Shown here: in pieces, positions 1-64,000 of the stretch | Position numbering within the stretch: the first letter of the stretch is position 1 | Layout of the letters: each line of letters starts with the position of its first letter | IMG/VR virus record: IMGVR_UViG_3300030117_003223 | Coordinates: 1 to 64,000 of that record | Reading direction: 5' to 3' (one strand) | DNA length: 64,000 bases | DNA from: a virus | The notes under the pieces: model-generated | What the model was told of the DNA's origin: nothing | Databases searched by the model: none | What the model saw: only the letters and a program-made list of their open reading frames with translations | Program-made: the position numbers and the translations under genes

Positions 1-157
1 CCCACCCCAAAGTCAAAACACCAACTAGTTCACCACGAAGATGACATCCCAAAAAGTGTTTTGTAAGTTTAGGCATAATCTTAGAATAATGCAAAGATTG
101 TATAAAGTCCGTTGCTTGTGACCTAGAAATCTCTTTTATCACAAAATTATATTTCAA
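1..157 (-). CDS. Partial Mom-like / GNAT-like protein, runs off the left edge
   Basis: Only the N-terminal ~50 residues are inside the window. The frame is open from position 157 to the edge. It reads ...ISRSQATDFIQSLHYSKIMP, then a segment with GELVGVLTLGWG. The pattern 'HYS-x-x-MP ... G-x-L-VGV-x-x-G' resembles the Mom family of DNA adenine modification enzymes (GNAT-type fold). The favoured start is a TTG at 157-155 whose last two bases overlap the gp47 stop (TTGA, 4-nt overlap), with an AGGA about 9 nt upstream. A GTG at 142-140 has no ribosome site. T4-like phages usually carry gp46 near here, so this gene is an insertion relative to that order. The family call is tentative because most of the protein is missing. 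Confidence 0.5.
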   Translation of the reverse strand, partial: MKYNFVIKEISRSQATDFIQSLHYSKIMPKLTKHFLGCHLRGELVGVLTLGW

Positions 158-1209
158 AGTTCTAAATCCTGTGCCTCAGTGTATAGTGAACGCATGGTAT
201 TCTTGAGTCTATCCTTATCCATCGTAACGTCCAACTCATCTATATATTTCTCTAGTAGAGTCATTGTATCCTCTGTGTTCTCAACAATATCATCCGATAC
301 ATTCTCTGCATCCAGTTCAGAGAAGTCCTCAATAATCTTTACTTCATGTGCATCAGCCTGTAGAAGTTTGTCCACGAACTTATCGAACTGATAAAGGTCT
401 TTCTTGTTCACCACAATAACCTTCACATACATGTCCTTGAACTTAGACATGTCATATTCCGTATAATCTGTTGTAGTATCGTCATAGTAAACTTTCTCAA
501 AGAGACGATACGGGTTGACAATACGTTCTAGTTCTCGCGTGTCTGTATCAAAGATGTGAAACCCGCGAGGGTCTTCATAGTCACTCCAGTAAATCTCATA
601 TGGTGTGCCAAGATAATAGATATGTCCATCATCAGACTTGTGGTGAAAGTGACCACTCATTACTATGTCAAACCTCTGAAAACTTTCTTTATCATATGCA
701 CCATCAGCAAACTGCCCCTTATGCATTTCAAACCCGTTCACCTCTAGATGACCCATCGCAATCTGAGCGGGTGAACGTGATAGCGCAGTCATAGACTCAT
801 CGTAGTTGTTTGCGTTTATCCAAGGAATGAACTGAATAGGAACACCATCAAACTCGACAACCTCTGGACCTGTGTAGATGTTGCACCTGTCTCTACCGAC
901 AAGTTCTTCCATAGAGTTTACTTCGTTTGTGTTCTTGTAATAAGTGTCATGGTTGCCAATGATGATATGTAAGTCGATACCCAACTCTGCAAAACGATTG
1001 ATGAACCGTTGACGGAAATCGTTAGCAATCTTAAAACTAATAAACTTGCGTCTGTCTACTACATCACCAAGGTGAACACACGTAGTTATACCCCTCTTCT
1101 CCAACTCTGGAAAAAAGATATCGTCGTAAAATTTATAGAAGTAATCATTCACATTCTGGTTATCATTACGAGCACCAAAATGAGTATCCGTTACGAGTGC
1201 GATTTTCAA
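154..1209 (-). CDS. 47: Recombination endonuclease subunit gp47 (SbcD/Mre11-like)
   Basis: This is the nuclease half of the gp46/gp47 complex, which resects DNA ends for recombination-dependent replication. The 351 residues carry the metallophosphoesterase motifs in order: DTHFG (8-12), GDVVDRR (48-54), GNHD (85-88), GH (153-154) and GHFHH (186-190), which bind two metal ions. Length matches T4 gp47 (about 340). The start is TTG at 1209-1207, directly after the gp55 stop; an AGAGGA lies about 9-10 nt upstream and the protein would otherwise lose its first metal motif, so the rare start is well supported. It is probably cotranscribed with gp55 from the promoter at 1801-1829. gp46 is not in the window. 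Confidence 0.95.
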   Translation of the reverse strand: MKIALVTDTHFGARNDNQNVNDYFYKFYDDIFFPELEKRGITTCVHLGDVVDRRKFISFKIANDFRQRFINRFAELGIDLHIIIGNHDTYYKNTNEVNSMEELVGRDRCNIYTGPEVVEFDGVPIQFIPWINANNYDESMTALSRSPAQIAMGHLEVNGFEMHKGQFADGAYDKESFQRFDIVMSGHFHHKSDDGHIYYLGTPYEIYWSDYEDPRGFHIFDTDTRELERIVNPYRLFEKVYYDDTTTDYTEYDMSKFKDMYVKVIVVNKKDLYQFDKFVDKLLQADAHEVKIIEDFSELDAENVSDDIVENTEDTMTLLEKYIDELDVTMDKDRLKNTMRSLYTEAQDLEL

Positions 1210-1776
1210 CTAATCGTATCCTCTAACTGCATCTGTTTCATCTTCTTCCATGAACCGTTCTAGACCAGACTTCTTTTTTTCTGTCTTTTTATTCTTTGGT
1301 TTGTACACATCCTCATCGGGAAGATTATCTATAGCCCAACCCTGTGGAACTTGATAAGACCTATCATCGCTCGCCATGGTAGTCCAAGATTGATGGTCTG
1401 TTTGTTCTATAACTTTATTCTTGATGTGTGTTTGTTTTTTCTCTCTTTGAATCCTTCTGAGAAATGCGTAATAGATAATCTGTGTAAAATACGCAAATGG
1501 GTTCTTTGATTTCTCTGGGTCAAAGTTTGACGCATACTGCAAACAATTTTCTATACCATCAGAAATCATTTCCTCTTTATATGTATAGTTAATAAAGTTA
1601 GGTCGATATGAAAGGTGTGTTGCGATCTTTAGAAAACACTCACCAATGTAATTAGTCACAGGTGGTCTTTCTTTACCGTCACCCTCAGCGACCTTACATT
1701 TATCTTTCCACTCGGACATTGCCTGTAGAAAAACTTTGTTATCTACGTAATGCTCACCTTTTTTTCTTTTAGCCAT
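1210..1776 (-). CDS. 55: Late-transcription sigma factor gp55
   Basis: A minimal sigma factor that directs host RNA polymerase to TATAAATA late promoters. The protein has 188 residues, close to T4 gp55 (185). Residues about 66-113 form the region-2-like segment, with an acidic helix, then FDPEKSKNPFAYFTQI and a basic RRIQREKK stretch; sigma regions 3 and 4 are absent, as expected. ATG at 1776 follows a TAAGGAG ribosome site. A sigma70-like promoter lies 25-50 bp upstream, so gp55 can be made before late transcription begins. The many late octamers in this window are its predicted targets. Confidence 0.93.
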   Translation of the reverse strand: MAKRKKGEHYVDNKVFLQAMSEWKDKCKVAEGDGKERPPVTNYIGECFLKIATHLSYRPNFINYTYKEEMISDGIENCLQYASNFDPEKSKNPFAYFTQIIYYAFLRRIQREKKQTHIKNKVIEQTDHQSWTTMASDDRSYQVPQGWAIDNLPDEDVYKPKNKKTEKKKSGLERFMEEDETDAVRGYD

Positions 1777-1800
1777 GACTACTCCTTATAAAGTTCTTTC

Positions 1801-1829
1801 ACAATACCATGCGCGAGTATATTTGTCAA
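1801..1829 (-). promoter_or_regulatory. Sigma70-like promoter for gp55-gp47
   Basis: On the minus strand TTGACA (1829-1824) and TATTGT (1806-1801) are separated by 17 bp, about 25 bp upstream of the gp55 ATG. This is the expected arrangement for an early or middle gene read by unmodified host polymerase. Confidence 0.7.
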
Positions 1830-1849
1830 GTACCAAAGGAGACTTGACA
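1824..1849. repeat. 8-bp inverted repeat joining two divergent -35 boxes
   Basis: TGTCAAGT (1824-1831) and ACTTGACA (1842-1849) are perfect inverted copies separated by 10 bp. Each arm contains the TTGACA -35 box of one of the two divergent promoters. A dyad placed here could be an operator, or could simply arise from two consensus -35 boxes facing outward. Confidence 0.6.
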
Positions 1850-1871
1850 TTATGAAAAATATGTGTATAAT
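1844..1871 (+). promoter_or_regulatory. Sigma70-like promoter facing rightward, antisense to the Sm-like gene
   Basis: TTGACA (1844-1849) and TATAAT (1866-1871) are separated by 16 bp, nearly a perfect consensus. No plus-strand gene lies downstream; a transcript would run antisense to the genes at 1888-2286 and 2283-3719. Consensus quality supports promoter activity; the function is unknown. Confidence 0.5.
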
Positions 1872-1887
1872 CAACTATGTTGAGGTT

Positions 1888-2286
1888 TCAGTGATAAATC
1901 TTATCTTCATTATCTTCTAGTTCCTCTAGAAGTTCTTCATATAACTCTTCGTTTTCAATCTCATCTAGCTCTCCCACATCAGGTGCTTCATTTATCCATG
2001 CATCATGTGCCTGTAGACATTTTTCATAATATATGCATAGTCCGGCTGAAGCCCTCGCAGTCAAAATAATTTTTGATTTTTCAATCTCAAAATATTTTTG
2101 CTCTGTAAAAGGTTGCACCCATCTTGTGAGCGCAAGAGATTCTGTCATAGCACCTCTATTAATTTTAGGTACAACATTCATAAGCAAAGGATTACAAATC
2201 TCATAGTGCGTATCATAATCAGTCATCTCGCAGATGATGTTTTCACCACTGACTAGTTTTATGACTTTATATTCCGTATCTATCAT
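1888..2286 (-). CDS. Sm-like (LSm/Hfq-fold) phage protein, putative
   Basis: 132 residues, opening with YKVIKLVSGENIICEM, followed by an NPLLMNVVP-type strand and a W-x-x-PF-T segment, and ending in a very acidic tail rich in Glu-Leu. Marine T4-like phages commonly carry small proteins with this 'VKLVSGE-x-I-x-x-E ... NP ... PF' pattern, often annotated as Sm-like. An RNA-binding role is a guess from that fold resemblance. The start overlaps the uvsW stop by 4 nt (ATGA type), so it is translationally coupled to uvsW. A strong plus-strand promoter at 1844-1871 points into it antisense. Confidence 0.6.
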   Translation of the reverse strand: MIDTEYKVIKLVSGENIICEMTDYDTHYEICNPLLMNVVPKINRGAMTESLALTRWVQPFTEQKYFEIEKSKIILTARASAGLCIYYEKCLQAHDAWINEAPDVGELDEIENEELYEELLEELEDNEDKIYH

Positions 2287-3719
2287 TTTAGTTTTACCTT
2301 GCTAATTTCATAATCAAACTGTTCACTGTTGTAAATATTTAGTCGCTCTGTGAAGTGTCTCAACGTATAATTGTCTTTTCCTAAGTCATCAGCGATATCA
2401 AATATTAAAACTGAATCCTTACCTGATGATATACGCAACCCTCTCCCGATAGATTGGAGCACTCGTATTTTTGATTTTGATGGACTGGCGAGCACGATAT
2501 TATTAATGTTGCGAATATTAATCCCAGTAGAAAAAGTACCGTAGCTTGCAATGGTAGTAGATGATATGGAGTTATCAACAATACCACGAATTTCTTCACG
2601 CTGTTCAGCGCTCGTTGCACCATAGACAAAATGGACATTTTCTTTCCCCTTCATTCCCTCATATAGAACTTTACCATGTTTCTCTACTAACTGAAACAAA
2701 CATAGAGTATTCCCATTAAGATGCTGTAAAAGATTACAGCAAAAATCAATTCTTTTTTTGTTGGTAACAATATAATCCAACTCTTCAGCATAAGTCATCT
2801 TTTCTCTAATATTAGGATGTTTAAGAACTATACACTTTATTTTGAGATTTGCAAGTGACTTGCTTTCTATAAGTTTTTTAGTTGACGTAACTTTTTCTAC
2901 AGGACCAAACAATCCCTCCAATACAAGTCTATGTGTCTGTGTCCCATCAAGTGTGCCCGTAAATCCAAACCTGTATTTACAACCATGCAGTTTGGTCATG
3001 ATTCCTGTGAGAGACTTTGCCTTAAACATATGTGCCTCGTCACCAATCACACACCCAAACTGCTCAAAGTATTTTTTGGGCATCTTATATAAAGATTGCC
3101 ACGTTGATATCACAACATCTCTCTCTACCTTTGTTGTATATCCCTGATATACTTTCTGACAATAAGTTCTGGGTGACCATCCGTAATCTTCAAAGTCACT
3201 GTACATCTGCTCCACCAGAGAAGTGGTGGGAACCAGAATGAGTGTCTTGAGTCCTGCCATGTGGTAGTAACGAACTAATGAATATATTATAAGTGATTTA
3301 CCAGATGCAGTAGGACTAAGAATGAGGGCACGATCCACTCCAACGGCATGAGAGAAAGCTTGAATTTGGTAATCTCGTACTTTGATGGATTTACCTTGCG
3401 ATTTGGGTTTGAGACTTTTGATAAACCCTCTAGAGACCGTATCCACAACATTCCGCTCATTTCTTACTCCCTCTTCTAATTTATATTCTATGTTGTTATC
3501 ACCACAGTATTTTATGATGTAGTCAAGAAGTCCAACATATATCTCACCATTTGCAGGCGAGAAAAGTCTTATCTTACCATCCCAAATACGTTTACGATAC
3601 ATGGGCATGAACTTAGCGCCAGGCACTTCAAACGTAAAGAACTCAGTAAGTTCACGTCGAGTAGATTCAGACATGCCATCTAGTATTAGATAGACTTCAT
3701 TCTTTTTAGATATGTGCAT
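2283..3719 (-). CDS. uvsW: DNA/RNA helicase UvsW
   Basis: Superfamily 2 helicase that unwinds R-loops and branched recombination intermediates and helps switch T4 from origin-dependent to recombination-dependent replication. Counting from the longest start at 3749, it has an N-terminal UvsW domain (about 11-100, with FF-x-F and WDGKIRL), Walker A SPTASGKS (145-152), DEAH (237-240), FTGTLDG (263-269) and a C-terminal motif VI-like SIGRGLR. The start at 3719 (MHISKKNEV) matches the T4 UvsW N-terminus best and overlaps the upstream gene by only 14 nt. ATG at 3743 and GTG at 3749 are alternatives, and none of the three has a strong ribosome site. Confidence 0.93.
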   Translation of the reverse strand: MHISKKNEVYLILDGMSESTRRELTEFFTFEVPGAKFMPMYRKRIWDGKIRLFSPANGEIYVGLLDYIIKYCGDNNIEYKLEEGVRNERNVVDTVSRGFIKSLKPKSQGKSIKVRDYQIQAFSHAVGVDRALILSPTASGKSLIIYSLVRYYHMAGLKTLILVPTTSLVEQMYSDFEDYGWSPRTYCQKVYQGYTTKVERDVVISTWQSLYKMPKKYFEQFGCVIGDEAHMFKAKSLTGIMTKLHGCKYRFGFTGTLDGTQTHRLVLEGLFGPVEKVTSTKKLIESKSLANLKIKCIVLKHPNIREKMTYAEELDYIVTNKKRIDFCCNLLQHLNGNTLCLFQLVEKHGKVLYEGMKGKENVHFVYGATSAEQREEIRGIVDNSISSTTIASYGTFSTGINIRNINNIVLASPSKSKIRVLQSIGRGLRISSGKDSVLIFDIADDLGKDNYTLRHFTERLNIYNSEQFDYEISKVKLK

Positions 3720-4302
3720 TTTGTAATGTGTTTGGTTCACCATATTCACCGCGAACTAATATGTTCCATGATATACTCATACGGTCCTCTGGGGTAGGGG
3801 GAACCCAATGCATGAGCCAAGATGGAAAGATAAGTGCAGAGTTTACCTGAGATTTAAATTCCACCATACTTGAGTTGTCGGCATTTGGTGTATTTCTGGG
3901 TTTAAAATATGATGCACTTGGTCTTGGGTCAAAAAATTGAATTGGTGACCCGCTCTTCAAATAGTATACTCCAGATAAAATATTATTAGAGTGTGTATGG
4001 GGTGCATGAGATTCTCCCTTTTTTAATTCATTACCCCACATGTTAGTCATCTCAACACTGTCAAATTCGTACCCATCTCTTTTTAATATTTGGTCAGTCA
4101 ATACCATAATTTGATTTACAAGTGGTTTGAAAAATGATATTTTATGGAGAGTATCGTCTCTAGTAGTTGGTCCACCTTCATCCCAACCATTACAACACTT
4201 CTTAATATAGTTTGTCATATGTTTTCTATCATACTCACTCAAATCCAGAAGCAGCACATGAATGTTTGTTGGAAAACACTTGTGTGTAATTACATCAACC
4301 AT
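3706..4302 (-). CDS. 2OG-Fe(II) oxygenase, TIGR02466-type
   Basis: Predicted 2-oxoglutarate/iron dioxygenase. The sequence shows HAPHTHSNN near residues 99-107, SGVYYLKSG, then FPSWLMHW (distal His near 165) and an R-M-S-I-S-W-N strand whose Arg (near 174) would hold 2-oxoglutarate. This is the signature of the small oxygenase family common in marine T4-like phages; its substrate is unknown. Start chosen at ATG 4302 because GGAG lies 9 nt upstream; the longer ATG at 4317 overlaps the upstream gene more and has no ribosome site. It sits in a run of oxygenase and radical SAM genes between uvsW and uvsY. Confidence 0.82.
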   Translation of the reverse strand: MVDVITHKCFPTNIHVLLLDLSEYDRKHMTNYIKKCCNGWDEGGPTTRDDTLHKISFFKPLVNQIMVLTDQILKRDGYEFDSVEMTNMWGNELKKGESHAPHTHSNNILSGVYYLKSGSPIQFFDPRPSASYFKPRNTPNADNSSMVEFKSQVNSALIFPSWLMHWVPPTPEDRMSISWNILVRGEYGEPNTLQNAHI

Positions 4303-4850
4303 GATACGATACTCCATCTAGTTCCTTTTGTGACAACCTCTGCTCCATGCGGGAACATAAAATTAGATGGGAACACTACAGAAGACCTAGCTTTAGGTTT
4401 GATTCTCTTAGTCGCGACTGTAAATTCGCCTCCCTCATAATCATCGTTTAGATACAACAAAACAGTCGCGTGTGGATATCCGTAGTGTTGTCCATGACTA
4501 TGATGAATGCTATCATAATGTTTAGACATAAATCCTCCCTCTGAGTATCGGTTAATGCGAAAGTCAGTAACGTGTTGCACAGAAAAATATGGATGGTCTG
4601 CCATGTACATTTCTATAGAATCTATAAAACACTTTTTAAGGGGTTCATATAATTCGTGTGTATTACGAATCCAAAACTCATCCATATTTACTCGTTCATT
4701 AGAATCCTCTAAAGATAAATTACTACCATCTCTTGCAAATCCAGATTTTTCAAAATTAAGATTTGATTTCATAACCCTGTCAGATAGACTTTGGGAAACT
4801 ACGTTTGTATACACTCCAATAAACTTTGAAATATTATAATCAATGTCCAT
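4290..4850 (-). CDS. Prolyl-4-hydroxylase-like 2OG-Fe(II) oxygenase
   Basis: A second, different dioxygenase. Seen directly: a double-stranded beta-helix pattern with HYD (H111-x-D113), a LYLNDDYEGGEF core strand, then FPSNFMFPHGAE (H168) and R178 in TRWSIVSW. H-x-D...H...R is the iron and 2OG site of the P4Hc family. Family members hydroxylate proline or lysine in proteins or small molecules; the substrate here is unknown. ATG 4850 with AAAGG about 9 nt upstream is preferred over GTG 4856. It overlaps the SPASM-like gene upstream by 11 nt and the next oxygenase downstream by 13 nt, so all are translated from one message. Confidence 0.85.
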   Translation of the reverse strand: MDIDYNISKFIGVYTNVVSQSLSDRVMKSNLNFEKSGFARDGSNLSLEDSNERVNMDEFWIRNTHELYEPLKKCFIDSIEMYMADHPYFSVQHVTDFRINRYSEGGFMSKHYDSIHHSHGQHYGYPHATVLLYLNDDYEGGEFTVATKRIKPKARSSVVFPSNFMFPHGAEVVTKGTRWSIVSWLM

Positions 4851-5115
4851 TATCACACACCTTTAAACATATATCTGGCCATTCGTCTTCTTTGTTCTCT
4901 ATAACGTCGAAGAAATTTATCCACTCATCTGAAAATATTATCTCTTCAATTGAGTCAACGTTATCAATTTTTAGTCTCTCTTTATATAGAGAGGATATCA
5001 AACCGTGTTTGGGGTCACTCCCATCGTTGACACGGGTATAACAACAGGGTAATATATAACCTGATGGATGTTGACTTAAAGAACAATCTCGCTCAAGACA
5101 CTCTGGTTTTTTCAT
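4840..5115 (-). CDS. Stand-alone SPASM-like Cys-rich protein, partner of the radical SAM gene at 5112-5663
   Basis: 91 residues with Cys at 6 and 11, a GYILPCCYT core and a C-terminal C-x-x-x-C near the end (CLKVC). In single-chain radical SAM/SPASM enzymes this is the C-terminal auxiliary-cluster domain ('G-x-x-x-PCC'). Here it is a separate gene starting by an ATGA overlap with the radical SAM gene, so the two are likely made together and act as one enzyme. The same split occurs in the pair at 34464-35424. Function of the pair is unknown. A sequencing frameshift is unlikely because the split recurs in a divergent paralogue and the second gene has a clean start. Confidence 0.75.
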   Translation of the reverse strand: MKKPECLERDCSLSQHPSGYILPCCYTRVNDGSDPKHGLISSLYKERLKIDNVDSIEEIIFSDEWINFFDVIENKEDEWPDICLKVCDNGH

Positions 5116-5663
5116 GTCGGACCACTTTTAAAAGTTCTGGGTTCTCTAGTTAAAAAGGTCATACCCTTTGATAACGACTTAGCTTCTTTAATATGGTCTT
5201 TATTATAATCAAACACTAGGTATTGCCACACCACGTTCATCCCCATATCAACAGCCATCTTCATTACTTCAAAAAGTTTTACACCATCTTGATTAACTCT
5301 GTACTTATGACTCTCCTCTGGTAGTCCATCTAAACCAAAATACCAAGTTGCATTTGGGTTAGCATTGAACGCTTTAACATACCAATCCATACTTTTATGA
5401 GAGGCAGCATTGTGAACTGTAACCACTTTATTTTTGCAGTAGTTTAAAAACTCAATAAATTTTGGATGAAATACAGGGTCAGATACACCACCACAAAATT
5501 CTAACCCATCAAAAAAATTACAGACCTTTACAAAATCCTCAAAGGGCATATCCTGACCATGTATATGCCAACCAAGATTTTTATAAATGGTTCTTCTACA
5601 CTCTGGACATGCAAGGGTGCATCTTGTAGTTATGTCAAGATTTATTTTTCGGCGGTCAATCAT
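5112..5663 (-). CDS. Radical SAM enzyme, catalytic domain only
   Basis: 183 residues. C-x-x-x-C-x-x-C (C15, C19, C22, TRCTLACPEC) binds the 4Fe-4S cluster that cleaves S-adenosylmethionine; EFCGGVSDP (about 55-63) occupies the GGE-motif position, and later beta strands include VTVHNAASH and WYFGLDGLPEESH. The protein stops where a C-terminal SPASM domain would begin, and that domain is encoded by the overlapping gene downstream. The segment GLDGLPEESHKYR-x-NQDG is almost identical in the paralogue at 34777-35424, so the two arose by duplication. Substrate unknown. Confidence 0.85.
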   Translation of the reverse strand: MIDRRKINLDITTRCTLACPECRRTIYKNLGWHIHGQDMPFEDFVKVCNFFDGLEFCGGVSDPVFHPKFIEFLNYCKNKVVTVHNAASHKSMDWYVKAFNANPNATWYFGLDGLPEESHKYRVNQDGVKLFEVMKMAVDMGMNVVWQYLVFDYNKDHIKEAKSLSKGMTFLTREPRTFKSGPT

Positions 5664-5667
5664 AAAC

Positions 5668-6099
5668 TTAGATCATTCCTGCCTCAAACTTCTTCCAATC
5701 AGTTGCGTTACGAATGTCCCACCCACGATTATCAATAGACTTAATAACGCCCTTACAATAATCTACACATGACTCAAAATATCCAATCTTATTTTGTATT
5801 CGTAGGATATCATCATCTGACTGTATGTACATCTGTAAGTCTGTCTTCATAACTTTTATGTCGAATGGTTTCGCGGCATAGACCTTTGCATCTGCCTTAC
5901 CACCATAGTACTCCCACTTCTCACGGTACATCTGTTGGTGGTCTGTTCTCGCTTTGATAAGTAACAGTTCAAACTCAGATTTCAAGTCTAACCATTTTTG
6001 TTTAATCATTTGATTCTTGAAAGATTCCTGATCTATATGTTCTTGATCAGTTATTGGTAGGTCTTCTTTTGCAATTTGTTTTAGAGTTTCTAAATCCAT
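5668..6099 (-). CDS. uvsY: Recombination mediator UvsY
   Basis: 143 residues, similar in length to T4 UvsY (137). It loads UvsX recombinase on gp32-coated single-stranded DNA. Landmarks: KWLDLKSEFELL, then REKWEYYGGKADAKVY, a charged helix with MYIQSDDDILRIQNKI, and the C-terminal FEAGMI, which parallels the FEAGK end of T4 UvsY. Position next to gp3 and upstream of uvsW is the standard marine T4-like order. Its leader is unusual: about 135 nt separate it from a late octamer, and that stretch appears to encode a structured RNA with a U-run just before the gene. Confidence 0.88.
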   Translation of the reverse strand: MDLETLKQIAKEDLPITDQEHIDQESFKNQMIKQKWLDLKSEFELLLIKARTDHQQMYREKWEYYGGKADAKVYAAKPFDIKVMKTDLQMYIQSDDDILRIQNKIGYFESCVDYCKGVIKSIDNRGWDIRNATDWKKFEAGMI

Positions 6100-6113
6100 T
6101 ATATCTCCATGAT

Positions 6114-6234
6114 AAAAAAAGTGAGCAGAGTTGATTACTCTCCTTGTGTATATTGACCCTAGTGAGGCTGCCGAGTAGTCACTAGATAATTAAGTCTCAG
6201 ATTTAATAAATGTTAAAGTTTATCGCATCTGCTC
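6114..6234 (-). ncRNA. Putative structured late RNA between gp3 and uvsY
   Basis: A late octamer (6247-6240) predicts +1 at 6234, five bases after it. The RNA would begin GAGCAGA (6234-6228) and its 3' part carries UCUGCUC (6129-6123), a perfect 7-bp closing stem, followed by AC and seven U (6120-6114). Inside are CUAGUGA (6185-6179) with UCACUAG (6165-6159), another perfect 7-bp stem, a weaker GAUAA/UUAUC pairing, and a competing AGAGU/ACUCU hairpin at 6127-6141 that shares bases with the closing stem. No open reading frame was found on either strand. It could be an independent small RNA, a regulated uvsY leader, or a terminator-controlled attenuator. It lacks T-arm features, so it is not a normal tRNA. 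Confidence 0.5.
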
Positions 6235-6239
6235 GTTTC

Positions 6240-6247
6240 TATTTATA
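6240..6247 (-). promoter_or_regulatory. Late promoter octamer in front of the putative RNA / uvsY
   Basis: Exact TATAAATA, immediately after the TAA stop of the gp3-position gene (stop at 6250-6248). Predicted start of transcription is 6234. Confidence 0.75.
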
Positions 6248-6838
6248 TTAACTAATCGCTTCAATCTCATAAATTGAATATGCAAAAGTTGCGCTAACTG
6301 AAACATACTCAACGTCCGTAGCTGCTTGAGTAAAATCCAATGCGTCTAGAGAGGTGGGATATAAGTCACGAAAGAAAACGTTAGCAACAGGATTGTTTTT
6401 ATTTGAAAGAATTGTTAGAGACGCATCAGAGAACATTCCTCTCACGGCGGTTGCTGGTTGCACGTCACCGATATCTGTGCTTGTGCCTACTGTCGTAGAT
6501 GGTGTTGCAGATGTAGTTGTACGAAAGTTTTTAAACTGATCTGTACTTTTTGGGAAACCAATCGCAGTAATCCACTCATGTATAGATAGATAGTTTTCTA
6601 AAAATTCATCACAAATAAATGATATCTGCAATGGGTCAAACGTAACTTTGTCTCCCATCATTGGTAGGTCAACAAGTCTTGTTGGTGAAAATGAATTACC
6701 CATGCTGATGGATGGAACCTGTGCAGACACAGTAAAAAACTCCACCTTTGGAAGTTGGTGAATATTAAACTTAAACTGTGTTGGACTCAGATAGTCTAAT
6801 TTATCAGGTTGTCGTTCTATTGCTGCGGTTATTGCCAT
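6248..6838 (-). CDS. Tail completion / tube-like protein at the gp3 position
   Basis: 196 residues starting MAITAAIERQPDKLDYLSPT. The middle reads TFDPLQISFICDEFLENY-x-x-IHEWI and the end SVSATFAYSIYEI, a layout typical of tail-tube-fold proteins (tube, terminator and tube-initiator types). In marine T4-like phages the gene between gp23 and uvsY is usually annotated gp3, the tail completion and sheath stabiliser protein; gp54-like tube initiator is the main alternative. ATG at 6838 is used because any upstream start would translate the gp23 terminator. There is no ribosome site; the late octamer lies exactly five bases upstream, predicting a leaderless message. Confidence 0.72.
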   Translation of the reverse strand: MAITAAIERQPDKLDYLSPTQFKFNIHQLPKVEFFTVSAQVPSISMGNSFSPTRLVDLPMMGDKVTFDPLQISFICDEFLENYLSIHEWITAIGFPKSTDQFKNFRTTTSATPSTTVGTSTDIGDVQPATAVRGMFSDASLTILSNKNNPVANVFFRDLYPTSLDALDFTQAATDVEYVSVSATFAYSIYEIEAIS

Positions 6839-6843
6839 AATAG

Positions 6844-6851
6844 TATTTATA
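6844..6851 (-). promoter_or_regulatory. Late promoter octamer, leaderless type
   Basis: TATAAATA followed by five bases (CTATT) and then ATG at 6838. With T4 late initiation expected six bases after the octamer, +1 falls on the A of the start codon. The octamer overlaps the end of the U-tract of the gp23 terminator. Confidence 0.75.
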
Positions 6852-6882
6852 AGAAAAAGGGAGTGCCCTTTCGGACACTCCC
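6851..6882 (-). terminator. Intrinsic terminator after gp23
   Basis: On the minus strand GGGAGTGTCC and GGGCACTCCC form a 10-bp stem (one G-U pair) around a GAAA tetraloop at 6882-6859, followed by TTTTTCTT (6858-6851). It lies about 30 bp after the gp23 stop and separates capsid transcription from the next gene. Confidence 0.92.
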
Positions 6883-6913
6883 CAAGTTTCCCCACAAACT
6901 TTTTTTGTTATTA

Positions 6914-8254
6914 TTACATAAGGTTTGTGACTTTAACGCGACGATACCAAGCGTTGGTGTTTGCATCCAGTGAAGCATCGGTGTTAACCGTATCACCAGC
7001 AGAAACCGCTCCGGCAGCAGCAAACGGGTTTGCAGCCATTCCGTAACGGGTTTTGAAACCAATCTTGGGCTGGAAGGAATTCTCACCAACCGCACGGACC
7101 ATTTGCAGAGGTACGTATGGGCAGTAGAAGAAACCAGCATCATAAGGAGAAGTACCCTTATAACCGCAAACGTAGTACTGAGAAGCAGCAACGTTAGCAG
7201 AATACGGGTCAACGTATACCTTATAACGACCATTCATCACACCAGCGAATGTATTCGCAGTGTCATCAACGTTCAGTGAGTTGTTGAGAGCAGGCGTGTA
7301 ATCAAGAACACCAGCCATCTGAAGTGCAGAAGCAACATCAGCGGAGCAGATGATCATGTTACCCTTACCGCGACGAGTCTGTTGACCAATCGCATTGGCA
7401 TCACGCTCAATCTGGAACATCAGACCCTTGAACTTCTCAACTGACCAACGTCCGTTGGAGTCTGTGTCAAGGTCAAAGATACCAGCAGTTGTCGTATTAA
7501 CCTGAGCACCTTTAACAGCGGTGACATACAGGGAACGAATAACTTCACGGTTGATTTCAGCAAGGATTTCTGTGGACAGAATGTTGCTGAGTTCTGTCTC
7601 GGCATCAAGACCGTGAATTGCTTTAAGGTCTTGTGCGAGTTCCATCGTGTACTCTGCCTTGAGTGCGCGAGACACGGCGGTAACCGTGGATTTTTCGATT
7701 GAGAACGCCATCTGTGCGAAAGCGTTACTACCACTGTCACCAAGTGCTTCCGCCTCAGAACGTGTCATACCTGTGGCACTTACATACGTACCAGCAGAAG
7801 GACTGTCGTTCAGAACGGCAGGGTTGGTTTCCGTAGCACCAACATCACCACCACCGATTGTACCGGCAGCGTTCTGGTTGGAGATATCGGGCATCGCTTC
7901 GTCAACGAGGGCTTCCGCACCATCCTGAGATGTGAATGAAGAACGCATCGCGAAGATTAGACCCGTTGGACCTGTCATCGGCTGCACACCACATACGTCA
8001 TACGCAATCAGGTTAGGCATTGCACGACGAACTAGGGAAATAAGAATTGGATCCCATGTGTCCAACTGTCCACCACCCATGCTGTTGACAGGAGCGGCTT
8101 CAGATAAGAAAGCAGCGTCTTCTTTAGACGCCTTCTCTTGGTTTTCTAGAATAAGAGTTGTAACGGCGCGCTTGTAGGAATCCTCAATCTTGGGAAGATC
8201 AGGATGCTCAAGAACTGGTTGCCACTTCTCTTGTAGATGTTCTGTTTGAAACAT
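6914..8254 (-). CDS. 23: Major capsid protein gp23
   Basis: 446 residues, HK97-fold major head protein. The N-terminal part contains FLSEAAPVNSMG, whose L-S-E (50-52) is a prohead protease site, so gp21 is predicted to cut after residue 52 (T4 gp23 is cut after residue 65). Further landmarks are WDPILISLVRRAMPNLIAYDVCGVQPM-type text near 67-94 split across the N-arm, and the C-terminal FQPKIGFKTRYGM. It has a strong AAAAGGAG ribosome site at 8270. A near-octamer TATAAAAC follows the gp22 stop. Flanked by gp22 and an intrinsic terminator, as expected for the most abundant late product. Confidence 0.97.
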   Translation of the reverse strand: MFQTEHLQEKWQPVLEHPDLPKIEDSYKRAVTTLILENQEKASKEDAAFLSEAAPVNSMGGGQLDTWDPILISLVRRAMPNLIAYDVCGVQPMTGPTGLIFAMRSSFTSQDGAEALVDEAMPDISNQNAAGTIGGGDVGATETNPAVLNDSPSAGTYVSATGMTRSEAEALGDSGSNAFAQMAFSIEKSTVTAVSRALKAEYTMELAQDLKAIHGLDAETELSNILSTEILAEINREVIRSLYVTAVKGAQVNTTTAGIFDLDTDSNGRWSVEKFKGLMFQIERDANAIGQQTRRGKGNMIICSADVASALQMAGVLDYTPALNNSLNVDDTANTFAGVMNGRYKVYVDPYSANVAASQYYVCGYKGTSPYDAGFFYCPYVPLQMVRAVGENSFQPKIGFKTRYGMAANPFAAAGAVSAGDTVNTDASLDANTNAWYRRVKVTNLM

Positions 8255-8292
8255 TTGTTTCTCCTTTTTTATTACATCTAAATGGTTTTATA

Positions 8293-9576
8293 TTATGATG
8301 CGCGAGCCTTGTCGCGAGTAATCGCAGAGAGATATTTCTCCATTGATGCACTCACTTCAATGTCCTGAGCTGCGCTGTCATGGTCATTATCAATAACTTG
8401 TTCAGTTGACTCCTCAACACCAACCTTCGGGAAATAATTCTCTTTGATTGTGTCGAGTTTCACACGGAACGATTCTTCATCACTGAATTCTACGTCCTGT
8501 ACGAGAGTCTGGAACTTTTCAACTTCTGTGTCAGTAAGGTCTTCTGAGACCTCAACAACAACATGTTCACGAACAAGTTCACCATTCTTATCTTTAAGAA
8601 CGATATTCTGTTCAAGAACCTCATTTACTTTCTCTTCTAGTTCTGCAATCTTATCAGACTGAGCACCTAGTACGTCATACTTTTCGTCAGGAACGTCAAT
8701 GTAATGATCCTCGAAAAGTTGCTTCAGACCAGAGATGAAGTCTTCTGCGATTTCACCTTTGAGTCCACGCTCGATTGCGAGTTCATTTTCTTTTGTCCAC
8801 TCCTCAACAACGTAATTGAGATAAGTATCAATTTTGTCAGTCATGTCCTCTTTGGCTTCCTCAAGTTTGGCATCAAACTCATCAACGGTTGCCTGATAGA
8901 GACGAGAAATTTCATCGCGTGTCTTAGACTTGACTGCTGCCTCGAAGATTGTGGCTGCTTTGTCTTTGAAGTCTTCGGAAAGGTCTTCACCTTCCACAAG
9001 AGCGTCAACATCTTCTTTGACATTGATAGTCTTGATTTTCTCTTCAATCTCAGCCTTCGCCGCTTCGAGTTTCTTCAACTCTGCCGCAGCTTCTTCGTCC
9101 ATCTTATCGTGCGCTCCTTCTGGGTGCATCGCAGACATGATGTCACCATAAGCAGCTTTGAGGTCTTTCGCCTTCATATTTTCCATTTCTTTGTACATTG
9201 CCGTCAACATTTCCATTTTTGTACGTGGCATAGCGGCTTCTTCGATTACCTCTTCATCACTTTCGTGATCTTCTTTAACCTTTTTAACCTTTTTCATGGG
9301 TTCGGCAGGTTTCTCACCTTTTTGCTGGGCATCACCACTGATTTCATCAGCACCATCGGCTGCGACATCAGTAGGTGAGTCCTTTGCTTCGGGTTCGACT
9401 ACAGGTTCACCACCATCTTCGACTTCTCCGCCTGGTGTGACCTTATCGACCTTCTTTTTTCCTTCTGCTGGAGCCGCACCCTTCATCTGGGGGTCGCTCT
9501 TAGCGTGCTGTCCTTCTTCAAGTTCAGCGAGCACTTCCGCCTCCAACTCTTCAATTGTTTGTTCTAGTTCTGACAT
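8293..9576 (-). CDS. 22: Prohead core scaffolding protein gp22
   Basis: 427 residues, highly charged and rich in Glu, Lys and Ala with long predicted coiled coils. The N-terminal third is a low-complexity acidic and Pro/Gly linker with repeated KK-x-KV segments (for example PMKKVKKVKED). The C-terminal two thirds resemble T4 gp22 in composition and position between gp21 and gp23. It forms the assembly core inside the prohead and is destroyed by gp21; several L/I-x-E sites are visible. It is longer than T4 gp22 (269) mainly through the N-terminal linker, typical of marine relatives. Ribosome site AAAAGGAGG; late octamer 40 bp upstream. Confidence 0.88.
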   Translation of the reverse strand: MSELEQTIEELEAEVLAELEEGQHAKSDPQMKGAAPAEGKKKVDKVTPGGEVEDGGEPVVEPEAKDSPTDVAADGADEISGDAQQKGEKPAEPMKKVKKVKEDHESDEEVIEEAAMPRTKMEMLTAMYKEMENMKAKDLKAAYGDIMSAMHPEGAHDKMDEEAAAELKKLEAAKAEIEEKIKTINVKEDVDALVEGEDLSEDFKDKAATIFEAAVKSKTRDEISRLYQATVDEFDAKLEEAKEDMTDKIDTYLNYVVEEWTKENELAIERGLKGEIAEDFISGLKQLFEDHYIDVPDEKYDVLGAQSDKIAELEEKVNEVLEQNIVLKDKNGELVREHVVVEVSEDLTDTEVEKFQTLVQDVEFSDEESFRVKLDTIKENYFPKVGVEESTEQVIDNDHDSAAQDIEVSASMEKYLSAITRDKARAS

Positions 9577-9615
9577 AGGATGCCTCCTTTTTGCAGTAAT
9601 ACAATTACTAATATT

Positions 9616-9623
9616 TATTTATA
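9616..9623 (-). promoter_or_regulatory. Late promoter octamer for gp22-gp23
   Basis: Exact TATAAATA three bases after the gp21 stop codon and 39 bp upstream of the gp22 ATG. Confidence 0.75.
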
Positions 9624-9626
9624 AAA

Positions 9627-10283
9627 TTAAAGTCTTTTAAGAAACTTTGCAAAAGCAAGTGCTTTCCGCGATTCATCAAGTCTTGCTTGTTTTGCATCAA
9701 ATTCCTTGTTCATCTCAACCAATTCTGCTTCAAGTAGAGCACCGTTGTTCCAGACCCATTCTTTTCCCTCCATAATACCCTCTACGAAAGCATTAGGAGC
9801 AGATGGGTCAGCAACGATATCAGCGGCTGTCGCAAGATAAAAGTCGTCACGAACATAGTTTGCACCATTTTTCTGCTCTAGACTACCCATACCACGCGAA
9901 GAAACGCCAAGTTTAGCACCCTCGTCCATGAGATTCTTTACTATTTCACCCATCGGTGTTGACATAATCTTTGCCTCACCGATAAAGTTTTTGCCATCTG
10001 GCATCAGACTCGTTATCATGTGTGAAACTCTTTCAAGGTTCACGGTAGGTCCGTCTGGATGACCTAATTCACCAAAAGCACGTTTCTCTTGGATGAAATT
10101 CTTGTTGTATTTTTTAACTTCTTTTTCAAGCACCTCTTGTGGATAAACACGTCCGTTGCGGTTTTTAATATCCGCCTGCATGAAAATACCTTTTATCTTG
10201 TAATTCTTGTTACCGTCTTCTTTTTCTTCGCAGATATACTCTACTTCTTCCACGGCCTCTGAAAATAATCTTAGTGTCTCCAT
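9627..10283 (-). CDS. 21: Prohead maturation protease gp21
   Basis: 218 residues, serine protease of the herpesvirus-assemblin-like prohead protease group. Key segments: GELGHPDGPTVNLERVSH (71-88) with candidate catalytic His, and LGVSSRGMGS (125-134) containing the catalytic Ser in the V-S-S-R-G context. It cleaves gp22, gp23 and other prohead proteins after L/I-x-E. The C-terminal tail is helical and charged. It lies in the canonical order portal, small core proteins, protease, scaffold, capsid. An AAGGA ribosome site precedes ATG 10283. Confidence 0.93.
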   Translation of the reverse strand: METLRLFSEAVEEVEYICEEKEDGNKNYKIKGIFMQADIKNRNGRVYPQEVLEKEVKKYNKNFIQEKRAFGELGHPDGPTVNLERVSHMITSLMPDGKNFIGEAKIMSTPMGEIVKNLMDEGAKLGVSSRGMGSLEQKNGANYVRDDFYLATAADIVADPSAPNAFVEGIMEGKEWVWNNGALLEAELVEMNKEFDAKQARLDESRKALAFAKFLKRL

Positions 10284-10293
10284 TGCACTATCC

Positions 10294-10674
10294 TTATGTT
10301 ATGTTGTCGTAACCTGATACTTTACGAAGTTTTAACCAAATAGTCCCTACTGATGCAGAACCATTTGTCAGTAATATATCACCTGTAACTCCAGAACCAG
10401 CGTTATTTGGTATTGCTGGAACACCGTCTCCAAAACCAACTTTTCCACTACCGTTTAGTGATAAAGCAACAACATCTGATGTTGCATCAAATAAAATATC
10501 TGTCGTTGTTGCAACAGACCAAGCACACCCTACAATTGAAGCTCGTGGATCAGTTGCAGCACCTTCAGCAGCAGACGCATCAAAAATACTAGCAGCACTA
10601 TTGGTGCTTGTCGTAGTGATTTTCAAGAATACTTCAAAGTCAGAATCGACTATCTCTTGTACTACCAGTGCCAT
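10294..10674 (-). CDS. Unknown small protein in the prohead cluster, possibly virion-associated
   Basis: 126 residues, rich in Ala, Ser, Thr, Gly and Asp, with a C-terminal segment reading DILLTNGSASVGTIWLKLRKV that suggests beta structure. No catalytic motif, signal peptide or membrane segment is visible. It sits between a small core protein and the protease gp21, a place where T4 has small core proteins, but its composition (beta-rich, little charge) is more like a capsid or tail decoration protein. Ribosome site AGGAG seven bases before ATG. Function not recognised. Confidence 0.7.
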   Translation of the reverse strand: MALVVQEIVDSDFEVFLKITTTSTNSAASIFDASAAEGAATDPRASIVGCAWSVATTTDILFDATSDVVALSLNGSGKVGFGDGVPAIPNNAGSGVTGDILLTNGSASVGTIWLKLRKVSGYDNIT

Positions 10675-10684
10675 TGTTTAACTC

Positions 10685-10933
10685 CTATATGTTTAACATT
10701 TCACGTTCAAAGTACTTCATTAGGTCTTTTTCAGACACTTTGTACCGTTTAGAAACGTCTTTTATTGTTTTTTCAAAACTATTTAGGAAATCTGAAGGTT
10801 TTGCATCCATAACTTTGAAGATAGAGTCAACAGCATCCTTCATCTTCGGAGACAGTTTTTTGTACTCCTTAGATTTCTTGTGTTCACCCTTTTCCATGAC
10901 TGTCTGTTCATAGATATCTTCAATCCGTTTCAT
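10685..10933 (-). CDS. Small helical prohead-core-position protein
   Basis: 82 residues, strongly helical and basic, with SPKMKDAVDSIFKVMD and a Lys-rich middle; ends DLMKYFEREMLNI. Size and place between portal and protease match the small core proteins gp67/gp68 of T4, but sequence similarity is too weak to name it. It overlaps the gene upstream by 14 nt and so is translationally coupled to it. Confidence 0.7.
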   Translation of the reverse strand: MKRIEDIYEQTVMEKGEHKKSKEYKKLSPKMKDAVDSIFKVMDAKPSDFLNSFEKTIKDVSKRYKVSEKDLMKYFEREMLNI

Positions 10934-11114
10934 CTATATCCACTTCCTGATCTTCAAGTTCTATTGCAGACTTTACAAAACTATTTGCAACCTCTCGCCG
11001 TTGCATTTCTAGTTTATCTCCAACTCGCGAAGCCATGTTGTCTTGAAAGATTCGCTCTGCCTCTACGTTATTTCCTGTTGTGATTGCATCAACTAATTCT
11101 CTTGAGTTACTCAT
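10920..11114 (-). CDS. Prohead core protein, gp67/gp68-like
   Basis: 64 residues. The pattern 'LVDAI-x-TGN-x-x-x-AERIFQDNM ... RVGDKLEMQRREVANSF' is a recurring one in small proteins next to portal genes of T4-like phages, annotated as prohead core or capsid internal protein. ATG at 11114 overlaps the portal stop by one base and has an excellent GGAGG ribosome site. The acidic C-terminal tail (EDQEVDIDETD) is typical of prohead interior proteins. Confidence 0.72.
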   Translation of the reverse strand: MSNSRELVDAITTGNNVEAERIFQDNMASRVGDKLEMQRREVANSFVKSAIELEDQEVDIDETD

Positions 11115-12727
11115 CAATTTCCTCCATCCTTTGGTGGTTCTTCATAGTCAGGCATCTGGTCTGGCGGAATAATACCACCACCACCATCCTGTGGATATCT
11201 TGTAATACCATCACCACCATCTGGCATGTCAATGCCACCTTCAAGTGGGTCACTATTAAGTTCTTTTGTAATTTGGTCTCGCATCTCTGCGATATCTGCA
11301 TCATTCATATTCAGAACACGTTTAAGCACATATTCCTTTGAGAAGAATGTTCCTATGTATGACTGAATACTATCTAGTGTTTGAATTCTGTCGTTAAGTA
11401 ACTCTGCCTCTTTGAGTTCAGAGAAGTGACCGTCCTCTAAGAAGTCATACTGGATATGCTCTTGCATCATCGGCCAGTCTTCAGCAGATATAACTCCCTT
11501 CAATAGAAGGTTTGTTTTTAAGAGGTCTGTGAAAAGAGGCGTAAACTTCTTACGGATACGTTGTACGAATTTTGTGAATTTAAGTTCGTCTCTAGTGATT
11601 TCAGTTGTTCTACCGAGAGAGAACCCTTGCTCGGCTTCAAGTCGTGAAATCGGCACGTTAAGTGAACGGTATAGTTTCCGTTGGAAGTATACGATATCAT
11701 CAATCTCTCCTAGATTAGACCCGCCAGGTAATGTTGTAATCTCTGTTCCTCGACCACCTTCTCGACGTGGTAGCCAGAAGTCCTCTAACATGCTCATGTG
11801 ATTACGGTCATCACGTATCTCACCAGTGCTCGCATCATATACCAACTTGTTACGATAACGATTCATCACATCTTTGAGATATTGCTCTGCTTTAATTTTC
11901 GGTAAGTTACCAACGTCAATATAAAATATTCTGCGCTCTGGTGCGCGAGAGATACGATAGATAACCAGTGCATCCTCAATCATACGTAACTGATTCACAG
12001 GTTTAATTGCTTTGTGAAGATACGAGAGCACCCGACCAGATGATGAATCTATTATTCCAGATGGACAATATGCGATAGCATCTTTAGCAATACGAATACC
12101 TTGTGAGGTTTCTTGGGAGTAACCACCCATACCAACAAACCCTTTCTCATTGTAAATAAAATATTCGTTAATGTCTTCAATCATATCAACGTTTGTCTTA
12201 GAATCTTTATTCTTCTTTGTCTCACGAACCTTTTTAATTTTTGTTGGGTCAATATTTCTTATTTGTGTGATGCCTCTTTTAGGGTCACCAGCATCAATAA
12301 CTTTGTGATAGTAGAGGCGACCATCTACATACCAACGTCTAAAAATATCATGTCCTTTTACACCAAAGTCCAATAATCGCAGAACTTCATGAAACTCTGC
12401 ACGAATTCTTTTCTTAATTTTTTCTGAATAAGGTAGACCATCCAATACGACTTGCACCGCTACATCTTTTGTATTTGCTACGATTGACTCGTTTACGATA
12501 TCTTCAATCGCGGCATCGCATTCTGCTTGCATTGAAATATCGCGATACCTTCTGATAAGGTCTACGTCTGAACGCTCACGTCCATCTGTACTGAGTACAG
12601 ATGATAAAAATCCACCACCAGCAACTTCCATTGCTCCGTCATCAGAAGTGGGGGTAGTGAAAGTTCTTTCACCCCCCTCTACTTCTTTGGTGGCTCTTTG
12701 AATTTGAAACCCAAAAAGTTGTGCCAT
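11114..12727 (-). CDS. 20: Portal vertex protein gp20
   Basis: 537 residues, forms the dodecameric portal at one capsid vertex, nucleates head assembly and is the packaging channel. Recognisable T4-family segments: ERSDVDLIRRYRDIS and CDAAIEDIVNESIV near 52-80, YYHKVID, RISRAPERRIFYIDVGNLP and LGRTTEITRDELKF. The C-terminal 40 residues are an unusual Gly/Asp/Pro tail (GGDGITRYP, GGGGIIPP). Length close to T4 gp20 (524). Lies directly upstream of the core and protease genes. Confidence 0.96.
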   Translation of the reverse strand: MAQLFGFQIQRATKEVEGGERTFTTPTSDDGAMEVAGGGFLSSVLSTDGRERSDVDLIRRYRDISMQAECDAAIEDIVNESIVANTKDVAVQVVLDGLPYSEKIKKRIRAEFHEVLRLLDFGVKGHDIFRRWYVDGRLYYHKVIDAGDPKRGITQIRNIDPTKIKKVRETKKNKDSKTNVDMIEDINEYFIYNEKGFVGMGGYSQETSQGIRIAKDAIAYCPSGIIDSSSGRVLSYLHKAIKPVNQLRMIEDALVIYRISRAPERRIFYIDVGNLPKIKAEQYLKDVMNRYRNKLVYDASTGEIRDDRNHMSMLEDFWLPRREGGRGTEITTLPGGSNLGEIDDIVYFQRKLYRSLNVPISRLEAEQGFSLGRTTEITRDELKFTKFVQRIRKKFTPLFTDLLKTNLLLKGVISAEDWPMMQEHIQYDFLEDGHFSELKEAELLNDRIQTLDSIQSYIGTFFSKEYVLKRVLNMNDADIAEMRDQITKELNSDPLEGGIDMPDGGDGITRYPQDGGGGIIPPDQMPDYEEPPKDGGN

Positions 12728-12760
12728 AATATCTCCTACTTTTAACTATTTAGTAGGTTC

Positions 12761-13294
12761 TTAGAAGTTCACGCCGGAAGCTTCAAAGTGTTGATATCTC
12801 CACGTTACTTCAAATTCTTCAATCGCATCTGCCTGATCTGATGATAATTCAATCGCAGATGTTGATGTTGGCCATGCACTTCTAAAGATATATGTCTTCA
12901 GAACTGTATCGTCACGATCTAACTGCTCTACTGTGAGGTCCGTCTGATAATCAGCAGGAGCAATCACACCAGTGTTGTCAGCAAGGTCGTTGATACCATT
13001 CATCCACAATTCGATAGCAGTGCGAACCATAAAGTCAGTGTCATTCAAGAACGTGGTTGTCCACGTCTCATCGAATGTACGGTCACCAGCAATATAAATC
13101 TGCCTACCTCTAAATGGAACTGCAATTTCACCTAGAGTTTGTGCAGGGAGATTTGTACCACGAGCCAGAAATGATGCTCTACGAACATCAAGACCAATCG
13201 CTATGCCAGATGGTGGAGTTATTGTCACCCTAAACTGGTTTGCGCGAGCACCACCACCAATTAGGTTTGCTTTAAAATCGTCTATAAGTGCCAT
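12761..13294 (-). CDS. 19: Tail tube protein gp19
   Basis: 177 residues (T4: 163). It forms the hexameric rings of the inner tail tube. Family text visible: RANQFRVTITPP, LPAQTLGEIAVPFRGRQIYIAGDRTFDETWTTTFLND (read in two parts around residues 49-87), and a C-terminal FEVTWRYQHFE strand. Ribosome site GTAGGAGG before ATG 13294. It lies between sheath and portal as in T4. Confidence 0.95.
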   Translation of the reverse strand: MALIDDFKANLIGGGARANQFRVTITPPSGIAIGLDVRRASFLARGTNLPAQTLGEIAVPFRGRQIYIAGDRTFDETWTTTFLNDTDFMVRTAIELWMNGINDLADNTGVIAPADYQTDLTVEQLDRDDTVLKTYIFRSAWPTSTSAIELSSDQADAIEEFEVTWRYQHFEASGVNF

Positions 13295-13296
13295 GA

Positions 13297-15300
13297 TTAA
13301 CCTCCTACCTCAGTAAACGATACGCCTGTGCGAACCGCAATAAAGTTAAGTGTAATAAAGTTAATCGAGCGATTTGGTTTGATGAAGATATCTCCAACAA
13401 ACTCATTACGGTCAATTACCTCGCCGGTGTTGTTTGTACCATCAGCGACTACTTTAAAATCTATAAGTCCTCGCCTACCTTGCACATCACGAAGGAAAGG
13501 TTCAACTAAGTTACGAAACTGTGCGCGAGTAAACTCATCGTTAAACTCGAAGAGTTGGAACTTTGCAGCAGTTGCGATTGCTTTTTCCAGAACCAAGAAC
13601 AACCGTCTTACGTTGATACGGTCAAACGCACTTGGTTTGGAGAGTGCGGTTTTGTCTCCAAAGAGAACCACACCTTGGCCTGGGAAGTCAACCACAGGGT
13701 TGACCCTCGCACGATATAGACGATCTCTTTCTGCCTTCGTTGGGTTGAAGGAGAGTTTAATCGCACCGCGAACATTACCGCGATTGTATCCAGCGGGAGA
13801 GAACCAAGGGTCTGCAACACCATCCGTATACGCACATAGACCAGCGGTATCCCCGTTTAATGGTACAAAACGGAACACATCGTTATACTTGTCATACATG
13901 TATTTGTATCCACTATCGAACACTACGTAAGATGACGATGGACAAAGGTCAAACGCATCAATAACGTTGTCTGCCTGAGTGATGTTAGATGTAACGTTTA
14001 CGGTAGCAGAGCGATATGGTGATACAAAAGCAACACAGTCTTTTCTCAACTCAACAAGGTCTGTAATCATTGTCACATGAGTATCCATCGCAGAAGCACT
14101 ATCTGCAACAGCAGAACTTGGACCACCCAACACCAAGTTAATGTCAAGTGACTCTGTGTCCTTAAACTTATCATATGCAAGTGCGAGTTCACCAGCCGTT
14201 ACCGCATAATCATCTGTTCCACTTGCTAGTGAATCTACAACAGGTGCGTTAACTGCCGTGTATGCTGAAGTCGTATCCGTACCCCAGTTAGAACCAGCAG
14301 ATGTATGGTCCATCCAGTAAATGAACTCAGACTGACGATAGATTACATCAGGATAGTAGTTTGAACCACCTTGTGCAGTTTTTGCAATAGGATTTTTAGA
14401 CATATTTGCAAATGTCTCTATCATCGCATTTTGACGATTACCAGCAGTGTCTACATCAAAACCAGTGATATCACCAGTTGTATCATAGACAGCAACATGA
14501 AGTTCATCACCAGAACCGCGACCATTTTGAGTTGCCCAATCAGAAGTTCCAGGCGCACCATCGAAAAGGTCATAGAACCTCCATCGTCTACGAATGAAAC
14601 TATTGTCTGGAATGATTGCCTTTAGTCCTTGACCATTTGGGTCACCGTCTAAACGAATCGTGAGGTCATGTGTGTTAATCGCAGTGATTTCATACTCGTT
14701 TCCTTCGTCACCACTATTAAATGTAAATGCTGTTGCATCTGAAGACGCATCGGCACTTGAGAAGGATATGAGGTCACCAACACTAAACGCAGTGCCATCA
14801 TCAACTTTAACCGTTGTAGAACCTTTAGCATCCTCAGTAACAGTCTGGTTAGAAGAACCAAGGTTCTGTTCGTATGCAGTAGCATTTGCACATATCGAAA
14901 CACCAATCGAGTTACCGTGAGTACCAGCGGTCCTCGCAGCCCATTCACCAACAGATGCCTGACCTGATGAGAATGATGACAGATAATGGTCTGTATCGCG
15001 AATAAGAATGGCAGTCCCTTGAGCAACAGCATTTACAATGCCTGACTCTGCACGAACCACTCGTAGTGCATCACCATACTGCAAGAAGTTTGCAGCGGTG
15101 AAGAAAAATTCAAAATTATCCCCTTGCGGTTTACCAAAAACCTTTACCAATTCATCCTCAGAAGAAATTGCTGTAACAGTAGATACTGGACCTTTTTCAA
15201 ATGGTCCAGCAATCGCACCTATGGAAGTTGATACGGCGGGAACGACATTCGTAAGGTCAATTTCCTTAACTTGAACGCCGGGTGAAACTAAAAATCCCAT
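13297..15300 (-). CDS. 18: Tail sheath protein gp18
   Basis: 667 residues (T4: 659), the contractile sheath. N-terminus MGFLVSPGVQVKEIDLT, then SIGAIAGPFEKGPV; C-terminal sheath domain contains NPVVDFPGQGVVLFGDKT, followed by VRRLFLVLEKAI and FLRDVQGRRGLIDF. These are standard landmarks of myovirus sheaths. AAAGGAG ribosome site and a late octamer 39 bp upstream support high late expression. Two bases separate it from gp19. Confidence 0.97.
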   Translation of the reverse strand: MGFLVSPGVQVKEIDLTNVVPAVSTSIGAIAGPFEKGPVSTVTAISSEDELVKVFGKPQGDNFEFFFTAANFLQYGDALRVVRAESGIVNAVAQGTAILIRDTDHYLSSFSSGQASVGEWAARTAGTHGNSIGVSICANATAYEQNLGSSNQTVTEDAKGSTTVKVDDGTAFSVGDLISFSSADASSDATAFTFNSGDEGNEYEITAINTHDLTIRLDGDPNGQGLKAIIPDNSFIRRRWRFYDLFDGAPGTSDWATQNGRGSGDELHVAVYDTTGDITGFDVDTAGNRQNAMIETFANMSKNPIAKTAQGGSNYYPDVIYRQSEFIYWMDHTSAGSNWGTDTTSAYTAVNAPVVDSLASGTDDYAVTAGELALAYDKFKDTESLDINLVLGGPSSAVADSASAMDTHVTMITDLVELRKDCVAFVSPYRSATVNVTSNITQADNVIDAFDLCPSSSYVVFDSGYKYMYDKYNDVFRFVPLNGDTAGLCAYTDGVADPWFSPAGYNRGNVRGAIKLSFNPTKAERDRLYRARVNPVVDFPGQGVVLFGDKTALSKPSAFDRINVRRLFLVLEKAIATAAKFQLFEFNDEFTRAQFRNLVEPFLRDVQGRRGLIDFKVVADGTNNTGEVIDRNEFVGDIFIKPNRSINFITLNFIAVRTGVSFTEVGG

Positions 15301-15338
15301 CTTTTTACTCCTTTATAAAGAGTTGTTATCTCTAAAGA

Positions 15339-15346
15339 TATTTATA
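15339..15346 (-). promoter_or_regulatory. Late promoter octamer for gp18
   Basis: Exact TATAAATA 38 bp upstream of the gp18 ATG, inside the 102-bp divergent gap between gp18 and the plus-strand gene at 15403. Confidence 0.8.
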
Positions 15347-15389
15347 AAAAAGTAGTTTTGCAGGATGTTAATTTATAAGTGTTATATCA

Positions 15390-15397
15390 TATAAATA
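15390..15397 (+). promoter_or_regulatory. Late promoter octamer on the plus strand, leaderless type
   Basis: TATAAATA followed by GAATT and then ATG at 15403: the same five-base spacing seen at 6836-6851 and 62413-62428. Predicted +1 is the A of the start codon. The only plus-strand octamer found. Confidence 0.65.
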
Positions 15398-15402
15398 GAA
15401 TT

Positions 15403-15702
15403 ATGAATGAACACTATGAGAAATACAAGGATACAATTAAGAAAGTATCTAGGAGAAACTATCAGAAGCGTAAGATACTTCTGGAAGAGTTTCTAGTTGA
15501 TAAATCTTGTAGACACTGTGGTGAATCTGAACATGTGTGTCTGAAGTTTTATCCTCATGATGCAGAAATACGCAAGGTATCCAAAAGAGTTGGGACAAGT
15601 GATGAAAGTCGAAAGGAGGTCTTTCACCTTATAGACCAATCAGTTATCCTTTGTTACAACTGTTATATCAAGAAACACCACGATTTAATTGAGTTTTTTT
15701 AA
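15403..15702 (+). CDS. Zinc-ribbon protein resembling a degenerate HNH endonuclease
   Basis: 99 residues. A basic helical N-terminus is followed by CRHCGESEHVCLKFYPHD, then an Arg/Lys-rich helix and LCYNCYIKKHHD. The two C-x-x-C pairs and spacing match small phage HNH nucleases (CxxCGE...LxFDH...CxNCHxxxH). The catalytic 'DH' is replaced by YPHD and the 'NCH' by NCY, so nuclease activity is doubtful; DNA binding through the zinc ribbon could remain. It is inserted on the opposite strand between gp18 and gp17, a usual site for free-standing homing-type genes. Start ATG 15403 is set by the late octamer; there is no ribosome site. Its 3' end overlaps the convergent gene by 18 bp. Confidence 0.7.
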   Translation: MNEHYEKYKDTIKKVSRRNYQKRKILLEEFLVDKSCRHCGESEHVCLKFYPHDAEIRKVSKRVGTSDESRKEVFHLIDQSVILCYNCYIKKHHDLIEFF

Positions 15703-15879
15703 CTGTCGAGATAACTCTTCTGCCTCTTTATAAAGTTTTGCTTGTTTAAGTTCTCCTATGGCCCGAGAGTATCCTAACCTAACCGAAGATTTCCAAGTAA
15801 AGTTTAACACACCCTTTACAAATTCGTTAACTGATTCACATATATCACAAGCAAAGTGTACGACTGTCATCGTTGACAT
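15685..15879 (-). CDS. Small conserved-looking protein of unknown function
   Basis: 64 residues with two Cys near the start (ACDICES), a hydrophobic/aromatic middle and a charged amphipathic helix ending in KEAEELSRQLKKLN. TAGGAGAAAT ribosome site before ATG 15879. No family recognised. Convergent with the zinc-ribbon gene and divergent from the oxygenase at 16006. Confidence 0.6.
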   Translation of the reverse strand: MSTMTVVHFACDICESVNEFVKGVLNFTWKSSVRLGYSRAIGELKQAKLYKEAEELSRQLKKLN

Positions 15880-16005
15880 TTATTTCTCCTACTGTCTGAA
15901 ATTTTGCAATGCAACATGCATTACACTACTATATATACGCGAGTCATGTAAAAATGGTATGACTATATAATATAGCACCTCTGCAATTTTAGTAGGAATA
16001 ATAAA
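15880..16005. promoter_or_regulatory. Divergent intergenic region with inverted repeats
   Basis: 126 bp between two divergent genes. It holds a perfect AATGCA-aca-TGCATT inverted repeat (15908-15922), a GTCAT/ATGAC pair around 15943-15963, and AT-rich TATATATA and TATATAAT blocks on either side, but no exact TATAAATA and no convincing -35 box. Promoters for both genes must lie here; their class is unclear. Confidence 0.4.
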
Positions 16006-16545
16006 ATGGTAATAGAGTATTGTGGACATACCTACCTTCATGAAAAAATATATGAAGAATGTAAAAAATATACCAAATGGTCAGCTTCACACGAAGCATC
16101 AAAATTTTCTGACGAATTAAAATTTAGACTTACAACATTATCTGGTGCTTCTATGGACAGGTGGGAGTATTTAGAAAAAACAAGATATCCATCTAAACCT
16201 AGTGAGTATTGGTGGACTGTTCCCCAAGAAGAAGACTTTCCGACAATTCACAAATTTATGAAATCATTCCCAAAGTATGTAAATCCAGTTGTAAGTAAAC
16301 TAGGAATTAACTGTGAAGTACCACCTCATGATCATGGTCCACAACATCAGTGGTTATTTAATATGTCAATAAATGAACCAGAGGGTTCTAAAACTGTGAT
16401 AGGTGATACTGTTATTCCCTATAAGCCAGGAGACATATACAAACTATATGTGCATAACAACCACTATGTGTTAAATGGAAATGAAATCAGATACCATGTT
16501 TTGTTTAGAGGTGGGCGATATACTGAGTCCAATCGAAGTCATTAA
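16006..16545 (+). CDS. Asp/Asn beta-hydroxylase-like oxygenase
   Basis: 179 residues. The core reads VPPHDHGPQHQWLFNMSI (H108 and H110), a YKPGDIYKLY strand, and VHNNHYVLNGNEIRYHVLF (H153, N157, R162). This spacing of an early His motif, distal H-x-x-x-N and Arg is that of aspartyl/asparaginyl beta-hydroxylase-type 2OG oxygenases. The usual first-motif carboxylate is not clear (H-D-H), so activity needs testing. TAGGA lies eight bases before ATG. The last 41 bp overlap the convergent PP-loop gene. One of six oxygenase-like genes in the window. Confidence 0.7.
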   Translation: MVIEYCGHTYLHEKIYEECKKYTKWSASHEASKFSDELKFRLTTLSGASMDRWEYLEKTRYPSKPSEYWWTVPQEEDFPTIHKFMKSFPKYVNPVVSKLGINCEVPPHDHGPQHQWLFNMSINEPEGSKTVIGDTVIPYKPGDIYKLYVHNNHYVLNGNEIRYHVLFRGGRYTESNRSH

Positions 16546-17650
16546 AGTTCTCCTCTGTTATAACCGTCCCATCTTCAATAACTGCCATAACCCTAAAAGG
16601 GTCCATTTTTTCTTTGCGTATTCTTACACCACTACAAACTTTTGGTATTTCGTATGAAAGATATCTATCACCAGTTAACTTGTAAACATGATCTCTCATT
16701 CCCATCTTGTCTTTTTTGTAGTGTTTTTGACTAGGTGCATCTGGAGCAACTCCCGTATCATACCAATCACCATATCCTGTGTGAGTTAAATCATGGTATA
16801 TCATATCACCAGAAAGTGCATAATTACACAACCACCTCTCTATAGATTTTGACATAAAGAATGGTTTGAAGTGATTAGGGTTCATCCAATCTCCTTGAAA
16901 ATTTGCTACATATCTCCACGAGTTATTATTACAGTATCTACGTTTAACTTCCCAACTATCGTGCCATGATGCATCACCATCCCAACTATCTGGATTTGCA
17001 TTTTTTGGTAAGACCCCCCTTCCTCCAAAGGGAGACTTCCCTCCCCACATAGCATCACACTCAGAGGTGCCACACATAACATGTTCATCTGGTTTTGTTA
17101 GACTATACATCTTCTCCTTTGTGCCCTCTTCATCCCATACAAAGTCTATTCTACCTTTTATTATTTTTTCATATACGTCTGGAGACTCCATAAATCCACT
17201 AGCGATAACACGAAGTTGTTTGTGAGCACCTAACTCATTGAATGTAAAAAGAACAGAGTTGCTATCAAACCCACCTGACCAACAAAGGTCTATAGTTTTT
17301 CCTTGGTCTATCATATCTTGAGCGGTCTCAAACATACAGTCTGAAAAATCTTTCTCAGGATATTTCTGACATGGAACCCAATCATTTAGAGTTTTCGCAT
17401 TATACAAAAATTTATCTTCACCGGCTCTATCTATTACACAACCATGACTATATAAATTTTGTGCTGAAAAACCACCAGTTTTGGTTCCCTGACCCGCTCG
17501 CTGTAATATGTCCTCAATATCATATGAGATATCATACCACTCTTGCAAGAATAAAGGATGTTTATCCTCTATGAAGTCCTCTATTTTTCGAGAGAATACA
17601 TCATTATAGAATAGCAAATTATTTTTCGTAGTCATATCTATCAAAGTCAA
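16505..17650 (-). CDS. PP-loop ATPase, asparagine-synthase C-domain-like
   Basis: 381 residues. SGGFDS (125-130, context LCWSGGFDSNSV) is the ATP-pyrophosphatase loop, and GTSECDAMWGG (194-204) sits where asparagine synthetases have G-x-GADE-x-F-GG. The N-terminal glutamine amidotransferase domain is absent, replaced by about 110 unrelated residues. Enzymes of this fold adenylate a carboxyl or carbonyl group for amide or thio-transfer. A paralogue lies at 26908-27969 with the same architecture and a similar 'V-x-A-I-x-DGT-(V/I)' ending. Substrate unknown. It overlaps the sulfotransferase-like gene upstream by 32 bp. Confidence 0.75.
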   Translation of the reverse strand: MTLIDMTTKNNLLFYNDVFSRKIEDFIEDKHPLFLQEWYDISYDIEDILQRAGQGTKTGGFSAQNLYSHGCVIDRAGEDKFLYNAKTLNDWVPCQKYPEKDFSDCMFETAQDMIDQGKTIDLCWSGGFDSNSVLFTFNELGAHKQLRVIASGFMESPDVYEKIIKGRIDFVWDEEGTKEKMYSLTKPDEHVMCGTSECDAMWGGKSPFGGRGVLPKNANPDSWDGDASWHDSWEVKRRYCNNNSWRYVANFQGDWMNPNHFKPFFMSKSIERWLCNYALSGDMIYHDLTHTGYGDWYDTGVAPDAPSQKHYKKDKMGMRDHVYKLTGDRYLSYEIPKVCSGVRIRKEKMDPFRVMAVIEDGTVITEENFNDFDWTQYIAHL

Positions 17651-18161
17651 CCTTAAATCTATCGTAGACTATGTTCTTCAAATCTTCTGTATAATACTTA
17701 TGCCACTCATCGTGTTCTGTTGCGTTGTGTTTGGTATCTGAAAAACTAAATCCAACAAAATCTTCCATCTCTTCTAAATCAGTCTCCAACTTAAAAGTTC
17801 TTATACCTTGGTCCGTCCAGTAATGTTGTGGCCACCATCTATGCCAAAGACCTCCTCTGCTTGATATAAATTTATCACCAGAGGTCTCTGGTTGTCTGAA
17901 CAAATCTTGAACAACAAACTCCTCAAATGTATATTCCCAAGATTGTAGTTTAGTTGCCCAAAAGAAAAAACTTAAATATCGGGAGTATGGATTTCTAACA
18001 ATTCCAATCCAAGGCACACTTACCTCTGGAAAACAGTCTGGTGGATTATGTCTTGATATGTTGTTAAATTTTTTATCTGGTTTGTGTGGACTACGTGTGG
18101 TAAAGTTAGTGCCACCATTTTTAGGAATATGACAGAACGCCCACTTGTCAGTTTCTATCAC
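17619..18161 (-). CDS. Sulfotransferase-like protein (Sulfotransfer_2 type)
   Basis: 180 residues. CHIPKNGGTNF (about 10-20) is the 5'-phosphosulfate-binding loop and GIVRNPYSRYLSFFF (about 53-67) the 3'-phosphate motif of PAPS-dependent carbohydrate sulfotransferases. It would move sulfate from PAPS to a sugar. GTG at 18161 with GGGAG six bases upstream is preferred over TTG 18164; it overlaps the terminase stop by 4 nt (GTGA type). Placement between gp17 and the PP-loop gene means it is read with the packaging genes. Two other sulfotransferase-like genes at 23682-25056 are of a different subtype. Confidence 0.82.
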   Translation of the reverse strand: MIETDKWAFCHIPKNGGTNFTTRSPHKPDKKFNNISRHNPPDCFPEVSVPWIGIVRNPYSRYLSFFFWATKLQSWEYTFEEFVVQDLFRQPETSGDKFISSRGGLWHRWWPQHYWTDQGIRTFKLETDLEEMEDFVGFSFSDTKHNATEHDEWHKYYTEDLKNIVYDRFKVDFDRYDYEK

Positions 18162-19801
18162 CAATTACTCCCATAATCTCTCACCACAGGGTTCCACCGT
18201 GTTCCATATTCATCAACCATCTCACCTATATTTTCATCCTCTAATCCGTCCACGATAAATCCAAATGGTGCCATATCTTGTTCTAATGCGTCTTGTTGTT
18301 CTGCCATCATCGTCATACGAATATCACTGTCAGTAAGTTCTTTAAAATATGATTGATCTGTCATCCAACTAAAGATAAACATACATGCAACCAAATCATC
18401 ATTACACCCTTCATCTGCCTCAAAGGAACTACCTTTAACAATAAATGTGGATAGTTCATTAATGCAGTCATAGTCCTCTACGATAAGTTTGTTGTCCTCA
18501 ACCATTTGTTTGAGATTGGAACACCCAATCTTCTTGACTGCCTTAGTTGTTCTCACACCTAACTGTGCGCGACCACCAGAGAACCCACCACCAAGCACCT
18601 GTCCCGCCCGTCCCCGCATGGATGCCATAACAAGGTTGTCATACTCCAAATCAAACTGCATTGCGTTTGCAACTTGTTCACCAATATCGTTCACCTCAAT
18701 CAATACGAATGCCTGATTATATGCCCTTGCAACATCGTATATCTTCTGAGGGAATAGAAGAGGTTTTACTTCATTGTCTCTGTACTTTGCAACTATTTTA
18801 TAAGGAACCTCAGTCACATCAAATACACAGAACGCAGAGTAGTCGTTTGCTGTTCCACGCGAAACATCTGCCGTGAGAACATAAGTATGGTCTTTCTCTG
18901 GTCTCACATGAATATCAAGTCCAGCGTTAGATTGAGTTGGTTCTCTATAAGTCATCACACGAAGTTTTGCGGGTGTGATAAGGGTATCAATCGAACCAAG
19001 AAACTCACACTCAAACTCTGTGTTGAACTGTGACTCTGAGGTATTCTTAATAGTCTCTGCTTTCCACGCCTCATCTCGGCCAGGCACCTCACTCCAGTGA
19101 ACCTCTATCGGCACATAAGAGTTTCTACCCTCCTCTGCATCCACCCATAACTTGTAGAACATGTTCATACCGTGTGGTGTAGAAACAATCATTACTTTTG
19201 TTGATTTACCAGATGAGATTGTGGGGTATACAGAAGAAAAGAACTGTTCAGCAACGTTGGCTGGGACGTATGCAAATTCATCAAGAAATATGATGTTATA
19301 ACTACCACCGCGAACAGCACTAGCGCTAGTAGATGAAGCGAGTATTTTTGAACCATTTTCTAACTCCAAAGAACCTTTATTCCAACTCATTACTCCTTGT
19401 TGCAGCCACTTAGGTAAGTGTTCATATGCCAACTGCAATCGACCAAGAAGGTCACGGGCAGTCGCTGCCTTGTTCGCAAGGATTGCCACATTCACCGTAG
19501 GGTTGAACAAGACATAGTGCAAAAGGTATGAGATAATAGTTGTGGACTTACCAGACTGTCTAGGGAGTTTGCAGATGGTAAAACGATTACTATGAAACGT
19601 GCCAACCATCTCCTTCTGGAAATCGTACATCTTAAACGGTACAAGTCCCTCGTCAAGAGAAACGATGCGAACATACGTCTGAATAAAATACAGAGGGTCT
19701 TTCATACACCTCTGATATTCTTGCAGCTCCTCTTTCGTCCACTCCTGTTGAACGTTTGCTCTTTTTAGATTTGGATTTCCTAGATAGACTTGTTCAGTCA
19801 T
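18158..19801 (-). CDS. 17: Terminase large subunit gp17
   Basis: 547 residues. DNA packaging motor and headful nuclease. Walker A LPRQSGKST (79-87), Walker B IIFLDEFA (170-177), motif III VSTPHG (near 206-211), and a C-terminal RNase-H-like nuclease starting VLTADVSRGTANDYSA with D312. These match T4 gp17 in order and spacing, although the protein is shorter than T4's 610. It begins 8 bp inside the gp16 end, as in T4. Confidence 0.97.
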   Translation of the reverse strand: MTEQVYLGNPNLKRANVQQEWTKEELQEYQRCMKDPLYFIQTYVRIVSLDEGLVPFKMYDFQKEMVGTFHSNRFTICKLPRQSGKSTTIISYLLHYVLFNPTVNVAILANKAATARDLLGRLQLAYEHLPKWLQQGVMSWNKGSLELENGSKILASSTSASAVRGGSYNIIFLDEFAYVPANVAEQFFSSVYPTISSGKSTKVMIVSTPHGMNMFYKLWVDAEEGRNSYVPIEVHWSEVPGRDEAWKAETIKNTSESQFNTEFECEFLGSIDTLITPAKLRVMTYREPTQSNAGLDIHVRPEKDHTYVLTADVSRGTANDYSAFCVFDVTEVPYKIVAKYRDNEVKPLLFPQKIYDVARAYNQAFVLIEVNDIGEQVANAMQFDLEYDNLVMASMRGRAGQVLGGGFSGGRAQLGVRTTKAVKKIGCSNLKQMVEDNKLIVEDYDCINELSTFIVKGSSFEADEGCNDDLVACMFIFSWMTDQSYFKELTDSDIRMTMMAEQQDALEQDMAPFGFIVDGLEDENIGEMVDEYGTRWNPVVRDYGSNW

Positions 19802-20201
19802 TTTTGTCCTTCAACATCTTCTGTAGTTCAGCAGTTGATCCTACAAACAATGCATTGGTTACATTCTTAGGTCCGTGTTCTGGAACCTCTTTGAGTTTTT
19901 TCATTTTCTCTTGAAGCTCACCAAGTTTCTCAGTAACATCAGCAACCTGTTTGATGAGGTTTCCGGCGACCTCATACGCTCGTGGATGTTCCGATTCTTT
20001 GGCGAGTTCCAGTATTCCTTCCACTGCATCCGTTCCTCTTTCGACCAGATTGTAGAAGTTTCGTCGTTGGTATTCATAGTCATTATCAATGTCCTCACCA
20101 TTACTAGGTACAACGATTTCTTTTTTTTCTACAGAAATCTCTTGTGGCACAACCCTGTCAATAACTCCAAGTGCCTTTTCAATTTCAACTTCTTTACTCA
20201 T
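19794..20201 (-). CDS. 16: Terminase small subunit gp16
   Basis: 135 residues. It recognises DNA and regulates gp17. The centre is a helical region (NFYNLVERGTDAVEGILELA, then KQVADVTEKLGELQEKMKKL) typical of the coiled-coil oligomerisation core of T4-type small terminases. Start ATG 20201 overlaps the gp15 stop by 8 nt (ATGAGTAA) with AGGA close upstream. A longer open frame continues upstream inside gp15 in another phase but is not gene-like there. Confidence 0.85.
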   Translation of the reverse strand: MSKEVEIEKALGVIDRVVPQEISVEKKEIVVPSNGEDIDNDYEYQRRNFYNLVERGTDAVEGILELAKESEHPRAYEVAGNLIKQVADVTEKLGELQEKMKKLKEVPEHGPKNVTNALFVGSTAELQKMLKDKND

Positions 20202-20994
20202 CACTTCCTGTTTCAGAGTTAAATTCTTTAGCATCTTGGAAGAACGATACCGTCTCACTGAAACCAAAATCATCATCAGCGTCTGCTGTTGTTGGATTTG
20301 GTGTGACACTATACCTCTGCTCTCTTCTAGGTGATTGATCAGGTAGGTCTGTGTATTGGTCAACCTGTACCGTCTTAATAACCTTACTAGATGTAACAGG
20401 ACCGTACAGATAGAACTTCGCAGTAAAAGAGAGTGTATAGATAATAGCTCTACGACTTGCAAAGTCTCCCTGATAATCATCCTCATATGCGATACTATTT
20501 AAAATAACAGGGACATCTCTCTTTACTCCCATATCAGTATTGTCATTGATTGTAACTGTATAATCAGGTTGGAAGTATGGTAGAATCTGCTCTACAATCT
20601 GTAAAGCATCATCCGATTGTTTTGACAGGATATAAAGTTCAAAGTCTATATTGTAAGGCACAGGCATGTACTGTGTGTCTAACTGACTTGCCTTTGCACC
20701 CTTAACTTTTTTAAACTTTTGCACACGTTGAAGTTTTCTTGTTGGGTCATAAGATAACCCAGCAATTTCAAACCCGATACGGGGAAGTGTTACCGCCGTC
20801 TGTTTAGAAAGGTCTGGGTCATCTGCAAGACGCACAAGATACTTTTGTCTTGGTCCATATGCGAGGGGAACCTTCATTGACTGTTGAATAACACCACTGT
20901 TGTCCTTACGAACAAGATGTATATCATTAAATAGCGTTCCGAATGCAACGACTATTTTTCTAGTTGTTTCGTGATAAAATTGTTGTCCTAACAT
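20194..20994 (-). CDS. 15: Tail sheath stabiliser / completion protein gp15
   Basis: 266 residues (T4: 272). It caps the tail and links it to the head. Landmarks shared with T4 gp15: an N-terminal GTLFNDIHLVRKDNSG, VPLAYGPRQKYLVRL, TLPRIGFEIAGLSYD, and QIVEQILPYFQPDYTVTIND, the last nearly the same in T4. The C-terminal tail is acidic and diverged. Its start overlaps the gp14 stop by one base. Confidence 0.95.
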   Translation of the reverse strand: MLGQQFYHETTRKIVVAFGTLFNDIHLVRKDNSGVIQQSMKVPLAYGPRQKYLVRLADDPDLSKQTAVTLPRIGFEIAGLSYDPTRKLQRVQKFKKVKGAKASQLDTQYMPVPYNIDFELYILSKQSDDALQIVEQILPYFQPDYTVTINDNTDMGVKRDVPVILNSIAYEDDYQGDFASRRAIIYTLSFTAKFYLYGPVTSSKVIKTVQVDQYTDLPDQSPRREQRYSVTPNPTTADADDDFGFSETVSFFQDAKEFNSETGSDE

Positions 20995-22019
20995 TACGAT
21001 GGTTCTCCCGCGTCACCGAATGGGTTTGATTCACTGAAGTCAAGAATTGTATCGTCCAGTTGCTCAAACAGTTCGTTTTGATTGACCTTATCTGTCGATT
21101 GGTCACCTACTATATATTCCTCATTTATAAGGTAAGATTCGTCATGTTCATCCGCCGGATTCTCAAGAAGAATAGACTCACCACCTGGCGTTTCATCCTC
21201 ACCAATGAGATTGTCACCAGCATCTGTTCCGTCACTATCTGTTCTATCAAGAAGTAATAGACCCCTACCTTCACTCGTTGTATGGTCAATGCTAATATTT
21301 TGATTAATCGTAGTGGTTGCACTTTGTTCAAGTGTAAACTGATAAGTCAGCGCATCAAGTGATTCTGCATCCTCAATCGCATCAATAGCAGCGATACCTG
21401 TGTCAAGAACTTCAGAACCATATTCAAAGAGACGACACTGCATTTTATATACAGGATTATTGTCTAACTGATGAAACGGTTCATCATGATCTACAAAATT
21501 AATTTCAAATAGTTTGCCAAGTGTGGGGTGGTATATCGCATCCCCCTCTTGTGGTCTATCTGAATCAGTTGCATCTGTCTCGTTTATAATATAGAATGTC
21601 TCTCCCTCTAGTTTAGAGGATGAGTCCAAAGTTCCCGACTCTAACAGAATAGAACCAGAAGACGTTGTATCTGTTGCAGTTTCAATCTGAATTTGTTTTG
21701 TCTTATCTTGAAATCTTTTCTTACTAACAACAAACGTTGCCTCGCTTAGATTCTGTAGTCCAAACTGAGTCATCAGTTCTCTTTCACCAGCGTATCCACC
21801 TCCAGAGTTTTCCACATACATCTCAATCTTTGCCTGAGTGTTGAATTTAGACAGAGAGTCTTCACCAAAGAAATTATCCTCTGCGACAAGTGTGCGGTCA
21901 AGATAGAAAACATCATGACCATGAATCTGTATTGCCTCTGCAACTAAATCTGCATAGAGGTTTTGCTCTGATGTAATCGCTGCAACACCACTAGTGTGGA
22001 AATGTTTATTGACTGCCAT
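20994..22019 (-). CDS. 14: Neck protein gp14 with inserted Asp/Gly-rich cassettes
   Basis: 341 residues, longer than T4 gp14 (256). Head completion/neck protein: LYADLVAEAIQIHGHDVFYL, FGEDSLSKFNTQAKI, GLQNLSEATFVVSKKRF, and GDAIYHPTLGKLFEINFVD match the T4 order. Extra sequence lies in two places: about 45 residues with SGSILLESGT between the SKKRF and GDAIYHP blocks (roughly 21541-21700), and a block with DRTDSDGTDAGDNLIGED and ESILLENP near the C-terminus (roughly 21160-21262). The same kind of cassette occurs in four other structural proteins here. Coupled to gp15. Confidence 0.92.
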   Translation of the reverse strand: MAVNKHFHTSGVAAITSEQNLYADLVAEAIQIHGHDVFYLDRTLVAEDNFFGEDSLSKFNTQAKIEMYVENSGGGYAGERELMTQFGLQNLSEATFVVSKKRFQDKTKQIQIETATDTTSSGSILLESGTLDSSSKLEGETFYIINETDATDSDRPQEGDAIYHPTLGKLFEINFVDHDEPFHQLDNNPVYKMQCRLFEYGSEVLDTGIAAIDAIEDAESLDALTYQFTLEQSATTTINQNISIDHTTSEGRGLLLLDRTDSDGTDAGDNLIGEDETPGGESILLENPADEHDESYLINEEYIVGDQSTDKVNQNELFEQLDDTILDFSESNPFGDAGEPS

Positions 22020-22023
22020 ATGA

Positions 22024-22848
22024 TTATCCCATCATATAGTTGACTGGCAACTCAAAAGCAAGTTGAATCTGTTCTTCTAGTCTAGTCAACTCCTCTTGAG
22101 CTTGTGAGTATATCTCACTACCGTTCATGGTGACACCACCTAGCATCTCTACTCCACTAAACTTAGACAGGTTTGCTCCCCACTGTCTCTTAATAAGTGC
22201 GGTTGCATATCTTTTCAGATACATGTCATTAAATATATCTGTGTAAGTAGTTGGGTCTAACTTTCTATAACACTCAATAATAATGTAGTCCTCTCCTGCC
22301 GTGAAATCATTCTCCCAATCAGCGTCGATATATAATCTTTCTTGGTGTTGACTAAATCGAATGGGAGTCTCACCTACAAGAATGTGTTCCAGAAAGTCTA
22401 GGTTGTCCATCGCCATCTGATATTGTATAACAGAAGTAGATGATAGGTCAAATAAGTCATTGAGACGTAACTGATAACGAACATCAAACATATTTGATGA
22501 ACCACCACCAGTATCCGTAAAAGGAAAGACTTGCACAACAGATAACACTGTGCTTGGAACGGGTATCCAGTTCTTACCCTCCAACCAATCAGCAGTCGTT
22601 GTTCCGTCTCCAACATCTGTTACTGAAGTTGTTATGTTTGCTCTCGCCCGAGTAACATCTGCCTCTGTGACCAGATGTTTGAGATACATTCTCTCGTACC
22701 CATCATAGTGATACTCTGCGAAATACTGAAGTGCCTCATCAATCCGGTCATCAACTTGGTCATCTGAGACGTTAATATCAATAACACCAGAACCTAAAGA
22801 GCGCAGACAATAGTTTTTAAATGTTGTTCTTGTGGTAGGTGTGGCCAT
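22024..22848 (-). CDS. 13: Neck protein gp13
   Basis: 274 residues (T4: 309). With gp14 it closes the filled head for tail joining. Shared landmarks: VSDDQVDDRIDEALQYFAEY, HYDGYERMY, then VLSVVQVFPF, ECYRKLDPTTYTDI, and KRQWGANLSKFSGVEMLGG, which closely parallels KRQWGQNLMKFMGV of T4. GGGGAG ribosome site and late octamer 19 bp upstream. First gene of the neck-packaging run gp13-14-15-16-17. Confidence 0.95.
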   Translation of the reverse strand: MATPTTRTTFKNYCLRSLGSGVIDINVSDDQVDDRIDEALQYFAEYHYDGYERMYLKHLVTEADVTRARANITTSVTDVGDGTTTADWLEGKNWIPVPSTVLSVVQVFPFTDTGGGSSNMFDVRYQLRLNDLFDLSSTSVIQYQMAMDNLDFLEHILVGETPIRFSQHQERLYIDADWENDFTAGEDYIIIECYRKLDPTTYTDIFNDMYLKRYATALIKRQWGANLSKFSGVEMLGGVTMNGSEIYSQAQEELTRLEEQIQLAFELPVNYMMG

Positions 22849-22866
22849 AAAACTCCCCTTTATCTA

Positions 22867-22874
22867 TATTTATA
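22867..22874 (-). promoter_or_regulatory. Late promoter octamer for gp13-gp17
   Basis: Exact TATAAATA, 18 bases before the gp13 ATG, with a GGGGAG ribosome site between. Marks the boundary between the accessory island and the neck-packaging operon. Confidence 0.8.
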
Positions 22875-22895
22875 AGTTTCTGACCGCAAGGTTGT

Positions 22896-23066
22896 CTATT
22901 GTCTGTTTTTCCAAAAATGTGTTCCATAATAATGTTCTTTAGTATAGACGGTTTTTCTATTATATCCTTGATTTGCCTTATAGATTTTTGTGCCATCATC
23001 ATCGTATTCCCAAACCCTCTCTTCAGGATTATGACTCTGAATTGGTCCCTCTTTTTCGTCATCCAT
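22896..23066 (-). CDS. Small acidic/aromatic protein, 56 residues
   Basis: Too short for routine calling but clearly gene-like: it starts MDDEKEGPIQ, has WEYDDDGTKIYKANQGY and ends with a Tyr- and Trp-rich stretch (HYYGTHFWKNRQ). AAAAGGAG lies upstream of three consecutive ATGs; the third, at 23066, has the best 6-nt spacing. It overlaps the small gene at 23059-23223 by 8 nt. No family recognised. It lies just after the accessory island and before the gp13 promoter; whether it belongs to the GNAT operon or is a precursor-type peptide is open. Confidence 0.65.
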   Translation of the reverse strand: MDDEKEGPIQSHNPEERVWEYDDDGTKIYKANQGYNRKTVYTKEHYYGTHFWKNRQ

Positions 23067-23223
23067 CATCATCTCCTTTTAGTATTTCTTCAGAGGCTTT
23101 CACCCACACCTGTACACCCTCATTGTCTTGATAGAGGGGATGATTTTTAAAATTATCTATAACCCACTGACACTGGTCTAAACTTTTACCATGATATGTA
23201 AGACAATCTTTTACAGTTAACAT
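23059..23223 (-). CDS. Small protein, 54 residues
   Basis: Starts MLTVKDCLTYHGKSLDQCQW, continues with NFKNHPLYQDNEGVQVWVKA and ends in a run of Asp. ATG 23223 has AGGA seven bases upstream, which lies in the last codons of the GNAT gene. Composition (balanced, Trp and Cys present) and tight packing with both neighbours support a real gene. No family recognised. Confidence 0.62.
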   Translation of the reverse strand: MLTVKDCLTYHGKSLDQCQWVIDNFKNHPLYQDNEGVQVWVKASEEILKGDDDG

Positions 23224-23225
23224 AA

Positions 23226-23666
23226 TTATTTCCTCATTTCTCTTATTACACCAATGTGATTATCTTTCTCATCACCGATTGTTGTAAATCCAAGATTTTG
23301 TGCCCAGTTTAATTTATTTATTTTTAACCAACCAAACATTGACATATGGTCAGACCAATCTTGATTAAAAGATTCTTCAAGTAAGCACCAACCAAGGTTT
23401 TTATTACGCCACTCTTTTCGTATATTTATCGTTCTGAATCTAACCACTGCTGAGTTCCACTCAACTAATTGAGTTGCTCCAATCATAGATTCTTCATTAA
23501 ATAAACCATAGCACTTATATCTAGGATTGTCTATACTTTTAAATGGACCTAATTTTTTTATGATGGGTTTATAGATTTTATTTAAATCTTCAAAGTGATC
23601 GACCTCTTTCCAATATTCTACAAGTCGTTCAAATGAAATCTCCCTCCGCACACAACCTACAATCAT
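23226..23666 (-). CDS. GNAT-family N-acetyltransferase
   Basis: 146 residues. The central strand YGLFNEESMIGATQLVEW, then VRFRTINIRKEWRNKNLGWCLLE supplies the acetyl-CoA pyrophosphate loop (R-K-E-W-R-N-K-N-L-G, near 83-92), and NWAQNLGFTTIG is the usual C-terminal motif. It would acetylate an amine, on a sugar, peptide or small molecule. It starts only 15 bp from the divergent sulfotransferase-like gene at 23682, so their promoters must overlap or lie inside coding DNA. Two tiny genes follow it. Confidence 0.75.
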   Translation of the reverse strand: MIVGCVRREISFERLVEYWKEVDHFEDLNKIYKPIIKKLGPFKSIDNPRYKCYGLFNEESMIGATQLVEWNSAVVRFRTINIRKEWRNKNLGWCLLEESFNQDWSDHMSMFGWLKINKLNWAQNLGFTTIGDEKDNHIGVIREMRK

Positions 23667-23681
23667 GTGACTATATATAAC

Positions 23682-24302
23682 ATGAGAATAGGTATGGTGT
23701 CTACATCACGGTCAGGATGCACGTATGTTCGTCGTTATATATGTAACAGGTACAATCTTATAGACTCTGGGTCTTGGTTAAAAAATAACTCTTACGATGA
23801 CATTGAACTTGAAGAATGGATAGGTTGGCCTCACGTATTAAAAGTTCTCATTCACTACATCCCACTCCAAGAAAGAAAAGGTGTATTGTGCGACTTCGAT
23901 AGGATTTGGTTGTGGAGGGGGGACACAGTTCGACAGTTTCTTAGTCAGATAACCAGACTTAAAACTGGTGTGAACCATGTATATGATGACAAAGACATAC
24001 CTATCATTGGTGATAAAACTCTAGTTGCTGAAAGGTCTCAGTTTGATAAATTTATGCTCAGACAAAAAGAGTTCTGGGATTTGTACTATGAGTTAGGGTT
24101 TCCAAAAAATGACCCGCTGATACGATTTGAGGATTTTGTAGAGAACCCAAAAAAAGTGTGCAAGATGTTAGAGGATTGGTTTTATATGGAGTTCTCATGT
24201 GGTCCTGAGTTAAACGACCAAGCACTACCAAGAAAAATTGACATAGACTATTCAACAAAATACGTTAACTATGAAGAAGTTTTGGAGTGGTTTGGTGAGT
24301 GA
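23682..24302 (+). CDS. Sulfotransferase-like protein
   Basis: 206 residues. MVSTSRSGCTYVRRYI near the N-terminus is a PAPS 5'-phosphosulfate loop of the S-x-x-RSG-T type; WLWRGDTVRQFLSQI (R79, S88) fits the 3'-phosphate site; LIRFEDFVENPKKV is the common C-terminal 'Y/F-EDF/L...P' motif. ATG 23682 is used because an in-frame GTG at 23667 is nearly touching the divergent gene. First of three plus-strand genes forming a cassette inside a minus-strand genome. It is paralogous to the next gene (both end with Y-S-x-x-x-x-NY-x-E-(V/I)-x-x-WF). Confidence 0.72.
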   Translation: MRIGMVSTSRSGCTYVRRYICNRYNLIDSGSWLKNNSYDDIELEEWIGWPHVLKVLIHYIPLQERKGVLCDFDRIWLWRGDTVRQFLSQITRLKTGVNHVYDDKDIPIIGDKTLVAERSQFDKFMLRQKEFWDLYYELGFPKNDPLIRFEDFVENPKKVCKMLEDWFYMEFSCGPELNDQALPRKIDIDYSTKYVNYEEVLEWFGE

Positions 24303-25056
24303 CTTTTGCATATCATGTGTTACACGTTCTGGTTCTTATTGGATTATGGAATACATGTGTAGAGTGTTTGGACTCGTTGAGGGTAATGAATGGTTTGGTA
24401 GAAATAAAGAGGTTGACCTATCAAAACCATTTGAGTTAAAACAAAAAAGAATACCTATAGACTTCAATGTTAATGAAGACTTGATACGTGACAAAGATAT
24501 GCAAGACCGATTAACTCACTTGCAAAACTTTCCTGTTCCTTTTTGCATAAAGGCAATGCCGCCACAGTTTACAAATACAGTGGAGTCTGTAAACCTACCT
24601 ACCCGTGACAAAATTAAAATAGCACAAGATATTCTGAGTAACTTTGACCTTATCTACTTCGTGAATGAGGACAAGGTGTCACACTTTTGTTACGAGATAA
24701 CTGCAAAACTTTGTAGCTCTAAAGGATATCCAAGACAAAGAGAATACTCAATATACAATCCAGATGAAAGAGTTGACCCTCCACCAAACTCATTCACTGC
24801 AACACAAAAAGACTTTGATATGTTTGCTACGAGAGACGCATTTACAGATACGGTCATGGATAAGTTTGATTGCCCTGTCGTAACCTATCAGGATTTTGTA
24901 GAGGACCAAGACCGTGAGATGAAAAGGATTGCTGACCATTATAATATCGTGGGTGACTATTCAGATAAATACAAGAAACCTATACTTTTAAATCCAGACT
25001 ACTCTAACATTTTTACAAACTACGATGAGATATGTAAATGGTTTATGACTTATTAG
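24295..25056 (+). CDS. Second sulfotransferase-like protein
   Basis: 254 residues. The N-terminus SCVTRSGSYWIMEYMC repeats the 5'-phosphosulfate loop of its neighbour; the middle is longer and contains LIYFVNEDKVSHFCYEITAKL in the 3'-phosphate region, where the usual Arg is not obvious, and VVTYQDFVEDQ replaces the C-terminal motif. GTG 24295 has GGAG eight bases upstream and overlaps the previous stop by 8 nt; ATG 24271 would overlap by 32 nt. It may be a diverged or inactive sulfotransferase. Confidence 0.65.
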   Translation: MSDFCISCVTRSGSYWIMEYMCRVFGLVEGNEWFGRNKEVDLSKPFELKQKRIPIDFNVNEDLIRDKDMQDRLTHLQNFPVPFCIKAMPPQFTNTVESVNLPTRDKIKIAQDILSNFDLIYFVNEDKVSHFCYEITAKLCSSKGYPRQREYSIYNPDERVDPPPNSFTATQKDFDMFATRDAFTDTVMDKFDCPVVTYQDFVEDQDREMKRIADHYNIVGDYSDKYKKPILLNPDYSNIFTNYDEICKWFMTY

Positions 25057-25607
25057 AAATGATGGAAGGTGTTTGGGTTGATGGTGAAACACTTACCAGA
25101 GAAAACTATGGAGAGAATTTCATCAGTCAACTTGCAGACCTAATATCTGAGGTGCATACAACAGATGTCCCAACAAAAAAAACTATTGATATAGAAGGTC
25201 TGGTTAGTGGACTAAGGTTAGTTGATAATTTTGTATATGATTGTATCATAGACTGGCATACAACCCTCCGACCTAATCTAAATCAATCTGTATTCCTACA
25301 CGGGGACATATGGGCAGAAAACGTGATAGTAGAAGATGGAAATCTACAAGGACTAATTGATTGGGAACACTGTGCGTATGGTGATCCACATTGGGACTTT
25401 AGAATGATACGTCGATGGATAGGGTGGGATGGTCTTGACAGACTTCTATTCCTATACAATGCAAGCACAGGACATAATTGCAAAAGGGAGTATGTTGAGA
25501 TGCTAGACAAAATATCACTATGCAACTCTAGACAAATACGGGGATTTAAGAAAACTGTATTTGATGGTTATATTGAGAACTGGCCTATGCCCAACCAATA
25601 CCCCTAA
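25038..25607 (+). CDS. APH/choline-kinase-like C-lobe, N-lobe missing
   Basis: 189 residues. FLHGDIWAENVIVEDG (H88, D90, N95) and LIDWEHCAYGDPHWDF (D108, E110) are the catalytic and metal loops of aminoglycoside-phosphotransferase-type kinases. The first residues, YDLLEMMEGVWV, correspond to the hinge between lobes, so the ATP-clamping N-lobe is absent. The missing part is not found in the upstream gene, which is a sulfotransferase-like protein. It may be a remnant, a protein that needs a host partner, or a phosphate-independent binder. It overlaps both neighbours (19 bp upstream, 23 bp with the convergent gene). Confidence 0.75.
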   Translation: MVYDLLEMMEGVWVDGETLTRENYGENFISQLADLISEVHTTDVPTKKTIDIEGLVSGLRLVDNFVYDCIIDWHTTLRPNLNQSVFLHGDIWAENVIVEDGNLQGLIDWEHCAYGDPHWDFRMIRRWIGWDGLDRLLFLYNASTGHNCKREYVEMLDKISLCNSRQIRGFKKTVFDGYIENWPMPNQYP

Positions 25608-25908
25608 CAGGATGGTCTGGTCTTACTCTTATAAACCCTTTACTGACTTCATATGCATCTCTCGCATGTCTGTATTCTATGCAAGTTGCATCATAAAACC
25701 ACTCATCAGCAGATTCTACTGAATCCCACGTAATCGTGTGCTTCATAGTTAAATCATCAGGACTTAAATTTTTAGTGCTCTCTAAAATTTTACCTGTGTC
25801 CACGTATTCTTTTTTAACGTAAGTTTGATACTCACTTGTAGGGGTATACCAATCATTTTCATCATCAGGTCTAATTATTATAGATAATGTCTGAAAATTA
25901 TTCGTCAT
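25585..25908 (-). CDS. Structural-type small protein, tandem paralogue 3 of 3
   Basis: 107 residues: IIIRPDDENDWYTPTSEYQT, then YVDTGKILES, DDLTMKHTITWDSVESADEW and a C-terminal AYEVSKGFIRVRP. The same plan is seen in the two genes immediately upstream, so this is a tandem family. No enzyme motif; the repeated Trp/Tyr and hydroxyl-rich strands suggest a small beta-rich virion or tail accessory protein. It starts by an ATGA overlap with its paralogue. Its 3' end overlaps the convergent kinase-like gene. Confidence 0.68.
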   Translation of the reverse strand: MTNNFQTLSIIIRPDDENDWYTPTSEYQTYVKKEYVDTGKILESTKNLSPDDLTMKHTITWDSVESADEWFYDATCIEYRHARDAYEVSKGFIRVRPDHPVRGIGWA

Positions 25909-26231
25909 TCCTCTTGCTCTCCACGAGGGTCAATTCTTATAAATCCGTTAGTGTTTTCGTATTCTTTTCTAGCGGTTATGTGAGCGGTGCAAACTGAATC
26001 ATTATACCATTCCGTAACTGAGTCTGATGAGTCCCATGTAACCGTATGTGTCATCGTTAACCCATCAGCACTTACAGTTTTAGAATTGTCTATCATTTTA
26101 TTCGTGTCTATATAATTATTTGTCATGTGAGTTAGGAATGCATCTGTAGGAGTGTACCAATCAGTAAGCACACTATCCGGTGAATTTTCAGCAGTGGGTC
26201 TAGTTATTGTTGATACTGTTTGATAACTCAT
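25905..26231 (-). CDS. Structural-type small protein, tandem paralogue 2 of 3
   Basis: 108 residues with the same blocks as its neighbours: TITRP, DWYTPTDAFLTHMTNNYIDT, ADGLTMTHTVTWDSSDS and an ENTNGFIRIDP ending. Close to the previous gene in length and sequence, showing a recent duplication. Function unknown; the family resembles small structural genes of marine myoviruses. Lacks the Asp/Gly cassette present in paralogue 1. Confidence 0.68.
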   Translation of the reverse strand: MSYQTVSTITRPTAENSPDSVLTDWYTPTDAFLTHMTNNYIDTNKMIDNSKTVSADGLTMTHTVTWDSSDSVTEWYNDSVCTAHITARKEYENTNGFIRIDPRGEQEE

Positions 26232-26256
26232 TTACTATCTCTCTTTCTATACTTTA

Positions 26257-26880
26257 TTAAAGTCTTACGATGGAGGCTTCATCACTGAACTGCCAATCAT
26301 GAGTCCCTTCGTCGCTGACCACATCATCGCCACTATCCTCTAAAATAATATTGTCACCAGCATCAGAACCATCGGCTGCAGAACGGTCCATGACAATGTA
26401 ATCGTCTTCAATCCAACTCCATACCTTATCTTCTCTGTGCTCAATCCTATGTGTCGTGCAATTACCAGCACCCCCGCCAGGTCTACCGTTGGCTATGTTA
26501 TCGTAATACGCTCTATAAGCGTTCACCATTGCAACGTGAACTGAATCTGGATCCCATTCTTCTAATCCCGCATTAGTAAAATGATTAAGTATTGTTAACG
26601 TTAAACCATCATCACTCTCTGTTTCTATGCCATAAAGTGAACGCCTATCAGTGTTAGATGGGTCACCATATAACTTTCCACCTGTTTCACTCTTTAGATT
26701 GTCTCCAGCGTCGGAGGAACTACCATCTGTTCCATCTAATAACAAATCGTCACCATCCTCTAAGACCATAGTATATTCATCTATAAAATTAGCCTTTAAA
26801 TAATTGTAGTGTTCAGTAGACATCTCATGCCAAGGAATATCTGTGTTAGGTCTAGTGAGAGTTATTGTTGTTGTTCGCAT
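26257..26880 (-). CDS. Structural-type protein, tandem paralogue 1 of 3, carrying two inserted cassettes
   Basis: 207 residues. The family core (ITLTRPNTDIPWHEMSTEHY, NFIDEYTMV, SDDGLTLTILNHFTN, VNAYRAYYDNIANG) is interrupted after TMV by about 45 residues with LLLDGTDGSSSDAGDNL and by a C-terminal extension with MDRSAADGSDAGDNIILED. The two neighbours run straight through the first point without these residues, so the cassette is an insertion. ATG 26880 has GGAG seven bases upstream, and a late octamer lies 19 bp upstream, so it is expressed late, consistent with a virion role. Confidence 0.72.
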   Translation of the reverse strand: MRTTTITLTRPNTDIPWHEMSTEHYNYLKANFIDEYTMVLEDGDDLLLDGTDGSSSDAGDNLKSETGGKLYGDPSNTDRRSLYGIETESDDGLTLTILNHFTNAGLEEWDPDSVHVAMVNAYRAYYDNIANGRPGGGAGNCTTHRIEHREDKVWSWIEDDYIVMDRSAADGSDAGDNIILEDSGDDVVSDEGTHDWQFSDEASIVRL

Positions 26881-26898
26881 CACTGATCTCCTTTTTAT

Positions 26899-26906
26899 TA
26901 TTTATA
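26899..26906 (-). promoter_or_regulatory. Late promoter octamer for the three tandem paralogues
   Basis: Exact TATAAATA one base after the stop codon of the PP-loop gene and 18 bases before ATG 26880. Confidence 0.75.
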
Positions 26907-26907
26907 A

Positions 26908-27969
26908 TTATATAGTCAGGCACTCTCTATTCATATATTGCATGATATTTTTTCTATTGACAATCGTGCCATCATCTGTTATAGCTAACACATTAAAATC
27001 TAAAGGTAGTGGTATCGTATGTTGGTGTTGAACCTCTGGTCTCATATTTGTTTTTCCCTGATTATAAGCGTAGTCCTTATCAAATCTTGATATGAAATTG
27101 CGAATGTCCATTTTAGTTTTTAGAAAACTCTCCTCATTATCCCACCAGTTAGTGTGCCACACTATCTTTTTTTCTATGTGCATATTCATTGCATATCTCA
27201 GTATGTCTGGACACAAAAAGAAAGGTTGATAATTATCAAGGTCCATTTTATCAACAGATATATTTTGCAAGAATCTAAATGACTGCGTTAGATATGTGTG
27301 TCTTGTAATAGGCCACCATCGTTTAGCATTATACTCCTCATCCTTATTTTTAGTCCACATCTCATTATTGTGCATTCGACCATGAGGATATCCCGTGCTA
27401 CCAAATAACCTATCTGCCTCACAACCTGTAGTGAATATTCTTTTGTCTGGGTTAGCACAACCGTAAAGGTTTCCATCAGCAAAGATATTATACAAATGTC
27501 CCACCACCTTTTTGTATCCATGTGGATATATTTCTACTGGAGTTTCATCTCCCATAAAAATACGTAACTGATCTCTTGGACACACCTCTGCTAATGCGTA
27601 CAACACTGCAACACTGTCAATACCTCCAGAGTATAATAACTCTATCTCTTTACCTTTGTCTCGTATTTCAATCGCCCTTGCTATCATAATGTCATCGAAT
27701 GAGGGCAAGTTGTCTGTATATTCAAACTCAACTTTTGGAAACCAGTATGTATTTGTGTTGAAGAGGAAAGTGTTCTCCTCTAACAAATCATTAAGATACC
27801 AGTATGGTGGTCTGGTATATTCTTTCAGATGGTGTTGCTCTTTATCTAGAATAAACTCTAACTCAGATTTAAAATCATCGTCAAAGTCTTCCCACATATT
27901 ATCACGATTCTCAACGTATGTTTTCCATGCCTGTCGATAAGCATCACTAACGTAAACGAAACTTGTCAT
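26908..27969 (-). CDS. PP-loop ATPase, asparagine-synthase C-domain-like (paralogue 2)
   Basis: 353 residues. SGGIDS (114-119, ELLYSGGIDSVAVLYAL) is the ATP-PPase loop and TGCEADRLFG (181-190) the counterpart of the asparagine synthetase GADE-x-F-G motif. As in the gene at 16505-17650 there is no glutaminase domain. The C-terminus LAITDDGTIV matches the paralogue's ending. Probably activates an acid for amidation or transfer to a glycan or peptide; ammonia would have to come from elsewhere. Last gene of the operon 35424 to 26908, with 23 bp overlap to the glycosyltransferase upstream. Confidence 0.75.
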   Translation of the reverse strand: MTSFVYVSDAYRQAWKTYVENRDNMWEDFDDDFKSELEFILDKEQHHLKEYTRPPYWYLNDLLEENTFLFNTNTYWFPKVEFEYTDNLPSFDDIMIARAIEIRDKGKEIELLYSGGIDSVAVLYALAEVCPRDQLRIFMGDETPVEIYPHGYKKVVGHLYNIFADGNLYGCANPDKRIFTTGCEADRLFGSTGYPHGRMHNNEMWTKNKDEEYNAKRWWPITRHTYLTQSFRFLQNISVDKMDLDNYQPFFLCPDILRYAMNMHIEKKIVWHTNWWDNEESFLKTKMDIRNFISRFDKDYAYNQGKTNMRPEVQHQHTIPLPLDFNVLAITDDGTIVNRKNIMQYMNRECLTI

Positions 27970-28648
27970 AATCTATCCATTCGTGAGGTTTGTTTAATCT
28001 GTTTGTGAAATGCACATACTTAATATCTGGGTGAAAGTCATCACCCATGTATATGTAGTCGTTCCCTGTAAGTTGTTCATATTTCTGTGTCATCTTATAG
28101 TTCCAACTACCAACACCTCCAGTGATAATATCACTACTAACAACCCACCTTGTAAACCACTCATTAGGAAGAACGACAAGTTCTAATCTTTCCTTAACAC
28201 TGTCCTCTACAAAATACTGCTCTCCATTTACTGGACCTGTTGTAGTTCCATTCTCAATATAGTGTTTCTGCCAATGATGCACATCACTCATAAACTTGTC
28301 GTAGATGTATCGACAGTCCTTTGGATAGTATTTGAAGAAACCACCATTGATGCGATACTCTGTAACATCATTCCTCCACCAGCCTGGCATTGCAACGAAC
28401 TGTCCTCGTTCAATCGGGTAGTCAAAGATTTTCTCATAGTCATGAATGAGGAGAACATCAATGTCCATCACACAGATAGGTTCATCTGTTTCCATCTGCA
28501 TACCCCACATCTTATTCCACTGTAAAACCACTCTATCATCATAGGGTTCTCGTATCCATATGATATTATGCTTTGAAAGTTTTTCCTCTAAGTACTCTTC
28601 ATACTCAGGTCCATACTTATTCCCGATACGGACTGCTATGATATCCAT
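27947..28648 (-). CDS. Glycosyltransferase-like protein (DxD type)
   Basis: 233 residues. It begins MDIIAVRIGNKYGPEYEEYL and has ICVMDIDVLLIHDYEKIF, where D62-x-D64 is the nucleotide-sugar/metal site of GT-A fold enzymes of GT8/glycogenin-like type. A later RINGGFFKYYPKD strand fits the acceptor-side 'N-x-G' motif, and the C-terminal KYVHFT resembles GT8 'H-F-x' ends. Start ATG 28648 with GGGAA upstream is preferred over GTG 28660. The gene at 32297-33013 is a related enzyme. Donor and acceptor are unknown. Confidence 0.72.
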   Translation of the reverse strand: MDIIAVRIGNKYGPEYEEYLEEKLSKHNIIWIREPYDDRVVLQWNKMWGMQMETDEPICVMDIDVLLIHDYEKIFDYPIERGQFVAMPGWWRNDVTEYRINGGFFKYYPKDCRYIYDKFMSDVHHWQKHYIENGTTTGPVNGEQYFVEDSVKERLELVVLPNEWFTRWVVSSDIITGGVGSWNYKMTQKYEQLTGNDYIYMGDDFHPDIKYVHFTNRLNKPHEWIDYDKFRLR

Positions 28649-29931
28649 TGTCTTTCCCACTGCTTTGTAGGTTTAGTTCCTTGAAACCAACACTGTTTTG
28701 ATTGAGACAACACCTCATGTAACTTATAATATGAATCTACCAACTTATCTAAAGTATTGAACGCATGATTTATGTGATACCCAAAAATATTACTTGCATC
28801 AAAAAATACAACTTTATCTTTTACTGCCTCTTCAATTCTTTCATAATCATCATTTATCAAATCCATCAACCAGTATTCTATATCACATCGGTCATACATC
28901 TCTGCTTGCATTGCACGTAACTCTTCAAACGTGCCCATTGCTTGTATTCTATCATGTGCGGGTGCGTTGCCTATGTTATCTACCATGTTCTTATCTGTTG
29001 TGTTTCTTAGTATGTTTATTTCTTCTAATGACATATTAAGGTCAACCACCATTTTCTTTAAGTCTATATTCTGCTGATTATAATCATAAAAGATTACCCT
29101 CTTATCAAAGTTCAAACGGTTACAGTTCGCCTCCGCACTGTATCCAGCAGTCGGTGAAAATATTACGTCAAAATCTACTATAGGAATCTCACGTAAAGAC
29201 TCTGTATTGAAGATATAGTATGACTCTGTAATTCGTGTCATGAAACGACTGAAGTAGTAATCGTCAGTTGTTCTAGAAACCTTATGAAGATTTTTCCAAG
29301 TTTCATCTTGGTCACGAAAGTAAGAAAATGATTTACGTGATCTCTCTTGCTTCGTAAAATTAATTATGCGAGGTAACCCACTAATATCAATCCAAGGTGG
29401 TGTATAGTCATCGTGAAAATTATCTGGTGACCTTTTAAACTTAGTCCATCTTTGATTCATATCGGGACAATTATTTTCTCTCCACTTATCAAGATTTAGA
29501 TTTATATGTTGATAATGCAGAAACGCTGGTTCATATGGACGTGCAATAATGTGAGCTTTACAAAACTCATTACTTCGCACAAAGTCAAAGAAATCTGTGA
29601 TAGGAGTAATCTGTTGTCCCATATGATGACCGACCATATCAAATACCATACCCACTGATACAATCATCGCATGAGTATGTTTTGATTTCAAGAGATGCTC
29701 ATGTATCTCACTACGATAACAGAACTGAATATCATGACCTACTGACCCACCAGTAGGACCACCTGATAACATTAATGCAAGTGTTTGTGCTTGTTTCTCT
29801 ACACTCAAAGTCCATGTCTTTCCTTGAGGAAAGAACATAAGAAAAAGATAATCTTTAAACTCATCTTTTACTTTAACACCTAAAGATTCTTTTTTCCATA
29901 AATTAACAAACTCATCAAAATCTTTTACCAT
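28636..29931 (-). CDS. Large unknown protein with Rossmann-like C-terminal half
   Basis: 431 residues, not recognised. The N-terminal half has a LSGGPTGGSVGHDIQFCYR stretch and an alternation of helices and aromatic strands. The second half contains VDFDVIFSPTAGYSAEA, then KRVIFYDYNQQNIDLKK and VVFFDASNIFGYH, which read like successive strands of a nucleotide-binding or methyltransferase fold, but no motif I glycine loop is certain. It lies between a radical SAM enzyme and a glycosyltransferase and starts with an overlap of the radical SAM stop (AGGGA six bases upstream). Likely part of the same pathway. Confidence 0.6.
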   Translation of the reverse strand: MVKDFDEFVNLWKKESLGVKVKDEFKDYLFLMFFPQGKTWTLSVEKQAQTLALMLSGGPTGGSVGHDIQFCYRSEIHEHLLKSKHTHAMIVSVGMVFDMVGHHMGQQITPITDFFDFVRSNEFCKAHIIARPYEPAFLHYQHINLNLDKWRENNCPDMNQRWTKFKRSPDNFHDDYTPPWIDISGLPRIINFTKQERSRKSFSYFRDQDETWKNLHKVSRTTDDYYFSRFMTRITESYYIFNTESLREIPIVDFDVIFSPTAGYSAEANCNRLNFDKRVIFYDYNQQNIDLKKMVVDLNMSLEEINILRNTTDKNMVDNIGNAPAHDRIQAMGTFEELRAMQAEMYDRCDIEYWLMDLINDDYERIEEAVKDKVVFFDASNIFGYHINHAFNTLDKLVDSYYKLHEVLSQSKQCWFQGTKPTKQWERQWIS

Positions 29932-30911
29932 ATTGTTTCCCTGTAACTATTTGATTTCTCGAAGCCTGGTTTGTATGAACACATATTGGTACATTGAGAT
30001 AAACAATTAGAAGGACTCTCCCACGAGAGTTGAAGTGCCTCGTAGAATATATCTTCCATAATTTCTTTTAGTGACCTATCCAACAAGTTATTACTTTTAT
30101 CATAATAATAGTCATCATAAAACTGTTGCTCTCCCAAACTAGATTTTTGTTCTGGTAAATAACAACACGGCCACACTCTACCAGTGTGACTAACATATAT
30201 AGAATTGTACTCTTGAAACTTACAAACTATTTCACCAACGCTTACATTTAGTTTACTATGACTAGATGGTTCAATCTTATACTCTTCACCTTTGTAGGTA
30301 AACTCTGTTGTGTCTGACCTTTGTGAGTATAACAAAGTGAAACTATTGAACCCTAGTTTTTTTGCTGTCTCTTGTGCTCTTGATATCTCATGTTCATTAT
30401 GTTTAAACACAATCATTCTCCACTCAGCGTTCCCCCCACCTTCTATAAATGATGTTGCATTCTCAATAATCTTATCATAACTTGCGTTTATACGATAGTG
30501 ACTAAGCGTGTCTACACCATCAATACAAAAAACAACTTTATTATTTTTTAACTTGCCAAACTCTCGCCACCACTTTTTAGTTCTAATCGAACCGTTTGTG
30601 CTAGTGAGAACTCTTGAACCACTATAAACAATAAACTCACAAATGTCAAGATAATCTTTGCTTAAAACATTCTCTGATATTTGACCATAAAATTTAACAA
30701 GTCCCACATTACCTATATTGTTGTAACAGGTGACAAACTGGTTAAGAGACATCTCAGAAGTATTCAGAGATTCGGTTGGATTGCCATCACCACTTTTATT
30801 CCACTGTAAAACACCATCCTTAATTTCATTCCTCGCACATTGTGGACACATGAGATTACAAATGTTATTCAACTCCCAGTTTATATCAACAGGTTTACTG
30901 AGGTCGATCAT
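29925..30911 (-). CDS. Single-chain radical SAM/SPASM-like enzyme
   Basis: 328 residues. C18-x-x-x-C22-x-x-C25 (ICNLMCPQC) holds the SAM-cleaving cluster. The C-terminal part has IYVSHTGRVWPCCYLP and a NCLSQCTNMC end, giving the Cys set of a SPASM-type auxiliary-cluster domain. Single-chain layout contrasts with the two split systems elsewhere in the window and shows what the split versions correspond to. Neighbours are an Asp-hydroxylase-like gene (overlap 17 bp) and the unknown 431-residue protein. SPASM enzymes modify peptides, proteins or sugars; the substrate is not known. Confidence 0.85.
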   Translation of the reverse strand: MIDLSKPVDINWELNNICNLMCPQCARNEIKDGVLQWNKSGDGNPTESLNTSEMSLNQFVTCYNNIGNVGLVKFYGQISENVLSKDYLDICEFIVYSGSRVLTSTNGSIRTKKWWREFGKLKNNKVVFCIDGVDTLSHYRINASYDKIIENATSFIEGGGNAEWRMIVFKHNEHEISRAQETAKKLGFNSFTLLYSQRSDTTEFTYKGEEYKIEPSSHSKLNVSVGEIVCKFQEYNSIYVSHTGRVWPCCYLPEQKSSLGEQQFYDDYYYDKSNNLLDRSLKEIMEDIFYEALQLSWESPSNCLSQCTNMCSYKPGFEKSNSYRETIW

Positions 30912-31608
30912 CTATTTCTTTTAACACATCTTTGCCAAACTGTTTGACAAGAGACTTTCTCATAAGTTCTTCTCGCTCTTTATTAAAACCACCGTGCATA
31001 ATAAAGTGATACCTATTCTCATCAGAACTATTCAATGCCTCATGTTCAACACCATTATCAAACCAGAACCCAGTGCAGTTTTCAAAAGGCAACTCCTCTT
31101 TTGTGTCTGAACGTCTCAGGTAACAGTTGTCTGGTTGATAGAAAGCAAGGTTAATCGCACCAGCGATATTTCTCACCCTACCCTCAAGAACTCTTTGTTT
31201 ACTGGCATCGTTGTGTGCTTCAATACCCGCGCCTGGTTCTAATAACATGAAACGCAAACGTCGATATGAACTATGAGGGAAGTCCTCTAACCACCTCTTT
31301 GTCTCTGGGGCGACCTCTGCAATCTCTGTCCATCCCCACTCAACATCATCCTCACTTAATCCATGACCATACGGGTTCTTAGTATGAAACCATCCCATGT
31401 CTAAATCTTTGCCTTTCTCAACGAAACTATGAATGGATGCAGACTTCCATCCACCGTGACCCCCATCACCAAAACGATGTTCTACAAAGAAACCCTCATC
31501 GTATACTGCCTGTGCCTCTTTGATACACTCCTCTGGTATCTCTATATCCATCTTTAGATACCAAACATCGTTATCTCTGCACCAATCTACAATATTTTTA
31601 TGACTCAT
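30895..31608 (-). CDS. Aspartyl/asparaginyl beta-hydroxylase-like oxygenase
   Basis: 237 residues. Core: RLRFMLLEPGAGIEAHND (H132-x-D134), AGAINLAFYQPDN, then FWFDNGVEHEALNSSDENRYHF (H189, N193, R199). These are the iron ligands and 2-oxoglutarate Arg of the Asp/Asn beta-hydroxylase family, here in full and so probably active. Its start overlaps the methyltransferase stop (ATGA) and its end overlaps the radical SAM start, so it sits mid-operon. Could hydroxylate a peptide or small molecule handled by the neighbouring radical SAM enzyme. Confidence 0.8.
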   Translation of the reverse strand: MSHKNIVDWCRDNDVWYLKMDIEIPEECIKEAQAVYDEGFFVEHRFGDGGHGGWKSASIHSFVEKGKDLDMGWFHTKNPYGHGLSEDDVEWGWTEIAEVAPETKRWLEDFPHSSYRRLRFMLLEPGAGIEAHNDASKQRVLEGRVRNIAGAINLAFYQPDNCYLRRSDTKEELPFENCTGFWFDNGVEHEALNSSDENRYHFIMHGGFNKEREELMRKSLVKQFGKDVLKEIDDRPQ

Positions 31609-32303
31609 CTTCCTATCACCATAAACCTTTCCATACCACTATCCAATACCTTACTCCCACTATACATAATATCTATGAGTTCTGATTGCTCTGCAAGTTC
31701 ATCTGGACCACTCACACAGTTTATGTGGTCATCATACTTATTTTCGTTGGTTGACTGCAACACAAAAACTGGGTTGTCAAGAAACCCTCTGTTAAGTTTA
31801 TGAAACTGTTTCATAGGAAACATATGTTCACAGGACGTGTTGATTACCAAGTCAAAAACTTTGTCTGTCTTTTTTTGTTTCTTCCACACTGGTTCAAACA
31901 TTACATTTACAACATCACACTTGTACTGATTATTATCTTTGTATCTTTTGTTAAACTTATAACTTATCTTTTTTGCATCATCATCTATTTCAAAGTTATG
32001 AACGTGCTCGACGTTTATTTTTTCTATAAGGAGTGTAGTAATGTAATTGGCAAACCACCCACCCAACAAACAAACTGACTTTGCCTCCAGACTTAACTCG
32101 TGCAACTCCTCGACCAACCAAATCTTGCTCTCCATCTGAGAGATTGTTGTCGCACTTGCAAGAGCACGCTCTTGATGTGGAAAATGTCTTTCCGTATCTA
32201 CAAATGCCTGTTTCCAATCCTTAGCTGCCTGTATATCATTATTAGACAAGTATCCAAAAAACATGGCAGTCGATACGATAGATTCTTTTGCTATGTTCAC
32301 CAT
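31605..32303 (-). CDS. SAM-dependent methyltransferase (class I)
   Basis: 232 residues. SVCLLGGWFANYITTLL (about 76-92) is the SAM-binding first strand and loop, FEIDDDA (104-110) the acidic end of strand 2, and DLVINTSCEHM (151-161) strand 4 with the motif IV-like N-T-S-x-EH. This small type is common next to glycan genes in marine phages and bacteria. Substrate unknown. It overlaps both neighbours by a few bases in the operon. Confidence 0.75.
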   Translation of the reverse strand: MVNIAKESIVSTAMFFGYLSNNDIQAAKDWKQAFVDTERHFPHQERALASATTISQMESKIWLVEELHELSLEAKSVCLLGGWFANYITTLLIEKINVEHVHNFEIDDDAKKISYKFNKRYKDNNQYKCDVVNVMFEPVWKKQKKTDKVFDLVINTSCEHMFPMKQFHKLNRGFLDNPVFVLQSTNENKYDDHINCVSGPDELAEQSELIDIMYSGSKVLDSGMERFMVIGR

Positions 32304-33013
32304 AGTTTTTTAATCTCCTCATCACTATTACCCTCAGTGTATGTGCTATTATTGAACAAACAAATCTTATGGTCAGGTCTAAGTTTGTTTATTTCCATAT
32401 CCTCTGGATAGATGTTTCCTTTGTACCAAGAGTATATGTCTCCTTTTGGAAACCCCTGTAAGTTTCCCTCGTCCTCCCAAGGGTTATACCAATGGTGCGC
32501 GAAGTAGTTATCCAAACTAGGATACGTAAAGAAGATAACCTCAGCGTTATCTTTGACGTGTTGTAAAACAGAAGTCATCTGTCCCCTGTCCCATCGAATG
32601 ACAGATGAATTGAGTGGTGTAGATTTGTGTTTGCTGTAATTTCTCTTAACTGTTTCATCATCATTCCACCACCCACGGACAATCCACGGTTTATTCATGG
32701 GCAACTCAAAAAAGTATTTTAGGTCTTGATGAATAATTACGTCAAGGTCAAGAAAGAGAAACTTATCTCCATCAACATGATCATCAAACATATAACACTT
32801 ACGCCATGCCCAAAAGAAACCCCTATCTTCTTGGTAGTGTTTGTCTAGATATGTTGGAAGTTCTATATCATAATCATGGGTTGGATTGTCTGTAAAACAC
32901 CAGAAGTTAAAATCAACAGAGCAGTTTGCCTCGCACTGCTCTTTTAGTTTCTCAACATAGGAATCATCATATTTGTTTCCCCACTTAATACATAATATAT
33001 TATTTTCACTCAT
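32297..33013 (-). CDS. Glycosyltransferase-like protein (DLD type)
   Basis: 238 residues. ILCIKWGNKYDDSYVEKL at the N-terminus, FLFLDLDVIIHQDLKYFF with D89-x-D91 as metal/nucleotide-sugar site, and NSSVIRWDRGQM in the acceptor region. It shares the 'WGNKY...' opening and D-x-D strand with the gene at 27947-28648 and is a diverged paralogue. Similar genes occur in marine bacterial surface-glycan loci. Overlaps the SGNH-like gene upstream by 4 nt. Confidence 0.75.
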   Translation of the reverse strand: MSENNILCIKWGNKYDDSYVEKLKEQCEANCSVDFNFWCFTDNPTHDYDIELPTYLDKHYQEDRGFFWAWRKCYMFDDHVDGDKFLFLDLDVIIHQDLKYFFELPMNKPWIVRGWWNDDETVKRNYSKHKSTPLNSSVIRWDRGQMTSVLQHVKDNAEVIFFTYPSLDNYFAHHWYNPWEDEGNLQGFPKGDIYSWYKGNIYPEDMEINKLRPDHKICLFNNSTYTEGNSDEEIKKLW

Positions 33014-33735
33014 CCATAAATTTCCCTATACTTATCGTATAAGACCTCTGCTATAAGTTCCTGACCTTCTTTATTAGGATGTAAGTCATCTTTACTAACT
33101 CTTAATTTAATTTGCTCTGGGTCAACCTCATCAAGCATAGTCCACGCAGTTTTTCCACCAATCTCCTCATACATAGGCCATCCTATAAATTTATTGTCAT
33201 CAATCGAATCAACCTGAGCAGAATTGATTAATGCTTTTATTAATGCATCTGTTGGAAACGTAAGAGTAAACGCCTGCATTTGTAAATAGGGTATACTATG
33301 TAACTCACAGTGATTTTGAAACGCATGAAACCATCGAACACTTTTTAACAAATTGTGTTTACCAGATACTAAACCACCATGTTCATGTATAGCATCTATT
33401 ACTTTTTTGTGTTCATTTGCGGCAACCGTATCAAACCCTTTCAGTGGGTGAGGGTGTTTGGGGTTGATATTAAATGTCCATTGTTCAAAATCCCACCTAC
33501 TTGCTGATGACCATAAACAAATTGATAATCCTATTTGTCTAGTTGTACATAACTTATCAATCATGTTGTTGTATATAAATTCGTTACCCTTTCCAGCACA
33601 ACCTACATTGATATATTTCATATCAAGTTTATTTGCAAGAATCTCAGGCCAGTGAGGAAAGGAACGTTTTTCTTTTGTCCAACTGTCACCAGAAGCGATT
33701 AATACTTTACGAGTAAATTTCTTCATATTTATCAT
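33010..33735 (-). CDS. SGNH/GDSL-hydrolase-like protein
   Basis: 241 residues. ASGDSWT (14-20) is block I with the nucleophile Ser18; NVGCAGKGNEFIY has the Gly/Asn of blocks II-III; KDDLHPNKEGQ gives block V, D216-x-x-H219. Members remove or add acyl groups on sugars and lipids. No signal peptide is visible, so it acts inside the cell or on the virion. The next gene is a paralogue with changes at two of these sites. Start could also be ATG 33726, four residues in. Confidence 0.78.
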   Translation of the reverse strand: MINMKKFTRKVLIASGDSWTKEKRSFPHWPEILANKLDMKYINVGCAGKGNEFIYNNMIDKLCTTRQIGLSICLWSSASRWDFEQWTFNINPKHPHPLKGFDTVAANEHKKVIDAIHEHGGLVSGKHNLLKSVRWFHAFQNHCELHSIPYLQMQAFTLTFPTDALIKALINSAQVDSIDDNKFIGWPMYEEIGGKTAWTMLDEVDPEQIKLRVSKDDLHPNKEGQELIAEVLYDKYREIYG

Positions 33736-34477
33736 GTAACATCTTTGCTATATATTCATGACCTTCACCATTAGGGTGGGAGTCATTTTCATCTACTCTT
33801 AATTTTATTCTGTCAGGATCAAGTTCATCCAAAATATTATCTAAATAATATCCACCTATATCTTCAAAGATAGGCCAACCTATAAACTTACTCTCATTTA
33901 TTTTATCAGTGATGGAAGAATTTATAATTTTTTTTATTGCCAATTTTCTTTTTCTATGAACATTTTGCCAAATAACTTCATCACTTTCTGGATGTAAAAA
34001 TAAAGGATCAACTAAGGGGTTACATCCTTGTATCATGAGATAAGGAATATCTCTCATCAACTCTTGAGCGGTTAAGAATTTTCTAACAGAATACATGGTT
34101 GCAGCGCACGTATTGTTATAATTCAAAAGAGCAGTTCTTGCATCTGTGTCAAGTGGCCATGGTTCTACTTTAGAGTTATCTCTTTGAGGCATTAACCTTT
34201 GCCAACAATTTTCATGTTCAAAGTCCATCCTCTGCCACTCACTCCACATGATAACTATTAGTCCTATATTCTTCTCAAACATAATAACATCTAATAATTT
34301 AGAAATCATGTATTCGTGACCCACACCACACAAACCTAGATTATGACATTTCATATCAAGTTTATTCGCAAGTATTTGTGGCCAGCGCATAAAGTCAAGC
34401 TTTATCTCTGTGTGCATAGAATTTAAATAGTGTTCTGTGTAACTACAACCAATTGCTATAAGTTTACTTTTCACCAT
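33707..34477 (-). CDS. SGNH-hydrolase-like paralogue with altered catalytic blocks
   Basis: 256 residues, clearly homologous to the neighbour (both have RWPQILANKLDMK-type text, a GHEYMISKLL/GNEFIYN block and an HPNGEGHEYIA ending). Block I is GCSYT instead of GDSWT, keeping Ser12 but losing the Asp, and the block V Asp is Asn (N231-D-S-H234). Retained Ser and His with lost Asp suggest weakened or changed activity, or a binding role. Tandem duplication is evident. Overlaps both neighbours (29 bp and 14 bp). Confidence 0.72.
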   Translation of the reverse strand: MVKSKLIAIGCSYTEHYLNSMHTEIKLDFMRWPQILANKLDMKCHNLGLCGVGHEYMISKLLDVIMFEKNIGLIVIMWSEWQRMDFEHENCWQRLMPQRDNSKVEPWPLDTDARTALLNYNNTCAATMYSVRKFLTAQELMRDIPYLMIQGCNPLVDPLFLHPESDEVIWQNVHRKRKLAIKKIINSSITDKINESKFIGWPIFEDIGGYYLDNILDELDPDRIKLRVDENDSHPNGEGHEYIAKMLHDKYEEIYS

Positions 34478-34793
34478 ATTTGTCTACTGTAAAATTTTCA
34501 GAACAATATTTTTTACAAACCCTTGGTGCATCTTCTGGTCTTTCCTGTAACATTGTATAAAAATCTGTCCACTCTTTAGATTGTGTAATTTCTTTTATGT
34601 TCTGTACATTTGATATTTTAAATTTGTCTTGATAAAATATATCTTGCACCTCGTCTCTCAAGTTCCATCCCGAATCTATCCAACAACAAGGAAGAAGAAA
34701 TCCTTCTGCTGAGTGACCTAAACACTGTGACATCTGCAACGCATCATTTGTATTATCCACTGGTATACACTTTGGTTTAAGCACAGAACTCAT
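34464..34793 (-). CDS. Stand-alone SPASM-like Cys-rich protein (second copy)
   Basis: 109 residues from ATG 34793. It has Cys in PKCIP, SQCLGHSAEGFLLPCCWIDSG and a C-terminal RVCKKYCSE, matching the Cys layout of the protein at 4840-5115 (C...C...G-x-x-LPCC...C-x-x-x-C). It overlaps the radical SAM gene by 17 bp. An earlier in-frame start at 34829 exists but would overlap further. It presumably forms a two-subunit enzyme with the gene at 34777-35424. Confidence 0.74.
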   Translation of the reverse strand: MSSVLKPKCIPVDNTNDALQMSQCLGHSAEGFLLPCCWIDSGWNLRDEVQDIFYQDKFKISNVQNIKEITQSKEWTDFYTMLQERPEDAPRVCKKYCSENFTVDKYGEK

Positions 34794-35424
34794 CTCTTGG
34801 TTTATATTTGTACATAACATCACCCTCATTATCCCACCTACCGGATTTTGATAGTCTAAACTTTATGCCCTCATCACTCGCCATTTGTCTTGCTTGTTCT
34901 ATGTGGTCCTGATTATAATTAAATATGATATATTGCCAAACAATATTACATCCCTTATTTGCCCCTAATTTCATCATCTCATATAAATGAACACCGTCTT
35001 GATTTATTCTGTACTTATGACTCTCCTCTGGTAAACCATCTAAACCAAAAATCCACGTTGTGTCAAACCCACTAACCTCATACGCTTCTTCATAGAAAGG
35101 TTCTTTCCTATGTGATGCTGCTGTGTGAACGTCTAATTTGTGTGAGTAGGCCATCTTTACAAATTTTATAAAATGTTTATGCGCTAACGGGTCAGACTGC
35201 TGACCGCAAAACTCTATGTAAGAAAATGTGTCAAGGATTTTTTGAAAATCCTCTATTGACATTTCTTTATATTTGTGTTTAATACGAGAATAAAAATTGC
35301 CCTTGTTTCGCATACAGGCAGGGCACTGCAACGGACATTTGTTTGTGATATCTAAGTTAATAGGTTTATCATAAAAACTTCTGCCGGGCCACCAAGGATA
35401 TTCCCGAAGAGTAGGTATAATCAT
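34777..35424 (-). CDS. Radical SAM enzyme, catalytic domain only (second copy)
   Basis: 215 residues. C30-x-x-x-C34-x-x-C37 (NKCPLQCPACMRN) binds the catalytic cluster; IEFCGQQSDP is the GGE-motif position and FGLDGLPEESHKYRINQDG is nearly identical to the copy at 5112-5663. It has about 20 extra N-terminal residues (WWPG) and a slightly longer C-terminus, but again ends before the auxiliary domain, which is the following gene. First enzyme of the long operon running to 26908. Substrate unknown. Confidence 0.85.
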   Translation of the reverse strand: MIIPTLREYPWWPGRSFYDKPINLDITNKCPLQCPACMRNKGNFYSRIKHKYKEMSIEDFQKILDTFSYIEFCGQQSDPLAHKHFIKFVKMAYSHKLDVHTAASHRKEPFYEEAYEVSGFDTTWIFGLDGLPEESHKYRINQDGVHLYEMMKLGANKGCNIVWQYIIFNYNQDHIEQARQMASDEGIKFRLSKSGRWDNEGDVMYKYKPRDEFCA

Positions 35425-35903
35425 TTTTTAAATTTTGAAAATGCCTTAATTGCTTGAACCGGAGTTTTTGCTTTTCTAACTTCTGCCTTAGCAGTTTTAC
35501 TCTTAGAATTTTTAACAAACTCTTCCTCAAACATTCTTAGTTTTAATTTAAAAAGTTGTTCTTTGTGTATCTCGTTAGACTCGTCAAAATCAAAAAGCAA
35601 ATCTAAAGAACCTATTTTTTGCTCAGACTCTTCTGTAACGTAAGCATTAGTTCTCTTCGCGTAATCATTAAAAGCATCACGAAACTCTTGTCTACGAACT
35701 TCATTTGCTAACTGAGTTCTTTTTTCAATTTCGTCCCAAGTGACATATTTGAGGAGGTCACGAAACTGTTGGTCTTCCATATCAACCGCCAGGTGATGTT
35801 CTCTTAGATCATCCTTATCATCTCCCCACAAAATCAGAACAGCGTTCATTTCCTGATTTGAGTATCGAACATCAAATATTTTATCTTGCCACATATAAGA
35901 CAT
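35421..35903 (-). CDS. Unknown charged helical protein
   Basis: 160 residues from ATG 35903, which has TAAGG eight bases upstream (ATG 35912 has no such spacing). N-terminal beta part (MWQDKIFDVRYSNQEMNAVLILWGD) and a long charged helical remainder ending in Lys-rich KAIKAFSKFKK. It overlaps the radical SAM start by 4 nt. Similar 'small beta head plus helices' proteins accompany fibre genes in T4-like phages and may be assembly helpers, but no family is recognised. Confidence 0.65.
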   Translation of the reverse strand: MSYMWQDKIFDVRYSNQEMNAVLILWGDDKDDLREHHLAVDMEDQQFRDLLKYVTWDEIEKRTQLANEVRRQEFRDAFNDYAKRTNAYVTEESEQKIGSLDLLFDFDESNEIHKEQLFKLKLRMFEEEFVKNSKSKTAKAEVRKAKTPVQAIKAFSKFKK

Positions 35904-35914
35904 TTTTTTCATCC

Positions 35915-36922
35915 TTAAACATGAGTAATTTTAAACGTATATGTATTTATGGTCTGTGCAGAACCGTTTGGAAACTCCTGAGCACGATAGTCATCTAGAC
36001 CCGCATTTAAAGTTTGGTAGTTACCACTTCCATCTAACCTAGTATCCACCATCGCTGTCCCTCTTGAGTTACCACTACCATTGATGTTATAAGATAACTT
36101 GTGACCATTAGTGTCCTCTGCTGCAAAGAAACGGATATCATTTTTCACCCTAGTAAAAAAGGCATTGTCATCCTCTTTACTTATTTCGTTTAGATTTCCA
36201 TCTTCGTCTAAAAAAAGAAGATTGTATGTTGGGTCAACTCGCGCATCACTACGTCTTTGTAAATAGTAGTTTGTAATCGTTGTTGGTTGGTCAAGTGTTT
36301 CTGGAATACCAGCAGCAGAGTACGCTGATGTATCTGCTCTCGTATCTGAAAATATCACCGTGTTACTCCCAGAAACTTCTGTATAATTTGTAACAGACGC
36401 TGACTCTGCTATTGTAAAAGTACCGTTTGTCAATGAACTCTCTGAACTTGAAATCATCTCATCCAAGGTTGCGTATATAAAAGTATCAACATAATCTTGA
36501 TGAGTCATTGCCTTAATACAATCTTCATCCTCATCAAAATATACAGGATATCCTAAAGGGCCTTGGTCCGAACTTTCACTAAGTGATGTGTCATATGTAG
36601 GACCAGTAAGTTTATCATGGTTTACAGTAACCGTTGATGGTTCTGCTGTAGAAGTCTCAGCGGGAGCAGAAGATGTTCCTCTAGGAGTAAATTCTGCACC
36701 AGCTTGCAATCTCGTATCTGCCATAGTAGGACTTAGAGTTCCACTATCAGATACAACACTTACTGTAACTGTAGGTGCTGTGCTATAAAGATACGCTACG
36801 TGTGCTAATTGCGTTTGCCAAGTACTGTCAGGTTGAGAAGTTACATTATTACCAGCAGCAGGTATGCCAATGCTATCTGCAAAATCTTGTCTAAGAAAAA
36901 ATAGGGGTCTGCGAACAGCCAT
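35915..36922 (-). CDS. Tail/fibre-associated structural protein
   Basis: 335 residues, Ser/Thr/Asn-rich and beta-predicted, starting MAVRRPLFFLRQDFADSIGIP. It contains a Ser/Ala/Glu low-complexity segment (SAPAETSTAEPSTV), then TITNYYLQRRSDARVDPTYNL and FFTRVKNDIRFFAAEDTNGH, and ends TYTFKITHV. No enzymatic motif. It follows the large repeat fibre directly and is read with it, so it is probably a fibre tip, adaptor or baseplate protein. A GAAGGGA ribosome site precedes ATG. Confidence 0.65.
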   Translation of the reverse strand: MAVRRPLFFLRQDFADSIGIPAAGNNVTSQPDSTWQTQLAHVAYLYSTAPTVTVSVVSDSGTLSPTMADTRLQAGAEFTPRGTSSAPAETSTAEPSTVTVNHDKLTGPTYDTSLSESSDQGPLGYPVYFDEDEDCIKAMTHQDYVDTFIYATLDEMISSSESSLTNGTFTIAESASVTNYTEVSGSNTVIFSDTRADTSAYSAAGIPETLDQPTTITNYYLQRRSDARVDPTYNLLFLDEDGNLNEISKEDDNAFFTRVKNDIRFFAAEDTNGHKLSYNINGSGNSRGTAMVDTRLDGSGNYQTLNAGLDDYRAQEFPNGSAQTINTYTFKITHV

Positions 36923-36937
36923 TATATATTCCCTTCA

Positions 36938-39900
36938 TCAAAGTTTACCACCTACACCGTATATCGCTTTAAGGACATTTCCAGCAGCGTCCTTTATTAG
37001 TAATTGACTATTTGTAAATGATGTATAATATTCGTATAACATGTTATCACCAGCATTTGTTCCACTACCATCCGTTCCACCATCTTCTATTATGATGTTA
37101 TCTCCCGCGTTAGCTGTACCGTCCGTACTGTTTAATACGATAAAGTCACCACCAAACTCTGCCTTACCTGACTCAGCACTCAACGCACCTCTAGATGACA
37201 GGGACATTTTTGCTGCGGCTGAGGCAGCAGCAGATTCAGATACACCAGTTGTAAATACTAGTTTTGTTGCATTAGCAGAGGCAGTAAATGCACCCTCTGC
37301 GATTGCATGAATACCAGCAGCGACCACAGCGGCATCTGTTCCATCAGAGTCACCTGCAGCCATCTCAATAGATGCAATGACATCATCAGCAACAATTGCA
37401 TCTTCTTCTGATTTCAACTGTAAAACTATTGGTCTATCATCTGTGCCGTTTACTGTATTCGTTATTGTTAGTCCAACATCATGGACATGTGTTAGAGTTA
37501 TCTCTGAGTTAGTACCAAATGAAATGAGAGATGCATCTGATAAAAGTTTAATATCATCACCAGCAACAATATCCAGAGCAACAGATAAACCACCATCAGT
37601 CTGCAACGCACCATCAGTTGTGCTTGTTGCCTCTGTCGTATCGTCTGTAATCAATCTACCACTAGCAGTGATTGCAGTTGCACCAAGTGTTCCCGCAACA
37701 GTTAAAGCAGCGCTACCTAAAGTTAACAAATCAGTGTCAGCAGCACCACCTATCGTTCCACCACTTTTAATTACAAGATCGTCCTTGACTGTAAGAAGTC
37801 CAGCCGAGGAAATTGTAAGTGCGTCATTTGTCGAAGCAACACCAATCGTACCACCATCCTTAATCATAAGGTCATCAGCAATCGTTAATAGACCAGCAGA
37901 ACTTAACGTCATTTTAGCAGTTGCACTCGCTGCAGCAGTTTCGGACACACCTGTAGTAAAGACAAGTTTAGTTGCGTTAGCATCAGCAGCAAAAGTTCCC
38001 TCTGCGATTGCATGAATACCAGCGGCGACCACGGCAGCGTCTGTACCATCAGAGTCACCAGCAGCAAGTTCAATAGATGCGATAACATCATCTGCAACAA
38101 TCGCATCTTCCTCAGATTTTAACTGAAGTATAACTGGTTTACCATCAGAGCCGTTTATAGTGTTTGTAACTGTAAGTCCAACATCATGCACATGAGTAAC
38201 AGTGATTTCATCATTAGCACCAAACGCTATAGTGGCACCGTCATGTTGAAGTTCTAAGTCTTGAGTTAATGTAACGTCTCCATCAGAACCAATCGCAATA
38301 GCATCAGTATCAGATGCAGAGCCAATTGTTCCCGCATCACTAACTATCAACGATGCCGCTGTAACTCCAGCATTGGTTATGGTGAGGTTACCAGAACTAG
38401 CACCAGTAAACGTTCCTGTTCCTAGAACAATCCTATCTTCACTTTCATCCCAACCAATAAACACGTTTGCATCATCACCACGTTCAATGACGATACCAGC
38501 ATCACCAGAAGCACTTCCTGACCTACCAGTTCCTAATTCAATCAACTGGTCTTCGATAGTTGTATTGGTTGCAGAGTTTGTGACGGTTGCACCGTTAACT
38601 GTTAAACTCTGAGAAATTGTTACGTTACCACTACTGTCAATCGCAATAGCGTCTGTATCAGAAGCAGAACCAATTGTCCCTGCATCTGGAATAATAATAT
38701 TGCCACCAGTTGTAACACCAGCGTTAAACGTTGCAAGACCAGCAGCACTCATGTCAAATGTCAATGCGGTAATTTCAGAACTACCATCAACACCTTTGAA
38801 AATCATGTCCTTATCATTGACTAGTGATTTAAATGTTAAATTATCTGAGTCTAAACTTACGTGTCCAACATTGGTAGAACCGTCTTTGAATATGACCTCA
38901 TCACCACCAACGTCAAGAACAATATCTCCAGCAACGTCAAGTGTAAGGTCACCCGAGCTGAGGTCAATCTCTGTACCGTCAATGGTGATGTTATCTATTG
39001 CAACACCACCGTCAAATGTAGCAGATGTTCCTGACACCGCTTGTGTGAATGAAACAACACCGTTTGATGCAATTGAGATAGCATCTGTATCAGAGGCAGA
39101 ACCAATCGTACCAGAATCCTTAATAACAATATCATCTGCAAAAGTTACAACACCATCAGAGGCAATTGTTATAGCACCAGCAACTCCAGCACTACCTATT
39201 GTTCCATCATTCTTGAGTACAATATCATCTTTAAAAGTAACAATACCAGCACTACTGATTGTCATCGCATCATTAGCAGAGGCAACACCAATCGTACCAC
39301 CATCCTTAATCACAAAGTCGTCTGCGATAGTCAGTAGACCAGCAGAACTCAGTGTCATCTTAGCGGTAGCACTTGCAGCAGCAGTTTCCGATACACCCGT
39401 AGTAAAGACTAACTTAGTCGCATTAGCACTCGCAGAGAAAGTTCCCTCTGCAATCGCGTGAATACCAGCAGCAACAGTTGCACCATCAGTGCCATCAGAG
39501 TCACCCGCTGCTAACTCTATGGATGCAATAACATCATCCGCAACTATTGCGTCTTCCTCAGATTTTAGTTGTAATACCACTGGTCTATCATCGGTGCCGT
39601 TTATGGTATTGGTTATTGTCAACCCAGTATCATGAACGTGTTTAAGAGTTATCTCTGAGTTTGCACCAAAATTAATTTGAGCACCATCGGTGCTAAATGG
39701 TAAGTTGCCACTAATAGTTTTGTTGGTAAGTGTATCCGTCGTTGATGCACCTATTAACGTAGTAGATGTTACTGGTAGTGTGATTGTAACATTACCAGAA
39801 TAATCTGCGTGAGCAGAAGATTGTAGCTGTGCATAGTGAGCGTTTGAACTCTCACAATAAAATTTAATATTAGAAACTGAACCCGCATTTTTAAGGTCAA

Positions 39901-40324
39901 TAGCACCAGGCGTAAATGTAATTAAATCTGCACCACCAATTCTAAAGTCAATTTGGTCATCTGAGTCTGCTGTGATTGAAGTATCTGCATCAACATCAAG
40001 AATAAGTTCAGAACCATTTAAATCTAAAGATGTGGCAACGACAGCAGAGGTTAGTGTTTTATTTGTTAAGGTATCAGTTGTATCTGTTCCAATCAAAGTG
40101 GTAGATGCGTTTGGTAGGAGAACAGTTCTGTCTCCTGTAGGGTCAACTACACTAAGAGTTGTTTCGTGCTCATCTGATGTTGAACCCTCAAAGACAATTT
40201 GGTTACCACCACCTAAAGAAGTTAAGGTAATACCTCCTACGTCACTTTGTAGATTATTAAACTGTTCTCTAAACTGTTCAAGAGAATCACTAAGAGATAA
40301 AGTCGTTGCGGTTACGTCTGCCAT
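36938..40324 (-). CDS. Long repeat-containing tail fibre protein
   Basis: 1128 residues. N-terminal ELRDSLEQFREQFN-type helix, then beta-rich repeats. Two repeat types are visible: about seven copies of a 'GTIG-S/V-AS-x-x-DAI-x-I-x-S-x-G-x-V-T' unit, and three copies of a longer block starting VHDVGLTITNTINGTDD and running through ASIELAAGDSDGT and TKLVFTTGVSE. The C-terminus holds an Asp/Gly cassette (STDGTANAGDNIIIED, GTNAGDN). The DNA is repetitive enough (about 320 bp per long block) for homologous exchange. Likely a long side fibre or trimeric fibre shaft; receptor-binding tip may be here or in the gene at 35915. Confidence 0.8.
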   Translation of the reverse strand: MADVTATTLSLSDSLEQFREQFNNLQSDVGGITLTSLGGGNQIVFEGSTSDEHETTLSVVDPTGDRTVLLPNASTTLIGTDTTDTLTNKTLTSAVVATSLDLNGSELILDVDADTSITADSDDQIDFRIGGADLITFTPGAIDLKNAGSVSNIKFYCESSNAHYAQLQSSAHADYSGNVTITLPVTSTTLIGASTTDTLTNKTISGNLPFSTDGAQINFGANSEITLKHVHDTGLTITNTINGTDDRPVVLQLKSEEDAIVADDVIASIELAAGDSDGTDGATVAAGIHAIAEGTFSASANATKLVFTTGVSETAAASATAKMTLSSAGLLTIADDFVIKDGGTIGVASANDAMTISSAGIVTFKDDIVLKNDGTIGSAGVAGAITIASDGVVTFADDIVIKDSGTIGSASDTDAISIASNGVVSFTQAVSGTSATFDGGVAIDNITIDGTEIDLSSGDLTLDVAGDIVLDVGGDEVIFKDGSTNVGHVSLDSDNLTFKSLVNDKDMIFKGVDGSSEITALTFDMSAAGLATFNAGVTTGGNIIIPDAGTIGSASDTDAIAIDSSGNVTISQSLTVNGATVTNSATNTTIEDQLIELGTGRSGSASGDAGIVIERGDDANVFIGWDESEDRIVLGTGTFTGASSGNLTITNAGVTAASLIVSDAGTIGSASDTDAIAIGSDGDVTLTQDLELQHDGATIAFGANDEITVTHVHDVGLTVTNTINGSDGKPVILQLKSEEDAIVADDVIASIELAAGDSDGTDAAVVAAGIHAIAEGTFAADANATKLVFTTGVSETAAASATAKMTLSSAGLLTIADDLMIKDGGTIGVASTNDALTISSAGLLTVKDDLVIKSGGTIGGAADTDLLTLGSAALTVAGTLGATAITASGRLITDDTTEATSTTDGALQTDGGLSVALDIVAGDDIKLLSDASLISFGTNSEITLTHVHDVGLTITNTVNGTDDRPIVLQLKSEEDAIVADDVIASIEMAAGDSDGTDAAVVAAGIHAIAEGAFTASANATKLVFTTGVSESAAASAAAKMSLSSRGALSAESGKAEFGGDFIVLNSTDGTANAGDNIIIEDGGTDGSGTNAGDNMLYEYYTSFTNSQLLIKDAAGNVLKAIYGVGGKL
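37200..37521 (-). repeat. 320-bp coding repeat, copy A (fibre)
   Basis: Third copy in the protein direction of the long fibre block (from TITNT through FTTGVSE to KMSLSS). It is the most diverged at the DNA level of the three in-frame copies. Confidence 0.8.
37905..38225 (-). repeat. 320-bp coding repeat, copy B (fibre)
   Basis: Second copy. Its similarity with copy C extends further left through the segment for KMTLSSAGLLTIADD, giving a longer match. Confidence 0.8.
39349..39669 (-). repeat. 320-bp coding repeat, copy C (fibre)
   Basis: First copy in the protein direction. Many synonymous differences from A and B with the protein conserved, so the duplication is old and under selection. 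Confidence 0.8.
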
Positions 40325-40546
40325 TTACTTATCCTCTACCAGTTTTACTAGCATTGTTTTTATTTCGTGAATCTCACACTTTAAGTTATTTAGTTCCCTA
40401 GTAGTTTGTCTAAGTTGGTCACGTTGTCTTTGTGCCTCATCTGCACGTTTTTTTGCCATAAGATAAGCAGACTTATTCGTGTTCACTATCGCGTTGGAAC
40501 TTGCATCTCTAACTAAATCTTTATGTCCTTCAACTTGAATTTTCAT
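40325..40546 (-). CDS. Small coiled-coil protein
   Basis: 73 residues. MKIQVEGHKDLVRDASSNAI head followed by a heptad-rich helix (RADEAQRQRDQLRQTTREL) to the end. Ends one base before the fibre start and begins one base after the giant tail gene, so it is tightly coupled to both. Small proteins like this accompany DUF4815-type tail proteins in marine myoviruses; an assembly or trimerisation role is a guess. Confidence 0.7.
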   Translation of the reverse strand: MKIQVEGHKDLVRDASSNAIVNTNKSAYLMAKKRADEAQRQRDQLRQTTRELNNLKCEIHEIKTMLVKLVEDK

Positions 40547-40547
40547 T

Positions 40548-43500
40548 TTACGTTGCCAGTGCTAAAACTCTAAGGTCTTTAATTCTTGGTGGTCTCGCAG
40601 AGTTTGTTGCTCTCATCACAATCTTGATCTGAAATGAGATGAACTCATCTAATGGAGTGCCGATACCATCATCTGTGACCCCTGCTGTAAATTGATACTC
40701 ATTAAATTGGTCAATACCAAGTGAGGGAGCAACAGTGACATCTTCTGACCCATCATTGTTGAAGAACTGAAAATCTAACTCATCAAAATCACTCGCATCA
40801 TCAGTTCTTAAAATCTTGAAGAGAACTTTAATATCAGCAGTGCTTTCTCTATTTGCATCGAAAAGAACTCTAAGTGATGTTGCTGGAGTTTCTAGTGCTG
40901 CACTCTTTGTCAGATAAATTGCATCGTGGTCGTCACCCTCTGGAGCTGTCATTGGGTCATAGATTGATGTTGGATACACATCTGAAGATGAGTCAATCTG
41001 ATTAATTCTGTTTGCGACAGCGAAGAATGTCATTCTCTTTACATCAATTACGGGTGATACTTGAGAACTTGTTGAGGATAATGTCAATGGCATTATCAAA
41101 GACTTACTCCCCTCCATTTCCTCTGTTTCATTAATACCTGACGCAATCATATAACACTTATCATAATAATAGTTATCATTCAAAGGAATTGTCTCAGCAT
41201 TTGTAAGTGAAGTTTGTGAGAATGAATCTTGAGAACCACTAACACTTGTCGCAGTTGTGTGTCTAATCTTAGAGATAATATTTGTCTGAGGAGTAATAAG
41301 TGTTCCGATAACTGTTGAACTTACATCATACTGAGCATTTTCAGTTGCCGTAACAACGCTGCCACCAAACGTGGAGTCACCACCACTTTCAACATCTGGT
41401 GTGGTTGATAGAGTTACTGTGTAATAGTCTGTCCCTATATTTGCAACATCAGTGTGAGTTTTATTGATTTCTGTGAAAGGAACTTTATGTAACATATAAA
41501 GTTCTACCGTTGCACCACTTGCATGTGATGCCGCAGTTCCCTCAACTGCTCTTGTTGCCCCTGTAATGGTGTTACCCGAAATTGATGTATATGAAATAAC
41601 CTCATCACCAATTTTGATAAAGTAAACATTTGATGCATTTCTAGAAAACTTACCAGCGGTATCATCAAAGTTAGTGCCATCTGTTAATGTGATTGTATCA
41701 GAGGCAGAACCAATACTACCATTAAGAGTTGTCTCTGCACCTGATTTGACCCCACTAATCGTAACATTGTTTGTTGTGTCATACATGTGGTGGTCAAAAT
41801 GATTAACCTTTAACTCAGTATTACTATTTGTCATGACTAACGGATTTTTACCGAGAGTTAGTGAGGGTAGAGTATCATTAGTTAAAGTTACTGAACCAGC
41901 AGCAGTCGTATCAAACTTTGCACCGCGCAGTGTAAACTTTGCATCTTGAGTTGGTGCGGGTGCCCAAGTACGGTTGTTATGCCCTTTAAATAGAACACCA
42001 ATGTGTGGTTGTTCAGAAACAAGGTTTCCGTCTGAATCCTCTTCACCCAAGTCAGAAATCCACATGATATAATCTGGCGTATTACTTGACACAACAAAAC
42101 AATACTCTGCCATAGACTGTAGATAAACAGGAGATGGGAAAGTAAATTTTGTTGCGGTCTTACCATCAGCAGAAATATTAACATCAGCGGGCAATTTTGT
42201 CACGCGACTAAATGGTAAAAGTTTTGGGCCAGGGTAACCGTTAACCACATTACGGATTTCTACTGTTACGGGTAATGTTTCATGTTTAGCAGAGAAAAAC
42301 AAATCAATAGATGTTGCAAATCTACCAACATCCGTATCGCTACCATTTAAATCTTGGTTGAATTGTTGGTCTTCATCAGCAATTATAAATGTTTGTGCAA
42401 GAGGGTCCATCGCAACCTGCCATTCCAAAGGCACTGCGCGTGTAAGTGCTTGAGAAGTTGTAACACTTTCCGTTGCGAGTCTACCATTTCTTGTTGCAAT
42501 AATGGTTTCTTGTCGAGTTTCAAGAATTCCGTCTGCAATGTAATTTGCCTGTGCTCGACTATCAGGTTGAGCAGCATTAGTCGAACTAGAAGTTAGTTTA
42601 AACTGAACAGTACCAGTGTTAAACTGTGGGTTTCCAGAAATTTTTGGGTCTGGAATTGCAAATATACCACCACACTGACTATTAGACTTGACAATTATAG
42701 GACTTCCTGTTACTGGTGTTGCATCAGTTGTTGAATCTGAGTCTGGTGTAACAAATGCATTAACATCTACACCATCAAAGAAAACATACATTCTCTGAAA
42801 AGGTTTTACTCCTGTTGCGTCAAATCTAATGTTTCTTGCCCGAACAACAGGAATAGCAACTCTAGAAATTGTTCTAAACCCCTGACTCTCTCTTTCTATA
42901 TCCTCTTCAACAAATGTGCGAGTTCCAGTTCCACGTCTTGTGCCAGTCTGCATTCTACGCATTCTAAAATTAACATCTCCACCGTCACCTATAAATTCTT
43001 CTCTTACCATAAATCGTCTACCAGCCCAGTTATCTTGCCAAGAGTTCCAAACTGTTCCAAGTTGATTTCTATTTGCCTCTACAACTGCATCAAAGTTTCC
43101 CTCAACATTAATAACAAGTTCTGGAGCAACCTCTGTCTCAAACCAAGAATCTTGGTCTGGGTCAAGAGTGACCTCACCAAACCAAGAGGCAGTTAAAAAT
43201 GGTGTCACCCTTTCAACAGTCGTTGCAAATGGATTCTCAGTAATAGTTTCCTCTGTGTATGGAAGAGTGAGAAGGTCACCTGTCTTTTGATAACCAGCAG
43301 AGGTTCTTGCAGTGTCAGTTGTTGCTTGTTCAATAAGGTCAATGCCCTTAGTTTTATGAACTGGTCTTAGTTCACCCGCCGTCATATCAATTGAATTTCT
43401 ATAATCAGGATGTTTTACATCACCTATATCATGACCACGAAACGGGTCAACAATGAAACCAGATTTAAAACGGTTTAGTCCGTTTGCATCCGTAGTCTCA

Positions 43501-46500
43501 AATGACTGAGCGTCTTTTTCAAGTAAAGAAAGTGTGGTAACTCTCTCAACATTTGTAACCCTTCTTTCAATTTTACCAATATCTTGCATGGTAAATCTTT
43601 GAGTTCTTTCCCTAGTAAGAGAAACATCTTGAGGTTTAAATGTGAAGGCGGGTAAAAGTAGGTCAGCAAGCTTCATCGCATTATCTACTGGAGTTGGAAG
43701 TTGCGGTTGTTCACTTGATGCACCCTCCGATACAACAATGTTACCCCTATCATCAATAAAGATGGATGCTCTTTTGGGAAGATAATATTCAAAATCTGAT
43801 TGAATGTTAGAGCCTGGTTTACCAAAATTAGAATATGAAGAACCAGTGCCACTAAAAACTCTAGAGGTAAAGTCAAAGGAGTTACCTGTAATTTCATCTA
43901 CAACTGAAAGAGTGGAACTAGCACCAGTAATATCTGCAACCCTTGGACGGAAATCAAACGTATCAGCAAGCGGGAATAAACCAACTGGTTCTGGGTCATC
44001 TGGGTCAATTTTTGTAGCAGTATAAGATGGAATGTCTTCATAGTCCATTTGGTTTGCAACATCCGTATAAGAGTCCACAGTCATGAGGTCTCCTGCCCCA
44101 TGCTCCATGTAATCATAGACAATTAACAAACGACCTTGAGGAGTGGGGGAACTTCCTTTTCTTACTATGCGAGATATATCATAGAAGTTATCACGCTGAC
44201 CTGTATCTAATTCAAAGTCAGATGTAATAACAACACTTCCATCACCCACAGCGGAAACAGCGGCACTCGCGCTTGAGGACTCACCAGTTATTGTGTCTGA
44301 GGTTGTAAAGTCAGAGGCGCTTGTTAAGACATAACTCATTGGAGATGTGATATCAATAATTCTTCCTGTTGCTCCACTAGATGAACCTGTGATCTTTTCA
44401 CCTCTGGTAAATGTTCCAGTGATTGTTCCTAGAGTTAGAGTTGGTGCAGATGCATCCGTACCTGATGCCTCTGAGTCAAATACGGCAACAAGTTTGAATG
44501 CATCTGCCCTCCCCAGAGAAATTTCTTTGTCAGTCGGTCTTGTCCCATACGCATCTGTATCACCAGCAACGACCTTTACCTGTTTCATTAAGTTAACAGT
44601 TTTACTCTTTTGAGTGACAGCAGTTTTTGTTGTGGTTGCAATGAGTTTTACTTTTGAACCATTAAAAAGAGAATCAGTAATCGTTATTTGGTTTGTGCCA
44701 GTTCCAGAAAGTTTACCACTAATGCTTACAATGTCACCATCTGCATGAGTGCTACCACTACCGATATCAAGAACCGATAAAGTGTAATCTGTCTCAGCAA
44801 ATCCGTTGAATGTCTCACCCGTACCAGCAGTAAAGGATACGACACCAGATGCATCCGTTGTGCCAACAAACTGTCTGCGAATAGTAAAGGATGTATCACT
44901 CACACCATTATTCGTAGCTGTCAGAAATGTTTTAATAACTTTCTGAGATGGTTTAAACAACGCAATGTTCTTATTTCCATCTTTAAGTTTTGCACTCTCA
45001 ACCCTTTCGAGAGATACAACTGTTGAGTTATCTTCCTCCAAAACAATTGAACCCTCACTTCGACTAGCACTATCCTCAAGAAGAACAAAGTCAACTTGTG
45101 TCTCTGCCTCTGTAACCAAGTCAGCAGTGAAGTCCTCATCAGCATTTGTTGGGTCGTTCATAAAGACTTGTCTGAAATCACCAAAAGATTTACTGGCTAT
45201 CTTACTAATTGTAAGGTCTGTGGTGCCAGAGTCTTCTAATATGTCATCAGTTTCGGCGGAGTCTGATGTAGTAACTTTCTCACCAACCGTAAAGGAACCA
45301 ACAACGTTTGTAAGGTTAACATTTGTTCCACTTGTTCCTTCTCCAAATACAAATCCAGTGGCACCACTCGTAACACCCTTCACTTGAACTCCGTCAGCAT
45401 GAACGGAAGTTAGTAAAGGACTTGGTGTGCCACTTAAAGTTAAAATGGTAAATGGTCTGAGGTCAAACAAATACAATTTGTATACAGATGCATTGTTTGA
45501 TGAAGAAGACCCTGCAACACCAGCACTAAACTGCATGGACCTTGCACGACCAACACCAATCAAAGTTCCATTCGCTGTTCCTCTAGATGATGTTAATGTA
45601 TCATAAAACTGCAACTCTTTAAATGGTGTTGCTTCACTAGCAACCTCTGAAATATCTGGTGTGCCATATACGTTTGTTATTAGAGCAAAGTTACCAGTAT
45701 CAAAAACAGAAATGTCGCCGTTCTTTGTTTCAAAGTCTCTTGCCTTATTAATGTCTTTAATAGTAGGAGCATTTTTCTCAAGCTCGTAACCATTTACGTA
45801 TGCTCTTCCTGGCGATACGTTGAGAGAAAGTAAATCTGTGCTTGCTGTGCCACCATCATTTGTAGTGGCACCAAGAGTAAACCGACCAGTGTTTTCATTT
45901 ACAGTAACACACTCTTGAACTTTAAACTGAAATGGTTTTACTGTATAGTTGCCAGACTCATCAAAAGTTCTTCGAGCAAATTCTTCAGAAAGAATAGAGT
46001 ACTCTGTCTCTCTACCCTGTGCAACAACGGCTCCATTTTTTATTTGTGCAAGTTGAATAAAGTTAGAATTAGATGCAGTTGTTTTCTTGGCCAGGGTAAG
46101 AGTTATTTTAAGACGATGAGCACCTTTTGCAGCAAAGTTTGCTGAACCTTGTGCATTGTCTAAAAGTGAAGTATCTGATTCGGGTGTAACGAGAGTTTCA
46201 GTAATATCAAAACCAACAAAACCACTAAAATCTCTATCGTAAGGGTCAAGAGTAATAACCTGATCGGTAACAGAGACAAAGAATCCTCTTACGTAAAACA
46301 CACCTGGCCGAACAAAATATGCAGAACCAGTTCTAGAGGCAGGGCCAGTTGCACTCTTTACATCTGTAGATGTAGCAGTAAATGAAGTTGAAGATGCAAC
46401 GTTTGCAGAGTAAGTTGTGGTTGTATGTTGGATTGCAACATCAGCAGAAATATTTTCTCCATCGGCAAAAACGGCTGTGGAGTTGTCTGTTCCTGCTCTT

Positions 46501-46892
46501 GTATAGTTAATAAACAGAATTGGTTGTTCAGTTGTAGATGCTGCTTGAAATCCAATAACCTCTGCTTGAACACCAGTGGTAGCGCCTGTAATCGTAACTG
46601 GTGTTGTTGCGTTATAATACTTTGATGGGTCCACTGTTTCTCCACTAAACGTGGATGTAAGTTTTACAGAATAATAATCTTTTATGTTAGACGCGCCAGG
46701 CACAACCATTGCACCCTCTTTAAAAACATGACCTCCATGTTGTTCAATCTGATTTTGTAACTGACTTTGTAGTTGGGTAAGTTCTCTTGCCTGAATGGCA
46801 AACCCTGGCCGAAATAATGTGCGAACAAAATTATCGCTCTCATCAAAATCGTCGTAGTAAGGAGCAGCGTTAAGATTAGTTTTTTGAGCCAT
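40548..46892 (-). CDS. Giant tail/baseplate protein, DUF4815-like
   Basis: 2114 residues. The N-terminus has LNAAPYYDDFDESDNFVRT, FRPGFAIQARELTQLQSQLQ and GHVFKEGAMVVPG, the signature of the large virion proteins of marine T4-like phages annotated with DUF4815. The middle has repeated 'G-E-K-(I/V)-T-G-x-(S/T)-S-GATG' units and an Asp/Gly-type stretch (VLLEDSASRSEGSIVLEED); the C-terminal half includes a GSIGSASDTITLTDGTNF unit and ends ARPPRIKDLRVLALAT. It sits next to gp8 and is probably a baseplate arm or fibre-anchor protein (position of gp10 in function), but that is inference. Confidence 0.82.
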   Translation of the reverse strand: MAQKTNLNAAPYYDDFDESDNFVRTLFRPGFAIQARELTQLQSQLQNQIEQHGGHVFKEGAMVVPGASNIKDYYSVKLTSTFSGETVDPSKYYNATTPVTITGATTGVQAEVIGFQAASTTEQPILFINYTRAGTDNSTAVFADGENISADVAIQHTTTTYSANVASSTSFTATSTDVKSATGPASRTGSAYFVRPGVFYVRGFFVSVTDQVITLDPYDRDFSGFVGFDITETLVTPESDTSLLDNAQGSANFAAKGAHRLKITLTLAKKTTASNSNFIQLAQIKNGAVVAQGRETEYSILSEEFARRTFDESGNYTVKPFQFKVQECVTVNENTGRFTLGATTNDGGTASTDLLSLNVSPGRAYVNGYELEKNAPTIKDINKARDFETKNGDISVFDTGNFALITNVYGTPDISEVASEATPFKELQFYDTLTSSRGTANGTLIGVGRARSMQFSAGVAGSSSSNNASVYKLYLFDLRPFTILTLSGTPSPLLTSVHADGVQVKGVTSGATGFVFGEGTSGTNVNLTNVVGSFTVGEKVTTSDSAETDDILEDSGTTDLTISKIASKSFGDFRQVFMNDPTNADEDFTADLVTEAETQVDFVLLEDSASRSEGSIVLEEDNSTVVSLERVESAKLKDGNKNIALFKPSQKVIKTFLTATNNGVSDTSFTIRRQFVGTTDASGVVSFTAGTGETFNGFAETDYTLSVLDIGSGSTHADGDIVSISGKLSGTGTNQITITDSLFNGSKVKLIATTTKTAVTQKSKTVNLMKQVKVVAGDTDAYGTRPTDKEISLGRADAFKLVAVFDSEASGTDASAPTLTLGTITGTFTRGEKITGSSSGATGRIIDITSPMSYVLTSASDFTTSDTITGESSSASAAVSAVGDGSVVITSDFELDTGQRDNFYDISRIVRKGSSPTPQGRLLIVYDYMEHGAGDLMTVDSYTDVANQMDYEDIPSYTATKIDPDDPEPVGLFPLADTFDFRPRVADITGASSTLSVVDEITGNSFDFTSRVFSGTGSSYSNFGKPGSNIQSDFEYYLPKRASIFIDDRGNIVVSEGASSEQPQLPTPVDNAMKLADLLLPAFTFKPQDVSLTRERTQRFTMQDIGKIERRVTNVERVTTLSLLEKDAQSFETTDANGLNRFKSGFIVDPFRGHDIGDVKHPDYRNSIDMTAGELRPVHKTKGIDLIEQATTDTARTSAGYQKTGDLLTLPYTEETITENPFATTVERVTPFLTASWFGEVTLDPDQDSWFETEVAPELVINVEGNFDAVVEANRNQLGTVWNSWQDNWAGRRFMVREEFIGDGGDVNFRMRRMQTGTRRGTGTRTFVEEDIERESQGFRTISRVAIPVVRARNIRFDATGVKPFQRMYVFFDGVDVNAFVTPDSDSTTDATPVTGSPIIVKSNSQCGGIFAIPDPKISGNPQFNTGTVQFKLTSSSTNAAQPDSRAQANYIADGILETRQETIIATRNGRLATESVTTSQALTRAVPLEWQVAMDPLAQTFIIADEDQQFNQDLNGSDTDVGRFATSIDLFFSAKHETLPVTVEIRNVVNGYPGPKLLPFSRVTKLPADVNISADGKTATKFTFPSPVYLQSMAEYCFVVSSNTPDYIMWISDLGEEDSDGNLVSEQPHIGVLFKGHNNRTWAPAPTQDAKFTLRGAKFDTTAAGSVTLTNDTLPSLTLGKNPLVMTNSNTELKVNHFDHHMYDTTNNVTISGVKSGAETTLNGSIGSASDTITLTDGTNFDDTAGKFSRNASNVYFIKIGDEVISYTSISGNTITGATRAVEGTAASHASGATVELYMLHKVPFTEINKTHTDVANIGTDYYTVTLSTTPDVESGGDSTFGGSVVTATENAQYDVSSTVIGTLITPQTNIISKIRHTTATSVSGSQDSFSQTSLTNAETIPLNDNYYYDKCYMIASGINETEEMEGSKSLIMPLTLSSTSSQVSPVIDVKRMTFFAVANRINQIDSSSDVYPTSIYDPMTAPEGDDHDAIYLTKSAALETPATSLRVLFDANRESTADIKVLFKILRTDDASDFDELDFQFFNNDGSEDVTVAPSLGIDQFNEYQFTAGVTDDGIGTPLDEFISFQIKIVMRATNSARPPRIKDLRVLALAT

Positions 46893-46893
46893 A

Positions 46894-48396
46894 TTAGAAT
46901 TCCACTATAATTTTGATATCTTCTGTTTGGTCCGTTGCCCGCGATATGGGTGACCTGTTTTCGTTGTATATGATGTTACCACTATCTGGTTCCAGTTCTG
47001 GATTTGCATAACCATTTGTAAATGTAATTGTTTGTCCGTTTGAAAGAGTGACCGCACTATCTGCATCAGCATCAGGTGTTCCTGACGCAGAGGAGTCTGC
47101 ACCCGACACCGCGTTTGCACCACTGAACGCTATGTAAGCACCAGATGCCGCGACAGTACCAAAGTCACCATAACGTTCCTGTTGGTAATAGAGAATACGC
47201 AAACTTGAATCCCACTCTACAACTTTACCAATCGCACCTGTTGACGTTTGTGTAATCTTTTCATCTGGCGTAAACGTTCCACTAAGTCCACTGCTCGCAA
47301 GTTTGAGTGCATACGTCTGACGAATAGTTGCATCTGTTGCAACCGTTGATGTTCCAAAGTTTGTTGGGTCAACTGCAATTGCAATGTTACGGAAATCGTT
47401 TCCTGTAAGAAGGTCATCACGCTCTGCACCAATAAACAATGTGTTCATCATAACATAGTGACCACCAAGTTCTTCAACCGCATCATCACCGTGTCCTTCT
47501 TTCGGACTAATGACAACACGAATGGAACCACCAGAACCACCCATTGCAGAGGCAGACGACAGTGAAGCATCAGAGAATGTAAACCCGCTTCCAAGATTAA
47601 CTGTTCCAAATGTGTATCCAGAACCACCTGAGTTGATTGTCGTATCAGTTCCAGCAGTAAGACCAAAGGACTGTATAGCGTTTGATGCAACAGTAATTCT
47701 TATAACCGCACCAGAGGACGTTCCCGCACTTGCACCATCACCATAAACTGCTGCATAGTAAGTCCCGTTAGTGTATCCAGACCCACCTGTAACAACCAGA
47801 GATTCAATCTTACCATCAACGGCGGCGGTACTCACAGTGCTGTCTGTAGACACAGGCATGAAGTCAGTTGTCAAAAACTTTGTCTGTTCAGATGCAGTTA
47901 TTTTATACATGTACTTGAGAATGTATCCACCAGAGGCAAACGGGGAGGTAGACTCTGAACTTGGTTCTGAACCAGAATATGCGGTCCCACCATTATTGTC
48001 GAGAACTTTGTATACACGATTCTCTGAAGTCCTAAAGAAAAAGGTTGAGTCATAAAGGTTTGTTGCGCCGGACGTTGTTGGGTTAGATGAACTAATCGTG
48101 TCATCATACATATCAAACGTTGTTGAGTTAGCCCAATCTCTACGAGGAAGGACATGTGATATGTCAGTCGAAGCAATGTTTTTTCCCGCGATAGTTTGGT
48201 CCCAAATATAAAACTCACTAGATACATCATCAACAGGAGTTGGTGGGGATGAGTCGGTTCCACCACTTGTCGCTGATGTAAATGGAGTTGCCTTACCAAT
48301 TAACATATAGTACGTTGATTTTGCTGCCTCAGAGAATGACTCGAAAAACTGAGTAGCATTATGTAATCTAAATTTTTCTGTTATGATTGCGGTCAT
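46894..48396 (-). CDS. 8: Baseplate wedge protein gp8
   Basis: 500 residues (T4: 334). The N-terminus ITEKFRLHNATQFFESF and HVLPRRDWANSTTFDMYDD (compare VIPRRDW in T4), GGYILKYMYKI, FRNIAIAVDP, and the terminal IIYNENRSPISRATDQTEDI (compare IYMENRPPI...MDQTEEI in T4) identify gp8. The extra length is a middle insertion with two SGGSGYT-type units and one 'DEKITQTSTGAIGKV' unit of the kind repeated in other baseplate proteins. gp8 forms the wedge with gp6, gp7, gp25 and gp53. A late octamer lies 40 bp upstream. Confidence 0.88.
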   Translation of the reverse strand: MTAIITEKFRLHNATQFFESFSEAAKSTYYMLIGKATPFTSATSGGTDSSPPTPVDDVSSEFYIWDQTIAGKNIASTDISHVLPRRDWANSTTFDMYDDTISSSNPTTSGATNLYDSTFFFRTSENRVYKVLDNNGGTAYSGSEPSSESTSPFASGGYILKYMYKITASEQTKFLTTDFMPVSTDSTVSTAAVDGKIESLVVTGGSGYTNGTYYAAVYGDGASAGTSSGAVIRITVASNAIQSFGLTAGTDTTINSGGSGYTFGTVNLGSGFTFSDASLSSASAMGGSGGSIRVVISPKEGHGDDAVEELGGHYVMMNTLFIGAERDDLLTGNDFRNIAIAVDPTNFGTSTVATDATIRQTYALKLASSGLSGTFTPDEKITQTSTGAIGKVVEWDSSLRILYYQQERYGDFGTVAASGAYIAFSGANAVSGADSSASGTPDADADSAVTLSNGQTITFTNGYANPELEPDSGNIIYNENRSPISRATDQTEDIKIIVEF

Positions 48397-48436
48397 GTCT
48401 TGTTCCTTCGACGTATACCATTTTTTGTTACATACT

Positions 48437-48444
48437 TATTTATA
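48437..48444 (-). promoter_or_regulatory. Late promoter octamer for gp8
   Basis: Exact TATAAATA 40 bp upstream of the gp8 ATG, in the 88-bp gap after the oxygenase gene. Confidence 0.75.
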
Positions 48445-48484
48445 ACCTCTTATATATCAAATTTCTAATCTGTTAACAATAATT

Positions 48485-49090
48485 CTAAATCTTTTTAAGA
48501 CTTATATTAAATGCTATACAGATTCTTTTGAGTGACCTGTTAGGTGTAACACAATGGAGTAGGTAACTAGGAAACAAAACCATCTTGCTAGGTTTTGTTT
48601 CTACGATGTAATAACCAGTATTGGTATTATTTTGTTTTTTTACAGGCACCATCTCATAGTTTGTGCCAAACAGAGGAGTGCGAAAGAATAGAGCGCCGTC
48701 TCCCTCTGTAGCAGTTGGATAATAAACTCCACTCAAGTGACTGCCAGGATGATTATGAAGCTCCTGATTATGTTGTTGCCCATACACGTTTAACCAGCAA
48801 TCATCTATTACAGGTCTATATCTCACATTATCATACCCTAGTATCTCGCACAATTCGTTAGCATGAGTAACTATAGGTTGATTTAAATCTTTGAATAGTT
48901 CATGTTCAAGTATGTTTTTTGTGATATCGCTAGAGTATAAATCACAGGACCAGTTCACAGGTTTTGCGTTTGGATTTTTATCCATCCAAGAATCTAAATT
49001 TTCAACTAAATTATCATTGAAGTCTTCCATGTCAGGAACAAGTCGCTGAATGATGGGGATGGCAAATAGGCTATCATAATGTAAATTCAT
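48485..49090 (-). CDS. 2OG-Fe(II) oxygenase, TIGR02466-type
   Basis: 201 residues. YGQQHNQELHNHPGSHLSGVYYP gives the early His motif (H112-N-H114) and the typical SGVYY strand, LFPSYLLHCVTPNRS the distal His (H179), and RICIAFNISL the Arg (R189) strand. It is the same subfamily as the gene at 3706-4302, embedded in the baseplate gene run next to gp8 and so expressed late. Substrate unknown; hydroxylation of a virion protein is possible but not shown. Confidence 0.82.
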   Translation of the reverse strand: MNLHYDSLFAIPIIQRLVPDMEDFNDNLVENLDSWMDKNPNAKPVNWSCDLYSSDITKNILEHELFKDLNQPIVTHANELCEILGYDNVRYRPVIDDCWLNVYGQQHNQELHNHPGSHLSGVYYPTATEGDGALFFRTPLFGTNYEMVPVKKQNNTNTGYYIVETKPSKMVLFPSYLLHCVTPNRSLKRICIAFNISLKKI

Positions 49091-49105
49091 ATGTTGTCAT
49101 ACCGT

Positions 49106-49300
49106 TTAACTGTTTAACTCGTCAACTATGGGAAAAATAATATCTGCAATTTCACTAATTTTCATATCAGGATGATCAACTTGAATTTCTATCAGAAGAG
49201 TATCTGCAACACGTAAAATTCCTGTAGCATTTCCATTTACTTTCTCACGTTCAATTGCAGCAAGTAAATAATCTCTACCCTCCTCAGCGGTTATACTCAT
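49106..49300 (-). CDS. Small helical protein of unknown function
   Basis: 64 residues, predicted all-helical: EEGRDYLLAAIEREK, ATGILRVADTLL, IADIIFPIVDEL. ATGA overlap with the upstream fibre-like gene. No family recognised; by position possibly a chaperone or accessory to the neighbouring structural protein. Confidence 0.62.
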   Translation of the reverse strand: MSITAEEGRDYLLAAIEREKVNGNATGILRVADTLLIEIQVDHPDMKISEIADIIFPIVDELNS

Positions 49301-50733
49301 GCGGGAAATGCTCCTGTAAAGTAAACAAATTCATGGGCAGTGTTATCTGATGAACTTACACCTGTAAACAATACGAATACATCAGTGTTATTTTTTGGAT
49401 AAATTAAACCACCTAGATAAACATCAGTCTTTGCATAACTCCAAGCATTCTTAACCGTAGTATATGCACTGGGATATAATACTCCTCCCGAATAGTTAAA
49501 CTCAAATTCTACAAAATCAAAATAAGTAGAACCTCCTGATTCATACTTTCTTAGCGTTCTGTATCTGTTTAATTTTGTTCTATGCTGTCCACTACCATAT
49601 TTGTTGCCTGTGCCGCCACCACCTCTTATAGTTTGTCCAAGTTCTAATTCATTAGAAGGAATTTGATCTCCACCAGGCCAAACAGCGCTTGATCCTGCTG
49701 TGGGTGTTGTGCCACTCCAAGTGATGGGAAAACATACTGAATTACTAGGATTTGCAGTATCTAAATGCAGTAAAACATTACCCCAATCAGTCCAAAATAA
49801 TTCTGGTGATTCTGAGCTTCCAGAATGAGATGGTAATGTAAGCACATTACCGTGATACGCTCTGGTTTGTCCTCCAGAACTTCCGTCCCAGTTCATCACC
49901 TCTAAATTAACTCTTGTGTTAGTTCCTAGAGAAGTGCTTACTGGATCAGCTAAAGCAGTATTTCCATCTATGCTACCCCCAAAGGACATATAAAAATAAT
50001 CGTAGTTGGTGGTAGGATTGCTGTAGCTTCCTCCGTTACCTCCTATAGCACAAAATCCTTGACCTATAGAAACTAAATGAGGCTCTGCAAAAGAACCATC
50101 TGTGGGATTCCAATTACCTGTACCTCCGTAATTAGGACTGTTACTGTTTTGTCCACCGTTAGTGGCACTGGACCCGTCTGTGGTTTTTACTCCATAGTTT
50201 CCTTGAGCATTTCCTGATGAGCCTACGTAAACCAACATGTCATCTGAAATTCTGTTCATACCACCATATGGTCCACTGCCATGAGTGTGTGTGTCTGCGC
50301 CGTCGGTTACGCCAGCAAGGTTGCTGTTAATTGCTTGCACCGTTCCGAGAGATGGGTAATCATTGGGATAACCGCCTCCTCCTCTGACTCGTTGCCCCCA
50401 TCCTCCAAAAAGACCATCTGTTTGACTCCAGGCTCCACTAATACTTGTACCACCTCCATAATCAAAATGTGATTCTACAGACAAAGCATGTGTTGTAGTA
50501 TTATAACTATAGGTGCTCATATCATAATCACCACTGTTATAATGAGTTGCCATAAACCAATTGGTTGCTGTGCCCCCAGTTACATCGCTGTCATCTGTTA
50601 CCCAATCTCCATGAGCTGCAACAATTAGGGGTCCAGTTGAGACAGTTGCCTCTGCTGATGTATTGGAAGCTTCAACTCTGTTAAAGGAATCTTGCAATAC
50701 TCCACTACTATATGCTGCAAAATTAGAAGTCAT
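49297..50733 (-). CDS. Gly/Ser/Tyr-rich fibre-like structural protein
   Basis: 478 residues rich in Gly, Ser, Asn, Thr, Tyr and Trp, with Gly-rich turns (WGQRVRGGGGYPNDYPS, GQTIRGGGGTGNKYGSG) and a VFVLFTGVSSSDNTAHEF ending. Composition and position among small fibre genes suggest a receptor-binding or tail-tip protein. No repeats shared with the long fibre and no Asp/Gly cassette. Beginning MTSNFAAYSSGVLQDSFNRV resembles bacterial and phage proteins that start with an 'L-x-D-x-FNR' strand preceding a concanavalin-like beta sandwich. Identity uncertain. Confidence 0.65.
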   Translation of the reverse strand: MTSNFAAYSSGVLQDSFNRVEASNTSAEATVSTGPLIVAAHGDWVTDDSDVTGGTATNWFMATHYNSGDYDMSTYSYNTTTHALSVESHFDYGGGTSISGAWSQTDGLFGGWGQRVRGGGGYPNDYPSLGTVQAINSNLAGVTDGADTHTHGSGPYGGMNRISDDMLVYVGSSGNAQGNYGVKTTDGSSATNGGQNSNSPNYGGTGNWNPTDGSFAEPHLVSIGQGFCAIGGNGGSYSNPTTNYDYFYMSFGGSIDGNTALADPVSTSLGTNTRVNLEVMNWDGSSGGQTRAYHGNVLTLPSHSGSSESPELFWTDWGNVLLHLDTANPSNSVCFPITWSGTTPTAGSSAVWPGGDQIPSNELELGQTIRGGGGTGNKYGSGQHRTKLNRYRTLRKYESGGSTYFDFVEFEFNYSGGVLYPSAYTTVKNAWSYAKTDVYLGGLIYPKNNTDVFVLFTGVSSSDNTAHEFVYFTGAFPA

Positions 50734-50742
50734 GTCCTACCC

Positions 50743-51336
50743 CTATGCATCATTCGCAGCATCTGTAGTAAAGAATATCTTTACACCAATAAGTCTCGCA
50801 TCCTCTGCCATGTCATCATTAGAATCTGAGACATCTCTAAAAATTCTAAAGTAAACAATGTCACCAACGGCAGGACTCCCACCAATGGTAAACGCACTAC
50901 TCTCTGCTGTTACACATAAATCTTCGGCTGCACCTAACGCATCATCAGTTACCAATTCAATACTACCATAAGCAACATCAATCGAGTTATCATCTGAAAC
51001 TGCAACACCCTGTAGTCCCCATGCAACACCATCCGTATCAGTTGCGGTTGTAGTCCAATATACTTGATACGAAATCTGACCCTCATTCCAACTCTTGGGG
51101 AATGCAATCTGAAACTGTGCATGTTCATCGGAACTTGCGTCAAAGTCTAGAACTTGCATATCTGGACGACCAGATTGAGTTTCTACTTCTGTATGTATAC
51201 TGCATCCATTTGATACCGTAGGTTTCATCCCCGCTACAGGAATCCAGATAGTCTCTTTACCTGGCGTTTTTGCAGTAGGTGAAGACTCCAGATGTATAAA
51301 ATTAGCAGAGGATGGTATAGTACCCATATACGGCAT
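50743..51336 (-). CDS. Small beta-rich virion protein
   Basis: 197 residues. FPKSWNEGQISYQVYWTTTA and a later GDIVYFRIFRDVSDSNDDMAEDARLIGVKIFF-type pattern (spread over 165-192) match a beta-sandwich protein often found among tail accessory genes of marine phages. No enzymatic residues. It overlaps the upstream small gene by one base. Likely a decoration or fibre head domain. Confidence 0.65.
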   Translation of the reverse strand: MPYMGTIPSSANFIHLESSPTAKTPGKETIWIPVAGMKPTVSNGCSIHTEVETQSGRPDMQVLDFDASSDEHAQFQIAFPKSWNEGQISYQVYWTTTATDTDGVAWGLQGVAVSDDNSIDVAYGSIELVTDDALGAAEDLCVTAESSAFTIGGSPAVGDIVYFRIFRDVSDSNDDMAEDARLIGVKIFFTTDAANDA

Positions 51337-51701
51337 TAGGTTATCTCCAACACACTTAGCGCAGCATCCAATACACTACCGGCAGATGCACCTATTGTTA
51401 TTACATCAGTTGCCTCCACGACAAGTTTCTGACCACCAAAGACTTCGAGTGTAGAGTCTGCTGGAACAGAAACTTCATTGAGTAGCGTAACGTTCTCGTT
51501 GTTAGCATCGTTTGAACCTGTTCTGCTCCCAGTGTTACTTGTTAGTTTAACTGTAACATCTCTGTCAGAAGCATCTTTGTTACATATGTTTAGACCAAGA
51601 ACAATTCCAGTGGTAGAGGTAGCACAGGTATATATCGTACTAAAAGTGCCGCTGTCTATAGCAACATCTGCGATTGTAAAAACTTTAAAAGTATTAGCCA
51701 T
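51336..51701 (-). CDS. Small beta-rich virion protein
   Basis: 121 residues: FTIADVAIDSGTFSTIYTC, GIVLGLNICNKDASDRDVTV, VPADSTLEVFGGQKLVVEA and GSVLDAALSVLEIT. This alternating hydrophobic strand plan, with 'GQKLVVEATD-x-I', is typical of small phage proteins that form head or tail decorations. A late octamer lies 23 bp upstream. Function not recognised. Confidence 0.68.
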   Translation of the reverse strand: MANTFKVFTIADVAIDSGTFSTIYTCATSTTGIVLGLNICNKDASDRDVTVKLTSNTGSRTGSNDANNENVTLLNEVSVPADSTLEVFGGQKLVVEATDVITIGASAGSVLDAALSVLEIT

Positions 51702-51724
51702 TTATTTTTTCTCCGTCCTAAGAG

Positions 51725-51732
51725 TATTTATA
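51725..51732 (-). promoter_or_regulatory. Late promoter octamer for the small virion genes
   Basis: Exact TATAAATA three bases after the stop of the gene at 51736-52389 and 23 bp before ATG 51701. Confidence 0.75.
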
Positions 51733-51735
51733 TTA

Positions 51736-52389
51736 TTACCCTAGAGCAATACCCAATGCTATAACATCTCCTACTACCGCTACGGTATCAGTTGCCGCTG
51801 GCAAGGTAAGAGTTACATCTGCTGTCGATGCTGGACCAATTAGAGTTGCTTTGTTTGTTCCGTTATCACTGTCCTCAAAAAATTCTATGAACCCAGCAGA
51901 GGTTGCACCATTTTTAACTGATAGACTAGCACTATGCACACTTGTTTGTGAAAAAGTAACCGCCCCAGCAGAAGCAATCGTTATTGAATCCGCATCAGAG
52001 GCAGAACCTATTGTGCCCCCGTTAGCAATAGCAAGATTACCAGCAAGAGTCACAGCAGAGTTATCAACTTTTAATCTTTGTGTTCCACCAGTGGTAATTG
52101 CGACTTCGTTTGCTGCACTAAAGAAAATACCTGAGTCAGTGTCACCTGTTTTAGTTATTGATGGCGCACCAGCAGAACCAGCAGCAAATGATGCGACAGA
52201 CGTGATAGTAGGCGCAGCGAGAGTAACCACAGATGCCGTGGCACTTAACCCAGATGTTAAGTCACTCCCATCACCTAGAAGAGTATATATCTCATTAAAG
52301 TTATCATTTATCTTGTCACCACCAACACGAATAGTGTCACCAGTACCATCATCAGGAGTAGAACCTAGACCAATTGCTTGTTTTGTCAT
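51736..52389 (-). CDS. Short tail-fibre-type protein
   Basis: 217 residues. GDTIRVGGDKINDNFNEIYTLLGDG at the N-terminus is a widespread fibre/baseplate-attachment pattern (read as two halves, GDTIRVGG and DKINDNFNEIY). The body has one GTIGSASDADSITIASAGAV unit, the same repeat that fills the long fibre at 36938-40324, and ends in Ala/Leu-rich strands. Probably a short fibre or a fibre-like cap. Late octamer 20 bp upstream. Confidence 0.75.
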   Translation of the reverse strand: MTKQAIGLGSTPDDGTGDTIRVGGDKINDNFNEIYTLLGDGSDLTSGLSATASVVTLAAPTITSVASFAAGSAGAPSITKTGDTDSGIFFSAANEVAITTGGTQRLKVDNSAVTLAGNLAIANGGTIGSASDADSITIASAGAVTFSQTSVHSASLSVKNGATSAGFIEFFEDSDNGTNKATLIGPASTADVTLTLPAATDTVAVVGDVIALGIALG

Positions 52390-52408
52390 TTTATTTTCCT
52401 TGTTACTT

Positions 52409-52416
52409 TATTTATA
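52409..52416 (-). promoter_or_regulatory. Late promoter octamer for the short fibre gene
   Basis: Exact TATAAATA four bases after the stop of the giant wedge gene and 19 bp before ATG 52389. Confidence 0.75.
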
Positions 52417-52420
52417 ATAG

Positions 52421-55400
52421 TTACTGTGGTATAGTCATATCAAATGTGTGTTCTGTAGTATCAAATCCTTCAGCGGTTGAATCAAATCCTTGGAAGAGTC
52501 CAGCAAAATAAATACTCTCAAGAAATGCTTGCTCTGTGCCTTCTTCTAAAAGAATATTATTACCACCAATATTGACACCGCTCAAGTCTACTGTGTCAGT
52601 TTCAAACTGTATCTGAATATCTCCACCATCTAAAGCATCCTCACCTTTAACTCTACCTATCCTACTCACGTAAATTTCAGAGGGTCTATTAAATCTTGGA
52701 ACTCTTGTAGAACCAGTGAAGTTTTCCACAGGCATAGAACCTATAGATGTGTTATCTTCAAGTGCAATCGTTTGAGTTTCCACTGATAACTTACCGCCAC
52801 GTAGTAACGCGGTTGCATCTTCTAGTAAAAATTCATCTCCATGAGTTGTAGCAACTGTGGTTTCATCCTCTTGCATAATCGAACCAGTGTCACTTTGTTC
52901 GTCCAAAATATTTACTATCGAATCATCGTCAGCAATGTTAAGTCCATCAGCGATAGATAACTCACTTATGCTAGGTGGTCCAGCCACCTCATCCTCAATC
53001 TTTAAATTAAATCCAGTTTCCAATAATAGATTTTCGCCGTCCTCTTGAACCACAGTATCATTTCTAAAAACAAGATAATCACTAAATGAAATGCCCTCAC
53101 CAAGATTATGGTCATCAGTAGTTTCCAAAAGTATTCTATCACCAGCATCTTGATCGGAAACTAGGTCAGAGGTGTTATCAAGAAGTATATCACCAACCAT
53201 ATTTTGAATACCAAGCGCTAATCCTGCCTCAACTGCAAGAGTATCACCTAAGAAACTTTCTTGTCTCACATTACTAAGGAACGTTAGTCCATTTGCACTA
53301 TCTCCAATACGACTTGGATTTGATTGAACAATCGCAGTGATTGTCCTGACTACCCTTACATCATATTCACCTGTGAGAGTTCCATCCTCTAAACTGAGTT
53401 TTACTCCATCCAACTCAGTCTCAGTGCGAATGACACCAATACCAGTTTCAGTTTCTAACTCAACATGTTCCGCTGCAAATCCAAATGCTTTAGGTCTACG
53501 TTTATTTTCTTCAGCAAATAAAGTCTCAAATGTGGACGCGAGTATCGGACTAAACGTATTCGTATCTGCAACATACTCATCACCTAGAGATGCGCCTGTA
53601 GGTGTGGAGATACCCGCATAGATTCTTGTTGCCGTCTTAACTTTACTAAAGACGGCAAACCCAGATGGATGAACTGCTTTTTTAAGCTCGTCAATATATG
53701 AACCCGCACCTGATGCAGTTTGCACCTCATATGAGAACTGTTGATAATAGAAGGAATCCTGTATGCGAATAAGGTCTTCACCTATTAGACTTTCAATACT
53801 AGTGCCATAACTACCAAGTTTATCAGCAGTAAGTCCAAGACCCACAGTTGTTTTTGCAATGTTTGCATTTACAATTGTGCCACTAGCAGTCGCAGTTGAG
53901 ATAGTTGAATTTACAAAATCTATATTTTCATTTTCTAAAATTACATTGTCGTTTTCATCAAGTCCAGATGAGTTAGTTCCATCGAAAACAATTTCATCAA
54001 AGTTTTCAACAGCAAATACTGGGTGACCACTATTATCTTCAAGAACGATGACAGGTTCCGCACCATTATCAGTGCCATTCGCATCTGTTCCATTTAATAC
54101 TATTGTTTTACCTTCACTTGTAACGAGATTCTCACCTGATTCAATATCATCAATAATAATATTATCACCAACACCAAATTTAACACTAGGGTCAGAACTC
54201 TCTTGCACAAACTTAATATAACGTGTATTGATATCAAGCTGGTGGTCTAGGAGTAAAGTTATTTCTTCTTCATTAACAACGTAATCACCGTCCTCAGTGA
54301 GTATGCTACCAGATGGACCTATACCACCAAAAGTTCCATCACCCGACTCCAGAAGAATTTGAGAAGCACGATCTTCTGCAAACTCCATAATCAGTTCGCC
54401 TCCGCCTGTCGCATCTTCCAGAGTGATGTAATCAGTCATGGCATCAAAAGCATCTAAGACAATATTGTTACCATCAGCATCAACAAGATTGTCACCAAAA
54501 CTAATATCACCATCTAGTATTAGACTTGAACCCACAAATAATAATTGCTCTGGAGCTGAGGCGTCCTCCAATCGTATTTGCTCTTCGTCATTGTCCTCAC
54601 TACCAATCCCAACTTTATCTTCGATAGAAGTTTCAAGAATTTGAGTTCCACTCTCAAATGAACGAACCGTTCCATCATGAGTTGTTAGAGCAGAGCCAGC
54701 AGAGAAAGTCCCTGTTATATCTTTGATAACGAAGTTTGCACGAAACTCTGCTGTTGGTGCTTCGTCATAATCCATCCCAAAGTTAGTTACCTCTACGCTC
54801 TCAACTGCACCTATCGTCTGTGTGGTTGCTAGAAGTTTTGTACCTGTTCCAAATTTGGAGGTAACTGTAACCGTAGGAAGTTTTGAGTAACCAATTCCAC
54901 CATCCTGTAAAAATACTTTTGTTATATCACCCGAACCAGATTCTAATATAAATGAATCATCGTCTCTTTTAATTACATCAATTCTAATTTCGCCAATCGC
55001 TTCCTGACATTGAATTCTATCACCAAGAACTGCCTCTGTGTTTATACCGTCTGTGTATGACGCAGCATTACCAGACTCAAAGAAAAGTTCTCCACCATCC
55101 TCTTGGACCAAACTAAGAAGTTCAACCTCTCTGTCTGTTCCCTCTTCTTGAACTAATGTGTCATTGTCCTCTGTTATGATTGAACCATGAATAACACTAA
55201 CAAAACCAGTTGCAGCATCAACAAGACCTGCCTCATCAGAGTTGTCAGTGAATGTTAGAACATCCCCAATCTCATAGTTTGTTCCACCGTCATCAACAGA
55301 TACTCCACTAACTGAACCTCGACCTATCTTTTCAACCTTAGCTTCAACATCCCCACTGCCTATTGAAGTAGATGTATCTATATCAATAGCATCAGCAACA

Positions 55401-56428
55401 TTATGAAGAATACCTCCATTAGTGACTGACATAGTAGAGACAATCTGTCTGACAGTAAAAGTAAACTCAACATCCTGTACAGATGATACTACACTTATAA
55501 TCTCATTTCTCTCAAAAGTGCCATCAATTTGATTTAAATCTAACTCATCAATGATTGACCCATCTGATGGGTCAACAAACTGAGCAACCCCTTGAACTAA
55601 CGCTGTTGCACCAGAAGTTTGTCCTGTAATTTTTTGACCTACTATTTCACTTGAGGTTGGAGAACCGATTGGTGTGACACGCATGATGGTAGGTTTATCC
55701 CAATCACCGTCAGACACACGAAGCATTCTAGTGTTAGGATAGAAAATCTCAGCATCCTCATCCAAAAGAATACGAAGGAATAGTTTTGCACCCTCTTGTG
55801 TTCCCTTTCTACGATATAGTTCTGCGATATTCTTCGTAAGATTTCTTTTATCTAATCCTGTAGCAAGACTGCTAGGGATTGCATTCATAAATGATTTACG
55901 AAACTGCTCAATGAAATCAAAGATAGTATTGTCAATATCAGCATATGCAAGAAGTTGTTGAATATTTTGTACAGGACTTGCCCGATACCTCGTCACTGTT
56001 CCAGTTGCACTAGAGGTTCCGCCGGTGATTGTTTCTCCTGTGATAAACTGTTGTTGTGAAGTGATGAACAATCTGGGTGTTGTTGTGTTTCCAAGATCAT
56101 CAACAAGAACTTCAGCAGTTGCTTTAGAGGTTCCACCAGTGATTGTCTCTCCCACAACAAACTTACCAGTTGTCCCTGTCCCACTCTCCAACACAATGGG
56201 ATTGCTTTCCTCATCAATTACAAGAGTGGGTGTGTTGACTTCTAAAAGAAGATTATCAATCGTCGCAGAAACTTGCAGCTCACCAGACTCAAGATATTTG
56301 TAGTAACTTTGAAGGAAAGACGAAAAGATAGGATGGTCATCAGCTACAAAATCAGGTAACTGACCATCTATCTGAGTGCTGACCTTATTAATCAGGTCTG
56401 GCGAATGTCTTCCATCAAAAGGTGCCAT
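52421..56428 (-). CDS. Giant baseplate wedge protein at the gp7 position
   Basis: 1335 residues. N-terminus LPDFVADDHPIFSSFLQSYY, then FIEQFRKSFMNAIPSSL and LYRRKGTQEGAKLFLRILL, found in the large wedge proteins of marine T4-like phages encoded between gp6 and gp8, hence the gp7 position. From residue about 80 on it is dominated by short modules: 'GETITGGTS-x-ATG' units, and many acidic 'ILLESG', 'IVLED', 'DGTDANGTDNGAEP' and 'GTNSSGLDENDNVILEN' pieces, which are the dispersed Asp/Gly cassette. T4 gp7 itself is 1032 residues and lacks these. The naming rests on synteny. Confidence 0.75.
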   Translation of the reverse strand: MAPFDGRHSPDLINKVSTQIDGQLPDFVADDHPIFSSFLQSYYKYLESGELQVSATIDNLLLEVNTPTLVIDEESNPIVLESGTGTTGKFVVGETITGGTSKATAEVLVDDLGNTTTPRLFITSQQQFITGETITGGTSSATGTVTRYRASPVQNIQQLLAYADIDNTIFDFIEQFRKSFMNAIPSSLATGLDKRNLTKNIAELYRRKGTQEGAKLFLRILLDEDAEIFYPNTRMLRVSDGDWDKPTIMRVTPIGSPTSSEIVGQKITGQTSGATALVQGVAQFVDPSDGSIIDELDLNQIDGTFERNEIISVVSSVQDVEFTFTVRQIVSTMSVTNGGILHNVADAIDIDTSTSIGSGDVEAKVEKIGRGSVSGVSVDDGGTNYEIGDVLTFTDNSDEAGLVDAATGFVSVIHGSIITEDNDTLVQEEGTDREVELLSLVQEDGGELFFESGNAASYTDGINTEAVLGDRIQCQEAIGEIRIDVIKRDDDSFILESGSGDITKVFLQDGGIGYSKLPTVTVTSKFGTGTKLLATTQTIGAVESVEVTNFGMDYDEAPTAEFRANFVIKDITGTFSAGSALTTHDGTVRSFESGTQILETSIEDKVGIGSEDNDEEQIRLEDASAPEQLLFVGSSLILDGDISFGDNLVDADGNNIVLDAFDAMTDYITLEDATGGGELIMEFAEDRASQILLESGDGTFGGIGPSGSILTEDGDYVVNEEEITLLLDHQLDINTRYIKFVQESSDPSVKFGVGDNIIIDDIESGENLVTSEGKTIVLNGTDANGTDNGAEPVIVLEDNSGHPVFAVENFDEIVFDGTNSSGLDENDNVILENENIDFVNSTISTATASGTIVNANIAKTTVGLGLTADKLGSYGTSIESLIGEDLIRIQDSFYYQQFSYEVQTASGAGSYIDELKKAVHPSGFAVFSKVKTATRIYAGISTPTGASLGDEYVADTNTFSPILASTFETLFAEENKRRPKAFGFAAEHVELETETGIGVIRTETELDGVKLSLEDGTLTGEYDVRVVRTITAIVQSNPSRIGDSANGLTFLSNVRQESFLGDTLAVEAGLALGIQNMVGDILLDNTSDLVSDQDAGDRILLETTDDHNLGEGISFSDYLVFRNDTVVQEDGENLLLETGFNLKIEDEVAGPPSISELSIADGLNIADDDSIVNILDEQSDTGSIMQEDETTVATTHGDEFLLEDATALLRGGKLSVETQTIALEDNTSIGSMPVENFTGSTRVPRFNRPSEIYVSRIGRVKGEDALDGGDIQIQFETDTVDLSGVNIGGNNILLEEGTEQAFLESIYFAGLFQGFDSTAEGFDTTEHTFDMTIPQ

Positions 56429-56431
56429 GTC

Positions 56432-58336
56432 TTAATAACTCGATGTGGTTGGTGTTGACGATGTTGTTGTGAAACTTACGTTTCCAGAATCGTCTCCAAC
56501 AGAAATAGTGTCAACTTGAGCAAGCACAGTTGTATTGGTAGTATCAATTTCTAATAGTTGGTTTCTCTTTGGAACAATGTCTAAAGAGTCAGGAATCGCA
56601 GTGACCCTAATCTGAGTTTGGGTTGCACCATCATAACTTGAAACTGAAGATACATAAAGTGACGTGATTGTAATTATTCCATTTGTGTAATCAACTGTTC
56701 CCGCTGTAGAACTATAGTATGATCTCACACCACCAACCAAAGAATATATTCTCAGATTTCCCGAACCGTCATCATCAAAAAAGTATTCTGTAGAACTCTG
56801 ACCAAAAATACCAAACCCAGTAGATGCGATAATACCTCCAGAGTCTTTGTTGTGGTCAGTGTGTGGATTAAAAAATGCGTTGTTATAATATATGTTATAA
56901 CTTTTTGCCTGAGTTGTATCAGGGGTTAGTAATTTTGATAGAGTTACATTTAGAGTATTGCTGGTGATTGCAGAGTCGGTATTATCAATTTGACCAACAA
57001 GTTTGGAATGTCTAAAGACACCGTTAAAAGTTTTGAGGTCGTCATCATTGAAACTCTCTATTGTGCTTCTAACATTTGTCTGAAGTGTCTCAGCAGATTT
57101 CGTGGTTGCGCTGGAGTTGAATTTTACAGTTGAGTTTAAAATAATGAATAAAGTTTCGGGGTCAACAACCACAGGAGTAATTGACGCTACGGTAAACGGT
57201 TGCAAGTCAGTTACTAATTGTTCCTTCTGTGTCTCTGTAAGATTTTGTCCTGTGGTAGATTTAACACTAATAAAAACCTTACCATACTCAGGAGTTGATA
57301 CCACTCCAAGACTCGTATCAAAAGAGCCGCTCTCTCCACCAAAGACAGCAACCGCTTGTGTGTTGGGAAACAGTTGTCTTACGTAAGTTTTATAATCTTC
57401 AAACGTCACACATCGACCCTGTGAAGAATAATCAAGAGGTGCGTTTAATTTTATAGATGACAAAGATTCGGGTTCTGCACCACCAACAGATGATGAGATT
57501 GTTGTGACACCAACATTAGTTACACCATCAATAGCACCAGCAGATGTAAACGTAGTCGCTCCATTACCCTCTGCTTTATTTGTAACTACAAATTGTAAGA
57601 TGACAATGTTACCATCAGATAGTGCCTTTCCAATGACACCATCCCCAAAATAAACTTCAAATTTCCCTGCCTCTACCTCTTGTAAGAAATATACAGTGCT
57701 CGTGCTCGTAACTGATGCGATATCATCTGCTAATGTATATGAGGTGGTCGTTGAGTCAGAGGATGAGTTCTGAACTTTTACCGTGAGTGTGCGAGTATCA
57801 ACACGATTCTCATTTATCAAAAACTTCTGTTCAACATCTTGCGAGTCAACGGTATATCGGGTTGTAATATAAGTTCCCTCATATAAGGTTGTGTTAGAAA
57901 AAACTATAGCGTTACCTATGTTTGTTGAAGTTACATCTGTTGTATTTACAAATGTAAAGGCAGTTCCGTCGATGGTTGTATTGAAAACTGCTCCCGCATC
58001 CATAGTAGCACTAGCATTACTAGTATTCAGTGCGATATCAACCACAGCAGTGGATGCCCTTGCAGATGTCGGCACGTATCCAAGAGTTTTTGCATGTGAT
58101 ACGATGGATGAACGTAAAGAGGCACTATCAAGAAACATTTCATTTGCAAGCATGTTTGCATTGAACGCAAGATAGTGAGTATTGTATGCCAGAGTGTCGA
58201 GAAGAATATTCATACCCGAACCCTCAAAGTCATAGTCAGTAAATTCTGTCTGCCCTTTGAGAAATACTTTTAGATTGTCTTTGATATCATCAAAGTCTAA
58301 TTCTGTTACATTAAGTCTTTTTGGATTTGCTGCCAT
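56432..58336 (-). CDS. 6: Baseplate wedge protein gp6
   Basis: 634 residues (T4: 660). KVFLKGQTEFTDYDFEGSGM and LLDTLAYNTHYLAFNANM closely parallel the T4 gp6 N-terminus (NEFLDYDFEGSRLNVLCDLLAYN), followed by SLRSSIVSHAKTLGYVPTS. It is the gp6/J-like wedge protein that forms the iris-like ring holding the baseplate together. The C-terminal third has beta-rich sequences ending in a Thr/Ser tail. It abuts gp25 (shared base). Confidence 0.94.
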   Translation of the reverse strand: MAANPKRLNVTELDFDDIKDNLKVFLKGQTEFTDYDFEGSGMNILLDTLAYNTHYLAFNANMLANEMFLDSASLRSSIVSHAKTLGYVPTSARASTAVVDIALNTSNASATMDAGAVFNTTIDGTAFTFVNTTDVTSTNIGNAIVFSNTTLYEGTYITTRYTVDSQDVEQKFLINENRVDTRTLTVKVQNSSSDSTTTSYTLADDIASVTSTSTVYFLQEVEAGKFEVYFGDGVIGKALSDGNIVILQFVVTNKAEGNGATTFTSAGAIDGVTNVGVTTISSSVGGAEPESLSSIKLNAPLDYSSQGRCVTFEDYKTYVRQLFPNTQAVAVFGGESGSFDTSLGVVSTPEYGKVFISVKSTTGQNLTETQKEQLVTDLQPFTVASITPVVVDPETLFIILNSTVKFNSSATTKSAETLQTNVRSTIESFNDDDLKTFNGVFRHSKLVGQIDNTDSAITSNTLNVTLSKLLTPDTTQAKSYNIYYNNAFFNPHTDHNKDSGGIIASTGFGIFGQSSTEYFFDDDGSGNLRIYSLVGGVRSYYSSTAGTVDYTNGIITITSLYVSSVSSYDGATQTQIRVTAIPDSLDIVPKRNQLLEIDTTNTTVLAQVDTISVGDDSGNVSFTTTSSTPTTSSY

Positions 58337-58794
58337 TATCGTAATCTCTCTAATAGAACCGTGGTGTCAATTATTTCCGTGGGAGCATTTTGAACGTAGA
58401 ACTCAATACTAATCTCGTAAGAATTTCTGTCCAAGTCAGGTAATGCTCGCACACCAACAAGTCTTGCTCTTGGTTCAAAATTTTCTATCACGTCTTCTAC
58501 CCTCTGTGATAATACAAAGGCAGTGATAGGACTAAGGGGTTCAAATAGAAGATCACGAATACCAGAACCTATCTCTGGATGAAAAGGTTTCTCATAGATA
58601 TTGGTAAGAATAAGATTTCTTACTGACCGTTTGATTGACTGAACACCACTTACTTTAGAGATATCGCTAGATGTAGATTTTTTACTAAAAAACAAGTCTA
58701 AATCTTTAAAGACTTGCGAATCCCTTGTCGTATTAATATTCCTAGACTGTGCATCAGAATAACTGGTGTTTAGGTATGAGTCTTCGGTTGCCAT
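58336..58794 (-). CDS. 25: Baseplate wedge protein gp25 (lysozyme-like fold)
   Basis: 152 residues (T4: 132). SVRNLILTNIYEKPFHPEIGSGIRDLLFEPLSP-type text (about 57-89) is the gp25/W core; despite a historical lysozyme-like label it is structural, linking tube and sheath to the wedge. Ends with VYVQNAPTEI-like ISIEFYVQNAPTEI. Ribosome site AAAAGGA and late octamer 20 bp upstream. Confidence 0.94.
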   Translation of the reverse strand: MATEDSYLNTSYSDAQSRNINTTRDSQVFKDLDLFFSKKSTSSDISKVSGVQSIKRSVRNLILTNIYEKPFHPEIGSGIRDLLFEPLSPITAFVLSQRVEDVIENFEPRARLVGVRALPDLDRNSYEISIEFYVQNAPTEIIDTTVLLERLR

Positions 58795-58813
58795 GAGTAG
58801 TCCTTTTTCATAT

Positions 58814-58821
58814 TATTTATA
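58814..58821 (-). promoter_or_regulatory. Late promoter octamer for gp25-gp6
   Basis: Exact TATAAATA, one base past the stop of the gene at 58823-59095 and 19 bp before the gp25 ATG. Confidence 0.8.
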
Positions 58822-58822
58822 C

Positions 58823-59095
58823 TCACTCACTCGCAGTTTGTTTCATAATAAATTTCTTTGGTGAACCCCAAACCTCTTTTGCGTTCACCTTGATAAATTT
58901 TTTGTTTGTTTCTTTTTTGTTTGGATTTGGAATCGTGACTATGACGTTTTTTCCTGCTCTCCACGCTTTCATTTTGTTAGACATTATCGTGAGAGGGGTA
59001 ACTGCATCTCTCATCTGTTTACGAGTAGACTTAGCAACATTTCTACGTTCACCTTTAGATTCCTGATGTGCTCTACTCTTTTTTCTTTTAGCCAT
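58823..59095 (-). CDS. Small basic protein
   Basis: 90 residues, very basic (Lys/Arg-rich at both ends), containing SNKMKAWRAGKNVIVTIPNP and ending KKFIMKQTASE. It lies between a conserved small protein and gp25 in the baseplate run. Basic charge suggests binding to nucleic acid or to acidic baseplate surfaces; no family recognised. Overlaps the upstream gene by 8 bp. Confidence 0.7.
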   Translation of the reverse strand: MAKRKKSRAHQESKGERRNVAKSTRKQMRDAVTPLTIMSNKMKAWRAGKNVIVTIPNPNKKETNKKFIKVNAKEVWGSPKKFIMKQTASE

Positions 59096-59324
59096 TATAA
59101 ATCTCCCTCACTGCTCTATAAGACGTTTCATGTTCGTCACACAAAAGAACCTCTGATATGACCGCATCAATGTTCTCATGCCAAAAATTTAAAAACTTGT
59201 GTACTCTTGGATACTCTGGTTTAACATCTCGCGTTTGCCATACAAACTCTTGTAGTATAGTATCATGGTCTGGCATCCAATACCTGATATTTAGTGTGAC
59301 TAAAGATTTTCTTTTTAAAATCAT
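59088..59324 (-). CDS. Small conserved baseplate-region protein
   Basis: 78 residues. LVTLNIRYWMPDHDTILQEF, then VWQTRDVKPEYPRVHKFLNF is a pattern I associate with a short gene conserved beside the hub genes of marine T4-like phages. Role unknown; possibly an assembly factor. Starts with an ATGA-type overlap of the hub-region gene. Confidence 0.72.
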   Translation of the reverse strand: MILKRKSLVTLNIRYWMPDHDTILQEFVWQTRDVKPEYPRVHKFLNFWHENIDAVISEVLLCDEHETSYRAVREIYNG

Positions 59325-60640
59325 GTTGACGGCTCTGGGTCATAATTTGACCTGTAATCATATGAGATTATAAAAGAAAACCCTTTAAATCGTTTGTTCA
59401 TCCGGTCATCTGACCGTAATCTACCACCACCCTTTGGTTTATTCATAAAACATTTAAAGAAAGGTCTTTTCTGTCCAGCCCTTCCCAACCTTCTATATTC
59501 AATTGACTCTAGGTTGCCAGGATGGTCATCCGATATGTTATATGGCGTTTTAATTGTAAGTTCTTTTCCTTTTGTGGTTACACTAGCAGATTTGCCAAAC
59601 TCACCTTTTGCACGTTCATAATCTCCTCTTCTTTCGAGGGTTTCAAAGATTATATCCTCACCATGAACACCGTATCTTTCTTTGTATCCAACTAATGGTT
59701 CACCATCAGCTCCCTTACGGGTTGTTTCAAACGTGGTAACTTGAGTAGGATCTAAATTTAATTGTGTCACTACTATAGTTCCGTTCACAGGTATATTATT
59801 AAGGTCTACTGTGAAGTACGTAAACCCCTGATTGTCTGTGGTAACCTCACCATCATCAGCTTTAACTTTTAGAGTTTCTGTTTCCGTCCTATGCACAAAT
59901 CCATCTGACTTTGACTTTGGAGCAACGTTCTTTTTCTCCTCCACCTTCTCTACTTTTTTAGTAACTACCTTTGTCGTTCCAGCATCCGTTTGTATTTGCT
60001 TAACTTGTTTCTCCTCAACGACTGTATACACACCGTCATCCTCTAAAAATTCATCTCCACCAGTTTTTAAAGGAGCTTGTGTTGCGGCAACATCATTTGT
60101 TATCGTTGTCACTTGTTCTGTAACCTCTGTGTTCTGAACTACTGTAGATGCTACCTCAGTGAGAGCAGCGACAGTGGGTTGTAACACCTCTTCTGCTTTC
60201 CGCACTGCATCCTCAGTTGACCCCGCAACCTTTTCAAAGTTTGGAACAGCAGAACATAGGTTTCCACCAGAGGAAGCAAGTGATGTTGCCTCAGAGACGA
60301 GTGAATCCAAACTAAATCCCGAAGCTGTCAAAGATGAACCAAACTCTGATGCTATGTTTGCCAATGTGGTAGCGTACTCAGGAGCGGTTATGGGTATTGA
60401 AGTTAGGTTTTTAATCTCCGCTTGAAGATTTAATTTTGGTAATTGTGGAATCTCAACAGATTTTAACTTATCTGACAACGCATTCAATTCACCCTCAAGA
60501 GAACCAAATGCAGAAGCAGCAGCGGACGCTGCCTCTTCTAACTTTGCTTCAATTTCATCAGCAGCCTGTTCTAGTTTTGTAAACAAGTCATTCATCTCAG
60601 GACTTGCACCGCATAGATTAGGATTTGAAAAGTCTACCAT
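59321..60640 (-). CDS. Hub-region structural protein with long helical N-terminus
   Basis: 439 residues. FSNPNLCGASPEMNDLFTKL opens a long Ala/Glu/Ser-rich helical region (to about 190), followed by a Val/Lys/Thr-rich coiled segment and a beta-rich C-terminal domain with FTYFTVDLNNIPVNG and IIFETLERRGDYERAKGEFG, and a final FSFIISYDYRSNYDPEPST. The gp48/gp54/gp27 hub genes of T4 would be expected near here, but none matches clearly. Start ATG 60640 has GGGAG seven bases upstream and lies two bases after the PAAR gene stop; longer frames would overlap that gene. Confidence 0.7.
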   Translation of the reverse strand: MVDFSNPNLCGASPEMNDLFTKLEQAADEIEAKLEEAASAAASAFGSLEGELNALSDKLKSVEIPQLPKLNLQAEIKNLTSIPITAPEYATTLANIASEFGSSLTASGFSLDSLVSEATSLASSGGNLCSAVPNFEKVAGSTEDAVRKAEEVLQPTVAALTEVASTVVQNTEVTEQVTTITNDVAATQAPLKTGGDEFLEDDGVYTVVEEKQVKQIQTDAGTTKVVTKKVEKVEEKKNVAPKSKSDGFVHRTETETLKVKADDGEVTTDNQGFTYFTVDLNNIPVNGTIVVTQLNLDPTQVTTFETTRKGADGEPLVGYKERYGVHGEDIIFETLERRGDYERAKGEFGKSASVTTKGKELTIKTPYNISDDHPGNLESIEYRRLGRAGQKRPFFKCFMNKPKGGGRLRSDDRMNKRFKGFSFIISYDYRSNYDPEPST

Positions 60641-60642
60641 GT

Positions 60643-60936
60643 TTAGTCTCCCACAAACACATCGGGTGAACCAGAGGAAGTCACGGGCGCACAATGAATG
60701 GAAGGAACTGGACATAGTGAATCTGCGGATGCACCATCTGGAGAGTTATTAACAACTGCCAATGAGTTTATGAACACGTTATTACTACCCGCACTTAGGT
60801 TTCCGTTACCATGACTGTTAGGGTCACCATTAACAGAGACAAGTTGGTCGTTTGCAAACACTGTAGACTGACCACTAACAACTGTAGTGGCACCGCATAC
60901 TCGCCCGTCTCCGTGTCTATGTATTGCAATCGTCAT
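60643..60936 (-). CDS. PAAR-motif spike-tip protein
   Basis: 97 residues. IHRHGDGRVCGATTVVSGQS and VSVNGDPNSHGNGNLSAGS show the Pro/Ala/Gly turns and spaced His/Cys (H6/H8, C14, H42, C75, C82 region) that bind a metal at the tip of the PAAR cone. It would cap the gp5 spike, as in T4 gp5.4 and type VI secretion tips, and pierce the outer membrane. Directly downstream of gp5, which supplies the matching beta-helix. Confidence 0.85.
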   Translation of the reverse strand: MTIAIHRHGDGRVCGATTVVSGQSTVFANDQLVSVNGDPNSHGNGNLSAGSNNVFINSLAVVNNSPDGASADSLCPVPSIHCAPVTSSGSPDVFVGD

Positions 60937-60945
60937 TTTATGTCC

Positions 60946-62415
60946 TTAACTTGGGTTGAAGTCAATCCTTTCACCAATAATCCGCACATTACCTGTAGAT
61001 GTATGGTTCCAAGTCTGTCCTGTGGTTGAAGTCCATGCCGTGCCAACGGTTTGCGTCAATGTTGTCTCTGGATTGATAGTCATCGCAGTTGCAGACTTCA
61101 TGTTTAGTTTATCTCCAGACTTAATTGACACAATACCAGAGATAGTTGACGCTGAAAAGTTAGTGCTCACGTCAAGTAGATAGTCTTTTGCCGTTTTGAT
61201 GTGTATCCCCCTTGGTTTTGGATTAGAGTCCATCTTATTTCCATGAACATCCAACTTGTATTGTCCCATAATAACATCTACGCTAGACTTTTCAGTGGTG
61301 ACAACTCTATCACCGCCTACTCGACCATTTATGTCATTGTTTATGTTAAATGCATGGTTGCCAATAATCTCTTCTTCACGGTTGCCACCTATCTCTTTAC
61401 CGTCTGCATCTTGTTTGCAACCAACCTTGATGCGTTCATTGCCATGTATCTTACGAAAGTAGTCCCCCTCTATCTCTTGTATGTAATCTCCCTTGATAAG
61501 TTCGCGCACTGAACCCTCAATCGTGATATTCTGCGAACCCTTGATGACACAGTTGCCGTTTCCGATTACAATCTCGTAATTGTCACCGATAATCTTTGTA
61601 ACCATGTCCCCGTTAGCATGAATCTCCTCAAACGTACCAGTACGATGTTGTCGATATAGTCTTTCCGCGCCTGGACTGTCATCAATCTCTGTAATATGTC
61701 CTGACTCTGATTCAGTTACATGATTGTATGGGTATGAAGCGGAAATATACGGGTCTGCATCAATCTGAATACCCTTTGGGTGTGGTTCTTCCCAGAAACC
61801 TCTTTCCTCTATGACTGCTGAGTCAGAAACACTCTCAAGGTTTGGTTTGGTTGCAGTGGGTATGCCTGTTCCAGAACTAGCAGGGTCACCGCTGAGTCTT
61901 CTTGCTCTACGGTCTGACAGAGACTTGTGGTCTTCTGATGCTTTTCCTCTTCCTAAACGACTTGTGTCTGGTTCTCTCACGCTATGATTACTGTGTTCTA
62001 TGTCGCCAGGGTATGGTCCATAGATAGGCATCATGAGATAGTCTAATTGTGCAGCCTCTGGTCCTCTAGGGTCACTGAATCCTGATGATGGGTCAGATTC
62101 TTCACTTGGGCGGCCAGGAAGTGTGCCCATAATCAGAGGTTGTTGAAACTCTGGGTCTCGCCAGAACCCAACCACCCATGAGCCAGGTGTTAACCAAGAG
62201 GGAGTAGTGCCTAATCCCTGCATGGATGGGTCTGTAACAGGGTGCATGACATGTGCCCACGGCAAATCAGCCGTGGGGAGTGCAACAACATCCTCAGTAT
62301 GATAACCAAGGCATCGAACTCTCACACGGCCGATTTGTTCTGGATCATTTCGGTCCTCGACAACGCCGACGAACCATTCAAATCCATCGCGTCCCATAAA
62401 AAAAGATTTTTCCAT
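60946..62415 (-). CDS. 5: Baseplate hub/central spike protein gp5 without lysozyme domain
   Basis: 489 residues. The N-terminal OB-fold has FEWFVGVVEDRNDPEQIGRVR and VRCLGYHTED, then WLTPGSWVVGFWRDPEFQQP and a GRPSEESDPSSGFSDPRGPE linker; the C-terminal half is a VgrG-like spike (IEGDYFRKIHGNERI, IGNHAFNINNDINGRVGGDR) of short beta-helix repeats. T4 gp5 has a lysozyme domain between these; none is present, and the linker (about 130-240) lacks its E-x8-D-x5-T motif. It starts 5 bases after a late octamer with no ribosome site, predicting a leaderless mRNA. Confidence 0.9.
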   Translation of the reverse strand: MEKSFFMGRDGFEWFVGVVEDRNDPEQIGRVRVRCLGYHTEDVVALPTADLPWAHVMHPVTDPSMQGLGTTPSWLTPGSWVVGFWRDPEFQQPLIMGTLPGRPSEESDPSSGFSDPRGPEAAQLDYLMMPIYGPYPGDIEHSNHSVREPDTSRLGRGKASEDHKSLSDRRARRLSGDPASSGTGIPTATKPNLESVSDSAVIEERGFWEEPHPKGIQIDADPYISASYPYNHVTESESGHITEIDDSPGAERLYRQHRTGTFEEIHANGDMVTKIIGDNYEIVIGNGNCVIKGSQNITIEGSVRELIKGDYIQEIEGDYFRKIHGNERIKVGCKQDADGKEIGGNREEEIIGNHAFNINNDINGRVGGDRVVTTEKSSVDVIMGQYKLDVHGNKMDSNPKPRGIHIKTAKDYLLDVSTNFSASTISGIVSIKSGDKLNMKSATAMTINPETTLTQTVGTAWTSTTGQTWNHTSTGNVRIIGERIDFNPS

Positions 62416-62420
62416 GAGAC

Positions 62421-62428
62421 TATTTATA
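62421..62428 (-). promoter_or_regulatory. Late promoter octamer, leaderless type, for gp5
   Basis: TATAAATA, then GTCTC, then ATG 62415: the five-base spacing. It lies four bases after the stop of the small gene at 62433. Confidence 0.75.
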
Positions 62429-62432
62429 AAGT

Positions 62433-62606
62433 TTAATGTAAGTCTGGGTCACGCCCGAGGCGTTTCTCTTCGGAACTCCAGTTGTACTTCTGTACTTCAA
62501 GTTTTTTCGATGGGTTCATCTGTTGCATTTGAAGCAACACTTCCGCTGCTTCATCTTTGCTCAGATGTTCCACCTCTGTAGAAACTATTTTGTACTTCGT
62601 AGACAA
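62433..62606 (-). CDS. Small charged protein, 57 residues, TTG start
   Basis: Starts MSTKYKIVSTEVEHLSKDEA (TTG at 62606) with VLLQMQQMNPSKKLEVQKYN and an RLGRDPDLH tail. Helical and charged, plausibly real. GGAG lies nine bases before the TTG, and it begins just before the stop of the oxygenase upstream (2-base gap). No ATG exists in the frame before the middle. No family recognised. Confidence 0.65.
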   Translation of the reverse strand: MSTKYKIVSTEVEHLSKDEAAEVLLQMQQMNPSKKLEVQKYNWSSEEKRLGRDPDLH

Positions 62607-62608
62607 CG

Positions 62609-63151
62609 TTATCTACTCCCTATGACCAGATGCGTCCTGTTCTCACCACAATTAATAAACGAGTGGTATTGTGTTGTGTCCACCTCGTAAATGTATCCGT
62701 CAACGGGTATATGCACTAATGGATTGTGTAGACCCGCATTCGGAAACAAAAAGAACGCATGTGGATTCGTAATCAGAGCCAAATGGTATCGCTTCGTTCT
62801 GTCTTTATGAATAGAATATGTAGTGTGTTTACTCACCACCATTACGCGAGTACGCACACCACTCAAGTCATTTATAATGTTCTCAAACAATGTTCCCTCA
62901 TAACAGGGAACCAGAGTATCATAGCTTGACTCTTCCTTACTGGTTTGTTTGAAAGACCCTGCACCGTCGATAAAACAAGTGCCGTTCACTAAGTGTCCGT
63001 GTCCAGCACGGTCTCGATCACTGTCATATTGTAGACAGGTCTGTAGACCGTTGTACCATCGAACTTTGGTTTCAAGTCTCTCCCACTCCAAAAGCAGACG
63101 ATCTACGTCATAAACGTATTCCGTCCGCCTCACATACGGATGTATCATCAT
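62609..63151 (-). CDS. Asp/Asn beta-hydroxylase-like oxygenase
   Basis: 180 residues. HTTYSIHKDRTKRYHLALITN gives H115-x-D117, a FFLFPN strand follows, and VDTTQYHSFINCGENRTHLV gives H163 and R172. This is the compact iron/2OG site of Asp/Asn beta-hydroxylase-type enzymes. An N-terminal 110 residues with no clear match contains a GHGHLVNGTCFIDGAG turn. The ATG at 63151 has no good ribosome site. Separate subfamily from the TIGR02466-type genes. Substrate unknown. Confidence 0.76.
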   Translation of the reverse strand: MMIHPYVRRTEYVYDVDRLLLEWERLETKVRWYNGLQTCLQYDSDRDRAGHGHLVNGTCFIDGAGSFKQTSKEESSYDTLVPCYEGTLFENIINDLSGVRTRVMVVSKHTTYSIHKDRTKRYHLALITNPHAFFLFPNAGLHNPLVHIPVDGYIYEVDTTQYHSFINCGENRTHLVIGSR

Positions 63152-63163
63152 CGTAGAAGGTAT

Positions 63164-63418
63164 TTAGTCAGAAAGAATCTCTGAAGGAAGAATAAAGTCC
63201 AACGCACCACCCTTACCTTCAACTTCAAGGTAAATCGAGTCCAAAGACTTCTCCTTCACAGGAACATACTTCTTCAACTTCTTCGACATATAAAGAAATA
63301 CACCATTTTCCAACTTCACATCCTCATACGAGTCCTTATCCGACCCAACCGCCGAGATTTTCGCGATTTTCGATTCGCCGTAATCGCCCGTATAAGATAC
63401 TACGTCACCGATATTCAT
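63164..63418 (-). CDS. Small SH3/KOW-like protein
   Basis: 84 residues. MNIGDVVSYTGDYGESKIAK and a VKLENGVFLYMSKKLKKYVPV strand suggest a small all-beta (SH3-, Tudor- or KOW-like) fold of the type found in many tiny phage proteins. ATAGGAG ribosome site. No family recognised; possibly RNA- or protein-binding. Confidence 0.65.
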   Translation of the reverse strand: MNIGDVVSYTGDYGESKIAKISAVGSDKDSYEDVKLENGVFLYMSKKLKKYVPVKEKSLDSIYLEVEGKGGALDFILPSEILSD

Positions 63419-63428
63419 TTTCTTTCTC

Positions 63429-63584
63429 CTATAAGTATATCAGTCCACAAAACAGTCCAAACCAGACTGCACTTCCAAGTGCTATCAGCAGAACACCCGC
63501 AAATAGCAACTTAAAACTCCGTATCGGGTGGCGTATCAGATAATACACCAGAAATCCTAGTATTAATAAAAGAACAATACCCAT
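63429..63584 (-). CDS. Small two-pass membrane protein, holin-like size
   Basis: 51 residues. Two hydrophobic segments, GIVLLLILGFLVYYLI and FAGVLLIALGSAVWFGLF, separated by a short basic turn (RHPIRSFK). ATG 63584 shares a base with the stop of the phosphatase-like gene (TAATG). Size and topology are compatible with a class II-like holin or an accessory membrane protein; T4's holin gene is different, so this is only a possibility. Confidence 0.65.
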   Translation of the reverse strand: MGIVLLLILGFLVYYLIRHPIRSFKLLFAGVLLIALGSAVWFGLFCGLIYL

Positions 63585-63955
63585 TACACTACCAATCCTG
63601 AGTCAAAGAACCTGTGCAGCAACACTTTCTTGAGGTCTTCCGAATTAACATCGTACTCATCTGCAACACACAGATTACCAGCACGTACCTTAAACCTCTT
63701 ACGAAGTTTCGTCCTATGACGATCCTCGAAACAATAGACTTTATCCGCCCATTCTACGAGTTCCTCCGTGACCGGATTTTCGCACGTTGGTGAAAGACCC
63801 GCTGACTTCGCTTCATATTCCTCAGTATACGTTCCTGCTTCATCAAACGCAACCCATCTGGGGTCACCTCGTTTGACCTTCTTGCCATTCAACATATTCG
63901 CAGCAGTAACGCTACGATGCTTGTTATTCGTACACACGAACAGTAGATTTGTCAT
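63584..63955 (-). CDS. Low-molecular-weight protein tyrosine phosphatase-like protein
   Basis: 123 residues. VCTNNKHRSVTAAN near the N-terminus fits the C-x5-R-S phosphate loop (C8, R14), AKSAGL is the usual second motif, WADKVYCFEDRHRTKL the following helix, and VADEYDV holds a candidate general acid D99. It would remove phosphate from tyrosine or arsenate-like substrates; phage homologues are annotated as phage protein-tyrosine phosphatase. Starts with an ATGA overlap of the gene upstream. Confidence 0.78.
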   Translation of the reverse strand: MTNLLFVCTNNKHRSVTAANMLNGKKVKRGDPRWVAFDEAGTYTEEYEAKSAGLSPTCENPVTEELVEWADKVYCFEDRHRTKLRKRFKVRAGNLCVADEYDVNSEDLKKVLLHRFFDSGLVV

Positions 63956-64000
63956 ACTTCAGTTTCCTTGATTTCACTCATTAACATCCAAGTATGGGAA
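63952..64000 (-). CDS. C-terminal end of a gene running off the right edge
   Basis: The last residues would be HTWMLMSEIKETEV, stopping at TGA 63954-63952 in a 4-nt ATGA overlap with the phosphatase-like gene. A shorter alternative frame ends PYLDVNE. The ATGA coupling favours the first. Too little remains to say what it encodes. Confidence 0.4.
   Translation of the reverse strand, partial: SHTWMLMSEIKETEV

Follow-up and report, generated by a model that had tools for sequence, protein, structure and literature searches.

A candidate family of structured RNAs starting at a predicted late promoter, mostly upstream of uvsY, in marine T4-like phages

Few structured RNAs are known in T4-type phages. 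T4-like phages are a very abundant group in the sea. Some replication proteins of T4-type phages, such as that of gene 32, are autoregulated through leader structures (PMC3014915), and in T4 the promoter ahead of uvsY serves as an R-loop origin, oriF (PMC3016281). The cultured phage Melnitz is reported to encode a tmRNA and a glutamine riboswitch (PMC9004378). Here, we describe a predicted structured RNA that lies in the position of the T4 origin transcript, directly upstream of uvsY.

The window is a stretch of 64,000 nucleotides and part of a 64.5-kb virus record. The genes around the RNA are located on its minus strand in the order gp23 (8254-6914), gp3-like tail tube/completion protein (6838-6248; PHROG 45 tail tube, E 3e-32), RNA, and the recombination mediator gene uvsY (6099-5668; Pfam PF11056, E 4e-32), with GGAG at 6108-6105 on its 5' side. 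The gp3/tail tube stop codon (6250-6248) is adjoined by the T4-type late promoter octamer TATAAATA (6247-6240), followed by GAAAC and, from the predicted +1 at 6234, by GAGCAGA. On the 3' side of the same strand, TCTGCTC ends at 6123 and is followed by AC and seven T (6120-6114). The window contains 12 copies of the octamer, where 3.8 are expected, and 11 of the 12 are on the coding strand. Promoter scans recognised the late octamer at the RNA locus, while the sigma70-type scan yielded no promoter there. No open reading frame is present within the RNA, as stops break all three frames. A preliminary description of this DNA had reported the octamer behind the gp3 stop, the +1 at 6234, a perfect 7-bp end-to-end stem, the run of seven U and the missing reading frame; all of these are present in the letters at the positions given.

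Three further observations were made in the neighbourhood. Between gp23 and gp3, a strong intrinsic-terminator-like hairpin of 11 pairs (6883-6858, minus strand) is followed by TTTTCTTATA. Directly after this hairpin, a second late octamer is located at 6851-6844 (minus strand), which would serve gp3. Genes for a 2OG-Fe(II) oxygenase and a radical-SAM-like protein (3706-5663, minus strand) are inserted between uvsY and a uvsW-like helicase gene.

A search with uvsY as query yielded 80 viral contigs, most of which carry the same RNA upstream of the gene. A pattern search with the 5' motif added further relatives among the matches listed, and uvsY of the OM43 phage Melnitz as query led to a further divergent clade. 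Among the matches listed, 96 distinct core sequences from marine T4-like phages, including Melnitz, were obtained. Within the same scope, all 96 have an octamer-like sequence 12-15 nt before the first RNA base (exactly 13 nt in 82), so that the predicted start noted in the window is conserved. The start of the RNA is thus placed by prediction at the late +1 or within one or two nucleotides of it, which is the arrangement of a T4 late leader, with a late octamer and a +1 at the first base of the RNA. The search behind the 96-sequence set demanded paired 5' and 3' hexamers. The count was repeated without any requirement on the 3' half, and in 84 of the resulting 85 distinct 5'-anchored candidates the 5' hexamer recurs downstream as its exact reverse complement (GAGCAG in 77, GAGUAG in 5 and GAACAG in 2); the remaining one pairs via one G-U. 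The RNA is conserved across uncultured marine lineages, and its cultured carrier is Melnitz, a phage of OM43 strain H5P1, in whose record (MZ577098) the RNA is predicted to start at 129674 and to end just behind 129756.

No copy above noise was detected in cyanophages in which gp3 and uvsY overlap or are nearly adjacent, nor in the pelagiphages Mosig and HTVC008M. Weak covariance model matches of about 15-24 bits were treated as noise, because antisense matches occur among them. Three pattern matches in bacterial genomes were unconvincing, and the sole covariance model hit among these reached 18.8 bits. In relatives of Mosig-type pelagiphages (L295-L374), the region upstream of uvsY harbours no such RNA and instead features a sigma70-like sequence, CTTTACA ... 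TATGATAGGAT, which suggests early rather than late uvsY expression in these phages. Searches of the window RNA and six divergent relatives against Rfam 15 with strict and permissive E-values gave no family at the RNA, in line with the preliminary description, which knew of no named family here, and the RNA is not described in the searched passages of the Melnitz genome paper (PMC9004378). Judged against the open-access literature and Rfam 15, these phage RNAs form a new structured family.

The conserved fold predicted from the relatives is one interrupted helix, composed of P1, P1b and P1c, with the hairpin P3 inside, and sets the first bases of the RNA against the last. The RNA is about 85-120 nt long in the family. 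In the window, the core recognised by the covariance models R1 and R2 measures 112 nt from the P1 5' strand to the P1 3' strand (6234-6123, minus strand, as are all elements below). The P1 strand GAGCAG (6234-6229) pairs with CUGCUC (6128-6123), and relatives show GAGCAG/CUGCUC, GAGUAG/CUACUC and GAACAG/CUGUUC. In P1b, GAU (6224-6222; GRU in the family) is paired with AUC (6135-6133; AYC in the family), for which the column pair 17-134 gave an E-value of about 0.01; among the matches listed, GGU/ACC occurs 58 times and GAU/AUC 37 times, with one exception. In P1c, ACUUU (6219-6215; ACUUN in the family) is paired with AGAGU (6141-6137; NARGU in the family; column pair 26-124, E about 0.01), and the variants are ACUUU/AAAGU, ACUUG/CAAGU and ACUUA/UAAGU. 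P3 spans 6196-6155 with the outer pairs GAC (6196-6194) and GUC (6157-6155), which are swapped to GUC/GAC in other clades. The inner stem P3b (6185-6159), with CUAGUGA at 6185-6179 and UCACUAG at 6165-6159, is the second stem of the preliminary description; it is real, but occurs only in clades with the long form, where relatives have CUGAUGA/UCAUCAG or GUAGUGA/UCACUAC and the stem is 100% paired wherever present.

Two covariance models were compared. Model R1, comprising P1, the alternative 5' hairpin P2 and P3, was built from a seed of 14 sequences outside the Melnitz clade, and its search recovered this clade. The R1 alignment carries no P1b or P1c information. In a test of this alignment with a tree-based null, P3 ranked highest among 3,003 column pairs (E about 0.05) and P1b came next (E about 0.2); the two pairs after them, which are not significant alone (E about 0.55 and 0.9), connect the 5' loop ACUUN with the 3' purine segment NARGU. 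Model R2 comprises P1, P1b, P1c and P3. In its alignment of 63 sequences, 98.1% of the predicted pairs form, compared to 30-51% with partners slid, and 78 double-change cells were counted against 19 in shuffles. Under the tree-based null, the three best-scoring column pairs, of 3,240 in all, lie one each in P1c, P1b and P3 (E 0.01, 0.01 and 0.07). The R1 result is the less biased of the two, because the R2 alignment leans to R2. Both models detected Melnitz and its relatives, which were held out, with higher scores under R2 for nearly all of them (40.1 against 29.3 bits for L193, 34.2 against 21.5 bits for L243), L294 being an exception. The scan was a home-made, R-scape-like test with a tree-based null. 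Covariation among relatives had been named in the preliminary description as a check on its central proposal, a discrete RNA that starts at the late +1 and is closed end to end. Compensatory changes were indeed found, the top covarying pairs lie in predicted helices, and the closing stem is conserved in dozens of relatives, so that this proposal is supported. A covariance model of the family can be used for metatranscriptome searches.

Energy minimisation, also suggested earlier, is less telling. The window RNA has a minimum free energy of -23.4 kcal/mol (z -1.10), which is an ordinary value, and the corresponding fold lacks the closing stem and contains P2 instead (AGAU..GAUAAA/UUUAUU..AUCU, 6230-6199). 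The case for the RNA therefore rests on comparison. P2 and P1b make use of the same GRU bases, indicating that the two compete or that the lower part of P2 forms a pseudoknot with P1b/P1c. Across 18 clusters, pairing between an element's own arms exceeded that between swapped arms both for P2 (p 0.02) and for P1b (p 0.0014), and 56% of the P2 cells are paired compared to 33-41% with partners slid. By these comparisons of predicted pairs, support is strong for P1b and moderate for P2. The energies of the P2 and P1b/P1c states are close in several relatives, while the window favours P2 by about 4.6 kcal/mol. The switch-like competition proposed earlier may exist with other partners, namely P2 and P1b. 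The stem originally held to compete with the closing stem, AGAGU/ACUCU, is present in the letters, but is neither conserved nor covarying: 60% of its cells are paired, which is no better than shuffles (467/500), and the partner of AGAGU is ACUUU in the 5' half (P1c) rather than ACUCU. A hairpin P4 with a GNRA-like loop, suspected in the Melnitz clade, was dropped because the tree-null test paired its segment with the 5' loop.

The U-run behind the closing stem corresponds in the window to AC and seven U (6122-6114), and most of it is conserved among relatives. T was found at positions 3-7 after P1 in 15, 20, 20, 21 and 17 of 24 clusters, with background values beyond. Within the first 14 nt behind P1, 11 of the 24 clusters contain a T-run of five or more, and in nine the longest run is shorter than 4. 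From its composition, the tract is terminator-like and widespread, but weak or missing in several clades. A GC-rich helix followed by a U-tract, as in intrinsic terminators, is present in the window (weak in some clusters); the terminator scan makes no call at P1, and the P1 strands are separated by about 80-115 nt, unlike those of an ordinary terminator hairpin.

Of the 215 places among the matches listed, 195 have the RNA flanked by gp3 and uvsY. Nine of the 215 have another gene upstream instead of gp3 (L024 type), and other genes lie between the RNA and uvsY in six (L050, L076, L098, L160, L166 and L189). In nearly all relatives uvsY follows within about 20-40 nt, and the distance from the RNA end to the uvsY start is mostly 18-29 nt. 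Since the RNA precedes or follows other genes at some loci, it is not strictly tied to uvsY. In the related phages L050 (903-2273) and L024 (664-1977), proteins that look similar by eye are inserted on opposite sides of the RNA, as if the promoter-RNA unit marked an insertion site. With inserts on either side and neighbours that change, the unit behaves as a cassette that usually precedes uvsY. In L148, L173, L176 and L203, the stretch from the RNA to uvsY carries a TTGACA/TAATAT-like (sigma70-like) promoter, which may provide uvsY with early expression of its own.

With its predicted start at the late promoter and its end in a stem and U-run, the RNA is probably a stop or leader ahead of the recombination gene. 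We tentatively favour, at somewhat below an even chance, a late-transcribed leader in which the closing helix and U-tract terminate transcription conditionally, ahead of uvsY or of another gene in its place. The RNA would be the leader of a late transcript entering that gene. With P1-P1b closed, the polymerase would tend to stop at the U-tract, leaving an RNA of about 120 nt; with the P1b strands held elsewhere by P2, a protein or a ligand, transcription would continue into uvsY. The conserved late start, the covarying fold, the U-rich 3' end, the position between gp3 and uvsY and some support for P2 argue for this reading. The patchy U-tract, the distance between the P1 strands, the lack of a call in the terminator scan, loci without adjacent uvsY or gp3 and the moderate support for P2 argue against it. 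If true, it would show a route to late control of a recombination mediator gene. The RNA carries its own predicted start and stop, and together with its promoter and U-tract it makes up a complete unit, as expected of an autonomous small RNA that ends after P1 and has trans targets among phage or host RNAs or proteins, with uvsY as a mere neighbour. Such an RNA would also explain why the unit persists with other genes downstream (the six loci named above) or upstream (L024 type), and fits the sigma70-like promoter before uvsY in L148-type phages. We nevertheless regard it as rather unlikely, since uvsY follows closely in nearly all relatives, mostly without another recognisable promoter, so that complete termination would leave uvsY unexpressed, and since the most conserved loop, ACUUN, is locked in P1c and offers no obvious free seed. 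Phrased more broadly, a late regulatory device of about 90-120 nt, either a ligand- or protein-sensing switch timing late recombination genes or a trans-acting RNA binding host or phage machinery, is conceivable but doubtful. If true, it would be, to our knowledge, the first of its kind at T4-type late promoters of abundant marine phages.

The location of the RNA at the extreme 5' end, with P1 beginning at nucleotide 1, would also suit a leader that controls translation or mRNA stability, of the T4 gene 32 operator type. In this case, UvsY or another phage protein would bind the 5' fold, or the fold would protect the mRNA 5' end against decay, and autoregulation of replication proteins through leader structures is established in T4-type phages (PMC3014915). 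However, P1 stops upstream of the Shine-Dalgarno sequence and leaves it uncovered, unrelated genes also follow the RNA, and the U-tract is left unexplained, which makes this improbable. An origin RNA like that of T4 ori(uvsY), in which the R-loop of a transcript begun upstream of uvsY primes DNA synthesis, would start at the same position as oriF (PMC3016281), but the latter relies on a middle promoter together with an A+T-rich unwinding element, whereas the promoter here is late and selection appears to act on base pairs of the RNA along its entire length; we consider it very improbable. Chance repeats in an AT-rich spacer would agree with the non-significant folding energy of the window copy and are refuted, to near certainty, by the covariation, the conserved start and the wide distribution.

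Compared to known systems, the locus resembles attenuators and riboswitch leaders with intrinsic terminators in its place at the 5' end of an operon, its possibly mutually exclusive helices and a GC-rich helix followed by a U-tract. It differs in that the closing helix bridges about 110 nt between the first and last transcribed bases, in having no known ligand and no Rfam aptamer, in a U-tract that is not universal and in its T4-type late promoter. The glutamine riboswitch and tmRNA reported for Melnitz (PMC9004378) are structured RNAs of the same cultured phage, yet Rfam holds both of these families and gave no match to the RNA here. By its description, the T4 gene 32 leader pseudoknot likewise forms a structured leader, in front of a recombination/replication gene of T4 type (PMC3014915), whereas the predicted fold here has several helices, begins at nucleotide 1 and is followed by a U-tract instead of adjoining the ribosome site. 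The T4 ori(uvsY)/oriF transcript shares a start just upstream of uvsY (PMC3016281); oriF combines a middle promoter with an unwinding element, while the RNA described here combines a predicted late promoter with a conserved fold.
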